This document shows, in pieces, positions 1 through 45,989 of a stretch of 45,989 nt of DNA. How positions within the stretch are numbered: the stretch's first letter is position 1; each line of letters starts with the position of its first letter. The position numbers and the translations under genes are program-made. Below the pieces are notes generated by a model that saw only the letters and a program-made list of their open reading frames with translations, made no database searches and was not told the DNA's origin. This stretch comes from Candidatus Saccharimonadota bacterium (lineage in GTDB: Bacteria > Patescibacteriota > Saccharimonadia > Saccharimonadales > Saccharimonadaceae), in the NCBI GenBank assembly GCA_030523715.1, contig JAUNHY010000001.1, positions 1-45,989 on the forward strand, given 5' to 3'.

Positions 1-3000
1 ACGAATGGAATATTCTGCCCAGGATACATAATTGCGGCCACCATACTTACTGATGTGGGTATTAACTGGACCGGCAACCGTGAGGTCTGAGCCTTCAACA
101 CTGAAGGATGGATACTTGGCGACGGTTGCACAAGTAGGAGCACTCACTACCCATTTAGAACCAGTGCCGACAGCCTGAGATAGAGCTATACTCTGATTAT
201 CGTTATCTACTTTCTTGACGGCACCAAGATTATGGCTGTCGCTTGGCCAAGCTGCAACGGCAATACAAACTTTATCCCCAACCGTAGCGCTAGATTCTGG
301 AACGGTCACTTCGGCCGACGACACAAACGAGCCATCGCGCGAAATTAGCGCGGTACTAGTGCCAGAGAAGGCATTTGTGCGCACGCTCGCAGTACCGATA
401 CCAGTCTCTGTACTATTCGCAGTACCACTAAATTGCCCGGATGTCGATGCGTTAAGCACATAACTATCCGTACTACTAACGTCGCCATTGGATAGGCCAC
501 AGTTAGCAGCAGAGCCAGAGCTTACTGCGGCAGCGCATAATTGAGAGGTCGTTTCATTGCCATTATTGCTGTTAAGATAACTGATGGCGCTCTTTGGTTC
601 ACCACTGCTCATCGTGAAGGTAATTACGCGAATTTTTGTTGGCTTAGTATGGGTGGCATAGGTGGAACCAACTTGAGTATTCTCGCGCTTCATGACCGGA
701 ACATAGACATTAGCTTTAAGCTTGCCGCCAGGGTTGATAGTCTGAACGGCGGAATTGCCCATAGCTGACTGAGCATAAGGATGCAAGTAATAATTGTATG
801 GAATTTTTACGTCTGCCGTAATACTTGCTTTCCCGGTTCCCATATGGCCATTTACCGCATTGTCATTCTGAATCCATAAATCGGTCCATTCAATCTTTTG
901 CGTAATAGTGGAACCAACATTCGAACCGATTGCGTATTCTGTAGATGTAGAAGGGACAGTATAGTTGTAGGACTTACAATTATCAAGACCCGTTGCAGTA
1001 CGTAATGACGCGGTATTAGCAACATCTGAAGTAATTTGATAATAGTTATCCTTTGCTCCGTGGCTAGAACCATATTTACCAGAACATGAATACATGTCGC
1101 CGGCGTTATTTGGACTAGAGATACTCGGTGAACGATAAGTAATTGTATACTTGCCGCCGCTAAATGGACCCGTGCCCGGATTAGAGTTGGTAGTTCCGAG
1201 GTTTGCAGAAGTTGCCGAGTATGGGCTAGAACCAATGCTCTTACCGAAGAGATATCCAGCCTTATTAGCCGACACATCATAGCTTACAGACACACCTTTA
1301 CTATTAAACTGGTTCGACAGGTCTGCAGCGGCACAAGATTCATGGCGGAAGTTGATATTGTCTCCAGGCATCGCCCAAGCCGTAATGGTATGATTGCCAG
1401 TATCTTTGATGCCGGAAGCGACACTTGTATCGGTACCGTTATTTACGTTCTTGAAGATAGTTAGGCTAGCATAATTGCGCCCATCATGAATACCATATTG
1501 GCTCGTAGTGCCATCCGAGCAGGTAGCCTTAGCCATATGGAGAGTTACACAAACCTGGTCGGCGGAAGTTTTATCATAATCCGACCCCCAAATTCGATAA
1601 GTGTAAGTCATCTGCTGACAAATCGTAATGGTCTGATCTGGATAAACCTTAGCATTGATGGTTTGAGTCTCAGTATACGAGCGCTGAGCATCAGTGCCAG
1701 TGCGCGGCAAGTCGGTTGTGTTCTTTTCATTAACCGTATTGCCACAAGGATCACCAGAACGACAACCAGTCGTACCAGATGTAGATATTGCAATCGTAGA
1801 ATGCTTATCCCCAGGCGCCGCTGGTGGCGTATCCTCAGATGTACGAGTAATCTTATGGTTAAATACGACAGTTGCCGTCGTAGGAACACTATCGCCAGTG
1901 ATAGTTACGGTTTGGCCGTTTGTATATGAGGTGCCATTAACGGTAACCGTAGTGCCACCGGTAAAGTTGGTCTTATAACGCTTCAATGTGACGCAAGCAG
2001 ATCTGGTAGTTTCAGTATTGTAGGTATTGGTATCGCTCCAGTTTACACTTTCACGCACATAGCGCCAGAAATTTTGAGTTTGGCAATATGTAGAGCCGTC
2101 ATCACTCTTAGCAATATCTACTGAGTTCGGCGATCCGCTCGTGCGCTGGGTGTACCAGGAGTTATTTACATTAATACTCGTGTCTCCCCAGTTTGTCTGA
2201 ATGCCAAAGTTGTTATTTATTGTAGGGTTTTTACTTGTTTTATAGCGCGTCTGGACACTCGCAGTCGTTTTGCGCTGTAGTTGATGCACAAACTGAAGGT
2301 TCGCAGTATTCCCGTCTATCCAAGTTGTACTTCCGTCGCTCTTTTCAGTAGTATTTACTTTGGGAACAACTCGGCCATCAAATTCGTACCAATAATAGCG
2401 GTGGACAGTGACGCAGCCGGAAGGCATCTTCCAATCGTCCCATCCTGAATCCGTAATCTTTTCATAGTAGCCAATATGCTCACAGAATGTGTTGTCGCCA
2501 TAATTCAAATTGAAAGTTTGAGTGTTCGTATTTACGGTCTGCCATCCATTTCCAGGAGTGTAGCTCGGGCTTCCGCTATTATACCAACTAGTGCCGCTAT
2601 TATTTGTCGACCACCAATATCCCGTTACCGCATCACTAGGACCATTATTATTCCTAGTGAAACTATGCGTGAATGTAACCGTTGCAGTCGAGCTGTTGGT
2701 GTATGTTGCGTCCGCAGTTGCAGTAACTTTACCAGAGAAGGTCGTTTCCCAGCTATTATCAGCTAAGCGAATGTAAAGGTAAATTGGGTTAGTACTACAA
2801 GTACCGGTGGCGCTCGTGCCGTTATTAGACCAGCAGCGATATTGGTATAGAGTAACTCGATAAAAGTTATCCCAAATTTCAGTTTTTTCTACACTATTCC
2901 ATTTTTCCGCAAGCTTTACGCCGTTGATTACGGCATACCCACTTGTATGATATGGCGCCGTCCAGCCACCATAATAATCGTGAGGCTGGTTGCTGGAATT

Positions 3001-3486
3001 CATCCTCGTCACACTACTAGAGAAGCTCGATATAACCCCACCTGCCTTTTCGCCACTACTGCAGCTAGATGTAAGACAATATCCGATGTTTACAGCATAG
3101 ACACTACCAGTCTGATTGTGTACCATGCCCATTGCTATTGTTCTGTTATAGGTACTCGTTAAATCTACCTCAGTATCTGGATCAATCGTGTAATATCTAC
3201 CACTGCCGTGAGTAACGGAGCCAGCAAAGAACATAATTGCGCGATTGTCGAGCGGGTTATCGCAAGCCCAGGCGCCACCACCATATTGTGAGCCACCAGC
3301 CAAGTCGCCAACTCGTGTCAAGCTCCACGAAACAACACTAATGTATCCGCCGCCAGTCAAACAGCTATTTTTTGTATATCGACCATTGGCGTATGCTGCG
3401 AACGCGGCCTTGGCGAAAAGAACTCCGCAACAAGTACTTACTAGCGCCGCCATAACTAATAATGTGAGAATTGTTTTCTTTTTCAT
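1..3486 (-). CDS. Giant secreted surface protein, 3' end (C-terminus) outside window
   Basis: An uninterrupted minus-strand frame runs from ATG at 3486 to the left edge (1,162 codons, no stop), so the C-terminus is missing. I checked every triplet by eye. Residues 1-31 form a signal peptide: KKK, a hydrophobic core, then AKAAFA-type cleavage. The mature part is rich in Thr, Ser, Asn, Gly and Tyr, with paired Cys, as expected of an exported beta-rich protein. Two similar segments end in ATVTFTHSFTR (about 268-278) and ATVVFNHKITR (about 538-548), each preceded by a Thr/Val-rich strand stretch, so the protein is repetitive. Near the window edge a conserved-looking patch has GDKVCIAV and, further on, PTCATVAKYPSF. 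It lies 2 nt downstream of the membrane protein at 3489-4559 and is probably co-transcribed. I recall similar giant proteins in Saccharibacteria, but assign no function; adhesion to a host cell is inference. Confidence 0.88.
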   Translation of the reverse strand, partial: MKKKTILTLLVMAALVSTCCGVLFAKAAFAAYANGRYTKNSCLTGGGYISVVSWSLTRVGDLAGGSQYGGGAWACDNPLDNRAIMFFAGSVTHGSGRYYTIDPDTEVDLTSTYNRTIAMGMVHNQTGSVYAVNIGYCLTSSCSSGEKAGGVISSFSSSVTRMNSSNQPHDYYGGWTAPYHTSGYAVINGVKLAEKWNSVEKTEIWDNFYRVTLYQYRCWSNNGTSATGTCSTNPIYLYIRLADNSWETTFSGKVTATADATYTNSSTATVTFTHSFTRNNNGPSDAVTGYWWSTNNSGTSWYNSGSPSYTPGNGWQTVNTNTQTFNLNYGDNTFCEHIGYYEKITDSGWDDWKMPSGCVTVHRYYWYEFDGRVVPKVNTTEKSDGSTTWIDGNTANLQFVHQLQRKTTASVQTRYKTSKNPTINNNFGIQTNWGDTSINVNNSWYTQRTSGSPNSVDIAKSDDGSTYCQTQNFWRYVRESVNWSDTNTYNTETTRSACVTLKRYKTNFTGGTTVTVNGTSYTNGQTVTITGDSVPTTATVVFNHKITRTSEDTPPAAPGDKHSTIAISTSGTTGCRSGDPCGNTVNEKNTTDLPRTGTDAQRSYTETQTINAKVYPDQTITICQQMTYTYRIWGSDYDKTSADQVCVTLHMAKATCSDGTTSQYGIHDGRNYASLTIFKNVNNGTDTSVASGIKDTGNHTITAWAMPGDNINFRHESCAAADLSNQFNSKGVSVSYDVSANKAGYLFGKSIGSSPYSATSANLGTTNSNPGTGPFSGGKYTITYRSPSISSPNNAGDMYSCSGKYGSSHGAKDNYYQITSDVANTASLRTATGLDNCKSYNYTVPSTSTEYAIGSNVGSTITQKIEWTDLWIQNDNAVNGHMGTGKASITADVKIPYNYYLHPYAQSAMGNSAVQTINPGGKLKANVYVPVMKRENTQVGSTYATHTKPTKIRVITFTMSSGEPKSAISYLNSNNGNETTSQLCAAAVSSGSAANCGLSNGDVSSTDSYVLNASTSGQFSGTANSTETGIGTASVRTNAFSGTSTALISRDGSFVSSAEVTVPESSATVGDKVCIAVAAWPSDSHNLGAVKKVDNDNQSIALSQAVGTGSKWVVSAPTCATVAKYPSFSVEGSDLTVAGPVNTHISKYGGRNYVSWAEYSIR

Positions 3487-3488
3487 AA

Positions 3489-4559
3489 TTACCCCTCTCC
3501 CCCTGAATCGTCTGGGGCTTCTTGTTCATAACTTTCTTGCAGCGAATCTCTTTTCTTCTCCAGGTCGGCAACTCTTTGCTCATCTCCACGACGATCATAA
3601 ACCGTAATCAACCAATCTATTGTGGTAAGCGAATCCGGCATTAAACGATATGCCGCTAAAGCATCGTCAAGGACACGCTGCGGCTCAAGATCATACATTA
3701 AATCGTATGTCGTTTGAGACTTTCTTATATATATTTCTACCCTCATTTCATCGGTAGTAGCCATCTCTAAAGCTTTATTGTAGATTGCATCTACTTTATC
3801 CAAATCAAAATTCTCAAAATATTCGTCTGCAGTATCCAAATATGTACTAATAACGTAATACTCATCTTTTTCGAGCTCTTTTTGAGCCTCTTCGTCCTCT
3901 CTGGCCTGCTCTTCCTGCCTAATTTTTGCATAGCGTGCATCTTCAATAGGAACAATAATAAGACCAATGACACCCGCAATCACCAACAAGACCACACCTA
4001 ATGAAATAAATTTATTTCCACCTTTAAATAAGAAGTTATGGATTTTTTTATGACGCATTTGGCGTTTAGCACGACGAATTTCTTTTTTGCGTTGAGATGC
4101 CTTCTGCTTCAACTCGCCAATAACACGATTATCTTCTGCGGTCGCTTTTCTCTTGGCTTCTTCGGCTTTTTTCTTGGCCGCTAGCTCAGCCGCGTGAGCT
4201 TTTTCCTCGGCTTCTTTAGCAATCTCCTCCGCTTCTCTTCTCGCGCGAGCAGCCTCATCGCGAATGCGTTTTTCCTCATTGCGTTTACGCTCATCGGCGC
4301 CCTCAACATTAACGAAGAACTCGGTTTTACCTTTCTTCTTAATATCGGCAGCCTTAAATTGGACCTCCTTCTCATCGATAGGAATTCCATCAATATCAAC
4401 CGTTTCGGCTTTTTTGCGTTCCTCTGCGGCTTTATCTATTTCTTTCTGTTCCTCTTCGACAAGATCCGTAATATTCGGCGACTCAAAATTAGGGGAATCC
4501 TCGTTTGCACTTAAATTTGAGCCCACCTCGCCAGAGGACTTCGCATTGTTTGCGCTCAT
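3489..4559 (-). CDS. Single-pass membrane protein: coiled coil, TM segment, TPR-like outer domain
   Basis: A 356-residue protein of unknown family. Residues about 35-165 are highly charged and heptad-like (runs of E/K/R/A), predicting a long cytoplasmic coiled coil. Residues about 185-203 are one hydrophobic membrane segment preceded by a strongly basic stretch, so the N-terminus should be inside. Residues about 233-345 are helical with A/L/Y spacing that resembles TPR repeats (for example AIYNKALEMA), and the tail is acidic. The start is supported by a -10 box whose predicted +1 is exactly the A of this ATG. The next gene starts 2 nt downstream and encodes a giant secreted protein. A role in exporting, anchoring or organising that protein is inference from operon context only. 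Confidence 0.85.
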   Translation of the reverse strand: MSANNAKSSGEVGSNLSANEDSPNFESPNITDLVEEEQKEIDKAAEERKKAETVDIDGIPIDEKEVQFKAADIKKKGKTEFFVNVEGADERKRNEEKRIRDEAARARREAEEIAKEAEEKAHAAELAAKKKAEEAKRKATAEDNRVIGELKQKASQRKKEIRRAKRQMRHKKIHNFLFKGGNKFISLGVVLLVIAGVIGLIIVPIEDARYAKIRQEEQAREDEEAQKELEKDEYYVISTYLDTADEYFENFDLDKVDAIYNKALEMATTDEMRVEIYIRKSQTTYDLMYDLEPQRVLDDALAAYRLMPDSLTTIDWLITVYDRRGDEQRVADLEKKRDSLQESYEQEAPDDSGGEG

Positions 4560-4565
4560 GCTAAT

Positions 4566-4574
4566 ATTTTAGCA
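4566..4574 (-). promoter_or_regulatory. Extended -10 promoter, leaderless start at 4559
   Basis: Read on the minus strand this is TGC-TAAAAT. The last T of the hexamer (4566) taken as -7 puts +1 at 4559, the A of the ATG. No Shine-Dalgarno site is possible in such a transcript. Confidence 0.65.
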
Positions 4575-4598
4575 TTGTTCCAAGAGTAAAGTAAATAA

Positions 4599-6119
4599 TT
4601 ATTTTGCGTATTCAATCGCGCGTGTTTCGCGAATGACGTTCACCTTGACGACACCAGGATATTGCATCGTAGCCTCAATTTTATCAGCAATATCACGAGC
4701 AAGCTTGAGCGCAGAGAGATCATCAATCTGCTTCGGCTCAACAATTACGCGGATTTCGCGACCGGCAGAAATTGCGTAGGCCTTATCGATACCCTGGAAG
4801 CTTGTAGCAACATTTTCGAGGGCTTTCATACGTTCGGCGAAGTTTTCAGCAGAAATATTACGAGCACCCGGGCGAGCAGCAGAGATGGCATCAACAATTT
4901 TCACAATGATTGCTTCTGGCGTGGTTGGTTCTACATCATCATGATGCGCAGCAATAGCGTGAACGACGGCATCTTCCATGCCGAATTTTTTCGCTAATTC
5001 TGCACCAATATCAGCATGCTTGCCTTCAATCTTGTGCGTGACGGCTTTGCCCATATCGTGAAGTAAAGTGGCAGTCTTCGTAATACGAACGTCTGCCCCG
5101 ATTTCCTCGGCAATCATGCCAGCAATGTGGGCCATTTCGATAGAATGAAGCAGCACGTTCTGACCGTAACTCGTGCGGAATTTGAGTTCGCCGAGAAGAT
5201 GAAGAATCTCGGACGGAATACCAATTACGCCCACTTCGCGCGCGGCATCTTCACCGGCGCGAACAACTTCTTTTTCGATTTCGCGCTCAGCTTTTGCGAC
5301 AGCCTCCTCGATACTGGATGGATTGATGCGGCCATCTTTCATGAGACGCTCAAGTGCATAGCGAGCAACTTGGCGACGGATTGGGTCAAAGCTGCTTAAG
5401 ACGACCATGCCTGGAGTATCATCGACAAGCACATCAACGCCAGTGGCGTGTTGAAGGGCCTGAATGTTACGACCTTCCTTACCTATAATGCGCCCCTTCA
5501 TATCGTCATCTGGAAGTTTTAAGCTAGTGACGGTACGATCGGCTGTAACCTCGGAAGACATGCGCTCCATGGCAGTAAGTAACATCGCTTCGGCAGTTTC
5601 ATCGATATGGTCGTTGTAGGCCTTCTGCTCTTTGATAATTAGGCCAGTGAGATCTTCCTTAATGTCGCGCTCAGTCATCGACATGAGCTTTTCTTTGGCT
5701 TCAGTTTTACTGAGACCAGCAATTTTTTCGAGCTTTTCTTGAGCTTTTGTGCGGATAGCACGAACTTCGTCCTTAAGCTCTTCGATCTCGCCTTCTTGTT
5801 TGCGGAGATTTTCGGACTTTTTATCAATTTGATCGAGTTTGGTATCAAGTAAAGTTTCGCGTTCGGCGAGACGGTCCTCGGTTCTCTTCCATTCTTTGCG
5901 ACGCTCATTTTCTTCGCGCTGAGCTTTCTCGTTGATATTTGAAGCTTCTTTTTTTGCATTTAAGACTATCTCGGAAGCTTCGTGCTTAGCTTTGCGAACT
6001 AAATCGTCGGCCTTGTTTTTGCCACCGTTTTCTTTGTGTTTGTTGTAGGCAAAAATACCGCCTGCACCAGCGCCCGCGCCCACAATAAGCGCGATGACAG
6101 CTGGAATAATATATTCCAT
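4599..6119 (-). CDS. rny: Ribonuclease Y
   Basis: Membrane-anchored endoribonuclease that initiates mRNA decay. The 506 residues match the family's usual length. Order: N-terminal membrane helix (about 3-24, Gly/Ala rich), a long charged coiled coil (about 35-150), a KH domain with the GxxG loop in IIGKEGRNI (211-219), then an HD domain with HSIEMAH (325-331) and the metal-binding pair in LLHDMGK (352-358), followed by AAHHDD (390-395). All expected catalytic residues are present. The ATG at 6119 is preceded by GAGAGGG, a good ribosome site, in a leader of about 60 nt. It is followed after 39 nt by the promoter of the unrelated membrane/surface operon. Confidence 0.97.
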   Translation of the reverse strand: MEYIIPAVIALIVGAGAGAGGIFAYNKHKENGGKNKADDLVRKAKHEASEIVLNAKKEASNINEKAQREENERRKEWKRTEDRLAERETLLDTKLDQIDKKSENLRKQEGEIEELKDEVRAIRTKAQEKLEKIAGLSKTEAKEKLMSMTERDIKEDLTGLIIKEQKAYNDHIDETAEAMLLTAMERMSSEVTADRTVTSLKLPDDDMKGRIIGKEGRNIQALQHATGVDVLVDDTPGMVVLSSFDPIRRQVARYALERLMKDGRINPSSIEEAVAKAEREIEKEVVRAGEDAAREVGVIGIPSEILHLLGELKFRTSYGQNVLLHSIEMAHIAGMIAEEIGADVRITKTATLLHDMGKAVTHKIEGKHADIGAELAKKFGMEDAVVHAIAAHHDDVEPTTPEAIIVKIVDAISAARPGARNISAENFAERMKALENVATSFQGIDKAYAISAGREIRVIVEPKQIDDLSALKLARDIADKIEATMQYPGVVKVNVIRETRAIEYAK

Positions 6120-6186
6120 ACGTCCCTCTCTTTTCTATGTAATGAAAATTAAAATCGTTGATAAAATAGGAATTCCCCCTAAATTT

Positions 6187-6195
6187 ATTCTAGCA
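6187..6195 (-). promoter_or_regulatory. Probable extended -10 promoter of rny
   Basis: Minus-strand TGC-TAGAAT between the end of tsaB and rny. It gives a predicted +1 near 6180 and a leader of about 60 nt containing the GAGAGGG ribosome site. The hexamer departs from TATAAT at two positions. Confidence 0.4.
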
Positions 6196-6201
6196 CAGAG
6201 A

Positions 6202-6534
6202 TTATTTTCGTGGTGGCGTAATATTGGCTGGACGACCATATTCTGGCAAAATAATATCGACTTTTTCGCCGCGATGATTATAAAGCGGGATTTTTAGGTC
6301 ATTTGCGAGTGTATTAACAACAACCGCGCCAATACGCAAACCCGTAAAACTACCTGGGCCGGACATAAATTGTATTTCCGTAATATCGTGCCAATCTTTT
6401 CCATTTTCTTGAAGCTTGTCATGAATGTATTTCAGCAAATCGCGCGCAAGCGTGCGGCCAGATTCCCATTCATAAGTTTGGTCGTCGAGTTTCAAAATTG
6501 TGGTTGGCGCCGACGTATCTAGATAGAGTTTCAT
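6202..6534 (-). CDS. tsaB: TsaB (YeaZ), short form
   Basis: Partner of TsaD/TsaE in making threonylcarbamoyl-adenosine at position 37 of ANN-decoding tRNAs. The N-terminal ASKHA half is clear: MKLYLDTSA at the start and the signature GPGSFTGLRIG (59-69). At 110 residues it is about half the usual 200-230; it ends shortly after the first lobe, so the second lobe is absent. It overlaps tsaE by 4 nt (ATGA), so the two are translationally coupled. The stop is a clean TAA with no sign of a frameshifted remainder downstream, so I read it as a reduced version rather than a recent break. Confidence 0.9.
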   Translation of the reverse strand: MKLYLDTSAPTTILKLDDQTYEWESGRTLARDLLKYIHDKLQENGKDWHDITEIQFMSGPGSFTGLRIGAVVVNTLANDLKIPLYNHRGEKVDIILPEYGRPANITPPRK

Positions 6535-6935
6535 TTTTCGATTAACTCCCGCGTATTTTCGTCGATATATTTGATTTCGATGATTTTATGATTTTCCGGC
6601 AGAACATCCTGAATACTATTCCCCCATTCAATAATAGTGATCGTATTCTTATCTGAAATAGATTCTGCCAGATTCTCCGACATAATACCTGGATCGCCAA
6701 GACGATAAAAATCATAGTGCACAAGACGATATTTTGTACCTTGGTATTCTTTCGAAATCGTGAATGATGGCGAGGTAACGGCTTCTTCTATACCAAGCCC
6801 CTGCGCAATGCCACGCACGAGCGTAGTCTTTCCTGCCCCGACGTCACCGAGCAATTCTAAAACAGCTGGGGCATCAAGTTCAGCCCCGAGTTTTTTACCA
6901 AACTCAAGCATCTCCGTTTCGGAATTAATTAGCAT
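6531..6935 (-). CDS. tsaE: TsaE, threonylcarbamoyladenosine ATPase
   Basis: P-loop ATPase that cycles the TsaB-TsaD complex in t6A synthesis. 134 residues, near the normal length. Walker A is GDVGAGKTTL (30-39), followed by the family motif TSPSFTI, then YDFYRL and IIEWG. It ends in TGA overlapping the ATG of tsaB. The start ATG at 6935 has a -10 box positioned for transcription to begin at its A, and no ribosome site is visible. Confidence 0.95.
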   Translation of the reverse strand: MLINSETEMLEFGKKLGAELDAPAVLELLGDVGAGKTTLVRGIAQGLGIEEAVTSPSFTISKEYQGTKYRLVHYDFYRLGDPGIMSENLAESISDKNTITIIEWGNSIQDVLPENHKIIEIKYIDENTRELIEK

Positions 6936-6941
6936 ATATAT

Positions 6942-6950
6942 ATTTTACCA
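6942..6950 (-). promoter_or_regulatory. Extended -10 promoter, leaderless start of tsaE
   Basis: Minus-strand TGG-TAAAAT; with the last T (6942) as -7 the predicted +1 is 6935, the A of the tsaE start codon. Confidence 0.65.
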
Positions 6951-6955
6951 TATTT

Positions 6956-8200
6956 TTAGGATTTATCTAGGGCATAGCGAGGCCGGAAACTAAAACGAGT
7001 TATGCGTTTAATGAAAACTAAAAAAACTAAAAGCGGAACGTATATTAATAGTATTAATATGTTTCCCGGTGGCAACTCTATTGCCACCCAAGGGATACTT
7101 GCCGCGTAGTCAATTAAAAATAGATGTATTCTTATGACGACCTCTAGTGCAACTGCTAGAAATGGCAAAAATGTGCCACTCAATAATGTTAATGCCATCA
7201 CTAAGGCAATAGTTGGAGAGATAATTAATCCAACTATAATGCCGGCAACAGAAAACATGCCGAAGTTGTAGATGCTTATAGGCAAACAGAATAGTTGCGC
7301 AGAAATTGATACGATTAATGCGTTCGCAAAAGAATTTGGTTTACAGGAACCATAAAGAAAGCGCATAAGTACGGGCGCGAAAAAGATGATGCCGAAATAA
7401 GCGATGAACGAGAGTTGCCAGCCAACATTCGTGAGATTTCTAGGATTAATTATTAAAGTTAATGCTACGACATATAAAAATAGACGCCCAGGATTGAATT
7501 TTCGTCCGAAATACCATGCCGCAAGCCCAAGTAGACTCATAAGGCTGGCGCGCGCCATGCTTGCACTGAAACCAGCTACAGAAATAAATGATGTTACAAC
7601 CGCAACAATGCCAATGATTGTGGCTGCACGAGAAACTTTATTTAATATCTTCTTCATTATCTCTATCAGAATCGAAAGATGAAAGCCCGAAGTAACTACC
7701 AAGTGAGATAGTCCCGCTAGCCGTAATTTTTGAATAAAAATATCCGACATATTGCTTTTATCGCCCACAAGGTAACCCAAGGCAAGATTAGAAATATCTT
7801 CATCAAAAAGAGAGCGAATATTGTTCGAGAAAGTATGCTTTATTTGATTGGCTATGTCCGGCGGGCTAGGTTTACCAAGTGATATTAACTCTGGTTGATA
7901 CATGAAACCATCGTATTCGCCAAAACCATCGCCCAAAACTCCGCGAAGAGTCACTGAATCGGAGCGTTCAATGTCGTCATGCCGCTCAGGCAACATAACA
8001 TATACTTGACAATCTAAAGTGTTTATGCTATTATTTATATGTAGGCTCCCGATGCGGAGTCTGGTTTGCGAGTCCTTATTTTCAGCATCGTCAAGCAAGA
8101 CACCAGATATAGTAACGTCTCGTCCGTAATATGAAGCGAGACTTTTTTGATCTGAAATAATTGTCATTTGGCGAGCATATCCGCACAATAAGCCGGACAA
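6956..8200 (-). CDS. comEC: ComEC/Rec2 DNA-uptake channel, 5' part disrupted
   Basis: Inner-membrane channel that passes single-stranded DNA into the cytoplasm in natural competence. Residues about 20-110 fit the soluble OB-like N-terminal domain. Residues about 140-410 fit the Competence membrane domain with many hydrophobic helices, including SHLVVTSGFHLSIL (165-178), the counterpart of the family's typical SHLxxxSGxH motif. There is no C-terminal metallo-beta-lactamase domain, which many relatives have. The first canonical start in the open frame is TTG at 8200, but that begins inside a hydrophobic helix. The same frame continues upstream as a convincing ComEC N-terminus interrupted by TGA at 8279-8281 (see next entry). 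The gene may therefore be damaged, or the real start may be non-standard. Confidence 0.85.
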   Translation of the reverse strand: MSGLLCGYARQMTIISDQKSLASYYGRDVTISGVLLDDAENKDSQTRLRIGSLHINNSINTLDCQVYVMLPERHDDIERSDSVTLRGVLGDGFGEYDGFMYQPELISLGKPSPPDIANQIKHTFSNNIRSLFDEDISNLALGYLVGDKSNMSDIFIQKLRLAGLSHLVVTSGFHLSILIEIMKKILNKVSRAATIIGIVAVVTSFISVAGFSASMARASLMSLLGLAAWYFGRKFNPGRLFLYVVALTLIINPRNLTNVGWQLSFIAYFGIIFFAPVLMRFLYGSCKPNSFANALIVSISAQLFCLPISIYNFGMFSVAGIIVGLIISPTIALVMALTLLSGTFLPFLAVALEVVIRIHLFLIDYAASIPWVAIELPPGNILILLIYVPLLVFLVFIKRITRFSFRPRYALDKS

Positions 8201-8392
8201 AAAAGCAAAAATAATCCTAAGGTAACCTCTCCTCGCAAAACTTATAACAAGGCAGAACGTAGAGAAAACAACCGGCAGTCAAATGTCGACCGTCGCCCGT
8301 GCTATCCGAGCGACTATTAGTCCGTATATAAATGCCGAGCAGAAAATCAACGGAATAATTGATACATGAAACTTTCTTTTAATTCATTTCAT
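8201..8392 (-). pseudogene. comEC: N-terminal coding frame of comEC with two in-frame TGA codons
   Basis: Continuing comEC upstream in the same frame gives ATG at 8392, Lys, TGA (8384-8386), then IKRKFHVSIIPLIFCSAF and a second hydrophobic stretch up to TGA at 8279-8281, then LPVVFSTFCLVISFARR and the helix that runs into the annotated start. ComEC proteins usually begin with two or three membrane helices, often with a Trp-Leu at the start of the second, so TGA in place of TGG (Trp) is a natural explanation. What is seen is the open frame and the two stops; whether they are nonsense mutations, consensus errors or read-through is open. Confidence 0.6.
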
Positions 8393-8458
8393 GCCAAAAA
8401 TTTTGCACTATATTGCTGCGGAAAAAAAGCACAAGCATGACGTCAAGATAAGATGGCG

Positions 8459-8467
8459 TGATATAAT
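8459..8467 (+). promoter_or_regulatory. Extended -10 promoter of the LTA-synthase-like gene
   Basis: TGA-TATAAT. The predicted +1 is 8474, the G of an in-frame GTG that is the second codon after ATG 8471. Either a leaderless GTG start at 8474 or a start at the ATG with a slightly early +1 is possible. Confidence 0.6.
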
Positions 8468-8470
8468 TGA

Positions 8471-10378
8471 ATGGTGGAAAAATTCAAAATTAAGAAATTC
8501 AAATTGAAACGACCGAAGCGTCCAGATGACCGTAAAATGTATTTCATTTGTGCCGTTATTTTTCTAGCTTTGGCTGCGATTTTTCTAACTTGGTTTTTGG
8601 AATATCGTTACTTCATTAATAGTTTTAGTAGAACTTGGAGTTTTGCGATTGGCAGCCCGGCACCATTCTTCTTTAACGCACTCTTGATGTGGTTATTGCT
8701 TTTACTTTTGTGGGGAATCTTCGAAAAACCAGGCACAGCCGCTGGAGTAATGTGGGTCGTTATTACGCTAACTACATATGCGCATATCAATAAGTTTAAT
8801 TCGCGCGGTTTTCCACTTCTGCCAGAGGATTTTCAGTTGGCGAGCGAGGCGTCTTCTTTAACGAAATTCGTAACCGGAGAATCGATTGCACGCTTAGTAG
8901 GCGCAATAGTGTTAATTATTGCATTGACTATTTTCTTTAATCGAAAGATTGCTAAGAAAGTTTTTCTAAACTACAAAAATCCAAGTCCTAGCTTTTCGAA
9001 AAAACATTTCTTGGCGACGCGCGTAGCTATTATTCTAATAGCCGGCCTATCTTTCTTCTTTGCGACCGATTTCGTACGTCATAATGACGGAAGCCGTTAC
9101 GAAGATATTTTCCTGGGAACGCATTTTACGGCCTGGAATCAGAATCGCAATTATGACGATAATGGTTTTATTTTAGGCTTTCTGTACAACCTTCAGAAGC
9201 TGCAATTGGCTAAACCCGATGAATATAGTGAATCAAAAATCACTGAATTAAAAGCCGAGTATGATAGTCGTGCGGAAGAAGCAAACAAGAATCGCATTTC
9301 GGCAGCCGATGAAGATGTGAGCATAGTAGTAATTCTGAATGAATCATTATTCGACCCGAGCGTAGAATACCAGGGTCTGAAGTTTGAAGATTTCTATCCT
9401 CATACGGGCGGCGACGTCTTGCCGAATCTGCATCGAATAATGCGCGAATATCCTAGTGGATATATGTATACGTTGGACTATGGTGGCGGTACGGCCAATA
9501 TCGAGTTTGAGACTTTTACGGGTTTTACGAATTATTGGGTCAACACAGTACCATACACAGCACTAATTCCAAAAGCGGGCGATATTCCGAGTATCGCGCA
9601 ATATTATAAAAAATATGGCTACGAAACTGTCGCAATTCATCCATACAATGGTGGCATGTACAAACGCAACATCGCACTCAAGAACGAAGGTTTCGATACG
9701 TTTATCGACGAACACGACATGAAGCATCAAGATCATGATGGCAACTCGCAATATATTAATGATCGTGCCGCCTACCAAGAAACGCTCGATGTGCTGAAGA
9801 AATCAGACAAAAACCAAGTCGTAGGTCTCATTACGATGCAGAACCATACTCCATACAATGCCGACATTTACGAGGAAACTGAATTTGCCGTAACGAATGA
9901 GGATATCGAAGAAGGAAAACGTTCGGACATATCTATTTATTATCAAAGTATGCATAACTCTGATGCATACCTAGGCGAGTTTATCGATGGGCTAGAGGAG
10001 CTCGATAAAAAAGTCGTAGTTTTGTTCTTCGGCGACCATTCGGCTGGCCTTTTTGATAAAACTAATAACAATGATACGAAGGAGATTCGCGATTTGTCGC
10101 GCGTGACGCCATATTTCGTATACGCGAACTTTGACGCAAACTTTAGCACATCCTATCTTCCAACTACTACGCCGAATTGTATGGCCAATACGATGTTCAA
10201 CATATTGAACTGGAAAAAAGATTCATACTACTACTTGTTGGACGAAGTATGTACGGCCGAACCAATTTTAACCGCAACTTGGCTTGAAGGACGCGAGCTA
10301 ACCAATGCCGAAGTATTACGTGATTACGAATTGCTAACTTACGACATTCTCGGTGGCAAAAAATATTGGATGAAATAA
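8471..10378 (+). CDS. Lipoteichoic-acid-synthase-like membrane sulfatase
   Basis: Member of the LtaS/alkaline-phosphatase superfamily, which transfers glycerol phosphate (or a related group) on the outer face of the membrane. 635 residues, as in LtaS. A basic N-terminus is followed by about five hydrophobic segments (24-44, 66-84, 91-105, 139-157, 182-199), then an extracellular sulfatase domain from about 283. Key residues: VVILNESL (E291, metal), GGGTANIEFE with T341 as the likely nucleophile, and FFGDHSAG with D522/H523 (metal). It stands alone, divergent from comEC, and ends in a shared terminator. The exact polymer made is unknown; phosphoglycerol or phosphoethanolamine transfer are both possible. 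Confidence 0.88.
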   Translation: MVEKFKIKKFKLKRPKRPDDRKMYFICAVIFLALAAIFLTWFLEYRYFINSFSRTWSFAIGSPAPFFFNALLMWLLLLLLWGIFEKPGTAAGVMWVVITLTTYAHINKFNSRGFPLLPEDFQLASEASSLTKFVTGESIARLVGAIVLIIALTIFFNRKIAKKVFLNYKNPSPSFSKKHFLATRVAIILIAGLSFFFATDFVRHNDGSRYEDIFLGTHFTAWNQNRNYDDNGFILGFLYNLQKLQLAKPDEYSESKITELKAEYDSRAEEANKNRISAADEDVSIVVILNESLFDPSVEYQGLKFEDFYPHTGGDVLPNLHRIMREYPSGYMYTLDYGGGTANIEFETFTGFTNYWVNTVPYTALIPKAGDIPSIAQYYKKYGYETVAIHPYNGGMYKRNIALKNEGFDTFIDEHDMKHQDHDGNSQYINDRAAYQETLDVLKKSDKNQVVGLITMQNHTPYNADIYEETEFAVTNEDIEEGKRSDISIYYQSMHNSDAYLGEFIDGLEELDKKVVVLFFGDHSAGLFDKTNNNDTKEIRDLSRVTPYFVYANFDANFSTSYLPTTTPNCMANTMFNILNWKKDSYYYLLDEVCTAEPILTATWLEGRELTNAEVLRDYELLTYDILGGKKYWMK

Positions 10379-10380
10379 TA

Positions 10381-10406
10381 AAAGAGCTCCCGTGGGAGCT
10401 CTTTTT
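10381..10406. terminator. Bidirectional intrinsic terminator
   Basis: AAAGAGCTCC / GGAGCTCTTT stem with a CGTG loop followed by T's on the plus strand and flanked by A's on the other side. It serves the LTA-synthase-like gene and the convergent metG. Confidence 0.85.
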
Positions 10407-11815
10407 TAATTCTTTGGAAATAGTGGCGTCGCCGGTGGTGTTATTTCTGAAGCGGTAAAAATCTCTTCGATTTGCTTAGCGCAATCTGGCAAGAAAAGAG
10501 CCAAACGATCATCAATAGTAAGCAAATCGTCGACTAGCTTCTCAAGAATTTCCTTTGCTTTGGCTGGGTCTTCCTTGGCGACTGCCCAAGGTTTTTCGGT
10601 ATCGATGCGTTTATTTAATTCCGAGATGCCATCCCATAAAATATCGAAGGCAAAATTAAATTCGTATTTTTGCATGCGACTATCGAAATCAGCATTGGCG
10701 ACTTTATTTACTTTGCGGCCGGTAACGGCATTTTTCTTGCACAGTGTGGCTAGGCGCTGAACAAGATTGCCAAGATCGTTAGCTAGTTCGTTGTATGAAG
10801 CTTCATACTTGTACCAGGTAAAGTCAGAATCTTCAGTCGTGGAAGCGTGGCGCAAGAAGTAATAACGAAATGGTGTGAGACCATGTTTAGCGAGAATTTC
10901 CTGTGGATCAACAACATTGCCAATTGATTTAGACATCTTTTCGCCATTAACGGTAATGAAGCCGTGTGCAAGTAAATTATGCGATAACGGTAAGTCGAGC
11001 CCCATCAGCATAGCTGGCCAAATACCAGCATGGAAGCGCAAAATATCCTTTCCTACGACCTGAGTATCGGCTGGCCAGATATCCGAAATATCCTCATCTG
11101 GATAGCCAAGAATTGTAATATAGTTTGCGAGTGCGTCAATCCAGACGTACATAACTTGCGACTCATCGCCAGGTACTGGAATACCCCACTCTACCTGCTC
11201 TTTCGGACGCGAAATTGAAACATCCGGCATATCTTTGAGCAGGTTTAGAAATTCTTTTTTGCGGAAAGTTGGGGTAATTTTTAGCTCGTCGCTTTCAATA
11301 GCATCACGAATGCGATCTTTAAAATCGGAAATGCGAAGATAATAGTTCTCCTCGCTAAGTTTAATGTAAGGTTTCTTATGGTCCGGGCAAATGCCGTCGT
11401 TTTCGTCATGTTCTTTGTCGGTAACAAAATTTTCACAGCCTTCACAATACCAACCTTCATAACTATCTTTGTAAATATGGTCGGACAAACGCTTCCATAT
11501 TTCCTGGCAACGACGTTCGTGGTCCGGATTCGTAGTGCGCACAAAATCGGTATATTCTACGCCAAGCGAATGAATAAAATCTTGGAACTTGGCGGCATTT
11601 TGGTCGACAAAATCTTGAGTAGGAATGCCCTGTTCGGCGGCTTTTTTGAAAATCTTATTCCCATGCTCATCGGTGCCCGCCTGCAAACGCACTTTTTTCC
11701 CGCAATACATCATATATCTACGGAGTGTGTCCGCAAGAAGATAATCCATAGCATGGCCAAGGTGCGGATTACCGTTGACGTATGGAATAGCTGTAGTGAT
11801 ATATGATTCTTTCAT
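10406..11815 (-). CDS. metG: Methionyl-tRNA synthetase
   Basis: Charges tRNA-Met with methionine. 469 residues: class I catalytic core, zinc knuckle and anticodon-binding domain, without the C-terminal tRNA-binding extension of longer forms. Motifs: HLGH (18-21, HIGH signature), KMSKS (293-297), and a knuckle with C124-x2-C127 and C143-x2-H146, where the last ligand is His rather than Cys. The start has a -10 box giving a predicted leader of one nucleotide. A bidirectional terminator follows the stop. Confidence 0.97.
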   Translation of the reverse strand: MKESYITTAIPYVNGNPHLGHAMDYLLADTLRRYMMYCGKKVRLQAGTDEHGNKIFKKAAEQGIPTQDFVDQNAAKFQDFIHSLGVEYTDFVRTTNPDHERRCQEIWKRLSDHIYKDSYEGWYCEGCENFVTDKEHDENDGICPDHKKPYIKLSEENYYLRISDFKDRIRDAIESDELKITPTFRKKEFLNLLKDMPDVSISRPKEQVEWGIPVPGDESQVMYVWIDALANYITILGYPDEDISDIWPADTQVVGKDILRFHAGIWPAMLMGLDLPLSHNLLAHGFITVNGEKMSKSIGNVVDPQEILAKHGLTPFRYYFLRHASTTEDSDFTWYKYEASYNELANDLGNLVQRLATLCKKNAVTGRKVNKVANADFDSRMQKYEFNFAFDILWDGISELNKRIDTEKPWAVAKEDPAKAKEILEKLVDDLLTIDDRLALFLPDCAKQIEEIFTASEITPPATPLFPKN

Positions 11816-11822
11816 GAATCAT

Positions 11823-11831
11823 ATTTTAACA
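11823..11831 (-). promoter_or_regulatory. Extended -10 promoter of metG (1-nt leader)
   Basis: Minus-strand TGT-TAAAAT; predicted +1 is 11816, one base before the ATG. Confidence 0.6.
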
Positions 11832-11853
11832 TCTTTTACAGATTATATCGAGC

Positions 11854-12516
11854 TTAGGAGAGGACAGCGACAAGCACAACAATGATAATAACAACGAGTA
11901 CAATACCAGCGACAATGCCGATGACCGCATTATTATTGTGAAGAATAGCATTAAAATCAATCGATTTCTTTGGGAGTTTTGGTTTAGTGGCCTTCTTTTC
12001 GTCTTTCTTCTCATCGGCAGAAGAGACAGCGCCTTCGGCTGGTTTCTCTTCTTCTGCTGGAGCTGGATTTGCCGCTGCAGCCTGAACGGCGGCGTTTTCG
12101 TCAAATGATTCAACTGGATCGGCCTTGATTGCGTCGTAATCTGGTTTTTCGGCTGGAGCAGCCGGCTGTTCTGGATCATCTACAAGGTCACCATCAACAA
12201 AACCGGCGGTTTCGGCTGGCTTTTCGACTGGAGCGGCAGCTGGAGCAGCGAGTGGATCGGCGGTAGCAGTATTGGCACCAGCAAGACTCATATCCGGATC
12301 CTTTGCCTTTTGCGCCTCAAGTTCGGCATCGGTAGTCGGAGTATTGTCTAGGCTGATATCTTCTACATCAAAGGTATTTTGGGGATCTTTCGCAGCCTCA
12401 TTGGCAGACTGAGCGATGGCCTCATTGATTGCTGAGAGGTCCATATCTTCCGGCGCAGATACTGCCGGGGTGTCTGTTGGTTGATTTGGTGCTGCTGCTT
12501 CGTCAGCTGGGTTCAT
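11854..12516 (-). CDS. Acidic Ala/Pro-rich tail-anchored membrane protein
   Basis: 220 residues, no recognised family. Residues 1 to about 175 are low complexity, dominated by Ala, Pro, Asp and Glu, and likely unstructured. A short basic stretch (KPKLPKKS) precedes a single hydrophobic segment at about 197-219 that ends the protein, giving a tail-anchored topology with the acidic part in the cytoplasm. The ATG at 12516 has a weak GGAG upstream and a TATAAT-like box about 35 nt away (minus strand, 12552-12557). It is transcribed separately from metG and rsmA. Coding composition is GC-richer than its neighbours because of Ala codons. Function unknown. Confidence 0.8.
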   Translation of the reverse strand: MNPADEAAAPNQPTDTPAVSAPEDMDLSAINEAIAQSANEAAKDPQNTFDVEDISLDNTPTTDAELEAQKAKDPDMSLAGANTATADPLAAPAAAPVEKPAETAGFVDGDLVDDPEQPAAPAEKPDYDAIKADPVESFDENAAVQAAAANPAPAEEEKPAEGAVSSADEKKDEKKATKPKLPKKSIDFNAILHNNNAVIGIVAGIVLVVIIIVVLVAVLS

Positions 12517-12559
12517 AGGCGCGATACTCCATTAAAAAATATACTTAGATAATTATATC

Positions 12560-13336
12560 TTAATGCTTATGTATATTTTTTTCAAGTGCGCACCAATTTT
12601 CAATGCTCAAATCGGCTGGGCGAGCATTTTCCGAGATGCCGTTTTCGGAGAAATAGGATAATATCTGCTCGCGCGGCAATTGTAAAGTCGTAGACAGATT
12701 CGAGGATAGTTTCTTACGCGGAGCCACAAAACCAAGCTTAATTAATGCCATTACAGATTCGTCGGCGCGAGGAACCCCAAGCGGCTCCAATATCACAACC
12801 TGGCTATCTACTTTTGGCGGTGGCGTAAAGAATTCACGGCTAACTACTTGCCCAAGTGTAACTCTTGCGTAGATTTGAGCAGAAAGACCAAGAATGGAAT
12901 AATTCCCCTGCTCTGCGGCAAGACGTTCAGCAACCTCTTTCTGGATTAATAGAACTATTTTTTGTGGCTTATGTTCAGCATGTAAGAATTTTTGAATAAT
13001 TGGCGAGGTAATGTAGTATGGAATATTACCTGCAACTACATATTTTTCCGGAAGGTCCAGTTCATTTAGGTCAAGAGAAAGAATATCTTTATTGATAACC
13101 TTAAGATTTTTACCAGGGAAAGATTTTGGCAAATTTTGTGCCAAACGCTCATCGAGTTCAACGGCCGTAACTTTATTGAAAAATTGAAATAGGGCCGAAG
13201 TAAGGGTACCGAGACCAGGGCCAATTTCGAGCACTTCGGAAATGCCTTCGCAGCTCGCCGAATCAGCAATATCAATTAGGATATCGCGATCTTTGAGCCA
13301 GTTTTGACCAAGAGATTTTTTATTCTTCAGCGCCAT
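12560..13336 (-). CDS. rsmA: 16S rRNA dimethyladenosine transferase (RsmA/KsgA)
   Basis: Dimethylates the two adjacent adenines in helix 45 of 16S rRNA late in 30S assembly. 258 residues, normal for the family. KKSLGQNWL near the start is the characteristic N-terminus. The SAM-binding loop is LEIGPGLGTLT and the catalytic motif is NIPYYI. I place the start at ATG 13336, not at the upstream in-frame ATG, because the protein then begins as the family does and sits 1 nt after the stop of the upstream rpf-like gene, with GGTGG as ribosome site. It is the third gene of the tilS - rpf-like - rsmA operon. Confidence 0.96.
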   Translation of the reverse strand: MALKNKKSLGQNWLKDRDILIDIADSASCEGISEVLEIGPGLGTLTSALFQFFNKVTAVELDERLAQNLPKSFPGKNLKVINKDILSLDLNELDLPEKYVVAGNIPYYITSPIIQKFLHAEHKPQKIVLLIQKEVAERLAAEQGNYSILGLSAQIYARVTLGQVVSREFFTPPPKVDSQVVILEPLGVPRADESVMALIKLGFVAPRKKLSSNLSTTLQLPREQILSYFSENGISENARPADLSIENWCALEKNIHKH

Positions 13337-13337
13337 A

Positions 13338-14570
13338 TTACCACCATTTATGCTGCGTCCAGAATTCGTAGGCTTTCGCCCAGCCGCCATAACGACCAAC
13401 GGCGTAACCATTACACCAACGAAGTTGCGTAATTGGGTTTGTTTCCCAGTCGGCGCCAGCCGAAGCCATTTTACTGCCGGGTAAAGCCTGACAAAGCCCG
13501 GTTGCTCCACTAGTACGATTCCTAGAAAGCGGATTCCAATGCGACTCGTGTTCGATAATAAAGTTCACATAGCCATAGTCGCTTGGCGAAATTCCGGCGG
13601 CAGCCATCCAATCTTCGTGCGAACCAGCAGGAAGATTTACTTTCATGCCAATCGTAACTTGCTGCGTCTCGGCGGCTTGCGTAACGACTTCTGAAATAAA
13701 GATACGAGATATCTCAACTCCATCCTTCATTTCGACCTCATAAGTTGCGACTTTTCTGCCGAGTTTACCAGCTTTCGTAATGATGCGCGTTCCGTAATTT
13801 AGCGAATAATCGTATGTATATGCCTCAACAAACGGAATATCTTCCTCTACCGTGAGGGTTTGTTTACCCTGCTGGAAAACTGAAAAGCTGATGCCGTCCG
13901 TTATAGCGGTGTCTTTCGAGACGGATATCCAGTTTTTTGACTTATCCGCGCTAATATTCTGCTCTTTTAAAAATTCGCCAACAGTTTTAGCTTGGGTGCG
14001 AATCTGGGTCAGTTTTCCATAGAAATTAAGACTAACTACTTTGGCGCGCACTACTTGATAAACAACAAGCATGCCGCTTTCGAGAATGCTATTCTGAGGA
14101 ACAATTTTTACCACATCGGCGTCAAGCATCTCAACACCAGCATCGATAGCAACTTCGGTAGGATTAGTTTTGGCGGTCTTAATATATTTTCTATTGTAGC
14201 CATCGACAACAATAACCTCACGTGCACGATAAACATTAATGTTATAGTCTTCTTCTTTTATTTCTTCGGTTAAGGCTGGTTCTACGGTGTCATATTCTCC
14301 AATCTTAATATTGGCGCGGCTAATAGCTTCGCCGACTGTCCGAGCGTCGCTGCGGACAGTTAAGATAGTGTCGCCGTCATAGAAAGTAATGTAGTGCTCT
14401 GAGCTTTCTTCCTCAATCTCGGCAATTGGCTGATTTGAGGTTGCACTCGCAAAAAGAAATTGTTTCTTACAAACAATACCAAAAAGAAGAGTCAAAATGA
14501 CTAGTCCAAGGATAAGTATAGAGAGGTTTAACCTCGTCTTACGTATTCTCATGCTCTTTAATTTTATCAT
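13338..14570 (-). CDS. Secreted Rpf/aggregation-factor-like muralytic protein (DUF348, G5, lytic domain)
   Basis: 410 residues resembling RpfB-type proteins, which cut peptidoglycan outside the cell. Order: basic N-terminus and membrane/signal segment (about 15-33), a DUF348-like domain (about 60-115), a second one (about 172-230), a G5 domain (about 236-309, with the LTVEEDIPF start), and a C-terminal lysozyme/transglycosylase-like domain (about 333-410). The last contains IIEHESHWNP (E340 or E342 as catalytic Glu), SGATGLCQALPGSKMA and NPITQLRW, typical of resuscitation-promoting and aggregation-promoting factors. The gene overlaps the end of tilS by 32 nt if it starts at 14570 (GGGGG upstream) or by 14 nt from ATG 14552. 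Extracellular remodelling of its own or a host cell wall is inference. Confidence 0.88.
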   Translation of the reverse strand: MIKLKSMRIRKTRLNLSILILGLVILTLLFGIVCKKQFLFASATSNQPIAEIEEESSEHYITFYDGDTILTVRSDARTVGEAISRANIKIGEYDTVEPALTEEIKEEDYNINVYRAREVIVVDGYNRKYIKTAKTNPTEVAIDAGVEMLDADVVKIVPQNSILESGMLVVYQVVRAKVVSLNFYGKLTQIRTQAKTVGEFLKEQNISADKSKNWISVSKDTAITDGISFSVFQQGKQTLTVEEDIPFVEAYTYDYSLNYGTRIITKAGKLGRKVATYEVEMKDGVEISRIFISEVVTQAAETQQVTIGMKVNLPAGSHEDWMAAAGISPSDYGYVNFIIEHESHWNPLSRNRTSGATGLCQALPGSKMASAGADWETNPITQLRWCNGYAVGRYGGWAKAYEFWTQHKWW

Positions 14571-15396
14571 GTTTTCCCCCTGTAATCCAAAAATGGTAAC
14601 GCCCCATGGTGATGAATTTTTCTTTGTTTAATGAAAATTGCTTACCGATGCCGTAATTTCGAATCGCTGAAATGGCGCGTTTAGTTTGCGGACGAGTTAG
14701 CGAAATATTTTGGCGAGCCAGTATAGCTCGAAGGATTTCCGAAGCAATATTTGTATCGATATTTACGAGGCTGCGCGGATATTTTTCATCGGAGATTGAG
14801 GCTAGTTTTGCATCGATTTCATGCGCTAGTTCGCGCTGGCGAAAAATTAGAGAAGATAGTGTATACTTTTGCTCATCCGACACAAAGCGTAAAGCCTCGC
14901 GAACACGATTACGCAAGTATTTCTCGTCTGAGTTCGTCTGGTCTAGACGAAAACGAATATTATTCCTGGCAGCGCACTCATAAATTGCTTGCTTTTCCCA
15001 ATTAATTAGTGGGTGCTCTATTTCGTCGTTGTTCAAAACCGCCAGTCCGCGCCAGCCAGTTCCGCGTAGTAAATTAATGACAGCGCTCTCTCTCGCATCA
15101 TCGACATGATGAGCCGTATAGATTTTTCCATTTAACTCTTTGGCAAGGCGCCTCAAGAAACGATAGCGCGCGACGCGAGCAGATTCTTCGGAACAATTTT
15201 GGCCAAGATTTGCGCGTTCGAAGTAAAAATCTTTGCCGTATTCTTTCGCTACTCTCTCTACGAATGCGCAATCGGCCGCAGAGCTTTCACGGATACCATG
15301 ATCAAAATGAGCAACTACAGCATCTGGGTCGTCCTTAAATAAGAACAACATTACCATAGAATCGATGCCGCCGGAGACCGCTAAGATTTTCTTCAT
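14539..15396 (-). CDS. tilS: tRNA(Ile)-lysidine synthetase
   Basis: Converts C34 of the CAU-anticodon tRNA-Ile to lysidine so it reads AUA. 285 residues, a short form. The PP-loop is VSGGIDS (7-13) and the second conserved site is HHVDDARES, a variant of the usual HHxDDQxET in which Gln and Thr are replaced. The C-terminal part is brief and lacks the long substrate-binding extension of larger forms. It heads the operon with the rpf-like gene and rsmA. The promoter predicts a 2-nt leader and overlaps that of the divergent PRC-barrel gene. Confidence 0.94.
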   Translation of the reverse strand: MKKILAVSGGIDSMVMLFLFKDDPDAVVAHFDHGIRESSAADCAFVERVAKEYGKDFYFERANLGQNCSEESARVARYRFLRRLAKELNGKIYTAHHVDDARESAVINLLRGTGWRGLAVLNNDEIEHPLINWEKQAIYECAARNNIRFRLDQTNSDEKYLRNRVREALRFVSDEQKYTLSSLIFRQRELAHEIDAKLASISDEKYPRSLVNIDTNIASEILRAILARQNISLTRPQTKRAISAIRNYGIGKQFSLNKEKFITMGRYHFWITGGKHDKIKEHENT

Positions 15397-15397
15397 G

Positions 15398-15413
15398 TGT
15401 TATAATTTTATCA
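15398..15413. promoter_or_regulatory. Overlapping divergent extended -10 promoters (PRC-barrel gene and tilS)
   Basis: Plus strand: TGT-TATAAT (15398-15406), predicted +1 at 15413, 21-nt leader. Minus strand: TGA-TAAAAT (15413 down to 15405), predicted +1 at 15398, a 2-nt leader to tilS. The two boxes share bases, so polymerase could occupy only one at a time. Confidence 0.6.
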
Positions 15414-15433
15414 GTAATAGGAGTGGAAAGAAA

Positions 15434-16075
15434 ATGCTAGTGATTGGCTCAAAAATGATTGGTTGTCCGGTAATGAGCCTACATATTGGCGGTCAGGTAG
15501 CATATGTGGTGGACGCCGTTATTGATCCAGAAGATTTGCGCGTAATCGCCTATATTCTTGACGGGCCAGCCATTCAGAACGATCCAGATGTTGGTTTTAT
15601 TTTAGTAGCCGATGATATTAGAGAGCTGAACGCTGATAGTATTATCATTGATTCCACGGATATTCTCGTGAATCCGGAAGACGTCATTCGCGTGAGCAAG
15701 ATACTTGAACTCAACTTTAGCCTGATTGGGCTTAAAGTCGTAACCCCAAAGAGTAAGAAAAAAATCGGCAAAGTCGTTGATTATACTTTAGATTCGCAAA
15801 GTATGATGATTTATCAATTGATCGTGCAGCGTCCAGTTGGTATCATGGCGATTAACGATCCACAGTTAACCATTAATCGTTCCCAAATCGTTGAAATCGA
15901 CGATTATACCGTGACTATTAAACATGATAAAGAACAGATTAAGGTTCCCGAGAAAAAAGAGAAAGTCAAAATCGAAGAGCTCGAAGAGCAAAAACGTGAA
16001 TTCGTTAATCCATTTCGCAAACCAAGCTACGCACCAGAGGAGAATTCCGAAAGTGCGTCTAGTATATCCGAATAA
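15434..16075 (+). CDS. PRC-barrel domain protein
   Basis: 213 residues with two PRC-barrel-like beta domains (about 1-75 and about 90-165): MLVIGSKMIGCPVMSLHIGG at the start and, in the second half, LIGLKVVTPKSKKKIGKVVD. The C-terminus is charged and Glu/Lys rich and probably unstructured. PRC barrels occur in RNA metabolism (RimM), photosynthesis proteins and many uncharacterised membrane-associated proteins; which applies here is unknown. I chose ATG 15434 because AGGAG precedes it and because the earlier in-frame ATG lies inside tilS. The 3' end overlaps that of the convergent recX by 49 nt. Confidence 0.85.
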   Translation: MLVIGSKMIGCPVMSLHIGGQVAYVVDAVIDPEDLRVIAYILDGPAIQNDPDVGFILVADDIRELNADSIIIDSTDILVNPEDVIRVSKILELNFSLIGLKVVTPKSKKKIGKVVDYTLDSQSMMIYQLIVQRPVGIMAINDPQLTINRSQIVEIDDYTVTIKHDKEQIKVPEKKEKVKIEELEEQKREFVNPFRKPSYAPEENSESASSISE

Positions 16076-16752
16076 TTAAAGCCAGCGCGCAATAAGTATT
16101 GAATGAATTTTTGTTCATCGGGGTACTTGGCGCGCTTTTTGGTAATAATTTTTCGAAGCTCATCATCATCATTTCGATTAGATTCGGATAATACTTGCTC
16201 AATGATTTGATGATTAATGCCCTTTTGTTGTAGTTCCTGACGAAGTTTTTTGATGCTCGTCCCTTTGCTGACATTGCGGTTTTCTACCCAGAGATGCGCA
16301 AAACGCTCGTCGTCAATATAACCGCGCTCTTCAAGACGCGCAAAAACCAGTGGAATAAGACTTTTATCATATCCTTTTTTCTCTTTTATCTGGTATTCGC
16401 CCGTCTTACGATTCTTAACACGAACTTTGCGCGATAAGGTCTTTTTTTGGAGGTAATCGTGGATTTCCTTACTTGAACGCGGACGTATTAAGGCATACTC
16501 GAGTGCACGAGCGTAGAACTTACCGAAATCAGAAGCATGCTTGAGCTGTTCTTTTTCTTCTGCACTAATTTTTTTGCCAATTTTAAGATGAAAGTCGACA
16601 ACTTGCGAAATATCTAACGAGCAGAAAAACTTATCGTCCAGATAAATATTGACGCGATTTTGATCATGAACTGCAGCTTTAATATCCGTAATACGATGAG
16701 ACGACGGAGTTTTTGTCGTCTCATCGTCGAAAATTGTAATCGTTTCGAGCAT
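16027..16752 (-). CDS. recX: RecX, regulator of RecA
   Basis: Binds RecA filaments and limits strand exchange. 241 residues, longer than the E. coli form, built of three-helix repeats: YALIRPRSSKEIHDYL in the middle, then LEERGYIDDERFAHLWVENR, the most typical RecX stretch. The start ATG shares one base with the recA stop (TAATG), so the two are translationally coupled. A basic insert (about 105-125, Lys/Arg rich) between the first two helical units lengthens the protein. Confidence 0.93.
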   Translation of the reverse strand: MLETITIFDDETTKTPSSHRITDIKAAVHDQNRVNIYLDDKFFCSLDISQVVDFHLKIGKKISAEEKEQLKHASDFGKFYARALEYALIRPRSSKEIHDYLQKKTLSRKVRVKNRKTGEYQIKEKKGYDKSLIPLVFARLEERGYIDDERFAHLWVENRNVSKGTSIKKLRQELQQKGINHQIIEQVLSESNRNDDDELRKIITKKRAKYPDEQKFIQYLLRAGFNYSDILDALSEFSSGA

Positions 16753-17801
16753 TAGTCTTCGTCGGTCTTAGCAGCTTCGCGAACTTTAGTCTCAATTTCA
16801 TCCATGAGTTCTGGTTTTTCTTTGAATAAGCGCTTAACCGCTTCGCGACCCTGACCGATTGTCTCGCCGCCGTATTTAAAGAAGGCACCAGATTTCTCGA
16901 TAATGCCATACTGGACACCGAGGTCGAGCACGTCGCCGGTCTTAGAAATGCCTTCGTTGTACATAATGTCAAACTCGGCCGTACGGAATGGCGCCGCAAT
17001 CTTGTTCTTTACTACTTTAATCTTGGTGCGGTTGCCAGAAATATTCTCGCCATCTTTGATTTGACCGATGCGACGGATATCCACGCGAACTGATGCGTAG
17101 AATTTAAGAGCGTTACCGCCGGTGGTTGTCTCCGGGTTACCAAACATAACACCGATCTTCATACGAATCTGGTTAATGAAGATAACGGTTGCCTTGGTCT
17201 TACTGATGATACCAGTAAGCTTGCGCATGGCTTGAGACATCAAACGCGCTTGCAAACCCATTTGCGCATCACCCATATCGCCATCGATTTCGGCCTGAGG
17301 AACGAGAGCAGCAACAGAGTCGACTACAATCAAATCTACGGCGCCGGAACGAACGAGCGTCTCGCAAATTTCGAGTGCTTGTTCGCCATTGTCTGGCTGA
17401 GAAATGAGTAAATCGTCGGTCTTGACGCCGATTTTGCGCGCATAAGACGGATCTAGAGCGTGCTCGGCATCAATAAACGCCGCCTGCCCGCCCTGCCTTT
17501 GGATTTCAGCAATAGCATGAAGCGCCAAAGTGGTTTTACCAGACGATTCTGGGCCATAAATCTCGATAATACGACCTTTTGGATAACCGCCACCAAGTGC
17601 CAAATCGAGCGCTAGTGAACCGGACGAGAATAGCTCGACATTAATCTTTGATTGCTCGCCTAACTTCATAATTGAGCCATCGCCAAATTGCTTGGTAATT
17701 TGAGATAACGCTAAATTAAGGGCCTGTTTTTTGCCGTCGTCCTGAGCGGCATCCTTAGCCTTCTTCTCTGCGCCCACCGCTTCCTGACTTTTCTTAGCCA
17801 C
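16752..17801 (-). CDS. recA: RecA recombinase
   Basis: ATP-dependent strand-exchange protein of homologous recombination. 349 residues with an N-terminal basic leader, Walker [10 protein letters not shown] (83-91), the [10 protein letters not shown] Walker B region and a MAW-type C-terminal domain. The start is GTG at 17801, preceded by a strong AAGGAGG ribosome site at 5-nt spacing. A TAAAAT box (minus strand, 17827-17832) predicts a 19-nt leader. recX follows directly. I see no clear LexA-type operator in front of it. Confidence 0.98.
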
Positions 17802-17852
17802 TTAAACCTCCTTCTTTCTACTTATAATTTTATCTGATAAACCCTTTAAAAT

Positions 17853-18248
17853 CTAGTCGAAGGACAAAGCAGTTGGCTTGCGCGAGTAACGCGGGCGTTC
17901 ACGTTCGGCGCGGTAATTTGGGATAGACTCAAAAAAGTAACGCATTAAAGTGTTGACGCGTTCGCGAAAGACATCTGGCACGCCGTCGCGGTTTACATAA
18001 GGATTGCGACGATTGATCAGTGTCGGATAAAAAATTTCCCCCGTCTCAAGATTAACCCCCGCGCAAAGAATATCTTCTGGTTTACTGCGCTTCATGAGCA
18101 GAAAATCGCGCAAATCGGCAAGATATTCGTCGCCGGCAGTAATGATTCCGCGATGAATATCAATAGCCGTCCAGAGGTAGCCGCCATATTCATCGCGCAA
18201 CCTGTTTAATTCTTCTTCTGAAAATTGCATCTTTCTCAAATACAACAT
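17853..18248 (-). CDS. DUF5674-like protein
   Basis: 131-residue soluble protein. The pattern of AIDIHRGIITAGDEYLADL, then GVNLETGEIFY, NRRNPYVNRDGV and a helical end resembles DUF5674, a small uncharacterised family of bacteria and archaea. The match is from memory of the family's conserved positions. The ATG at 18248 has AGGAG 6 nt upstream. A second in-frame ATG six codons later has a weaker site. It lies directly upstream of recA in the same orientation, but recA has its own promoter. No function is known. Confidence 0.75.
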   Translation of the reverse strand: MLYLRKMQFSEEELNRLRDEYGGYLWTAIDIHRGIITAGDEYLADLRDFLLMKRSKPEDILCAGVNLETGEIFYPTLINRRNPYVNRDGVPDVFRERVNTLMRYFFESIPNYRAERERPRYSRKPTALSFD

Positions 18249-18322
18249 TTTTTCTCCTTTTATTTTTTATATTGAAAAAGTAACACCTTATAAAATCCAG
18301 AAAAAGCATCAGCTTGATGTTT

Positions 18323-18351
18323 TTGCATTTGGGCGCTGATTATGTTAAAAT
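18323..18351 (+). promoter_or_regulatory. Possible yebC promoter
   Basis: -35 TTGCAT (18323-18328), 17-bp spacer, -10 TAAAAT (18346-18351); predicted +1 near 18358 with a 30-nt leader carrying GGGAG before the ATG. Confidence 0.45.
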
Positions 18352-18387
18352 AACAGATAATAATAGATATTAATAAAGGGAGTTCCA

Positions 18388-19089
18388 ATGAGCGGACACA
18401 GTAAATGGGCAACCACGAAGCGCCAAAAGGCTGTTATTGATGCTAAACGCGGTGCGTTGTTCACAAAAATCGGTAACCAAATTGCAATTGCTGCACGTAG
18501 TGGTACCGACCCCGCTATGAACCCTTCCCTAGCGATGGTGCTCGAGAAGGCGCGCCTCGCCAATATGCCAAAGGCGAACATTGAGCGCGCAATCGCACGC
18601 GTAGCGGATAAGAATGCTGCGGCATTAATTGAAGAAACCTACGAAGCCTATGGCCCTGGTGGCGTCGGCATCATTATCGAAGTTGCAACCGACAATAAAA
18701 ACCGCACTATGCCAGAAGTGCGCCACACTCTCGAAAAGAATGGTGGCCGTATGGCTGATCCGGGCTCGGTGATGTTCCAATTTACACGTAAGGGCGTAAT
18801 ATTCACGAAAGCTAAGGGTGACGATTTAATGATGGCGGCACTCGATGCCGGCGCCGAAGATGTCGTTGACGAAGAAGATGGCACAACTATTTACACTGCA
18901 GCTGGCGATCTCGCTAAAGTACGTAGCGCATTGATTGATGGCGGCACAGAGATTGATTCGGCAGAGTTGCAATATGTACCGAACAACACCGTGCCAATCG
19001 ACGAAGAGACCTCTGCTAAGGTTGAAAAGATCCTTGACGCTATTGATGATCTTGATGACGTCGTAGCAGTCCACACGAACGCAGAATAA
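18388..19089 (+). CDS. yebC: YebC/TACO1 family protein
   Basis: Conserved bacterial protein; family members act as transcriptional regulators or as ribosome-associated factors that relieve stalling on proline-rich stretches. 233 residues, three-domain family length. It begins with the hallmark MSGHSKWATTKRQKA and continues with the usual KARLANMPKANIERAI stretch. GGGAG lies 5 nt before the ATG. It stands alone between two minus-strand units and ends in a good terminator. Confidence 0.96.
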   Translation: MSGHSKWATTKRQKAVIDAKRGALFTKIGNQIAIAARSGTDPAMNPSLAMVLEKARLANMPKANIERAIARVADKNAAALIEETYEAYGPGGVGIIIEVATDNKNRTMPEVRHTLEKNGGRMADPGSVMFQFTRKGVIFTKAKGDDLMMAALDAGAEDVVDEEDGTTIYTAAGDLAKVRSALIDGGTEIDSAELQYVPNNTVPIDEETSAKVEKILDAIDDLDDVVAVHTNAE

Positions 19090-19095
19090 CTAAAG

Positions 19096-19120
19096 AATCC
19101 CCCGTTATGGGGGATTTTTT
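19096..19120 (+). terminator. Intrinsic terminator of yebC
   Basis: AATCCCCC / GGGGGATT stem, GTTAT loop, six T's. The hairpin also faces the end of the convergent zinc-ribbon gene. Confidence 0.85.
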
Positions 19121-19376
19121 AGCTATTCTTCCACCTTTTGAGAGTTGGGAATATTTGCGTGCAGTATTCTTTCATTTGTTCGTTAGTCATGCCAGCTTGC
19201 TCGCCGAATTTTGAACACATCTCTATGTATTCTTCCATCGAAACTTTATCGACGAAATCACCATCTTTATAGCACCATTTGCAATAATCTTTATTTGGGC
19301 TGCCATCCTGTTCGGTTCCATACATATCATCAGAAGTTAGCGGCATCGCGCAACTTTGACAAATATTACCTTCCAT
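19119..19376 (-). CDS. Small zinc-ribbon protein
   Basis: 85 residues with CQSCAMPL near the N-terminus and YCKWC after about 20 residues: a four-Cys zinc site, together with the YGTEQDGSPN turn typical of the putative zinc-ribbon family PF12674. The C-terminal half is helical and includes a Met-Thr-Asn-Glu-rich segment. Its start overlaps the end of the TfoX-like gene by 11 nt, so it is the last gene of the dut operon. Biochemical role unknown. Confidence 0.85.
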   Translation of the reverse strand: MEGNICQSCAMPLTSDDMYGTEQDGSPNKDYCKWCYKDGDFVDKVSMEEYIEMCSKFGEQAGMTNEQMKEYCTQIFPTLKRWKNS

Positions 19377-19665
19377 TTTGTAAACCTCCTTTGGTTTTTA
19401 TTATAATATCTTTTAATTTTTCTTTATCGTCTACGTCCTCGACGAGATACATTGGCTTGGCGCCATCATATGGAATTGATTCAGCCATATCAAACTCGGC
19501 GTTTTCGGGTACGGTTTTGACGAGCAGACGATCATCATAAATGCCGCCAAACAGCACGCCATCAAGATAGAGCAGGAACTCACCCATCATGGGACGACAA
19601 GTGACGCCCGGCAAATCAATCAGCTGCTCAAGTATGAAATCGCAATATTCCTTAGTGCTCGCCAT
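19366..19665 (-). CDS. TfoX N-terminal domain protein
   Basis: 99 residues equal to the TfoX N-terminal domain alone: PMMGEFLLYLDGVLFGGIYD in the middle and KTVPENAEF after it. In gamma-proteobacteria TfoX activates competence genes; stand-alone N-domain proteins are widespread and unstudied. I use ATG 19665, which shares one base with the dut stop (TAATG), rather than the longer frame reaching into dut. The operon partner downstream is the zinc-ribbon protein. Confidence 0.85.
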   Translation of the reverse strand: MASTKEYCDFILEQLIDLPGVTCRPMMGEFLLYLDGVLFGGIYDDRLLVKTVPENAEFDMAESIPYDGAKPMYLVEDVDDKEKLKDIIIKTKGGLQNGR

Positions 19666-20102
19666 TATTTCAATCCCGTGCTGCCGAAGCCACCGCTGGA
19701 GCGATCGGTTTCGGAAAGTTCCGAAACTTCTTCCCATTCGACACGTGCGTATTTCGCAACAATACCCTGAGCGATACGCATGCCTGGCTCGACAACAAAA
19801 TCTTTATCGCTATGGTTTTTAAGAAGAACACTCATTTCGCCACGGTAATCAGAATCAATCGTGCCAATGCCATTTAGCAGTGAAACTTGATATTTGTAGG
19901 CGAGACCGCTACGGCTGCGAATTTGCAATTCGTAACCTTCTGGAATTTCTACACCCACACCAGTGCCAAAGGCGTGAATTTCGCCCGGTTTTAATGTGTA
20001 AGGCTCCGAAATGTGCGCACAAAAATCAAAGCCAGCAGCGCCGGCAGTTTGATATTGCGGGATAATTGCGTCGTCGTAAAACTTCGTGATTTTCATCTTC
20101 AT
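19665..20102 (-). CDS. dut: dUTPase
   Basis: Hydrolyses dUTP to dUMP, keeping uracil out of DNA. 145 residues with all five trimeric-dUTPase motifs: AGFDF, RSRSGLA, GIGTIDSDYRGE, RIAQGIV and the C-terminal RSSGGFGSTG that closes over the active site. It is the first gene of a three-gene operon (TfoX-like, zinc-ribbon). The promoter predicts a 4-nt leader. Start ATG 20102; an ATG two codons on is an alternative. Confidence 0.97.
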   Translation of the reverse strand: MKMKITKFYDDAIIPQYQTAGAAGFDFCAHISEPYTLKPGEIHAFGTGVGVEIPEGYELQIRSRSGLAYKYQVSLLNGIGTIDSDYRGEMSVLLKNHSDKDFVVEPGMRIAQGIVAKYARVEWEEVSELSETDRSSGGFGSTGLK

Positions 20103-20112
20103 AACTGAAGCT

Positions 20113-20121
20113 ATTGTAGCA
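20113..20121 (-). promoter_or_regulatory. Extended -10 promoter of dut
   Basis: Minus-strand TGC-TACAAT, predicted +1 at 20106, 4 nt before the ATG. Confidence 0.55.
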
Positions 20122-20126
20122 TTCTA

Positions 20127-20135
20127 TGGTATAAT
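20127..20135 (+). promoter_or_regulatory. Extended -10 promoter of tRNA-Ser
   Basis: TGG-TATAAT with predicted +1 at 20142, 4 nt before the mature tRNA 5' end. No good -35 is seen. Confidence 0.65.
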
Positions 20136-20145
20136 TTTCCCTAGT

Positions 20146-20234
20146 GGAAGGATGGCCGAGCGGTTTAAGGCACCGGTCTTGAAAACCGGCGTGGCGAATA
20201 ACCACCGTGAGTTCGAATCTCACTCCTTCCGCCA
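20146..20234 (+). tRNA. tRNA-Ser (anticodon TGA)
   Basis: Acceptor arms GGAAGGA / TCCTTCC, a D-arm with GGTTTAAGGC, anticodon stem CCGGT / ACCGG around loop CTTGAAA (anticodon TGA), a long variable arm (GCGTGGCGAATAACCACC region) typical of serine tRNAs, a TTCGAAT T-loop, discriminator G, and an encoded CCA (20232-20234). It is followed by five T's. Confidence 0.96.
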
Positions 20235-20258
20235 TTTTTGACAGTGGAATGATTATTT

Positions 20259-22286
20259 ATGGGCAAAATAAAAGTTAAAAAGACCGACTACAAAATATTT
20301 GAAATCGATCCGTGGCTAAAACCATATACGAGCGACATCGAACTACGCATGGACCGCTACGACGAAGTGCGCGAAGGTTTGCTTGGCAAGAACGATGATT
20401 TAAAGTCTTTTGCAGATGGTCATAAAAAATTTGGATTTTTCCGCACGAAAGACGGTTGGCTCTATCGCGAATGGGCGCCGGGTGCCGATGCAGTAAATTT
20501 GATTGGCGATTTTAATAAATGGGATCGCACTTCCCACCCACTCGAGCTTAAGCCGGGCGGCATTTGGGAGATTGAGCTCAAAGGCAAAAATGCTCTAAAG
20601 CATGGTCAAAAAGTGAAAGTGCAAATTATCCGCAATGGCCGCACTTTTGATAGAATTCCGCTTTATATTCACCGCGTCGTGCAGGACAAAAAAGATAAGA
20701 GTTTTGTCGGCGTAATATGGGCGCCAGAAAAAGCATTCCGCTGGACAGATTCTGGTTATCAAGACAATAAACAAAATCAGCTCTTCATTTACGAAGCTCA
20801 TGTTGGCATGGCGCAAGAAAAAGGTGGTGTTGGCACGTATCGCGAATTTGCCGATAATATTTTGCCGCGCATTGTAGATGATGGCTACACGGCCGTGCAA
20901 TTAATGGCTATCCAGGAACATCCATATTACGCCTCATTCGGCTATCAGGTGACGAATTTCTTTGCCGCATCAAGTTGGTATGGCACGCCAGACGATTTGA
21001 AGTATCTGATTAATAAGGCGCATAATCTTGGTCTGACAGTATTGCTAGATGTGGTGCACTCACATGCAAGCGCAAATACCGCCGAAGGTATTAATATGTT
21101 CGATGGTACTAGGACGCAATTCTTCTTGGGCGGAAACGCCGGCAACCATCCAGCCTGGGGTACGAAGCTGTTTAATTATGCAAAATATGAAGTGATCCAT
21201 TTCTTACTTTCAAACTTAGCGTACTGGATGGACGAATTCCATTTCGACGGTTTCCGCTTTGATGGCGTTACGAGTATGTGCTATCACGATCATGGCCTAG
21301 GTACAGACTTCATGAGCTATGACCGCTACTTTAGTCTAAACACGGATGTGGATGCACTAACATATCTGCAACTCGCTAATGAGTTGATACATGAAAAAAA
21401 TCCAAATGCAATTACAATCGCAGAGGATATGAGTGGCATGCCGGGTATGTGCTTGCCAGTGAAATGGGGTGGCATCGGTTTTGATTATCGTCTAGCGATG
21501 GGCATCCCAGATTATTGGGCAAAAACCGTAGTTGATGACCGCGACGAAAAGCGCGACATGCACCGCATGTGGCATGAACTAACAACGCGCCGTCCGAGCG
21601 AAAAGAGCGTGGGCTACACCGAGTCGCACGACCAAGCACTCGTAGGCGACAAGACCTTGATTTTTAGAATGGCGGACGCTGAGATGTACGCCGGTATGAA
21701 TAAGGCTTATCATTCGCCGGTAATTGACCGAGCGATCGCAATGCATAAGCTAATGCGCCTAGCCACTTTGAGTTTAAGTTGCGAAGCCTATCTGAACTTT
21801 ATGGGGAACGAATTTGGCCATCCAGAATGGATTGACTTCCCGCGCGAGGGCAATGGTTGGGACTTTAAATATGCTCGCCGACAATGGTCGCTTGTAGACA
21901 ATGGCTTTTTGAAATATGAATGGCTGCAAAATTTCGACAAGGCCATGATAAAATTGGCGAAAAAATACCGCATCATGAATAAACCAGGTGCAGAAAACTT
22001 GTGGCTCGATGAAAAAGATAAAATAATTGCATTTTCGCGCGGTGATTTATTGTTTGTATTTAATTTTCATCCAAGTAAGTCGCTAACAAATTTCTTCTTG
22101 CATACACATACAACTGGTGCCGGCGAATACACTGCCATCTTCTCTTCCGACGATGCAGATTTTGGCGGCCAAGAACGCATCAGCAAGAAATATGTCTATT
22201 ACACGCAAGAAGACAAAAAGCGTGGTCTGGGTTTTGAAATCTATCTGCCATGCCGTACGGCTATCGTGTTTAAGAAAAAGAAATAA
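20259..22286 (+). CDS. 1,4-alpha-glucan branching enzyme (eukaryotic-type GH13)
   Basis: Makes alpha-1,6 branches in glycogen-like glucan. 675 residues: N-terminal segment, CBM48 (about 58-150, LIGDFNKWDR), GH13 barrel (about 170-540) and C-terminal beta domain. Catalytic residues fit: D335 in GFRFDGVTSM (nucleophile), E389 in AEDMSG (acid/base), D458 in TESHDQ (stabiliser). GNEFGHPEWIDFPREGN and YARRQWSL are hallmarks of the eukaryote-like GH13_8 group rather than the E. coli type. It starts 24 nt after tRNA-Ser, and I see no separate promoter, so it may be co-transcribed with it. No glycogen synthase or phosphorylase gene is nearby. Confidence 0.93.
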   Translation: MGKIKVKKTDYKIFEIDPWLKPYTSDIELRMDRYDEVREGLLGKNDDLKSFADGHKKFGFFRTKDGWLYREWAPGADAVNLIGDFNKWDRTSHPLELKPGGIWEIELKGKNALKHGQKVKVQIIRNGRTFDRIPLYIHRVVQDKKDKSFVGVIWAPEKAFRWTDSGYQDNKQNQLFIYEAHVGMAQEKGGVGTYREFADNILPRIVDDGYTAVQLMAIQEHPYYASFGYQVTNFFAASSWYGTPDDLKYLINKAHNLGLTVLLDVVHSHASANTAEGINMFDGTRTQFFLGGNAGNHPAWGTKLFNYAKYEVIHFLLSNLAYWMDEFHFDGFRFDGVTSMCYHDHGLGTDFMSYDRYFSLNTDVDALTYLQLANELIHEKNPNAITIAEDMSGMPGMCLPVKWGGIGFDYRLAMGIPDYWAKTVVDDRDEKRDMHRMWHELTTRRPSEKSVGYTESHDQALVGDKTLIFRMADAEMYAGMNKAYHSPVIDRAIAMHKLMRLATLSLSCEAYLNFMGNEFGHPEWIDFPREGNGWDFKYARRQWSLVDNGFLKYEWLQNFDKAMIKLAKKYRIMNKPGAENLWLDEKDKIIAFSRGDLLFVFNFHPSKSLTNFFLHTHTTGAGEYTAIFSSDDADFGGQERISKKYVYYTQEDKKRGLGFEIYLPCRTAIVFKKKK

Positions 22287-22287
22287 G

Positions 22288-22316
22288 ATGACAAGGCCGC
22301 CATCTTATGATATACT
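22288..22316 (+). promoter_or_regulatory. Promoter of tRNA-Met
   Basis: -35 ATGACA (22288-22293), 17-bp spacer, extended -10 TGA-TATACT (hexamer 22311-22316). Predicted +1 is 22323, 21 nt before the tRNA. Confidence 0.75.
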
Positions 22317-22324
22317 TTTACGAG

Positions 22325-22441
22325 TAAATACCTTTTCATAAGTGGCACCGTAGCTCAGCTGGTTAGAGCGTAGGACTCATAAGCCTAAGGTCACTGGTTC
22401 GATCCCAGTCGGTGCTACCATTGAAAGGGTATTTATTTTTT
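22325..22441 (+). other. Transcript-closing stem plus U-tract around tRNA-Met
   Basis: TAAATACCTTTTCA (22325-22338), just after the predicted +1, is complementary to TGAAAGGGTATTTA (22422-22435) over 14 positions with a single G-U pair. The second arm is followed by six T's (22436-22441). The RNA would thus have its 5' and 3' ends paired, with the whole tRNA as the loop. It could act as terminator, processing signal or both. The 3' arm also covers the stop codon of the convergent FemX-like gene. Confidence 0.6.
22344..22420 (+). tRNA. tRNA with CAT anticodon, probably tRNA-Met (elongator)
   Basis: Acceptor GGCACCG / CGGTGCT (G1-U72 wobble), D-arm GCTCAGCTGGTTAGAGC, anticodon loop CTCATAA (anticodon CAT), T-arm with TTCGATC, discriminator A and encoded CCA (22418-22420). 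The anticodon stem has an A-G mismatch next to the loop. It lacks the initiator hallmarks. A lysidine-type tRNA-Ile2 cannot be fully excluded from sequence alone. Confidence 0.93.
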
Positions 22442-23440
22442 CTTGAATTTATCGAGCGCATGTAGCGCTTTTTTGCCGGCCGGAAGGACCTTCGTATAGA
22501 TACTGTACCATTTAGAAAGTGGCAATTCGTACGAGCCAATATAGTAAACTTCTTCGCCGTGGAAGGCTTTTTTGTAGGTATCAACACCATCATTAAGGAG
22601 ACCATTCAGGTCGTAATTATTAACGCCGTCTTTATTATGTAAGTCTTGCATGCACTGCCATTTGGCGCCAGCATTAATGCGCATTTTGCGACCGCGCTCT
22701 CCTACACCGGCAAAAAGCGCAAAGGCAAAGCCGTTGGAAACCAACGCCCATTGAAATGCAACCACTTCCCCATCTTCGGGATTTTTGAGCATCAAAAGGC
22801 GATTATATTTGCCGGTCTTTTGCCAAATATCGTAATAGTATTGATCGGTATGAAGATTGAATTTATCGCGAGTGGCAATTTCTTTGTAAATGTCTAGGCA
22901 GGCGCGAAAATCAGCGTCGGAAGTTGCTGGCTCAAGCTGAAAACCATTACGAAGATACTTTTTAATGTCTTGGCGGCGAGTTTTTGGCATCGCAGCAAGC
23001 ATCTCGTCGGGATTCTGAGTTAAATCAACAAGAACGGTACCTGGCAATAAAATATGATTTTTAGTAGCACGCCAACCGAGCCTTTTGCCATTCCCCGGCT
23101 CTTCAGTCCACTCTGGTTCGCAAACCAATTCAACGCAGCCCCTGGCGTGTTGTTTAGCCCATTTAGTAAGACATTCTAAAATGGCGGCACGATATTTTGG
23201 TGCACAAAATGGCCCGCGCGGAATATACATCATGCTGCCAAATGGTTTTGGCAAATTACGACGCAAAATCTGCGCCCCACCAACGGCTTTACCGTCGTCT
23301 TCAAAAACTAGACGGGTTGGTGCCCAGCCGTAACCAGATTTAACTTCGCCCCAGCCAAAACTTTGAAGCGGATGGCCAAATAACTCATCAACGAGAGCAT
23401 CCCATTCCTTTTGATCGGTGGTTTCACGAGCTTTAATCAT
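22433..23440 (-). CDS. FemX/FemAB-like aminoacyltransferase
   Basis: 335 residues of the FemABX family, which add amino acids from charged tRNAs to the lipid II peptide to form cell-wall cross-bridges. Two GNAT-like halves are visible: the first with QSFGWGEVK near the N-terminus, the second with MPKTRRQDIKKYLRNGF and, at the end, NNYDLNGL and a Lys/Gly-rich close. The helical hairpin of FemA that resembles a synthetase arm is absent, as in FemX. The promoter gives a 1-nt leader. The substrate is unknown. Confidence 0.88.
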   Translation of the reverse strand: MIKARETTDQKEWDALVDELFGHPLQSFGWGEVKSGYGWAPTRLVFEDDGKAVGGAQILRRNLPKPFGSMMYIPRGPFCAPKYRAAILECLTKWAKQHARGCVELVCEPEWTEEPGNGKRLGWRATKNHILLPGTVLVDLTQNPDEMLAAMPKTRRQDIKKYLRNGFQLEPATSDADFRACLDIYKEIATRDKFNLHTDQYYYDIWQKTGKYNRLLMLKNPEDGEVVAFQWALVSNGFAFALFAGVGERGRKMRINAGAKWQCMQDLHNKDGVNNYDLNGLLNDGVDTYKKAFHGEEVYYIGSYELPLSKWYSIYTKVLPAGKKALHALDKFKKK

Positions 23441-23447
23441 CGTATAT

Positions 23448-23456
23448 ATTTTATCA
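23448..23456 (-). promoter_or_regulatory. Extended -10 promoter of the FemX-like gene (1-nt leader)
   Basis: Minus-strand TGA-TAAAAT; predicted +1 at 23441, ATG at 23440. Confidence 0.6.
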
Positions 23457-23470
23457 TGCTATCTTGGGCG

Positions 23471-23479
23471 TGGTACAAT
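23471..23479 (+). promoter_or_regulatory. Extended -10 promoter, leaderless start of the prepilin gene
   Basis: TGG-TACAAT; predicted +1 at 23486 equals the A of the ATG. Confidence 0.65.
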
Positions 23480-23485
23480 GTACTT

Positions 23486-23878
23486 ATGAATACGAAAAAA
23501 GGTTTTACGGTACTCGAGCTGATTCTTTGTATCGTCTTTGTAGGGGTATTTGTTGTCCTCTTCTTCTTGCAAAAGGTTAATGTTGACGCTATGAACCGCG
23601 ATGAGCAACGAAAAGTTGCCATTAATGCTATTTATTATGCCCTCGAAGAAGGTTATTACGAGGAGCATAAGTCGTATCCGGAAACCATCGATAATGAATC
23701 GGCCTTACCTTGGATTGATCCACAGTTGTTTACTGATCCTTACGGCACTGCGCTTTGGCAAGAGGATAGCGATTATACTTACGAGGCAACCAACTGTGAC
23801 AACGGCGAATGTAAATCCTATACACTCCGCGCCGAGATGGAAAAAGAAGACGCCTACGTCAAAAATAGCCGTCATTAA
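23486..23878 (+). CDS. Type IV prepilin-like protein
   Basis: 130 residues with a class III signal: MNTKKG then FTVLELILC, giving cleavage after Gly6, a Phe at +1 and Glu at +5 of the mature protein, followed by a hydrophobic helix (to about residue 28). The remainder is a small globular pilin domain with a Cys pair near the C-terminus (NCDNGEC). The start is fixed by the leaderless promoter and by the prepilin motif; a longer in-frame ATG upstream would bury it. It stands alone, far from pilB (27045). Whether it is a major or minor pilin is not clear. Confidence 0.88.
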   Translation: MNTKKGFTVLELILCIVFVGVFVVLFFLQKVNVDAMNRDEQRKVAINAIYYALEEGYYEEHKSYPETIDNESALPWIDPQLFTDPYGTALWQEDSDYTYEATNCDNGECKSYTLRAEMEKEDAYVKNSRH

Positions 23879-23887
23879 TTAGCAAAC

Positions 23888-23915
23888 AAAAATCCCCCGC
23901 GTGGGGGATTTTTTT
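23888..23915. terminator. Bidirectional intrinsic terminator
   Basis: AAAAATCCCCC / GGGGGATTTTT with a GCGT loop and T-runs on both sides. It ends the prepilin gene and the convergent PH-domain gene. Confidence 0.88.
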
Positions 23916-24507
23916 ATTTGTCGTCTGGTTTGCCGTGATGATTTTCGGCAACGAGATGAGAAATGATTTTTACCTCGTCCTGTGGAGTGGCAAGCCACGG
24001 GAAAGTATAAGTAGTCTCTTCGCCAACGGTGGACATGCGGAGTGTACCGATATTAAAGACATGGTCAAAGAGACTCTTTTGGCGCCACGAAACATCCTCA
24101 ATGCGACTGAGCTTAATAATATTTGTGGAATTCGCAAAGAGCGAAGTGCGTTGTTTTTGGACTGCACGAAGATTAGTAATATACATTTGGTTCTGGTTAT
24201 AGATACTTTGTCCGACAAAACCAGCGAAAATCACAATGGCGTAGATAGTTAAGATGGCGAGGCGGAGATAGTGTAAAGAAGCTGAGTTAATTACAAACAT
24301 GGTGTTTTCGAGAACATTGTTGTTTGAAAGAGTAATAAGAGCGAGACTGAGCACAAAAATCATTAGGCCAACTACAATCCAAATCATAGCGACGCCAACA
24401 GGGGCGCGCTTAATATGAAGAACGACATACTCGTTCTCTTCGAGGTCGATTTCTGGAAAATCTTTGGCGCTACGTGCGTGCTTGACTTGCGCTAACTCTT
24501 TTTTCAT
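23914..24507 (-). CDS. Membrane protein with bacterial PH domain
   Basis: 197 residues. A cytoplasmic N-terminus is followed by two hydrophobic helices (about 38-60 and 79-98), then a bPH2-like domain (about 108-185): MYITNLRAVQKQR, IKLSRIEDVSWRQ and NIGTLRMST, the pattern of YdbS/YdbT-type proteins. Role unknown; relatives are stress-related membrane proteins. The 22-nt leader contains GGAGTG before the ATG at 24507. Confidence 0.85.
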   Translation of the reverse strand: MKKELAQVKHARSAKDFPEIDLEENEYVVLHIKRAPVGVAMIWIVVGLMIFVLSLALITLSNNNVLENTMFVINSASLHYLRLAILTIYAIVIFAGFVGQSIYNQNQMYITNLRAVQKQRTSLFANSTNIIKLSRIEDVSWRQKSLFDHVFNIGTLRMSTVGEETTYTFPWLATPQDEVKIISHLVAENHHGKPDDK

Positions 24508-24536
24508 TACTCTTCACTCCGTATACGGTTTTTTAT

Positions 24537-24545
24537 ATTATAACA
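24537..24545 (-). promoter_or_regulatory. Extended -10 promoter of the PH-domain gene
   Basis: Minus-strand TGT-TATAAT; predicted +1 at 24530. Confidence 0.6.
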
Positions 24546-24591
24546 TAAGATATAATTTTGCGCTAGTATTATTGACATTGGAAGCTTAAAA

Positions 24592-24600
24592 TGGTATAAT
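24592..24600 (+). promoter_or_regulatory. Extended -10 promoter of the rimB-rimK operon
   Basis: TGG-TATAAT; predicted +1 at 24607 and an 18-nt leader with AAAGGA before the ATG. Confidence 0.65.
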
Positions 24601-24624
24601 TTTGAGGTTAAAAGGAAACCCAAA

Positions 24625-25140
24625 ATGTCCGAAAAATGCATAGTTGGCCGCGACGAAAAAATTGAGTTCGTCGATTATGTCAAAAATGTACCAGCAAAGA
24701 TTGATACTGGCGCAGACGGGTCTGCCGTGTGGGCGAGCGATATTTTTGTGGACGAGGATGGCGTGCTACACTTTAAATTATTTGGTGAGGGTTCGCCATA
24801 CTATACGGGCAAGGAGATATCGACAAAAGATTATTCTGTCATCTTAACAAAAAGCGCATCGGGAGATGTGGTAATGAAATATCGCACCAAGCTCTCGATT
24901 CGGATTAAGGGGAGACGTATCAAAGCTAAGTTCGGCCTCAGCAACCGCTCAACGCATAATTATCCTGTATTGATTGGTCGTAAAACATTACACGGAAAGT
25001 TCCTTGTAGACGTTACCGAGAAAACTGATGCCGCAGAGAAAGTGAAAAAGGTAACTCCGCTAGGGTTGAATAAACAAATGCGCGAGGATCCATACAAGTT
25101 TTATAAAGAAAATTACCTAAACGAAAATGGAGCAAAATAA
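24625..25140 (+). CDS. RimB-like retropepsin-type protease (DUF785/PF05618)
   Basis: 171 residues with the aspartic-protease motif KIDTGADGSAV (25-35, D27) followed by the HNYPVLIGRKTL strand-turn, the fold of the putative ATP-dependent zinc protease family. In pseudomonads the member RimB works with RimK, which adds glutamates to ribosomal protein S6, and is thought to remove them. Here it is followed after 1 nt by a RimK-like gene, which supports the same pairing. The last Lys-rich segment is shared among relatives and carries the ribosome site of the next gene. Confidence 0.85.
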   Translation: MSEKCIVGRDEKIEFVDYVKNVPAKIDTGADGSAVWASDIFVDEDGVLHFKLFGEGSPYYTGKEISTKDYSVILTKSASGDVVMKYRTKLSIRIKGRRIKAKFGLSNRSTHNYPVLIGRKTLHGKFLVDVTEKTDAAEKVKKVTPLGLNKQMREDPYKFYKENYLNENGAK

Positions 25141-25141
25141 G

Positions 25142-26053
25142 ATGAAAATTGCAATTTTATCCAACGGAAATGGCAACTACTCAACCAAGCGCCTCAAGGA
25201 AGAGGCTGAGCTTCGTGGTCATGAAGTAAAAATCGTAAAATATAAGAACTGCTATCTTTCGATTGAGCAAGGCAAAAACCAGATTTTTTATAAGGGCAAG
25301 CCACTCGGAAAGTTTGATGCGATTATTCCACGTATCGCTTCCCATATGACAAAATATGGCACGACGATTGTGCGCCAACTCGAGATGCAGGGTGAATATA
25401 CCCTTTCGCGCTCGCTCGCGATTACACGTGCTCGCGACAAACTTCGCTCGATGCAGTTGCTCGCTAAAAATAATATTGATGTTCCAAAAACTGTCGTTTC
25501 GCGCAACACTGCTGATATCGACGAGTTACTCGATCAGCTCGGTGAGATGCCGGTGATTATCAAGCTTGCTTCTGGTACACATGGTAACGGCGTAGTCTTA
25601 GCTGAATCGCGCAAAGCGGCCAAGTCTGTAATGCAGGCCTTTTATCTCAACGACGATTCTGGCACAAACATTCTCTTACAGGAGTTCGTAAAGGAATCGG
25701 CTGGTACCGATATTCGTGCTTTCGTAGTTGGCAACAAGGTTGTAGCTAGCATGCAACGCCAGAGCCTGGACGATGATTTCCGCTCCAACCTCCATAAAGG
25801 CGGCAGCGGCAAGCCAATTAAACTTACCGACGAAGAAGAAAAAGTTGCTATCAAGGCCGCCAAGGCGATGGGCCTTTCCGTTGCGGGTGTTGATATTATG
25901 CGCTCCAAGCGCGGTCCACTCGTACTCGAGGTAAATGCTTCGCCTGGATTTGGCATTGAGCGTGTAACTGGCCGCAATGTTGCTGGCAAGATTATTGAAT
26001 ACGTAGAACAAAACGCAAAGCGCACAATTCGCAAAGATCGCGTTGGCGCCTAG
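25142..26053 (+). CDS. rimK: RimK-like ATP-grasp ligase
   Basis: 303 residues, RimK length. Begins MKIAILSNGNGNYSTKRL; pre-ATP-grasp domain to about residue 90, then an ATP-grasp fold with PVIIKLASGTHGNGVVLA as the nucleotide loop, a catalytic region around DIRAFVVGNKVVASMQR and the metal site VLEVNASPGFGIER near the C-terminus. Family members ligate glutamate to the C-terminus of S6 or make short poly-Glu; the substrate here is inferred from the RimB neighbour. I chose ATG 25142 (GGAG 9 nt upstream) over the ATG at 25127 inside the upstream gene. Confidence 0.92.
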   Translation: MKIAILSNGNGNYSTKRLKEEAELRGHEVKIVKYKNCYLSIEQGKNQIFYKGKPLGKFDAIIPRIASHMTKYGTTIVRQLEMQGEYTLSRSLAITRARDKLRSMQLLAKNNIDVPKTVVSRNTADIDELLDQLGEMPVIIKLASGTHGNGVVLAESRKAAKSVMQAFYLNDDSGTNILLQEFVKESAGTDIRAFVVGNKVVASMQRQSLDDDFRSNLHKGGSGKPIKLTDEEEKVAIKAAKAMGLSVAGVDIMRSKRGPLVLEVNASPGFGIERVTGRNVAGKIIEYVEQNAKRTIRKDRVGA

Positions 26054-26054
26054 T

Positions 26055-26082
26055 AAAAAGCAGGCTTTCGAGCCTGCTTTTT
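26055..26082 (+). terminator. Intrinsic terminator of the rimB-rimK operon
   Basis: AAAAAGCAGGCT / AGCCTGCTTTTT with a TTCG tetraloop. It abuts the promoter of the next gene. Confidence 0.9.
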
Positions 26083-26084
26083 GA

Positions 26085-26093
26085 TGGTATAAT
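26085..26093 (+). promoter_or_regulatory. Extended -10 promoter, leaderless start at 26100
   Basis: TGG-TATAAT; predicted +1 at 26100 is the A of the ATG. The hexamer starts only 6 nt after the upstream terminator. Confidence 0.7.
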
Positions 26094-26099
26094 TTGCTT

Positions 26100-26549
26100 A
26101 TGGTTTTAGTAGTTTTGCTAGCCGCTTTGTTATTGCTTTTCTTGTTGGTACGCCATCATGTTGGGGTGCCATTTTTAGCGATGGTTGCGGGCGTGGCGCT
26201 CTACGAAGCTTTTGGTGCATCTTTTGCACAAACTATTAATCAATGGATTCCGGCAGCCGATGTTTGGTGGACCGAAAAAATACTATATGCCCTGTTCGTA
26301 GCCGTAATGCCGATTGTTCTCTATTTTCGTGTGGGCAAAAGTGGCCTGTTTGGCGCAATGCGCATAGTGGAATCGATTATTTTTGCCCTGCTTTTGACGA
26401 TTTTACTCGCAAATCCGCTTTCGCAAATCTTTAGTTTCGACGGTTATTCGGCTCAGCTAGCCAGCTGGATTAATGGCATTCGTGGCGTAGTGATGGTAGT
26501 AGGGGTTATTCTGGCGTACGTAGATGTATTCTTCTATCGTTCAAGTTAG
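26100..26549 (+). CDS. Small polytopic membrane protein
   Basis: 149 residues, about five hydrophobic segments (1-18, 22-40, 59-77, 88-104, 127-145) with few charged residues. The size and profile recall CvpA-like proteins, but I see no diagnostic motif and do not assign it. The start is ATG 26100, set by the promoter; the TTG two codons upstream lies over the predicted transcription start. The 3' end overlaps the convergent methyltransferase gene by 44 nt. Confidence 0.8.
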   Translation: MVLVVLLAALLLLFLLVRHHVGVPFLAMVAGVALYEAFGASFAQTINQWIPAADVWWTEKILYALFVAVMPIVLYFRVGKSGLFGAMRIVESIIFALLLTILLANPLSQIFSFDGYSAQLASWINGIRGVVMVVGVILAYVDVFFYRSS

Positions 26550-27030
26550 ACTTGCGGATTTCCCAAATAGCAATGGCGCCTGCAACGGAAACGTTGAAGG
26601 ATTCTTTTTTACCGCACATCGGTATTTCAAGCAATTTATCGCAGTTTTCGAGAATATTTGGCGAAATGCCGTGTACTTCCTCGCCAAGAATGAGAGCGAT
26701 GTCTTCATCGTAGTTATGCGACTCGGCTAAATTTAACGAGCCCTGCCCTTGTTCGAGCGCAATTATCGTAAAATTTTGTTGGCGACATTCAGCGATGGCG
26801 TCATTAATGTCATCAATGCGATGCCAAGGAATGATGTCTTCTGCGCCAAGAGCGGTTTTATGAATCTGCTTGCGGAGTTTTTCCTGCTCGTGCGGGAGGC
26901 CTTTGTCGATAAACGGGGTGTAGCCGGTAAAAATAACCTCGTCTACGCCAAGTCCGTCACAGGTGCGCAAAACGGCGCCAACATTATAGGTCGAACGGAT
27001 ATTATACAGGATAACTATAAGCTTTTTCAT
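26506..27030 (-). CDS. SpoU/TrmH-family RNA methyltransferase
   Basis: 174 residues of the SPOUT class, methylating 2'-O-ribose in tRNA or rRNA. The three family motifs are present: NIRSTYNVGAVLRTCDG (10-26), ALILGEEVHGIS (112-123) and IPMCGKKESFNVSVAGAIA (136-154), the knotted SAM site. No N-terminal L30e-like domain, so the minimal form. Its start codon is 14 bp from the divergent pilB-like start. The specific RNA target cannot be told from sequence. Confidence 0.93.
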   Translation of the reverse strand: MKKLIVILYNIRSTYNVGAVLRTCDGLGVDEVIFTGYTPFIDKGLPHEQEKLRKQIHKTALGAEDIIPWHRIDDINDAIAECRQQNFTIIALEQGQGSLNLAESHNYDEDIALILGEEVHGISPNILENCDKLLEIPMCGKKESFNVSVAGAIAIWEIRKSNLNDRRIHLRTPE

Positions 27031-27038
27031 GATACAAT
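27030..27038 (+). promoter_or_regulatory. Extended -10 promoter, leaderless start of the pilB-like gene
   Basis: TGA-TACAAT; predicted +1 at 27045 equals the A of the ATG. The TG of the box lies at the start codon of the divergent methyltransferase gene. Confidence 0.65.
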
Positions 27039-27044
27039 AAAATT

Positions 27045-28655
27045 ATGAATGAGGATGAGGTACAGCGCAAGCGTAGGCAGAACGAAGAAGATGCCACCTC
27101 GCGCCGCGCGCGCATATTGGGCCTAATTTATTTAGATACGCGCGACTTCGAGAAAGAGGTCCCACTAGTAAAGGACGTACTCGAAGTGTCCCAGATGCAT
27201 AAAGAATTTATTATTCCGCTTCAGCGTGGGGTTGAAGGACGGCCATTCCAGTTTATGGTCACTAGCCAAACACCGCGCAGCACTATCGACAAGATGACGG
27301 CGGAGTACGATAACGCAGGCTTGCGTATTCAGTTTTTCCTGATTTCCAACTCGGCTTACCAATGTTTCATGTTGCGTCACGATCCGCCAAAAGAGGTCCA
27401 ATACGACGATATCGAGATTGCACACGAAGGTGACTCCGAGACGATTCAGCAGGTTTCGCAAACACTCGATAGCGTTTCCACCGAGAAGGTTTTTGATTAT
27501 TTACTAGACCAGGCCGATAAGCTTGGCGCATCGGATATCCATATTGAGAATATGCGCAACGAAATTCGCATTCGCATGCGCGTGGATGGTATTTTGCACC
27601 CGGTGGCCGAAATTAGCCGCGAGCGTTACCGCATTTTCATGGGCGAGCTAAGTTCCCGCGCTAATGTTTCTACCGCTAGCACGAAGCCGCAGTCTGGCCA
27701 CATACAAAAAGATATTACCCGCGATGGCGCGACACATCTTTTGAATATTCGTGTTGAGATGGTGCCAACGATGTATGGCCAAGACGCGGTACTACGTCTC
27801 TTTAACTTCGATGAAAGCTTATTGAATCTTGATTTGCTCGGTATTACCAAAGAAGAGCGCGCACAGATTCAAGAGATGATTTCGCATCCGCGCGGAATGC
27901 TTCTGATGGTCGGTCCTACCGGTTCTGGTAAATCTACGACTTTGTACTCGATTATTAACGCCTTAAACACGACCGACCGCAAGATTATTACACTTGAGGA
28001 TCCAATTGAGTACGGTTTGCCGGGCATTTCGCAGATTCCAATTGCAACCGGCGAGGGAGGCTCGTTTGCCGAAGGTTTGCGCTCGGTGCTCCGCTTGGAC
28101 CCTGACGTAGTGATGGTTGGCGAGATTCGCGATACCGATACGGCTCGCACGGCGATTCAGGCCTCAATTACTGGCCACTTGGTGTTGTCTTCCTTCCACG
28201 CTAACTCTACCTCGGCGGCCTTTGCGCGCATTGTAGATATGATTGGCATTAACCCAGTTTTCTCAACTTCGATTCGTCTTTTGATTGCACAGCGTTTGGT
28301 GCGCCGTTTGGACGATAATAGGGAGCCATACAAGCCAGATCAGGCCACGATTCGTTATCTCAAGAAGGCGTTGGATGGCGTTGACCACGAGTTTAATCTC
28401 GATGAAGCTGTGCTTTACCATGAAAAACCGTCTACTGAGCATCCATTTGGCTTTAATGGCCGTACCGCAATTATGGAACAGATGGTTGTAACGGAGCCAA
28501 TTCAGAGATTTATCCGCGGCGAAATGGGTACAATTAACACCGCCGCAATTGAGAAAACTGCTCTCGAAGAGGGCATGCTTACGCTTGAGCAAAAAGGCCT
28601 TTTGTGTGCCCTACGCGGCGAGACCACTATCGAAGAAGTTGGTCGCGTCATCTAA
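27045..28655 (+). CDS. PilB/GspE-type pilus assembly ATPase
   Basis: Hexameric cytoplasmic ATPase that powers type IV pilus extension or type II-like secretion. 536 residues: N-terminal domain (1 to about 145), then the ATPase core with Walker A GPTGSGKSTT (290-299), the Asp box TLEDPIEY (316-323), Walker B DPDVVMVGEIRD (352-363) and a His box around GHLVLSSFHANS. The zinc-binding tetra-Cys motif of many PilB/GspE proteins is missing. No PilC, PilT, PilM or PilN gene is adjacent. Together with the prepilin at 23486 it points to a pilus or DNA-uptake machine. Confidence 0.93.
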   Translation: MNEDEVQRKRRQNEEDATSRRARILGLIYLDTRDFEKEVPLVKDVLEVSQMHKEFIIPLQRGVEGRPFQFMVTSQTPRSTIDKMTAEYDNAGLRIQFFLISNSAYQCFMLRHDPPKEVQYDDIEIAHEGDSETIQQVSQTLDSVSTEKVFDYLLDQADKLGASDIHIENMRNEIRIRMRVDGILHPVAEISRERYRIFMGELSSRANVSTASTKPQSGHIQKDITRDGATHLLNIRVEMVPTMYGQDAVLRLFNFDESLLNLDLLGITKEERAQIQEMISHPRGMLLMVGPTGSGKSTTLYSIINALNTTDRKIITLEDPIEYGLPGISQIPIATGEGGSFAEGLRSVLRLDPDVVMVGEIRDTDTARTAIQASITGHLVLSSFHANSTSAAFARIVDMIGINPVFSTSIRLLIAQRLVRRLDDNREPYKPDQATIRYLKKALDGVDHEFNLDEAVLYHEKPSTEHPFGFNGRTAIMEQMVVTEPIQRFIRGEMGTINTAAIEKTALEEGMLTLEQKGLLCALRGETTIEEVGRVI

Positions 28656-28658
28656 AGA

Positions 28659-28687
28659 TTGACTTTTCGTAACGCTTATGCTATAAT
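28659..28687 (+). promoter_or_regulatory. Strong promoter P1 upstream of rplS
   Basis: -35 TTGACT (28659-28664), 17-bp spacer, -10 TATAAT (28682-28687) with TGC extension; predicted +1 is A28694. It is the closest fit to a full sigma-70 promoter in the window. Confidence 0.8.
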
Positions 28688-28693
28688 TAGCTT

Positions 28694-28738
28694 ATCCGAG
28701 TGAAACCCCGGGCGGTTTTTGAGTTGCCTCGGGTTTTT
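28694..28738 (+). ncRNA. Candidate short attenuated leader or small RNA before rplS
   Basis: From the P1 start the RNA would contain a hairpin AAACCC..GGG / CTC..GGGTTT (28703-28713 with 28728-28736, one bulge, loop with TTTTT) followed by T's up to 28738: a 45-nt terminated transcript. It may be an L19-type leader attenuator, a terminator for the upstream gene, or a small RNA; the sequence does not decide. Confidence 0.4.
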
Positions 28739-28770
28739 GCGTTCTACCCCTTTTCAAAGTGGCAAAAATA

Positions 28771-28779
28771 TGCTAAAAT
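28771..28779 (+). promoter_or_regulatory. Second promoter P2 of rplS
   Basis: TGC-TAAAAT; predicted +1 at 28786, with a 25-nt leader containing AAAGGTAAAG before the ATG. Confidence 0.6.
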
Positions 28780-28810
28780 GAGTCAAGTTTTAAATATAAA
28801 AGGTAAAGAT

Positions 28811-29254
28811 ATGTCGTTTGAACTATTAAAGATGGTGGGAGATGCCCAAAAGAAGAAGGCCGTCATCGACGTGCGTTCTGGTGATACCGTCCGCGTGTCC
28901 CAAAAAATTAAGGAAGGTGATAAGTTCCGTATTCAGGTATTTGAAGGTACCGTTACTCGTGTTGATCGCAAAGATTCTCATACCGAGCGCATCACCGTTC
29001 GCAAGGTTACCTCTGGTGTTGGTGTCGAGAAGAGCTTCTTGATGCACAGCCCGCTCGTAGAAAAGGTTGAAATTGTCCGCCGTGGTAAGGTTCGCCGCAA
29101 CAACTTGCGCTACCTCCGCGAGCGCTCTGGTAAATCCGCTCGTCTTTCTCAGAAAGACTTTGACCGCCATGCAGTCAATGCGCTTCCAAAAGACGAAGTA
29201 GCCGAAGAAGCTCCAGCCGAGGAAGCTGCAGCTGAAGAAAAGGCAGAAGCCTAA
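28811..29254 (+). CDS. rplS: 50S ribosomal protein L19
   Basis: Ribosomal protein at the 30S/50S interface. 147 residues: the normal domain of about 115 residues (IDVRSGDTVRVSQKIKEGDK, then FEGTVTRVDRK and the basic VRRGKVRRNNLRYLRERSGK) and an acidic Ala/Glu-rich tail of about 30 residues that most homologues lack. I use ATG 28811; an earlier in-frame ATG lies in the leader region with P1 and the hairpin. The RNase HII fusion gene follows after 1 nt. Confidence 0.97.
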   Translation: MSFELLKMVGDAQKKKAVIDVRSGDTVRVSQKIKEGDKFRIQVFEGTVTRVDRKDSHTERITVRKVTSGVGVEKSFLMHSPLVEKVEIVRRGKVRRNNLRYLRERSGKSARLSQKDFDRHAVNALPKDEVAEEAPAEEAAAEEKAEA

Positions 29255-29255
29255 A

Positions 29256-30176
29256 TTGGCAATCTTAGGAATAGATGAAGTAGGAAGAGGTCCCTGGGCG
29301 GGGCCTCTTGTTGTTGGTGCATGTGTTTTGGGAGATGCGCAGATTGATGGTTTAACGGACAGCAAAAAGCTAAGCGCAAAGAAGCGCGAGGCGCTGGCGC
29401 CAGAAATCCGCGAGAAGGCTACGGTGGGCTTAGGCTGGGTCTCGGCCGAGGAATTAGATAAGATTGGGCTTTCGGCGGCACTCTGCAAGGCTTGCCGCGC
29501 GGCCGTAAAACAAATCCATGTGCCTTTTCATGAAATTATCATTGATGGGACAGTGAATTTTTTGCGCGATACGCCGCTAGCCAGCCACGTACAGGTGCTG
29601 AAAAAGGCGGACCTGCTGGTACCAGAAGTATCGGCGGCGTCGATTGTGGCAAAAGTGGCGCGTGATGAATATATGTATAAACTGACCAAGAAATACCCGG
29701 GCTATGGATTCGAAAAGCATGTTGGCTATGGAACGGCGGCGCACAAAAAAGCACTACTAGAGTTAGGCGTCTGCCCGGAACATCGCAAAAGCTTTCGACC
29801 GATTGCGGAATTATTGAAGACTGAGCCGAAGAAAAAGTCCGCAAAAAGCACTAAAGCGCGCGGCGACCGAGGCGAAGATGCGGTCTGCAAATATCTACAA
29901 GAATCTGGACATGAAATTGTGGCGCGCAACTGGAAGAATAAGTTTTGCGAAATCGATATTATCTCGCGCTTTAATGGGGTGTTGTGTTTTACGGAAGTTA
30001 AGTATCGTCGCGCCGGACATGGACTAGACGCGATTGATAAGAAAAAGTTGGAGCAAATGCGCTTTGCGGCGGAATTATACCTGAGCAAAAAAGGCCAAAA
30101 CGAGATGGCAATTCTGGCAGCCGCGGAGGTGGCGGGCGACAACTATGAGGTCACTGATTTTCTAGTCCTACAGTAG
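29256..30176 (+). CDS. rnhB: Fusion of RNase HII and YraN-like nuclease domain
   Basis: 306 residues joining two normally separate proteins. Residues 1 to about 185 are RNase HII, which removes ribonucleotides from DNA: GIDEVGRGPWAG (D7, E8), D97 in IIIDGT, D119 in KADLL and VARDEY. Residues about 203-306 are UPF0102/YraN: GDRGEDAVCKYL, CEIDIIS and FTEVKYRR, a PD-(D/E)XK-type nuclease pattern (E207, E232, D234, E247, K249). A Lys/Ser-rich linker (about 189-202) joins them. The start is TTG at 29256, 1 nt after rplS, with no better start nearby. In many bacteria rnhB and yraN are adjacent genes, so the fusion fits known context. Confidence 0.93.
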   Translation: MAILGIDEVGRGPWAGPLVVGACVLGDAQIDGLTDSKKLSAKKREALAPEIREKATVGLGWVSAEELDKIGLSAALCKACRAAVKQIHVPFHEIIIDGTVNFLRDTPLASHVQVLKKADLLVPEVSAASIVAKVARDEYMYKLTKKYPGYGFEKHVGYGTAAHKKALLELGVCPEHRKSFRPIAELLKTEPKKKSAKSTKARGDRGEDAVCKYLQESGHEIVARNWKNKFCEIDIISRFNGVLCFTEVKYRRAGHGLDAIDKKKLEQMRFAAELYLSKKGQNEMAILAAAEVAGDNYEVTDFLVLQ

Positions 30177-30897
30177 GCTCGTTCGGACAAGTGGCAAGGA
30201 CGCCCTGCATGGCAGACTTCTCTGCCGGCGTAACCCAAAGGTGATATTTGGCTTTGACGGATATTTGGCGCGCCACGTACTGGCAGTGAAAATTTTGGTT
30301 GGGCGGCAGCCAGTCGGAAGCATCTTGGTCGAGCTTGTCTTGGTTGGCAGGGCCATCGACGGCGAGCAAGTTGAGCGGGTCTTGGCTAATTTCGTAACGC
30401 AGACCAGCATCAAAATTGAAAGCTCCGGTGGCCCAGGCGTTGCTAAGTGCGACAACGTGATCGATTTGGACAGCGCCAGAAGTGTCTTGGCCGCGCACAA
30501 AAGAGATAGTAGAGCCGGTATATGGGTCGTCGAGAATGCCCGACTGAACCTTACACCCATTAAACACAGTGTCTTTGAGATCGCGCGCAAGGATAGCCTC
30601 GCGCGTATTGCAGCCAGACGCTGTGAGGCCCCAGCTATCATAAAATAACTTGCGATAGTATTGATGAGTCTTGTCTTTTGCGCGAACAGCCAGAGATTCT
30701 AAGACATCAACGGCGAGCATAGAATCAGGCGTAGTTTCGTCTTTGGGCTGAATTTCTTCTGGTTTCTGGACGGAACCGTCTATTTGCCTTGCGTATTGAT
30801 ACGAATTTGGATTCAAAACTATACAGGCTGCCACTGCCGCAATGAGGATGCCAGCAAAAATGATGCGACGCGTGCGATAGGAAGTTTTATGAGCCAT
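30151..30897 (-). CDS. Secreted HNH nuclease (DUF1524-type)
   Basis: 248 residues. A basic N-terminus and one hydrophobic segment (about 11-28) make it exported or membrane-anchored. The catalytic region has VQIDHVVALSNAWATGA (D146, H147) and NLLAVDGPANQDKLDQDASD, the pattern of secreted HNH/DUF1524 nucleases common in actinobacteria. Cys96 and Cys115 may form a disulphide. It follows rubrerythrin after 3 nt in the same operon, and its 3' end overlaps the RNase HII fusion gene by 26 nt. Degradation of external DNA for uptake or nutrition is inference. Confidence 0.88.
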   Translation of the reverse strand: MAHKTSYRTRRIIFAGILIAAVAACIVLNPNSYQYARQIDGSVQKPEEIQPKDETTPDSMLAVDVLESLAVRAKDKTHQYYRKLFYDSWGLTASGCNTREAILARDLKDTVFNGCKVQSGILDDPYTGSTISFVRGQDTSGAVQIDHVVALSNAWATGAFNFDAGLRYEISQDPLNLLAVDGPANQDKLDQDASDWLPPNQNFHCQYVARQISVKAKYHLWVTPAEKSAMQGVLATCPNEPTVGLENQ

Positions 30898-30900
30898 TGA

Positions 30901-31443
30901 TTAGAAATTCTCGGAGCGAATTTCGAAGTAGGCCTGAGGATGCTTACAGACTGGGCACTCTTCTGGAGCGGAATCGCCAATATGGATATAACCGCAGTTG
31001 CGACACTTCCAAACCGTAACGCCATCACCTTTAAATACAATACCCTTCTCGATATTTTCGAGAACTTTTTGGTAGCGTTTTTCGTGCTCGGCTTCAATCT
31101 TGCCAACTTCTTCAAAGAGCTTAGCGATTTCTTCAAAGCCTTCTTCGCGAGCCTCTTTGGCGAACTTGACATACATTTCGGTCTCTTCGTAATTTTCGCC
31201 CTTAATGGCATCTTTGAGATTTTCGGTAGTATCCGGCACGCCACCATCGTGAAGGATTTTATACCAAATCTTGGCGTGCTCTTTTTCGTTATCGGAAGTC
31301 TCTTCAAAGATACTAGCGATTTGCTCGTAACCTTCTTTCTTGGCCTTACTAGCGTAGAATTGGTATTTTACGCGTGCTTGCGACTCGCCGGCGAATGCAG
31401 CATTGAGATTCTTTTCGGTTTTGGTGCCTTTAATTTCGGCCAT
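30901..31443 (-). CDS. Rubrerythrin
   Basis: Non-haem di-iron peroxidase that removes hydrogen peroxide in microaerophiles and anaerobes. 180 residues: a four-helix ferritin-like domain with Glu/His ligands (FAGESQAR, EKEHA, EAEHEKRY) and a C-terminal rubredoxin-like iron site with CRNCG and CPVC. AGGAGG lies 7 nt before the ATG, in an 18-nt leader. The HNH nuclease gene follows directly. Confidence 0.96.
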   Translation of the reverse strand: MAEIKGTKTEKNLNAAFAGESQARVKYQFYASKAKKEGYEQIASIFEETSDNEKEHAKIWYKILHDGGVPDTTENLKDAIKGENYEETEMYVKFAKEAREEGFEEIAKLFEEVGKIEAEHEKRYQKVLENIEKGIVFKGDGVTVWKCRNCGYIHIGDSAPEECPVCKHPQAYFEIRSENF

Positions 31444-31467
31444 AAAAATCCTCCTTCGTTTGTATAT

Positions 31468-31476
31468 ATTTTAGCA
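31468..31476 (-). promoter_or_regulatory. Extended -10 promoter of rubrerythrin
   Basis: Minus-strand TGC-TAAAAT; predicted +1 at 31461. Confidence 0.65.
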
Positions 31477-31503
31477 TTATGTATGATGTGCGAAAAGCGT
31501 AAA

Positions 31504-32166
31504 CTATATTATTAAAAGACCTTTGGCAATAAGGAATATGAGAGCTGCGGCCACAAATGAAGAAAGAAACAAGAATACGGCCGTAAGTTCGATGTACTTT
31601 TTTTCGTAAAAAACGGTTGCATCAAAGGGATTATTTGCACTACAAAGAATGTCAACGTCGGCACCGCCACATAATTTATTGGAAATGCTTTCTGGATCAG
31701 CCCCAATATTATACTTATAGACAAGGCGAAAAGTTTTGTCGCCGATTTTATATTCTACGATTGGATAATAATATGGGATTTGCGCTTTAATATTTTTGAA
31801 GTCGACAATCTGCCCCACTGTCACAATTACGTTTGGATTATTTTTCATTTTTTGAAGACGGATATATTTATGAAAAAAGAAACCAGCAAAACAAAAGAAT
31901 AGAAAAACGATAAATGTAATAATACCAATCGTGACTGGACCAGTTGTATCAATTGAGAATATGTCACAAATAATGCCAAATATAACCATCGGAATAAACA
32001 TTAAGGCGAGAAGAATATAGCCAAGGAACTTATTGCTTTCTGACACGGAGTCAAATAAACGTTTAATTTTACCATCTCCTTCACTTATGGCACCCCCGTT
32101 GCAGCCGCAAACATTACAATATGATGCTCCGGAACCGATTGTTGAATGGCAATTTGCACAAATCAT
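31504..32166 (-). CDS. Zinc-ribbon membrane protein with DUF3592-like domain
   Basis: 220 residues. CANC (3-6) and CNVC (17-20) form an N-terminal zinc ribbon in the cytoplasm; two hydrophobic helices (about 46-66 and 75-97) follow, then an extracytoplasmic beta-rich stretch (VGQIVDFKNIKAQ to about 185) like DUF3592, and a last helix (about 190-218). I use ATG 32166 rather than the upstream ATG because the promoter gives +1 at exactly that A and the protein then begins MICANCHS. Function unknown. Confidence 0.82.
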   Translation of the reverse strand: MICANCHSTIGSGASYCNVCGCNGGAISEGDGKIKRLFDSVSESNKFLGYILLALMFIPMVIFGIICDIFSIDTTGPVTIGIITFIVFLFFCFAGFFFHKYIRLQKMKNNPNVIVTVGQIVDFKNIKAQIPYYYPIVEYKIGDKTFRLVYKYNIGADPESISNKLCGGADVDILCSANNPFDATVFYEKKYIELTAVFLFLSSFVAAALIFLIAKGLLII

Positions 32167-32172
32167 GATTTT

Positions 32173-32181
32173 ATTATAGCA
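32173..32181 (-). promoter_or_regulatory. Extended -10 promoter, leaderless start at 32166
   Basis: Minus-strand TGC-TATAAT; predicted +1 at 32166, the A of ATG. Confidence 0.7.
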
Positions 32182-32215
32182 AAGCTTAAACATTTTCAGC
32201 TTATGGGCGTCGCGC

Positions 32216-32221
32216 TATAAT
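32216..32221 (+). promoter_or_regulatory. -10 promoter, leaderless start at 32228
   Basis: TATAAT with CGC instead of TGn in front; predicted +1 at 32228 equals the A of ATG. Confidence 0.6.
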
Positions 32222-32227
32222 GAACTC

Positions 32228-33805
32228 ATGAAGCGATTATTATTAGCTATCTTGGCAAGTGTCCTGTTGCTGGGCGCAACATCGTGTACAGCATTTGCAA
32301 CTAATCCATACGAAGTTGGAAATGAAGATGTCTGCACAATAACCGGGTACAACGATCCGCTGATTTGCGGACATCAAAATAGTAACGAAGAGGCCGAGAT
32401 GCAAGGACATGTCGGTAGCGTTTTAAACACGGTCTACATGTGGATTGGCATTATTGCGGTTATTGTAATTATTATTGGCGGGTATCAGTATATGACTTCG
32501 CAGGGCGACCCGGGCAGAATTCAGCGAGCAAAATCGACAATTCTCTACTCCGTGATTGGCCTTGTGGTAACGCTTGGCGCGTTTGCGATTACGACTTTAA
32601 TTCTGAGTGCACTTGGCGGCAACAGCACCGGCGGGGGCGGCGGTGGAGGCGGGGGCGGCGGCTCGCAAGTCACGGCGATTCAAATCGTTTCTGGTAATAG
32701 CGTGCTTGAGGGGAAAACCCTGCAGCTGCAGGTAAAGATTGTGCCAGATTATGCAACGGATAGAACCTTGACCTTTAGCTCGTCTGATACGAGCGTGGCG
32801 ACAATATCTGACACCGGTTTGATTACCGCGCTGAAAGCCGGCACGACGACTATCACGGCGACGGCGAGTAATGGCGTAAGTACCACCATGACATTAACGG
32901 TCGAAAAGATAGTAGTCGTAGAAAGCGTAAAAATAACTCCGGCAAGCGCCACGATAAAGATTGGCGCATCGACGACATTCAGCGCGACAATTACACCAAG
33001 CGATGCCGCCAATAAGACATTAACTTGGACAAGTAGCAATAATGGTATCGCTACCGTAACCAGTTCCGGCGTCGTGAAGGGTGTCAAAGAAGGTACGGCC
33101 ACGATTACCGCAACGGCCGCAAATGGTATAAAAGGAACGGCGACCGTAACCGTAGAATCGAACGAGGTAAAGTATGCAGCCGTGTTTGAAAAGCGAAATT
33201 ACAAACATACGAACGGACACGATTTGGACTACATTTTGAGTGTGCCGGAAGGCGCCCATAGCGGTATGCCGCTGGTAGTTTACTTGCACGGCGATGGCGA
33301 GGTAAACAATCCAACTCGTTTGAAAGGCTTGAAGCCAGTGCAATATTTGCATAATACAACGAGCGTGATCACGCTTGCGCCAGTAACCAAGACGACGGAC
33401 TGGAGTAGTGAATATATTCAGTTGGCGCTGAAAGGCCTGATTGATAAATATATGTCCGAATACAAGATTGATACCAGGCGCGTATATATTATGGGCTTTA
33501 GCCGCGGCGCAATTGGCACGTGGACATTCGTAAACCGCTATCCAAACTTGTTTGCGGCGGCAGTACCAGTAAGTTGCTGCGGTAGTATTAGTGGCTCAAA
33601 CTATAAGACGACAAAGGTATATGCCTTGGCCGGTAGCCAAGAAAGTAATTATATCGGCTGCATGAAATCAAATGTAAATGCGATTAATTCTGCGGGCGGT
33701 TCAGCAAAATTTGAATCCGTTGCTGGCCAAACCCATAATACGATTACCGCGAACTTCCCTTACAGCCAAGTGATTGACGGCTGGATGTTGAAACAATCGA
33801 GATAA
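32228..33805 (+). CDS. TrbC/VirB2-like protein fused to two Big2 domains and an alpha/beta-hydrolase
   Basis: 525 residues with an unusual order. 1-25: signal peptide (ends AFA-TNP). About 60-130: two hydrophobic helices separated by MTSQGDPGRIQRAKS, the pattern of TrbC/VirB2-type pilins. 135-145: an eleven-Gly linker. About 147-226 and 231-310: two bacterial Ig-like (Big2) domains, each with ITP/IVP and TxxATxxNG ends. About 316-525: an esterase of the alpha/beta-hydrolase fold with VYLHGDGE (oxyanion loop), GFSRG (S425 nucleophile) and QTHN (H503); E472 is a possible acid. The hydrolase would face outside the cell. The substrate is unknown. The gene stands alone with a leaderless promoter. 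Confidence 0.87.
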   Translation: MKRLLLAILASVLLLGATSCTAFATNPYEVGNEDVCTITGYNDPLICGHQNSNEEAEMQGHVGSVLNTVYMWIGIIAVIVIIIGGYQYMTSQGDPGRIQRAKSTILYSVIGLVVTLGAFAITTLILSALGGNSTGGGGGGGGGGGSQVTAIQIVSGNSVLEGKTLQLQVKIVPDYATDRTLTFSSSDTSVATISDTGLITALKAGTTTITATASNGVSTTMTLTVEKIVVVESVKITPASATIKIGASTTFSATITPSDAANKTLTWTSSNNGIATVTSSGVVKGVKEGTATITATAANGIKGTATVTVESNEVKYAAVFEKRNYKHTNGHDLDYILSVPEGAHSGMPLVVYLHGDGEVNNPTRLKGLKPVQYLHNTTSVITLAPVTKTTDWSSEYIQLALKGLIDKYMSEYKIDTRRVYIMGFSRGAIGTWTFVNRYPNLFAAAVPVSCCGSISGSNYKTTKVYALAGSQESNYIGCMKSNVNAINSAGGSAKFESVAGQTHNTITANFPYSQVIDGWMLKQSR

Positions 33806-33808
33806 TTA

Positions 33809-34588
33809 TTAGTCGACGTTGACGCCACTAGCGAAGAGCTTTTTGGCGCCCAGGAAGAGGCCAGTATTAAGTACGAGATATGAGATGTCCGTAATAATAA
33901 TTAGCGTACGATAGCTATCAAAACCAATACTATTGTCTGGATTATTCTTAAACATCGCCATGATGCTGTCGTCAAAGAAGCCGGCAATAAAGACAACTAC
34001 GAGCAAAACTGTCTGCAGCGAGAAGTAGAGCACGACGCCAATTAATATGGAAATAACCATGCGATTATTGTTGGCGCGGTGGCCAAGTACGATGCCAAAA
34101 ATGCCAACTGCGATAATATAGATCACCTCTAGAACGGCCGTGACAATCATGCCGATGAGCACGAAGGCCATATCTTCAATTTGCACGAGATTGTGGAAGT
34201 ATTGATACATATCGTCGTTCCAAAAGGCAATGAAGAAGCAGATTATTACCACCGCGAGTGCGATTAAAGTCGTGATGAGCGCGGAGTAGATTTTACTGTC
34301 GTAAAGTTGAGCTTTGGTGGCCGGCAAAGTGTGCGTAAGGTAAGCTTCGTCTTTGTAACAGTTTTGGCGGAAGCGAACCCAAATGCGGATAGCGGCATTG
34401 ATGAGCGTGTTTACAAAGGCACCGATAGTACAGCCGAGCAAAATGCCATGTAGAATATCGCCGATAGCGGAGTCGGTAAAGTTGCTAGTGATGCGCGTAA
34501 GCACGGAAAGGACCACGGTAATCGCGTAGTAGACGATTAGGACGCGATTAGTCCATAAAAGATCGTATTTAATGAGTTTTCTTAGCAT
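33809..34588 (-). CDS. ABC-2-type transporter permease
   Basis: 259 residues, six or so hydrophobic helices (about 17-37, 45-68, 105-126, 141-168, 177-205, 233-250), typical of ABC-2 membrane subunits of the YtrC/YtrD or bacitracin-export kind. It overlaps the ATPase gene by 20 nt and is the last gene of the GntR-ATPase-permease operon. Substrate unknown; YtrABC-like systems respond to cell-wall antibiotics. Confidence 0.85.
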   Translation of the reverse strand: MLRKLIKYDLLWTNRVLIVYYAITVVLSVLTRITSNFTDSAIGDILHGILLGCTIGAFVNTLINAAIRIWVRFRQNCYKDEAYLTHTLPATKAQLYDSKIYSALITTLIALAVVIICFFIAFWNDDMYQYFHNLVQIEDMAFVLIGMIVTAVLEVIYIIAVGIFGIVLGHRANNNRMVISILIGVVLYFSLQTVLLVVVFIAGFFDDSIMAMFKNNPDNSIGFDSYRTLIIITDISYLVLNTGLFLGAKKLFASGVNVD

Positions 34589-35279
34589 AGAACATACTCC
34601 TAAAAATATCGTTAATAGACGCTTTGTGTTTGGCGCGCAATTTGTCGGCGGCGCCGGTGAGCACGATTTGGCCTTTGTCGATGAAAATCACGTCGTCGAG
34701 AATGCGTTCGACGTCGGAAATGAGGTGCGTAGAAATAATCACGCTAGAGCCCTCTTTGAAGTTAGAGAGAATCGTATCAAGAATGTGGTCACGCGTGGCC
34801 GGGTCAACACCGCCCAGTGGCTCGTCCAGAATGTAGAGATCCGCATCGCGGGACATCACGAGGATGAGTTGCAACTTTTCCTGCATACCCTTGCTCATTT
34901 TGGAAATCTTCATGTCTTCGGTAAGGTCGAGATCTTCCAGCAAAGTGCGGGCGCGGTCAATGTCGAAGTCTGTATAGAAATCGGTGAACATTTTGAAAGC
35001 TTGCGCGATGGTCATGGTTTTATCCAAATAAGTGCGCTCTGGCAAATAGGAAATGTGCGCTTTGGAATTTACGCCAATCGGTTTGCCTTTAAAGAGAATT
35101 TGGCCGGAATCTATCGTCAATAAATCATTTACAAGTTTGATTAATGTCGACTTCCCTGCGCCATTTTTGCCAAGTAGGCCAATTATTTTTCCTTTGTCGA
35201 TTTTGAGACTGACATCGTCTAGTACGACCCGCCGGTCGAAACTTTTGCATAGATGTTTACATTCAAGCAACGTTGCCAT
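34569..35279 (-). CDS. ABC transporter ATPase
   Basis: 236 residues with Walker A LGKNGAGKST (36-45), signature SKGMQEK, Walker B LYILDEPLGG and an HLISD switch region. Like many ABC-2 partner ATPases it has a Gln-loop region around SYLPERTYLD. It begins immediately after the stop of the GntR gene with no gap (TAG-ATG) and overlaps the permease gene. Confidence 0.93.
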   Translation of the reverse strand: MATLLECKHLCKSFDRRVVLDDVSLKIDKGKIIGLLGKNGAGKSTLIKLVNDLLTIDSGQILFKGKPIGVNSKAHISYLPERTYLDKTMTIAQAFKMFTDFYTDFDIDRARTLLEDLDLTEDMKISKMSKGMQEKLQLILVMSRDADLYILDEPLGGVDPATRDHILDTILSNFKEGSSVIISTHLISDVERILDDVIFIDKGQIVLTGAADKLRAKHKASINDIFRSMFYAKKTH

Positions 35280-35651
35280 CTATTGCCCTCCTAGTTGTTT
35301 TAGATATTTGATAGATTCCCCATAAGTAATACCAATTTTGGCCATGTCGGAGGTGTAATTGTGCACCAAATCCGCGGCAAGCTCGGTTTTGATTTTGGCG
35401 AGCAAGCGCTGGTCGTTCGTAACGTATTTACCGTTCGTGCGTTCGGTAAAAATCAGCCGGTCGGATTCGAGCTCAGTGAGAGCTTTTTGCATGGTATTGG
35501 GATTCACTTTCGCCATCACGGCAAGCTCGCGCACGGACGGGAGTCGACTGCCCGCCTCATACGCACCCGATACAATGGCCACCCGAAGCTGTTCGACCAA
35601 CTGCAAATAGATTGGCCGTTCGTTATCGAATTTAAATTGTATTACTTGCAT
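35280..35651 (-). CDS. GntR-family regulator (YtrA type)
   Basis: 123 residues: winged helix-turn-helix (about 10-75) with RLPSVRELAVMAKVNPNTMQ, then a short C-terminal helical part (about 80-123), which marks the YtrA subfamily, whose members control adjacent ABC transporters. I choose ATG 35651: the protein then begins MQVIQFKFDNERPIYLQL and the promoter gives +1 at its A. The alternative upstream ATG five codons earlier lies inside the promoter. It heads the operon and likely represses it. Confidence 0.92.
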   Translation of the reverse strand: MQVIQFKFDNERPIYLQLVEQLRVAIVSGAYEAGSRLPSVRELAVMAKVNPNTMQKALTELESDRLIFTERTNGKYVTNDQRLLAKIKTELAADLVHNYTSDMAKIGITYGESIKYLKQLGGQ

Positions 35652-35657
35652 AATACA

Positions 35658-35686
35658 ATGGTACATATATATGTTGCAGTTGTCAA
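35658..35686 (-). promoter_or_regulatory. Promoter and palindromic operator of the GntR-ABC operon
   Basis: Minus strand: -35 TTGACA (35681-35686), 17-bp spacer, -10 TACCAT (35658-35663), predicted +1 at 35651, the A of the GntR ATG. The perfect palindrome ACATATATATGT (35663-35674) lies between the two boxes, a fitting place for self-repression by the GntR protein. Confidence 0.65.
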
Positions 35687-36017
35687 AAAAATAACGAACT
35701 CGTGCTTTTTATTGCTTGCGTTCGTCATTAGTATTTCTTTGTGCGGATATTTGTCTGCCAATAAGACTCGCCTCGCGGGAGTCTTATTAAACAGCGTTCT
35801 AGGCTCCGCCAAAGGCTTCCCGTTTTCGGAAGGAGGAAGTGTGAGCATTCAGCTACGCGTGTGGCGTGTGAAAGTTATACTTACCTTAAAGTTTGGTAGA
35901 TAATAATTCTGCTCCTTAGAGGAGCAGAAAACGCACATTTATGCGCTTCCTAGAGACGCATATGAGTATATTATAATCGTTTCCGTTTCCTTTAACCAGA
36001 TAATATAAACATAATTT
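35687..36017. other. Intergenic region with several perfect hairpins, no convincing gene
   Basis: A 331-base gap between divergent transcription units. It holds AATAAGACTC/GAGTCTTATT (35760-35788, 9-nt loop), CTTCC/GGAAG in a CGTTTTC loop (about 35817-35833), TTCTGCTCCT/AGGAGCAGAA (35907-35929) and TATGCG/CGCATA (35940-35962). A minus-strand TATAAT lies just upstream of the last two. I see no conserved reading frame. It could be a small structured RNA, a remnant of mobile DNA next to the island, or regulatory DNA. Confidence 0.5.
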
Positions 36018-36026
36018 TGATATAAT
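36018..36026 (+). promoter_or_regulatory. Extended -10 promoter of the helicase-nuclease gene
   Basis: TGA-TATAAT; predicted +1 at 36033, 4 nt before the ATG. Confidence 0.6.
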
Positions 36027-36036
36027 ATATCTTAAG

Positions 36037-38343
36037 ATGGGTGGTGAGTTTGAATTTTTCGAACTGAAGAAGTCAAAAAACGAATATATATCCGCTTCTC
36101 TTTTCGATTCCGTAAAAGACAAAGCCCCAAACTTCGATATAGATTCTTATAATAGCTCTGTTTTAAAAAGCGAACGCGAGAAATATAAAGATTATTTTGA
36201 TCATATATTGGACGATGTTAATCCTAATATAAAACTTGATGACGAGCAAATTGATGCAATTTTAGCCGACGAAGATAGGGCTCTAATTATTGCTGGTGCT
36301 GGCACAGGGAAAACCACCACAATGACCGCTAAAGTTAAGTACCTAGTAGACATAAAAAATATAAATCCGCGAGATATACTCGTAATGAGTTATTCAAATA
36401 GAGACGTACGGGAGTTACGAGACCGAATCAATGAAGATTTAAACATACCTGCCGACGTTACGACTTTTCATTCTTTAGGCATGAAATATGTTCGACAAGT
36501 TTTTGCTGGGAAAAAATGTTATGTCGTGGAAGATAATTTGCGCAATAAGATTTTTACTGAATATATTGAAAATGAGATATATTCTTCGCCCGACAAACTT
36601 GCAAATTTTATGCGACTTTTTAACGAAGAAACTACCGGGGACGAGCACATCTATGGACCTTTTCTTAAGAGTAACTATCAATCATTCGCAAATTTCAACG
36701 AGTATTTTGAAGCATATAAGGAGCATCGTAAAAACGAGGTAAAAGATATCCGCAAAATTATTGATAGCAGAATCAGTTTCGACATTAATCGTTCCGACCC
36801 AAGGACCTTGAAAGGCGAGAAGGTAAAATCAAAGGGCGAGGCCAGGATTGCCAATTGGCTCTTCGAACATTGTATCGAATATACTTACGAAGAGTTATAC
36901 GATGAAGTACTGCCGGACGCAAACACGTATCGTCCAGATTTTACCCTAAGAATTGGGGGAAATAAGTATTACGTAGAATATTTTGGCTTATCAAACTCTG
37001 AAAATCCTACAGATAAAGATTATGAGCGTATTCGTAAAATTAAAGAAAAGTTCCATAAAGAAAACAAAACAAACTTTATTGCACTTGATTATAGTAAAGA
37101 AACGGATTACCTTACTGTTCTAGAAAAAGAGCTGAATAAATACGGGATTGCTACCGACAAGATTCGGAGTGATTCTGAAGTCTACGAAACGATTTTGGAT
37201 AGAAATAAATTAGCAGAGTTTTATCGTCTTGAGAGCTTCTTTTATAGAATAGTGGATAAAATAAAAGCCTCAGATACAAGAGAAGACTTTGATGCCTTAG
37301 TGAATGAAGTAATCGAGAAGAATAGCGATATAGACTCCGCATCCTTAATGCGGGCCCAATATCGACAAATACGCAAGTTCTATATTTATTACGGAAAAAA
37401 GATTCATCGTGAAGAAGATAGAATTGGCTTTGATTTCTCCGATATGATTTACTACGCACGTAAGTATGTAAACACTTTAGATGAAACATCTTTCAACTAT
37501 AAATATGTAATCGTTGATGAGTATCAGGATATTTCATCCGACCGATATGCTTTAGCGAATGCAACCGTTAGTCGTAGCGGAGCAAAACTACTTGCAGTCG
37601 GAGACGATTGGCAAACAATATATTCATTCGCAGGATCACGCATTGAATATGTTTATAACTTCCAAAAATATTTCAAAGGTGCAAAACTATTTAGGATTAC
37701 AAAAACATATCGTAATTCACAATCGTTAATTGATTATGCCGGAAAATTTATTATGCGTAATCCTAGTCAAATAAAGAAAGACTTACGCTCCGACAAACAA
37801 CTGAATGATCCGTTTGTGTTTATAGATTTTTCTGGCGACAAAAACGACGATGCGCTACATGAAGAATTTGCCGCCTTAAGGCATTCAATCATTCAGATTC
37901 ACAGGCAGAGACCGAACGATTCAATTTTAATCTTATCCAGGACGAATAGTGTAATAAGACATCTTTTTGATTATGGTGATGGTTATTACCGTAAAGAATT
38001 GGGGACAAAGGTTTCTTTGACTGATTTTCCAGACTTCCAATTTGACGCAATGTCTATCCATAAATCTAAAGGATTAACGGCAGATTGGACTTTTCTGATA
38101 GGCCTAAATGCTGGCTTCCCTGGCGACGATAGACCAACTTTTTGGATTGAAGACATTTTCCAGCAAAAACCAATTGATGAGGGCATCTCCAATGCAGAAG
38201 AACGACGAGTATTTTATGTTGCCCTTACGCGTTCGCGTTATAAAGTTATTTTATTCCGCGACACAAACATGAAACGCAGGAGTAGCTTCGTTGACGAACT
38301 TTATAATATAATGCGAGCTGACCAAGAAGATAGGTATAAATAA
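36037..38343 (+). CDS. UvrD/Rep-family helicase with inserted PD-(D/E)XK nuclease domain
   Basis: 768-residue superfamily 1A helicase. Motifs in order: IIAGAGTGKTT (84-94), TFHSLG, VIVDEYQD (491-498), AVGDDWQTIYSFAGS, TYRNSQ, SIHKSKGLTADW and YVALTRSR near the end. Between the first and second core motifs lies an insert (about 262-320) with SKGEARIANWL (E268), YRPDFTL (D301) and YYVEYFGL (E314), a restriction-endonuclease-like pattern seen in DNA helicase IV-type relatives. The gene is AT-rich compared with the housekeeping genes on both sides. It lies end to end with the DUF2075 gene. A DNA repair or anti-phage role is plausible; the sequence alone does not decide. Confidence 0.9.
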   Translation: MGGEFEFFELKKSKNEYISASLFDSVKDKAPNFDIDSYNSSVLKSEREKYKDYFDHILDDVNPNIKLDDEQIDAILADEDRALIIAGAGTGKTTTMTAKVKYLVDIKNINPRDILVMSYSNRDVRELRDRINEDLNIPADVTTFHSLGMKYVRQVFAGKKCYVVEDNLRNKIFTEYIENEIYSSPDKLANFMRLFNEETTGDEHIYGPFLKSNYQSFANFNEYFEAYKEHRKNEVKDIRKIIDSRISFDINRSDPRTLKGEKVKSKGEARIANWLFEHCIEYTYEELYDEVLPDANTYRPDFTLRIGGNKYYVEYFGLSNSENPTDKDYERIRKIKEKFHKENKTNFIALDYSKETDYLTVLEKELNKYGIATDKIRSDSEVYETILDRNKLAEFYRLESFFYRIVDKIKASDTREDFDALVNEVIEKNSDIDSASLMRAQYRQIRKFYIYYGKKIHREEDRIGFDFSDMIYYARKYVNTLDETSFNYKYVIVDEYQDISSDRYALANATVSRSGAKLLAVGDDWQTIYSFAGSRIEYVYNFQKYFKGAKLFRITKTYRNSQSLIDYAGKFIMRNPSQIKKDLRSDKQLNDPFVFIDFSGDKNDDALHEEFAALRHSIIQIHRQRPNDSILILSRTNSVIRHLFDYGDGYYRKELGTKVSLTDFPDFQFDAMSIHKSKGLTADWTFLIGLNAGFPGDDRPTFWIEDIFQQKPIDEGISNAEERRVFYVALTRSRYKVILFRDTNMKRRSSFVDELYNIMRADQEDRYK

Positions 38344-38347
38344 TAAT

Positions 38348-40225
38348 TTATTCTGCCCTACTTATGATTTCTTTTAAATGCTTTGATAGTTGCTTATCCG
38401 TACAATATATATAACATCCCTTCATTCCACGAGTCATGAGAGTGCGGTATGTATTCTTGATGATTCTTCCTGAAATATCTAAAGCTTCGTATGGCTCATT
38501 ATTATACATCTTCTGAATGCCAAATAGTGATTTGTCAGTTTTAGCGCGTTTAGTAAAGTCGGTTACTATGTGGTCATTTTCATAACGTAAATCATCGCCA
38601 ATTATTACGCCGACATAATCAAATTCAAGGCCCTGACACGTATGAATACAGCCAGCCTGGTTAACCGAATTCGGATCAATGGCCCAAGTATTCGTGTTAC
38701 CAAGATTCCAGCTCATAGCGAAGTTGTATTCTGGGATTACAATATCTTTTATTTCGTCGCTGTTTTTCCCTTCGCTAATCCAATTCCAGCAATATCCTGC
38801 AACGATACGCGATTTATTATTTTCGAGATTTTTCTGTTTTATCGCTTCGCGCATTTCATTTGGATTATCAAAGACTCTGAAATCGTAATCAAAATCCATC
38901 ATATCAAAATTGGCAGTTTGTCTAATTTCAAGCATATTATCGAGCCAGGCGAGATAGCCATCAGAACCATTGCATCTGAACTGGCTCTCCAGTTCAACTT
39001 TTTTAACTTGCGCACCGAGTTGAGTGGCGAATTCATTAATCATGTCTATTGAGCCAACATCTTTCATTGTTACGCGTTGATCTTCGTCGATAAAGAAGAC
39101 TGAAAAACGGGATGCATTTATGATTTCTTTTACTTGATTTTCGCCTAAATTTGAGAATAAGCCAGATTTTTCATTTAGCCGATGTGCTTCATCTACCACA
39201 AGACAATCGATATCATTTGATGGTTTATTCACAAAACTACCTGAACCTTGGAATAAATTATCTATATAGCTCTGTTTGAAATTGCCTTTAAGTTTATCGC
39301 GGAATACATTGCGCGGTGCAGAGTTTTTGGTTACATAAAAACAAGTAAAGTTATTCTTTGTTAATTCAACTAATAGATTAATAGCTAGTACAGATTTCCC
39401 TGTGCCAGGTCCACCTTCGACGATTAATACTTGTTTTGAATTATTTTTGACTGCGTTTTTCGCGAGTACGATTGCATCTTCATAAATAACCTTTTGCTCA
39501 TCTATCATCGTGAATTCGCGATTCCCTTGCAACATATTTACAAGAGAATCTTGCAAACGTTTCGATGGTCGGATGCGTCCGTTTTCTATTTCATAAAGTA
39601 TCTCTTTATCATCGCCATAGAAGATATACTTTTTTATAAATTCGCGTAGTTTTGCGAAATCACCGCTACCAAACATAGGTGCTTGTTCGATGTATTCTTT
39701 ATAAATTGGATTATTAATAGGACTATCTTCGGTTATTCGGTAGTTATGTAAAAATGCGCACGGGTATAAGCCAATATTTTTATGGCGAACATCTTCATTA
39801 AAATCCCGAATTAAATTCGCATAACTCATAGCTTGGTATGACGGGTGCGCAACATCACGAATGCCACCGCCTACGTATGTAGACACGATCCCATCTTTAT
39901 TTTCTATAGCAGAACATGATTCCCATTGTTTCAATTCGACAATGACTGCAGAATCTTTCATATCATGGTCGCGACCGGATAGGATGAAGTCTATTCGTTT
40001 TGAGGTGGTAGGAATATTAAATTCAATAGCTACGCCGGCATTATCCGGTATTTCATCATCATCTAAAATACTACGCATGTACTGCATGGAGTTCTGCCAA
40101 GAGTTTAATTGAGATTCTGACGTGCGCCCGAAATATTTTTGATATTTTTCGTATATTTTATTAACGATTAGATTAAGATTGACATCGTCAATAAAAGTTT
40201 TTTTAACACCCTCATACACTAACAT
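38348..40225 (-). CDS. DUF2075 helicase-like protein with N-terminal nuclease-like domain
   Basis: 625 residues. The N-terminal part (about 60-200) has RIDFILSG (D79) and VIVELKQW (E97, K99), a PD-(D/E)XK-like pattern. The C-terminal part is a DUF2075/Schlafen group-3-like ATPase: VEGGPGTGKSVLA (269-281, Walker A), CLVVDEAHRL (341-350, Walker B), an arginine site at QFRCNG, and the ending TYRTLMTRGMKGCYIYC typical of the family. It begins 3 nt after the stop of the MazG-like gene and is in the same frame, so the two are tightly coupled. I recall this MazG-DUF2075 pairing in many genomes, where it is considered defence- or stress-related; its activity is unproven. Confidence 0.88.
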   Translation of the reverse strand: MLVYEGVKKTFIDDVNLNLIVNKIYEKYQKYFGRTSESQLNSWQNSMQYMRSILDDDEIPDNAGVAIEFNIPTTSKRIDFILSGRDHDMKDSAVIVELKQWESCSAIENKDGIVSTYVGGGIRDVAHPSYQAMSYANLIRDFNEDVRHKNIGLYPCAFLHNYRITEDSPINNPIYKEYIEQAPMFGSGDFAKLREFIKKYIFYGDDKEILYEIENGRIRPSKRLQDSLVNMLQGNREFTMIDEQKVIYEDAIVLAKNAVKNNSKQVLIVEGGPGTGKSVLAINLLVELTKNNFTCFYVTKNSAPRNVFRDKLKGNFKQSYIDNLFQGSGSFVNKPSNDIDCLVVDEAHRLNEKSGLFSNLGENQVKEIINASRFSVFFIDEDQRVTMKDVGSIDMINEFATQLGAQVKKVELESQFRCNGSDGYLAWLDNMLEIRQTANFDMMDFDYDFRVFDNPNEMREAIKQKNLENNKSRIVAGYCWNWISEGKNSDEIKDIVIPEYNFAMSWNLGNTNTWAIDPNSVNQAGCIHTCQGLEFDYVGVIIGDDLRYENDHIVTDFTKRAKTDKSLFGIQKMYNNEPYEALDISGRIIKNTYRTLMTRGMKGCYIYCTDKQLSKHLKEIISRAE

Positions 40226-40228
40226 AGA

Positions 40229-40543
40229 TCACAACTTTGTATATTTAGTACTTTTACCCTTTGCTTTCTCAACTGGATATTTCTTACGTGTCTTATCCAA
40301 TTTTTCGAGAATAATATCTTCCAAACGAACATCTAGCTTATCAGCCAAAAGAATGCAATAATTTGCGACGTCCGCTAATTCTTCGCAGACTTCTTTTTTG
40401 TCGTAATTATTATTCCATTGAAAACACTCGAGCAATTCGCCCGCTTCTATGACAATTGATTTAGCTAAATTCTCCGGCGAGTGAAACTGATCCCAGTCGC
40501 GCTCAGAGTTGAATTTAATGATTTCTTTCTTCACCTCATCCAT
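40229..40543 (-). CDS. MazG-like nucleotide pyrophosphohydrolase
   Basis: 104 residues, single MazG-like domain that hydrolyses (d)NTPs to monophosphates. The metal site is visible: VIEAGELLECFQW (E33, E36, with E39 nearby) and EELADVANYC (E55, D58). The stop is TGA, followed after 3 nt by the ATG of the DUF2075 gene. The promoter predicts leaderless start at this ATG. In a defence context nucleotide depletion is a conceivable role (inference). Confidence 0.9.
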   Translation of the reverse strand: MDEVKKEIIKFNSERDWDQFHSPENLAKSIVIEAGELLECFQWNNNYDKKEVCEELADVANYCILLADKLDVRLEDIILEKLDKTRKKYPVEKAKGKSTKYTKL

Positions 40544-40549
40544 ATTTTA

Positions 40550-40558
40550 ATTGTAGCA
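40550..40558 (-). promoter_or_regulatory. Extended -10 promoter, leaderless start of the MazG-DUF2075 operon
   Basis: Minus-strand TGC-TACAAT; predicted +1 at 40543, the A of ATG. Confidence 0.65.
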
Positions 40559-40591
40559 TCAGATAAATTTCTTGTCTTTTTTATGTTTTAG

Positions 40592-40765
40592 TCATTTTTC
40601 AAATCTCTCATATTCTTCTTTTTTATAAATGACGTCAGAATATAGCTTATCTATCTTTTTCTTTTCAAGATTTCGCAAATACTCATCAATAGCTTCTATT
40701 TTTTCTCTTCCAAGTAGCCTTAAATGTTTCTCATATTCTTGCAATATACTCATGACATTTATCAT
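40592..40765 (-). CDS. Small charged helical protein
   Basis: 57 residues if started at ATG 40765, where a TAAAAT box (minus strand, 40773-40778) predicts a 1-nt leader; ATG 40753 gives a 53-residue protein beginning MSILQEYEKHL. The sequence is one or two charged helices ending YSDVIYKKEEYERFEK. Small proteins of this look occur in Firmicutes as unannotated genes; I cannot name the family. It ends in TGA and lies just upstream of the MazG-like gene. Confidence 0.55.
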   Translation of the reverse strand: MINVMSILQEYEKHLRLLGREKIEAIDEYLRNLEKKKIDKLYSDVIYKKEEYERFEK

Positions 40766-40835
40766 TACTGTCATTTTAAAATATATAAAGCATAATTTGT
40801 TTTACTCTTAACTTATGCTTTATTTACCAAACCGT

Positions 40836-40860
40836 AGGGATAGTTTCTGTAGCTATCCCT
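40836..40860. other. Inverted repeat in the gap between two island genes
   Basis: AGGGATAG / CTATCCCT with a 9-nt loop. No T-run follows on either strand, so it is a weak terminator candidate at best; it may be an operator or island-boundary element. Confidence 0.4.
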
Positions 40861-40874
40861 CTGCATATTATTAT

Positions 40875-41474
40875 TTAATACTTATTCGGAAAATAGTCTT
40901 TGCCTAGTTGCCATAGGTATTCGTCGATTTCTTTGAGGCCATATTTTTCAAGGCCGTAATAATTCTTAAAATCCAACAACGCCTTATTAAATACGTTGTA
41001 ATTTTTAAGATCTTGGCGATAAAAATCTGAGAAATGATCAAGTTTATTAAAATAGACTAAGCATTTTTCAACATACGAATCATAGATTGCGAAGTTTTTC
41101 GAATTATGATGGCTGCAGTATTTACTGGCAAATGAATAGAAATATTTCTTTTTGCCACCGATTTCGACGTTTGCAATATCGTTGACCAACGACAAATCGC
41201 CGTTCTTTAATCTTTCGTCAATATTGAGATCCAAAATATGTTTAGCGACTGGAAAAATCGAAAAAATATTCGTACTGTAAAAATCATTTAAGACGCTACA
41301 TTTCAATAAAATGTTGCTGATGTCATCGTTTTGCGGGCAGATGTCATGAAATAGTTTATTTAATGCTTTTTCTTGCAAAACGTAGTTTTCGAGTGAATCC
41401 CATTTTGCGAGATATCTCTCCACTTCTTGCAGCGACGGGTTGGGTATATTTTTAGCGGCGGTAAGTATGTTCAT
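40875..41474 (-). CDS. Uncharacterised all-helical island protein
   Basis: 199 residues, no family I can name. It is rich in Tyr, Phe, Asn, Lys and predicted mostly helical. Segments that look conserved by composition are LNDFYSTNIFSIFPVAKHIL, YSFASKYCSHHNSKNFAIYD and EIDEYLWQLGKDYFP. The arrangement, with an Asp after a Tyr/His/Asn-rich loop and a helical body, faintly recalls helix-hairpin-helix DNA glycosylases, but this is a guess. The promoter (minus-strand TATAAT, 41484-41489) predicts a 3-nt leader. It is the last AT-rich gene before ruvB. Confidence 0.75.
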   Translation of the reverse strand: MNILTAAKNIPNPSLQEVERYLAKWDSLENYVLQEKALNKLFHDICPQNDDISNILLKCSVLNDFYSTNIFSIFPVAKHILDLNIDERLKNGDLSLVNDIANVEIGGKKKYFYSFASKYCSHHNSKNFAIYDSYVEKCLVYFNKLDHFSDFYRQDLKNYNVFNKALLDFKNYYGLEKYGLKEIDEYLWQLGKDYFPNKY

Positions 41475-41503
41475 GATAGCTTTATTATACTATCTAGCAC
41501 AGG

Positions 41504-41512
41504 TGTTATAAT
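41504..41512 (+). promoter_or_regulatory. Extended -10 promoter, leaderless start of ruvB
   Basis: TGT-TATAAT; predicted +1 at 41519 equals the A of ATG. Confidence 0.7.
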
Positions 41513-41518
41513 ACAGAT

Positions 41519-42517
41519 ATGGCCATTGAGAGGGTGATTGACACTAGTCTGCACGAGGACGATAACGAAGAACGTATCGTCGAGTTTTCCCTGCGGCCGA
41601 CGAATTTTGAAGAGTATATTGGCCAGCGCCGTTTGAAGACAAATTTGAAACTGGCAATTGATGCCGCTAAAAAGCGTGGCGACGTGATGGACCACGTGTT
41701 GCTGTATGGTCCGCCAGGCCTGGGTAAAACCACCATGGCTGGCGTGATTGCGCACGAAATGGGCGCCAATTTCCGCGCCACTTCTGCCCCGTCCATCGAA
41801 AAAGCCGGCGACCTAGCCAGCATCCTCACGAACCTAACTGACGGAGATATTCTGTTTATCGATGAGATTCACCGCCTGCGCCGCGCCGTGGAGGAGATTC
41901 TTTACTCGGCGATGGAAGATTACAAGCTCGACATCGTGATTGGTAAAGGACCGGCCGCGCGCAGTGTGAAGCTCGACCTGCCCCGCTTTACTTTGATTGG
42001 CGCCACTACGCAAGCTGGCAATTTAGCTGGGCCGCTGCGCGATCGTTTTGGTCATTCGTACCGTTTGGAATATTATGCCGATGGCGATATTCAGCAAATT
42101 ATTGAACGTTCGGCGAAGATTTTGGATACGCAAATAAAACCAGAGGCCGCAAAGCTACTGGCAGAGCGCTCGCGCCTAACGCCACGAATTGCAAACCGCT
42201 TACTCAAACGCGTGCGTGATTATGCGGATGTAAACGGCGATGGAATTATTGACGTGCCAGTAGCAAAAAAGGCGCTCGACATGCTGGAAATTGACGAACT
42301 TGGCCTGGATCCGGCGGACCGCAATATGTTGACTTTGATGTATCAAAAATACGGCGATAAACCAGTAGGCCTGAACACGATTGCTGCGCTCACGGGCGAC
42401 GAAGCGTCCACAATTGAAGATTATTTAGAGCCGTTCTTGGTACAAATGGGTATGATTCAGCGCACGCCACGTGGGCGCATCGTAACGGAAAACGCTAAAA
42501 AACATTTAGGGCTTTAA
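41519..42517 (+). CDS. ruvB: Holliday-junction helicase subunit RuvB
   Basis: AAA+ motor that drives branch migration with RuvA. 332 residues, family length. Motifs: [13 protein letters not shown] (62-74, Walker A), [10 protein letters not shown] (Walker B), LIGATTQAG (sensor 1), and the C-terminal winged helix ending [17 protein letters not shown]. It stands alone with a leaderless promoter, and its 3' end overlaps the convergent gene by 4 nt. ruvA and ruvC are not in the window. Confidence 0.97.
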
Positions 42518-43209
42518 TAGCTGCGATTTTCTAGCGCTTTTTTGCTGTCTTCGTATCCATCGTTTAAGCTGGTGAGAGCAGCGAGACCGACGCGCATGCC
42601 GCGCCAAGTAGCAGAGTCCGTTTCGGATGGTAATTTTCCCTGCTTTTCTAACAATTGAGCTTTTCGCGTGAGGCGATCAAATTCGCGTTGCATATAATCA
42701 CCAATACTCATGAAATCTCTACCCTCGTTTTGGGCGGCCTGATATTCTACGACATAATTTTCAATGGCTTCATCGAGCATACTAAGCGCAGCTTCGTTAT
42801 TTTGATCATCATTTAGCTCTTGGTTTGCTTGGTGGTTCAATTCGGAAAACTTGGCGAGTCCGGTCGCCTCACGTAGAGATGGATCTTCAACTTGGCGCAT
42901 TTCATCGACGGCAGACATTTCCTGGAATGACTCGAGCGCACTATATGCAGCTTCTTCATCGTCCGACTCGGCGACGGTTTTTAATAGAGCATCGTAGCAC
43001 GGAACGTCATTTTCTTGAGCATAAACTTCGGCTTGGCGAAAAACTTGGTCGGCTGCAGAATCGGCAAGTTTATCGCCGGCGGCGGCCATCACAAAAGCTT
43101 CGCGGTCATTCGGGCGAATATGATTGGCAACTTCCCAAGCACTACGGCTTTCATATAGAGTATGGTCGTAATCGTCATTGTTTCCAGAACTTCTTTCGGC
43201 ACTTTTCAT
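42514..43209 (-). CDS. Hypothetical acidic helical protein
   Basis: 231 residues, no recognised domain. Acidic and rich in Ala, Glu, Asp, Gln; predicted helical with alternating hydrophobic positions (for example [17 protein letters not shown] and [14 protein letters not shown]). No membrane segment or signal peptide. I choose ATG 43209, which overlaps the TGA of the upstream Nudix gene (ATGA), over an ATG eight codons earlier. It ends the dnaJ - Nudix - hypothetical gene cluster. Confidence 0.75.
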
Positions 43210-43715
43210 TTTAATCCTTGCTCTTTTCTCCATTGTAGCAAACGGAGAAATTCTTCGTAATGGTTATCCATAAACTTGCAACGATGGAATAAATTGCGTA
43301 TTTCCCATGGTTGCATCCAGCAAACGAAGGAAACTTCTTCTTTTTGGAGTTTTAGTTTTAATAAATTTACATTTTTCTCGAGATAATACTCGTCTAAAAA
43401 TACCTGCTCCTCGTCGATGCGAGCGGAGCGAAAAAGTTGCAATTCTTTTGGATCAACATCGAGGCCAAGTTCTTCTTTGATCTCGGCACAAATTGCCTGT
43501 AAGCTATTTTCGCCATGCTTGGCGTGACCGCCGGTGGTGGCATATAGACCATTCTTGGCTTTACTGCGTCTTTGGACTAAATAATGGCCAGATTTGCTGC
43601 GAATAAAAACCATCACAACCTGGATGTAGCGGCCAGGTGGAGTGGGGTCGCCCTTTTTGATGGTTTCGCCAGTTAGCTTGTGTTTTTTATCGTAAAGGTC
43701 GCGAATTTCCACCAT
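43206..43715 (-). CDS. Nudix hydrolase
   Basis: 169 residues. The Nudix box is GGHAKHGENSLQAICAEIKEELGL in positions 62-85, containing the Glu residues of EIKEEL that bind metal, but the Arg of the usual REUXEE is Ala here (AEIKEE). The N-terminal KGDPTPPGRYIQVV and the later FLDEYYLEK recall the IPP-isomerase-like/YfcD group. It starts 2 nt after the dnaJ stop and overlaps the next gene by 4 nt, so it should be co-expressed with dnaJ. Substrate unknown. Confidence 0.88.
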   Translation of the reverse strand: MVEIRDLYDKKHKLTGETIKKGDPTPPGRYIQVVMVFIRSKSGHYLVQRRSKAKNGLYATTGGHAKHGENSLQAICAEIKEELGLDVDPKELQLFRSARIDEEQVFLDEYYLEKNVNLLKLKLQKEEVSFVCWMQPWEIRNLFHRCKFMDNHYEEFLRLLQWRKEQGLK

Positions 43716-43717
43716 TT

Positions 43718-44623
43718 TTAGCCGAAAATTCCGCGTTTTCTAGCTTTATCAAATTCTTGAATGAGCTCTTTTTGCTTCTTGTTGATGCTCTTTGGAATTT
43801 CGACATTAATTGTAACAATATGTGGGCCACGCTCGGACGAACCCGGCTGAATTGGAGCACCATGACCGGAAAGCTTGAAGTTCGTGCCAGGCTGAGTGCC
43901 AGCTGGAACGCGCATGGTAATTTTGCCATCAACGGTCATAACTTCGATTTCGGTGCCAAGCACGGCGTCGACCATGGAAATAGTTGCTTCAGAAAGAATT
44001 AAGTTGCCCTCGCGGGTGAGAGTTTTGTGGGCACGCACGCGAATTTCGACATAAAGATCGCCGCGTTGGCCACCTTCTTGTGGGGCTGGGCCACCTTTAC
44101 CGGCTAGACGAATTTGCTGACCATCATAAATACCAGCTGGGATTTTGAGTTTGATTGATTCGCCGTCAACTGAAATGTTTTTGGTGGTGCCAAAAATTGC
44201 TTCTTCAAAATCTATCGTGGCCGTGGTGCGATAATCGCGACCACGACGAGCGCCGCGGAAACCGCCGCCAAAACCAAACATGGCACCAAGAATGTCGTCG
44301 AGACCACCTGCACCGGCGCCGCCAAAGTCGAAATTGAAACTTTGCCCATTGAAGTTGAAACCTTCAAACGGATTACCAGCACCACCAGCGCCAGCACCAC
44401 CTACGCCCGCATGGCCGAATTGGTCGTAACGTTGACGTTTGGTTTTATCACTCAAAACAGAATAGGCTTCGTTGACTTCCTTAAACTTCTCTTCCGCTAC
44501 CTTGTCGCCTGGGTTTTTGTCAGGATGGTATTTAATGGCAAGCTTGCGAAAAGCCTTCTTAATTTCATCGTCAGATGCACCTTTTTGGATGCCGAGAACT
44601 TCGTAGTAGTCTCTTTTACTCAT
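43718..44623 (-). CDS. DnaJ/CbpA-type co-chaperone without zinc fingers
   Basis: 301 residues. J-domain with HPD (33-35, [10 protein letters not shown]), a Gly/Phe-rich linker (about 72-125), then the two beta-barrel substrate-binding domains (about 130-290) with [15 protein letters not shown]. The four CxxCxGxG zinc repeats of classical DnaJ are absent, as in CbpA. It stimulates DnaK ATPase and hands over clients. A CIRCE-like element covers its promoter, implying heat-shock control by HrcA. It is the first gene of a three-gene cluster. Confidence 0.94.
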
Positions 44624-44630
44624 GGATTAG

Positions 44631-44668
44631 ATTATATATTTTAGCACTTGGATGGTCAAGAGTGCTAA
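44631..44668 (-). promoter_or_regulatory. dnaJ promoter with CIRCE-like operator
   Basis: Minus strand: -35 TTGACC (44654-44659), 17-bp spacer, -10 TATAAT (44631-44636), predicted +1 at 44624, one base before the ATG. An inverted repeat TTAGCACT/AGTGCTAA (44641-44648 and 44661-44668) matches the HrcA-binding CIRCE consensus in its arms but has a spacer one base longer than standard. It overlaps the -35 and the spacer, so binding would block transcription. Confidence 0.75.
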
Positions 44669-45612
44669 TTCATAAGAATAATGCCGCAAACGATGAGGGC
44701 GCCGGCAAAGAAATACTGCGCAATGACGCGCTTGGTGATGCGTTTAGAGTGGATGAACCTCGGGAAAATTTTGCCGAGGAAAATCGTAATAAAGAATGAC
44801 GTGAAGAGTCCGGCAACTTTGCCAATTGGCGACACGAGCGAAACGACTGGCGCCGCAATTAAGCCAAATTTGTACAGAATTTCGGCGATGCTAAGCGTGA
44901 TGTTGTCACCTAGAAGCATGCCCATGTTCATGTTGTGCTTTTTGCCGCGGAAAAAGGTATTTGAAAGGGCCTTGCGCCAGGAATCGAAGAAAATTAGACA
45001 CATTACAACCGCCAACAGCGAACCAAGCTCAAAGAAGAAAAATGACTGCGCAAAGAGAATGTAGTTGGCCGTGGCGTCGCCGAGAAACTTTGCAAATACA
45101 ATGTCTGATAAAACTGAGAAGAAGCAGCTCACTACCGTTAGCCCCGCTACTTTGAGGTCGAAGCCCTTTTTCTTCTGCCCTTTCATGCCGCCAATAATTA
45201 CAACCATCGTGGCGGCCATGATAAAAATAAAACCGATGCCTTGATTAATAGTGATCATTTCGCCGAGTAAGGCTGCACCAAGACCAAGTGAAATCAACGG
45301 TCCGACCTGCCCGAAAATTGTAATGTCGGTATTGTCACCAGCCTGAAGTGCTTTGTAATAATATACCGAGCCGATTATGTTTATGGCGCCAGCAAGAACT
45401 AGGCCGAAGGCGTTATTAACTGGCATCATGAAGGTAGCGCGACCAAAAATCGCCATCAAAAGCACCATCATCAAAATAAAGCTCGGAATATGAGATACAA
45501 CAAGAGCGCCAGCGCGCTTTTTGGGCAGCGCCATATCGGTAAGATAGTTCTGAATAAACCCACCGAAGCAATAAAAAACGGACGCTAAAATTGGAAACAA
45601 TATCCAATACAT
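44665..45612 (-). CDS. EamA/DMT-family transporter
   Basis: 315 residues, about ten hydrophobic helices in two five-helix halves, the drug/metabolite transporter arrangement; conserved glycine-rich helices include GAINIIGSVYYYKALQAGD in the first half and SLVSPIGKVAGLFTSF in the second. The substrate cannot be told. The promoter predicts a leaderless start at 45612. Its stop codon lies within the CIRCE-like element of dnaJ. Confidence 0.87.
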   Translation of the reverse strand: MYWILFPILASVFYCFGGFIQNYLTDMALPKKRAGALVVSHIPSFILMMVLLMAIFGRATFMMPVNNAFGLVLAGAINIIGSVYYYKALQAGDNTDITIFGQVGPLISLGLGAALLGEMITINQGIGFIFIMAATMVVIIGGMKGQKKKGFDLKVAGLTVVSCFFSVLSDIVFAKFLGDATANYILFAQSFFFFELGSLLAVVMCLIFFDSWRKALSNTFFRGKKHNMNMGMLLGDNITLSIAEILYKFGLIAAPVVSLVSPIGKVAGLFTSFFITIFLGKIFPRFIHSKRITKRVIAQYFFAGALIVCGIILMN

Positions 45613-45618
45613 ATCTTT

Positions 45619-45627
45619 ATTTTAGCA
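45619..45627 (-). promoter_or_regulatory. Extended -10 promoter, leaderless start at 45612
   Basis: Minus-strand TGC-TAAAAT; predicted +1 at 45612, the A of ATG. Confidence 0.65.
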
Positions 45628-45635
45628 TAAACAGA

Positions 45636-45989
45636 TTATTTTTCAGTGCGACGGGCAACCGAGAATGGCGAATCGTCGGAAGCGAAAGAATCTTTGACGC
45701 GACGACCGAATAATACTGCCATGAGTGTATCGAGCGTAACCGAGCCAACTACGTGCGCATCGCGATCCACGACTGCAGCATAGCTAGCTTCAGTACGGAT
45801 AAACGCCGCAAGAAGCATTTTGAGTGAATAATCGGCACGAACAAAATAGACATTTTTTTCGATGAAATTTTCGATAGGCTGGTCTTCGGTAATTTTGAGC
45901 GGATCGATACTGCGCGTGCGCACAATGCCGCAAACTTGACCTTCTTTATCGAGCACTGGGAAAGTATCGGCGCCGGTTTTATACATTTT
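45636..45989 (-). CDS. CBS-domain protein, 5' end outside window
   Basis: The frame is open to the window edge, so the N-terminus is missing. At least 116 residues: one CBS motif with TFPVLDKEGQVCGIVRTRS and a second with YAAVVDRDAHVVGSVTLDTL, i.e. a CBS pair. The pattern resembles the cytosolic part of CNNM/CorC-type membrane proteins linked to magnesium and cobalt handling, but without the missing N-terminal half this is not certain. The transporter downstream has its own promoter. Confidence 0.8.
   Translation of the reverse strand, partial: KMYKTGADTFPVLDKEGQVCGIVRTRSIDPLKITEDQPIENFIEKNVYFVRADYSLKMLLAAFIRTEASYAAVVDRDAHVVGSVTLDTLMAVLFGRRVKDSFASDDSPFSVARRTEK

Follow-up and report, generated by a model that had tools for sequence, protein, structure and literature searches.

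How a secretion-system pilin and an esterase came to be joined in one protein, and where such an enzyme would act, are questions raised by a gene in the window, the whole stretch of 45,989 nucleotides from a Candidatus Saccharimonadota bacterium that was analyzed here. This bacterium is tiny, and its group is known to live attached to other bacteria. According to two reports, S. epibionticum cannot grow as an epibiont without its T4SS pilin array, and this T4SS has no recognisable relaxase (PMC10633639, PMC12102498). The role of the essential T4SS in these epibionts is so far unexplained (PMC10633639, PMC12857230). A 2025 survey of Patescibacteria T4SS describes pilin arrays with PF18895 and PF04956 (PMC12102498). 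On balance, we lean toward the view that the window protein is an enzyme-carrying T4SS pilin, displayed toward the envelope of a partner cell.

Architecture of the pilin-esterase fusion

The gene at 32228-33805 on the forward strand is a single unbroken open reading frame (ORF) of 525 codons for amino acids, with exactly the bounds given in an initial annotation of this DNA (Table 1). That annotation placed a signal peptide, a pilin hairpin, eleven glycines, two Big2 domains and a hydrolase in one protein, and the ORF listing, Pfam and NCBIfam searches and an AlphaFold2 (AF2) model agree with this arrangement. The model shows long helices (residues 54-90 and 95-129) joined by a short loop, two Ig-like domains built of the expected strands, and a hydrolase with pLDDT >90.

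The assignment of the pilin to TrbC/VirB2 held in one respect and failed in another. Residues 66-124 matched the T4SS_pilin model PF18895 (35.5 bits, cut-off 26.6), and the Mbov_0395 pilin model (NF045849) also scored above its cut-off (48.9 versus 40), whereas the match of residues 53-124 to the TrbC/VirB2 model PF04956 fell below it (E 9e-5, 23.0 bits, cut-off 27.9). The window pilin is related to TrbC/VirB2, yet is not filed under that model. It does have the VirB2-like arrangement of a signal peptide, recognized by reading, and then two hydrophobic helices with a short basic loop between them. Big_2 (PF02368) was above the cut-off in two stretches (112.8 bits, E 7.5e-33).

The esterase models scored below their cut-offs, i.e., NF050058 (E 1.3e-15, 57.6 versus a full-family cut-off of 150), TIGR01840 (E 1.4e-10, 41 versus a full-family cut-off of 107.85) and the PHB depolymerase-type model PF10503 (18.1 versus 23). 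In structure alignments of the AF2 model, the hydrolase matched the esterase 3doh (Z 26.4, rmsd 1.9 A, 204 residues) and LC-Est1C (3wyd; Z 23.1); these are also its closest PDB sequences, with 25-28% identity. Fold and Ser, acid and His motifs are those of an alpha/beta-hydrolase esterase with predicted activity and a putative triad, and both the GxSxG motif (GFSRG in the window protein) and the C-terminal His, already singled out in the initial annotation, are conserved in nine homologues. Thermotoga maritima EstA (3doh) and LC-Est1C have the same alpha/beta-hydrolase domain, but neither has a pilin module.

The linker is Gly/Ser-rich and variable in length in relatives (N-module alignment). 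By sequence reading, a -10-like box just upstream is also present in two relatives (L066 and L064); its distance of six bases from the start codon of the window gene suggests leaderless transcription.

Table 1. Features of the pilin-esterase gene, in window coordinates
Feature	Position	Strand	Basis
TATAAT -10-like box, six bases 5' of ATG	32216..32221	+	sequence reading
Pilin-2xBig2-esterase fusion, complete gene, 525 aa	32228..33805	+	ORF; Pfam/NCBIfam; AF2 mean pLDDT 84.7; conserved in G201
Signal peptide, residues 1-25, probably cleaved following AFA	32228..32302	+	sequence reading only: KR, hydrophobic core, AFA
N-terminus of the mature protein; Cys36 and Cys47 conserved across the fusion family	32303..32386	+	both Cys columns invariant in 13-row N-module alignment
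T4SS pilin domain: helices 54-90 and 95-129, basic loop SQGDPGRIQRAK	32387..32614	+	PF18895 and NF045849 above cut-off; AF2; tree with slot-3 pilins
Eleven-Gly linker, residues 135-145, separating pilin from stalk	32630..32662	+	sequence
Big_2 domain no. 1, residues 147-228	32666..32911	+	Pfam Big_2; pLDDT about 90
Big_2 domain no. 2, residues 229-310	32912..33157	+	best Pfam Big_2 stretch in this half; pLDDT about 95
Predicted alpha/beta-hydrolase esterase domain, residues 318-525	33179..33802	+	NF050058, TIGR01840; structural match to 3doh, 3wyd
LHGDGE oxyanion motif, residues 353-358	33284..33301	+	HGxGE in 9/9 esterase rows
GFSRG nucleophile elbow, Ser425	33494..33508	+	GxSxG in 9/9 esterase rows
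GSQES, candidate triad acid Glu472	33632..33646	+	Glu/Asp near position in 9/9 esterase rows
GQTHN, candidate triad His503	33725..33739	+	His invariant in 9/9 esterase rows

Conservation of the fusion and its esterase

A comparison across genomes bore out the fusion, as a second species of the genus (G201) keeps it at the corresponding locus. The protein encoded there (L066) is 66.5% identical to the window protein over 525 aligned residues; pS was saturated (0.75) and pN was 0.22, indicating purifying selection, and the best-kept domain was the esterase (78% identity, pN 0.14). The two loci share genes for RNase HII, an HNH nuclease and rubrerythrin on one side and an ABC permease gene on the other, with one additional gene in between in G201. 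Because it is conserved at the same locus, the fusion is not the product of chance or of a chimera: the L066 ortholog and purifying selection rule out both a chance ORF and an assembly chimera.

Among 393 genomes of the class, the esterase family was represented by nine copies in seven genomes, and eight of the nine were fused to a pilin. Their layouts include the pilin with two Big2 domains, with one Big2 domain or with a Ser/Asn linker, the pilin followed by an NlpC-like segment and the esterase, and the pilin and esterase followed by a NAGPA-like end (a match below the cut-off). The ninth copy (L142) gave no pilin match in the profile search and has a hydrophobic N-terminal segment, which was read as a membrane anchor. 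The initial annotation had named homologues with an unfused hydrolase as a ground for refuting its reading; eight copies are fused, and L142, which has no match to the pilin, indicates that anchoring of the esterase does not need one.

A modular family with exchangeable C-terminal domains

The window gene does not stand alone; it is a member of a modular family. Its N-module (pilin and two Big2 domains) was detected in 13 of 45 genomes of the genus, and as only these have the type, the Big2-type fusion falls outside the core machine. The same N-module bears at least eight unrelated C-terminal domains in the genus, including esterase, SGNH hydrolase, NlpC/P60, NlpC-like and C39-like domains, and BLAST linkage of the C-terminal parts placed these cargos in separate groups. 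Matches above Pfam cut-offs were NLPC_P60 (L064, L127), Peptidase_C39_2 (L070, L107, L041), Esterase_PHB (L106), Abhydrolase_2 and DLH (L065) and VanY (L057). The SGNH cargo has invariant GNS and DxxH columns and reached the DUF4886 cut-off in L073 only; no sequence match to it was found in PDB. The remaining cargos were named by motif alone, the CHAP label denotes an NLPC_P60 match below the cut-off, and the MBL-like cargo of L069 is incomplete at the contig end, with a Lactamase_B match below the cut-off. GDPD was also considered as the cargo of L063 and L102, which Pfam, NCBIfam and PDB did not confirm; the one real GDPD match, above the Pfam cut-off, was in L080.

With 15 rows, the cargo group labelled AMI is the largest; it had no Pfam match and no credible PDB sequence match. 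Foldseek matches of its AF2 model (mean pLDDT 70.9) were all insignificant (best E 0.07), and many of them were NlpC/P60, CHAP or papain-like proteins. That this cargo is papain-like is a suggestion only, based on these insignificant matches.

In the source genome (G000), 14 T4SS_pilin matches were found. Besides an array on contig C2 and the window gene, they comprise five other long ORFs, which have Ser/Gly linkers and C-terminal domains. Two of these five are C39-like by profile (L041 above and L039 below the cut-off); others are C39-like by reading, and L042 is NlpC-like by reading. The exchange of cargo can be seen at a single locus: the same ABC permease gene is adjoined by the esterase fusion in G000 and G201 or by an NlpC/P60 fusion in G137 and G213. 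Ten further genomes with this permease had no fusion in the stretches read beside it. In a maximum likelihood tree of 46 N-modules, the 11 cargo labels needed 16 changes (minimum 10, shuffled mean 28.9), and strongly supported pairs of mixed cargo were L066 (esterase) with L068 (SGNH) and L074 (SGNH) with L141 (esterase), with the qualification that support is weak at certain internal branches and that the L068 row is long. These sequences follow the pattern that defines polymorphic effectors, a constant N-module with exchanged C-terminal domains. Polymorphic toxins (PMC3482391) and evolved VgrG-type effectors likewise combine a constant delivery module with an exchangeable C-terminal enzyme; however, they use a different machine, and the cargos here resemble envelope hydrolases rather than classical nuclease-type toxins.

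Partner genes with one TM helix adjoin many relatives, several being mutually homologous across cargo classes; beside the window gene, neither a small one-TM partner gene nor an immunity gene was identified. The same-strand neighbors of many pilin-enzyme fusions encode proteins of 130-245 aa, in which a single N-terminal TM helix is joined to a small ectodomain (L039:4760-5344 and 8039-8629, L072:724-1281, L103, L111, L112, L115, L118, L139 and L140), and could be assembly, regulation or immunity partners.

Fusions were also present elsewhere in the phylum. In another Patescibacteria lineage (G546, L155), neighboring genes encode pilin+SLT+Amidase_2 and pilin+SLT+GDSL lipase, the SLT match being below the cut-off in the former and above it in the latter. 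Pilins with very long adhesin-like ectodomains were found in L061, L152 and L156. The ORF L156:1479-11369, again from another Patescibacteria lineage, has a pilin domain and, after it, adhesin-like repeats that span ~3,100 aa. In many T4SS pilins of other families, a large domain instead precedes the hairpin. At L071:730-2259 the order is reversed, with an ectodomain of ~430 aa and then a C-terminal slot-3-type pilin domain.

Relationship to the pilins of the T4SS array

The T4SS array of the source genome is located at C2:67-72 kb, with VirB6-, PrgI- and VirB4-like neighbors (named by reading) and a plain slot-3 pilin retained; the window gene is far away on C1. PrgI-like and large VirB6-like neighbors are also found in the published Patescibacteria arrays, and the window hairpin is similar to their VirB2-like pilins in its PF18895 match and its slot-3 grouping. 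In the accessible part of that survey the pilins are small subunits and no enzyme domain is mentioned, whereas the window protein carries one (PMC12102498).

It might be argued that the hairpin is a mere membrane anchor, that the protein never meets the T4SS and that the Big2 domains simply push a generic surface esterase outward. The distance of the window gene from the T4SS locus, the hydrophobic N-terminal segment of L142 and the related pilins that bear adhesin-like domains alone are all in line with this proposal; nevertheless, we consider it rather unlikely in view of the phylogeny, genomic placement and within-genome similarity of the pilin, whose two-helix features are conserved.

A phylogeny of 117 pilin domains placed the fusions in two array lineages. 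Ser-linker fusions grouped with slot-1 pilins (support 100/99), and Big2 fusions grouped with slot-3 pilins, although not strictly as one clade and with only 106 columns in the alignment; SGNH fusions located in arrays were nested within the slot-3 group. The fusions arose from two different array pilin lineages, those of slot 1 and slot 3, and this double recruitment argues against a plain anchor.

Six genomes have an SGNH fusion inside the T4SS array (L113, L114, L117, L128, L129 and L130). Where the array was fully read (L113, L117, L130), the fusion lies between slots 2 and 4, where it overlaps its neighbors or almost abuts them, i.e., in the slot occupied by the plain pilin in other genomes. 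No plain slot-3 gene was found in the G137 array, and the slot-3-type pilins of this genome are solely NlpC and GDPD-like fusions outside the array. Both observations argue against a protein unrelated to the T4SS.

The pilin, but not the stalk, is also matched to the genome. Pilin identity was 0.697 within a genome (different cargo) versus 0.567 between genomes (same cargo), an excess reached by none of 2000 label shuffles for the pilin, compared with 25 and 666 in the case of the Big2 domains; such shuffles ignore genome relatedness, and the Big2 segments of the same proteins, which had little or no within-genome excess comparable to that of the pilin, served as the internal control. For example, the esterase and SGNH fusions of G201 have 89% of the pilin in common, but 39% and 27% of their Big2 domains. 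This fits a pilin that selection or gene conversion holds compatible with the assembly of its own cell. It should be noted that in the source genome the match to the plain slot-3 pilin is not tight, as the identity is 65%.

Possible function of the displayed enzyme

If the window protein is an enzyme-carrying T4SS pilin, the fusion would be exported by Sec via its signal peptide. Both ends of a VirB2-type hairpin face outward. Judging from VirB2 biology and the basic loop, the slot-3-type hairpin would insert in the membrane with both ends outside, and the C-terminal enzyme would then also be outside; such a hydrolase on an Ig stalk with an external C-terminus is what the initial annotation had proposed, and the signal peptide, two helices and basic loop predict the same topology. 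The Gly linker and the two Big2 domains would give reach and keep the esterase off the cell surface. The pilin module most likely joins its own T4SS pilin assembly as a minor subunit, or sits at its base, so that the enzyme would be displayed at the contact with the partner cell. The cargo is exchangeable, as hydrolases of peptidoglycan or the envelope are found on this module in relatives. Local attack on the partner bacterium's envelope is the likely task, in which the esterase might strip acyl esters, e.g., O-acetyl or other wall esters.

We infer that the family most likely consists of minor T4SS pilins or pilin-anchored proteins which display exchangeable envelope hydrolases outward. Their target is probably the partner cell, as judged from the accompanying cargos (NlpC/P60, VanY, SLT, Amidase_2). 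Since S. epibionticum depends on its array pilins and its T4SS is without a recognisable relaxase, it is plausible that the machine acts on the partner. More tentative is an enzyme-armed T4SS pilus, in which hydrolase-bearing minor pilins would co-assemble with plain pilins and the filament or its base would cut the partner envelope at the contact site. As a whole, the interpretation in the initial annotation, an outward-facing esterase on a membrane or pilus base acting on contact, is partly supported. It gains strength from the grouping of the pilin with slot-3 array pilins, from the polymorphic family around it and from several further cargos that profiles assign to envelope hydrolases.

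Alternatively, the enzymes might act on the cell's own wall as VirB1-like helpers that open peptidoglycan locally for assembly of the T4SS or pilus. VirB1-like hydrolases of Gram-positive systems (PrgK, TraG) are likewise T4SS-linked envelope cutters, and SLT and NlpC-type domains recur among the cargos; however, these hydrolases are separate proteins, not fused to a pilin, and the window cargo is an esterase. The pilin+SLT fusions of L155 do resemble VirB1 and VirB2 in one protein, and the SGNH fusions are located in the array, but most genomes of the genus have T4SS pilins and no Big2 fusion, the diversity and exchange of cargo suit a variable target better than a constant own wall, and two Big2 domains and linkers reach outward. 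We therefore regard action on the own wall as unlikely. A nutritional surface enzyme of the feruloyl or acetyl-xylan type, directed at dietary plant polysaccharide, is improbable: feruloyl and acetyl-xylan esterases are also numerous among the structural neighbors of the hydrolase, and many related pilin loci are from ruminant or other herbivore gut samples, but the best matches are the general esterase 3doh and LC-Est1C, and the sister cargos (NlpC/P60, VanY-type, C39-like) are not plant-directed.

No description of enzyme-fused T4SS pilins was found in the literature covered, which included part of a 2025 T4SS review and few subscription papers and preprints; within this partial coverage, a T4SS pilin that has become a carrier of exchangeable enzymes appears not to have been described. 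The occurrence of array-type pilins with envelope hydrolases offers a testable idea for partner attack, namely that enzymes reach the wall of the partner through the pilin assembly. The family names candidate enzymes and shows cargo exchange between lineages, and a search for ORFs that are long and contain a T4SS pilin domain may reveal host-interaction proteins across the phylum. An enzyme-armed pilus, if true, would give the epibiont T4SS a concrete role and would be a new use of a secretion-system pilin, and cargo exchange would tune the pilus to different hosts.

Other genes in the window

Two further genes were noted by sequence reading alone. The gene at 29256-30176 encodes an RNase HII fused to a YraN-like nuclease domain (306 aa), and this fusion is also present in G201 (L066 237-1154). 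The gene at 8471-10378 encodes a membrane protein of 635 aa similar to LtaS-type synthases with a sulfatase fold, and it is possible that its product makes a glycerol-phosphate polymer.
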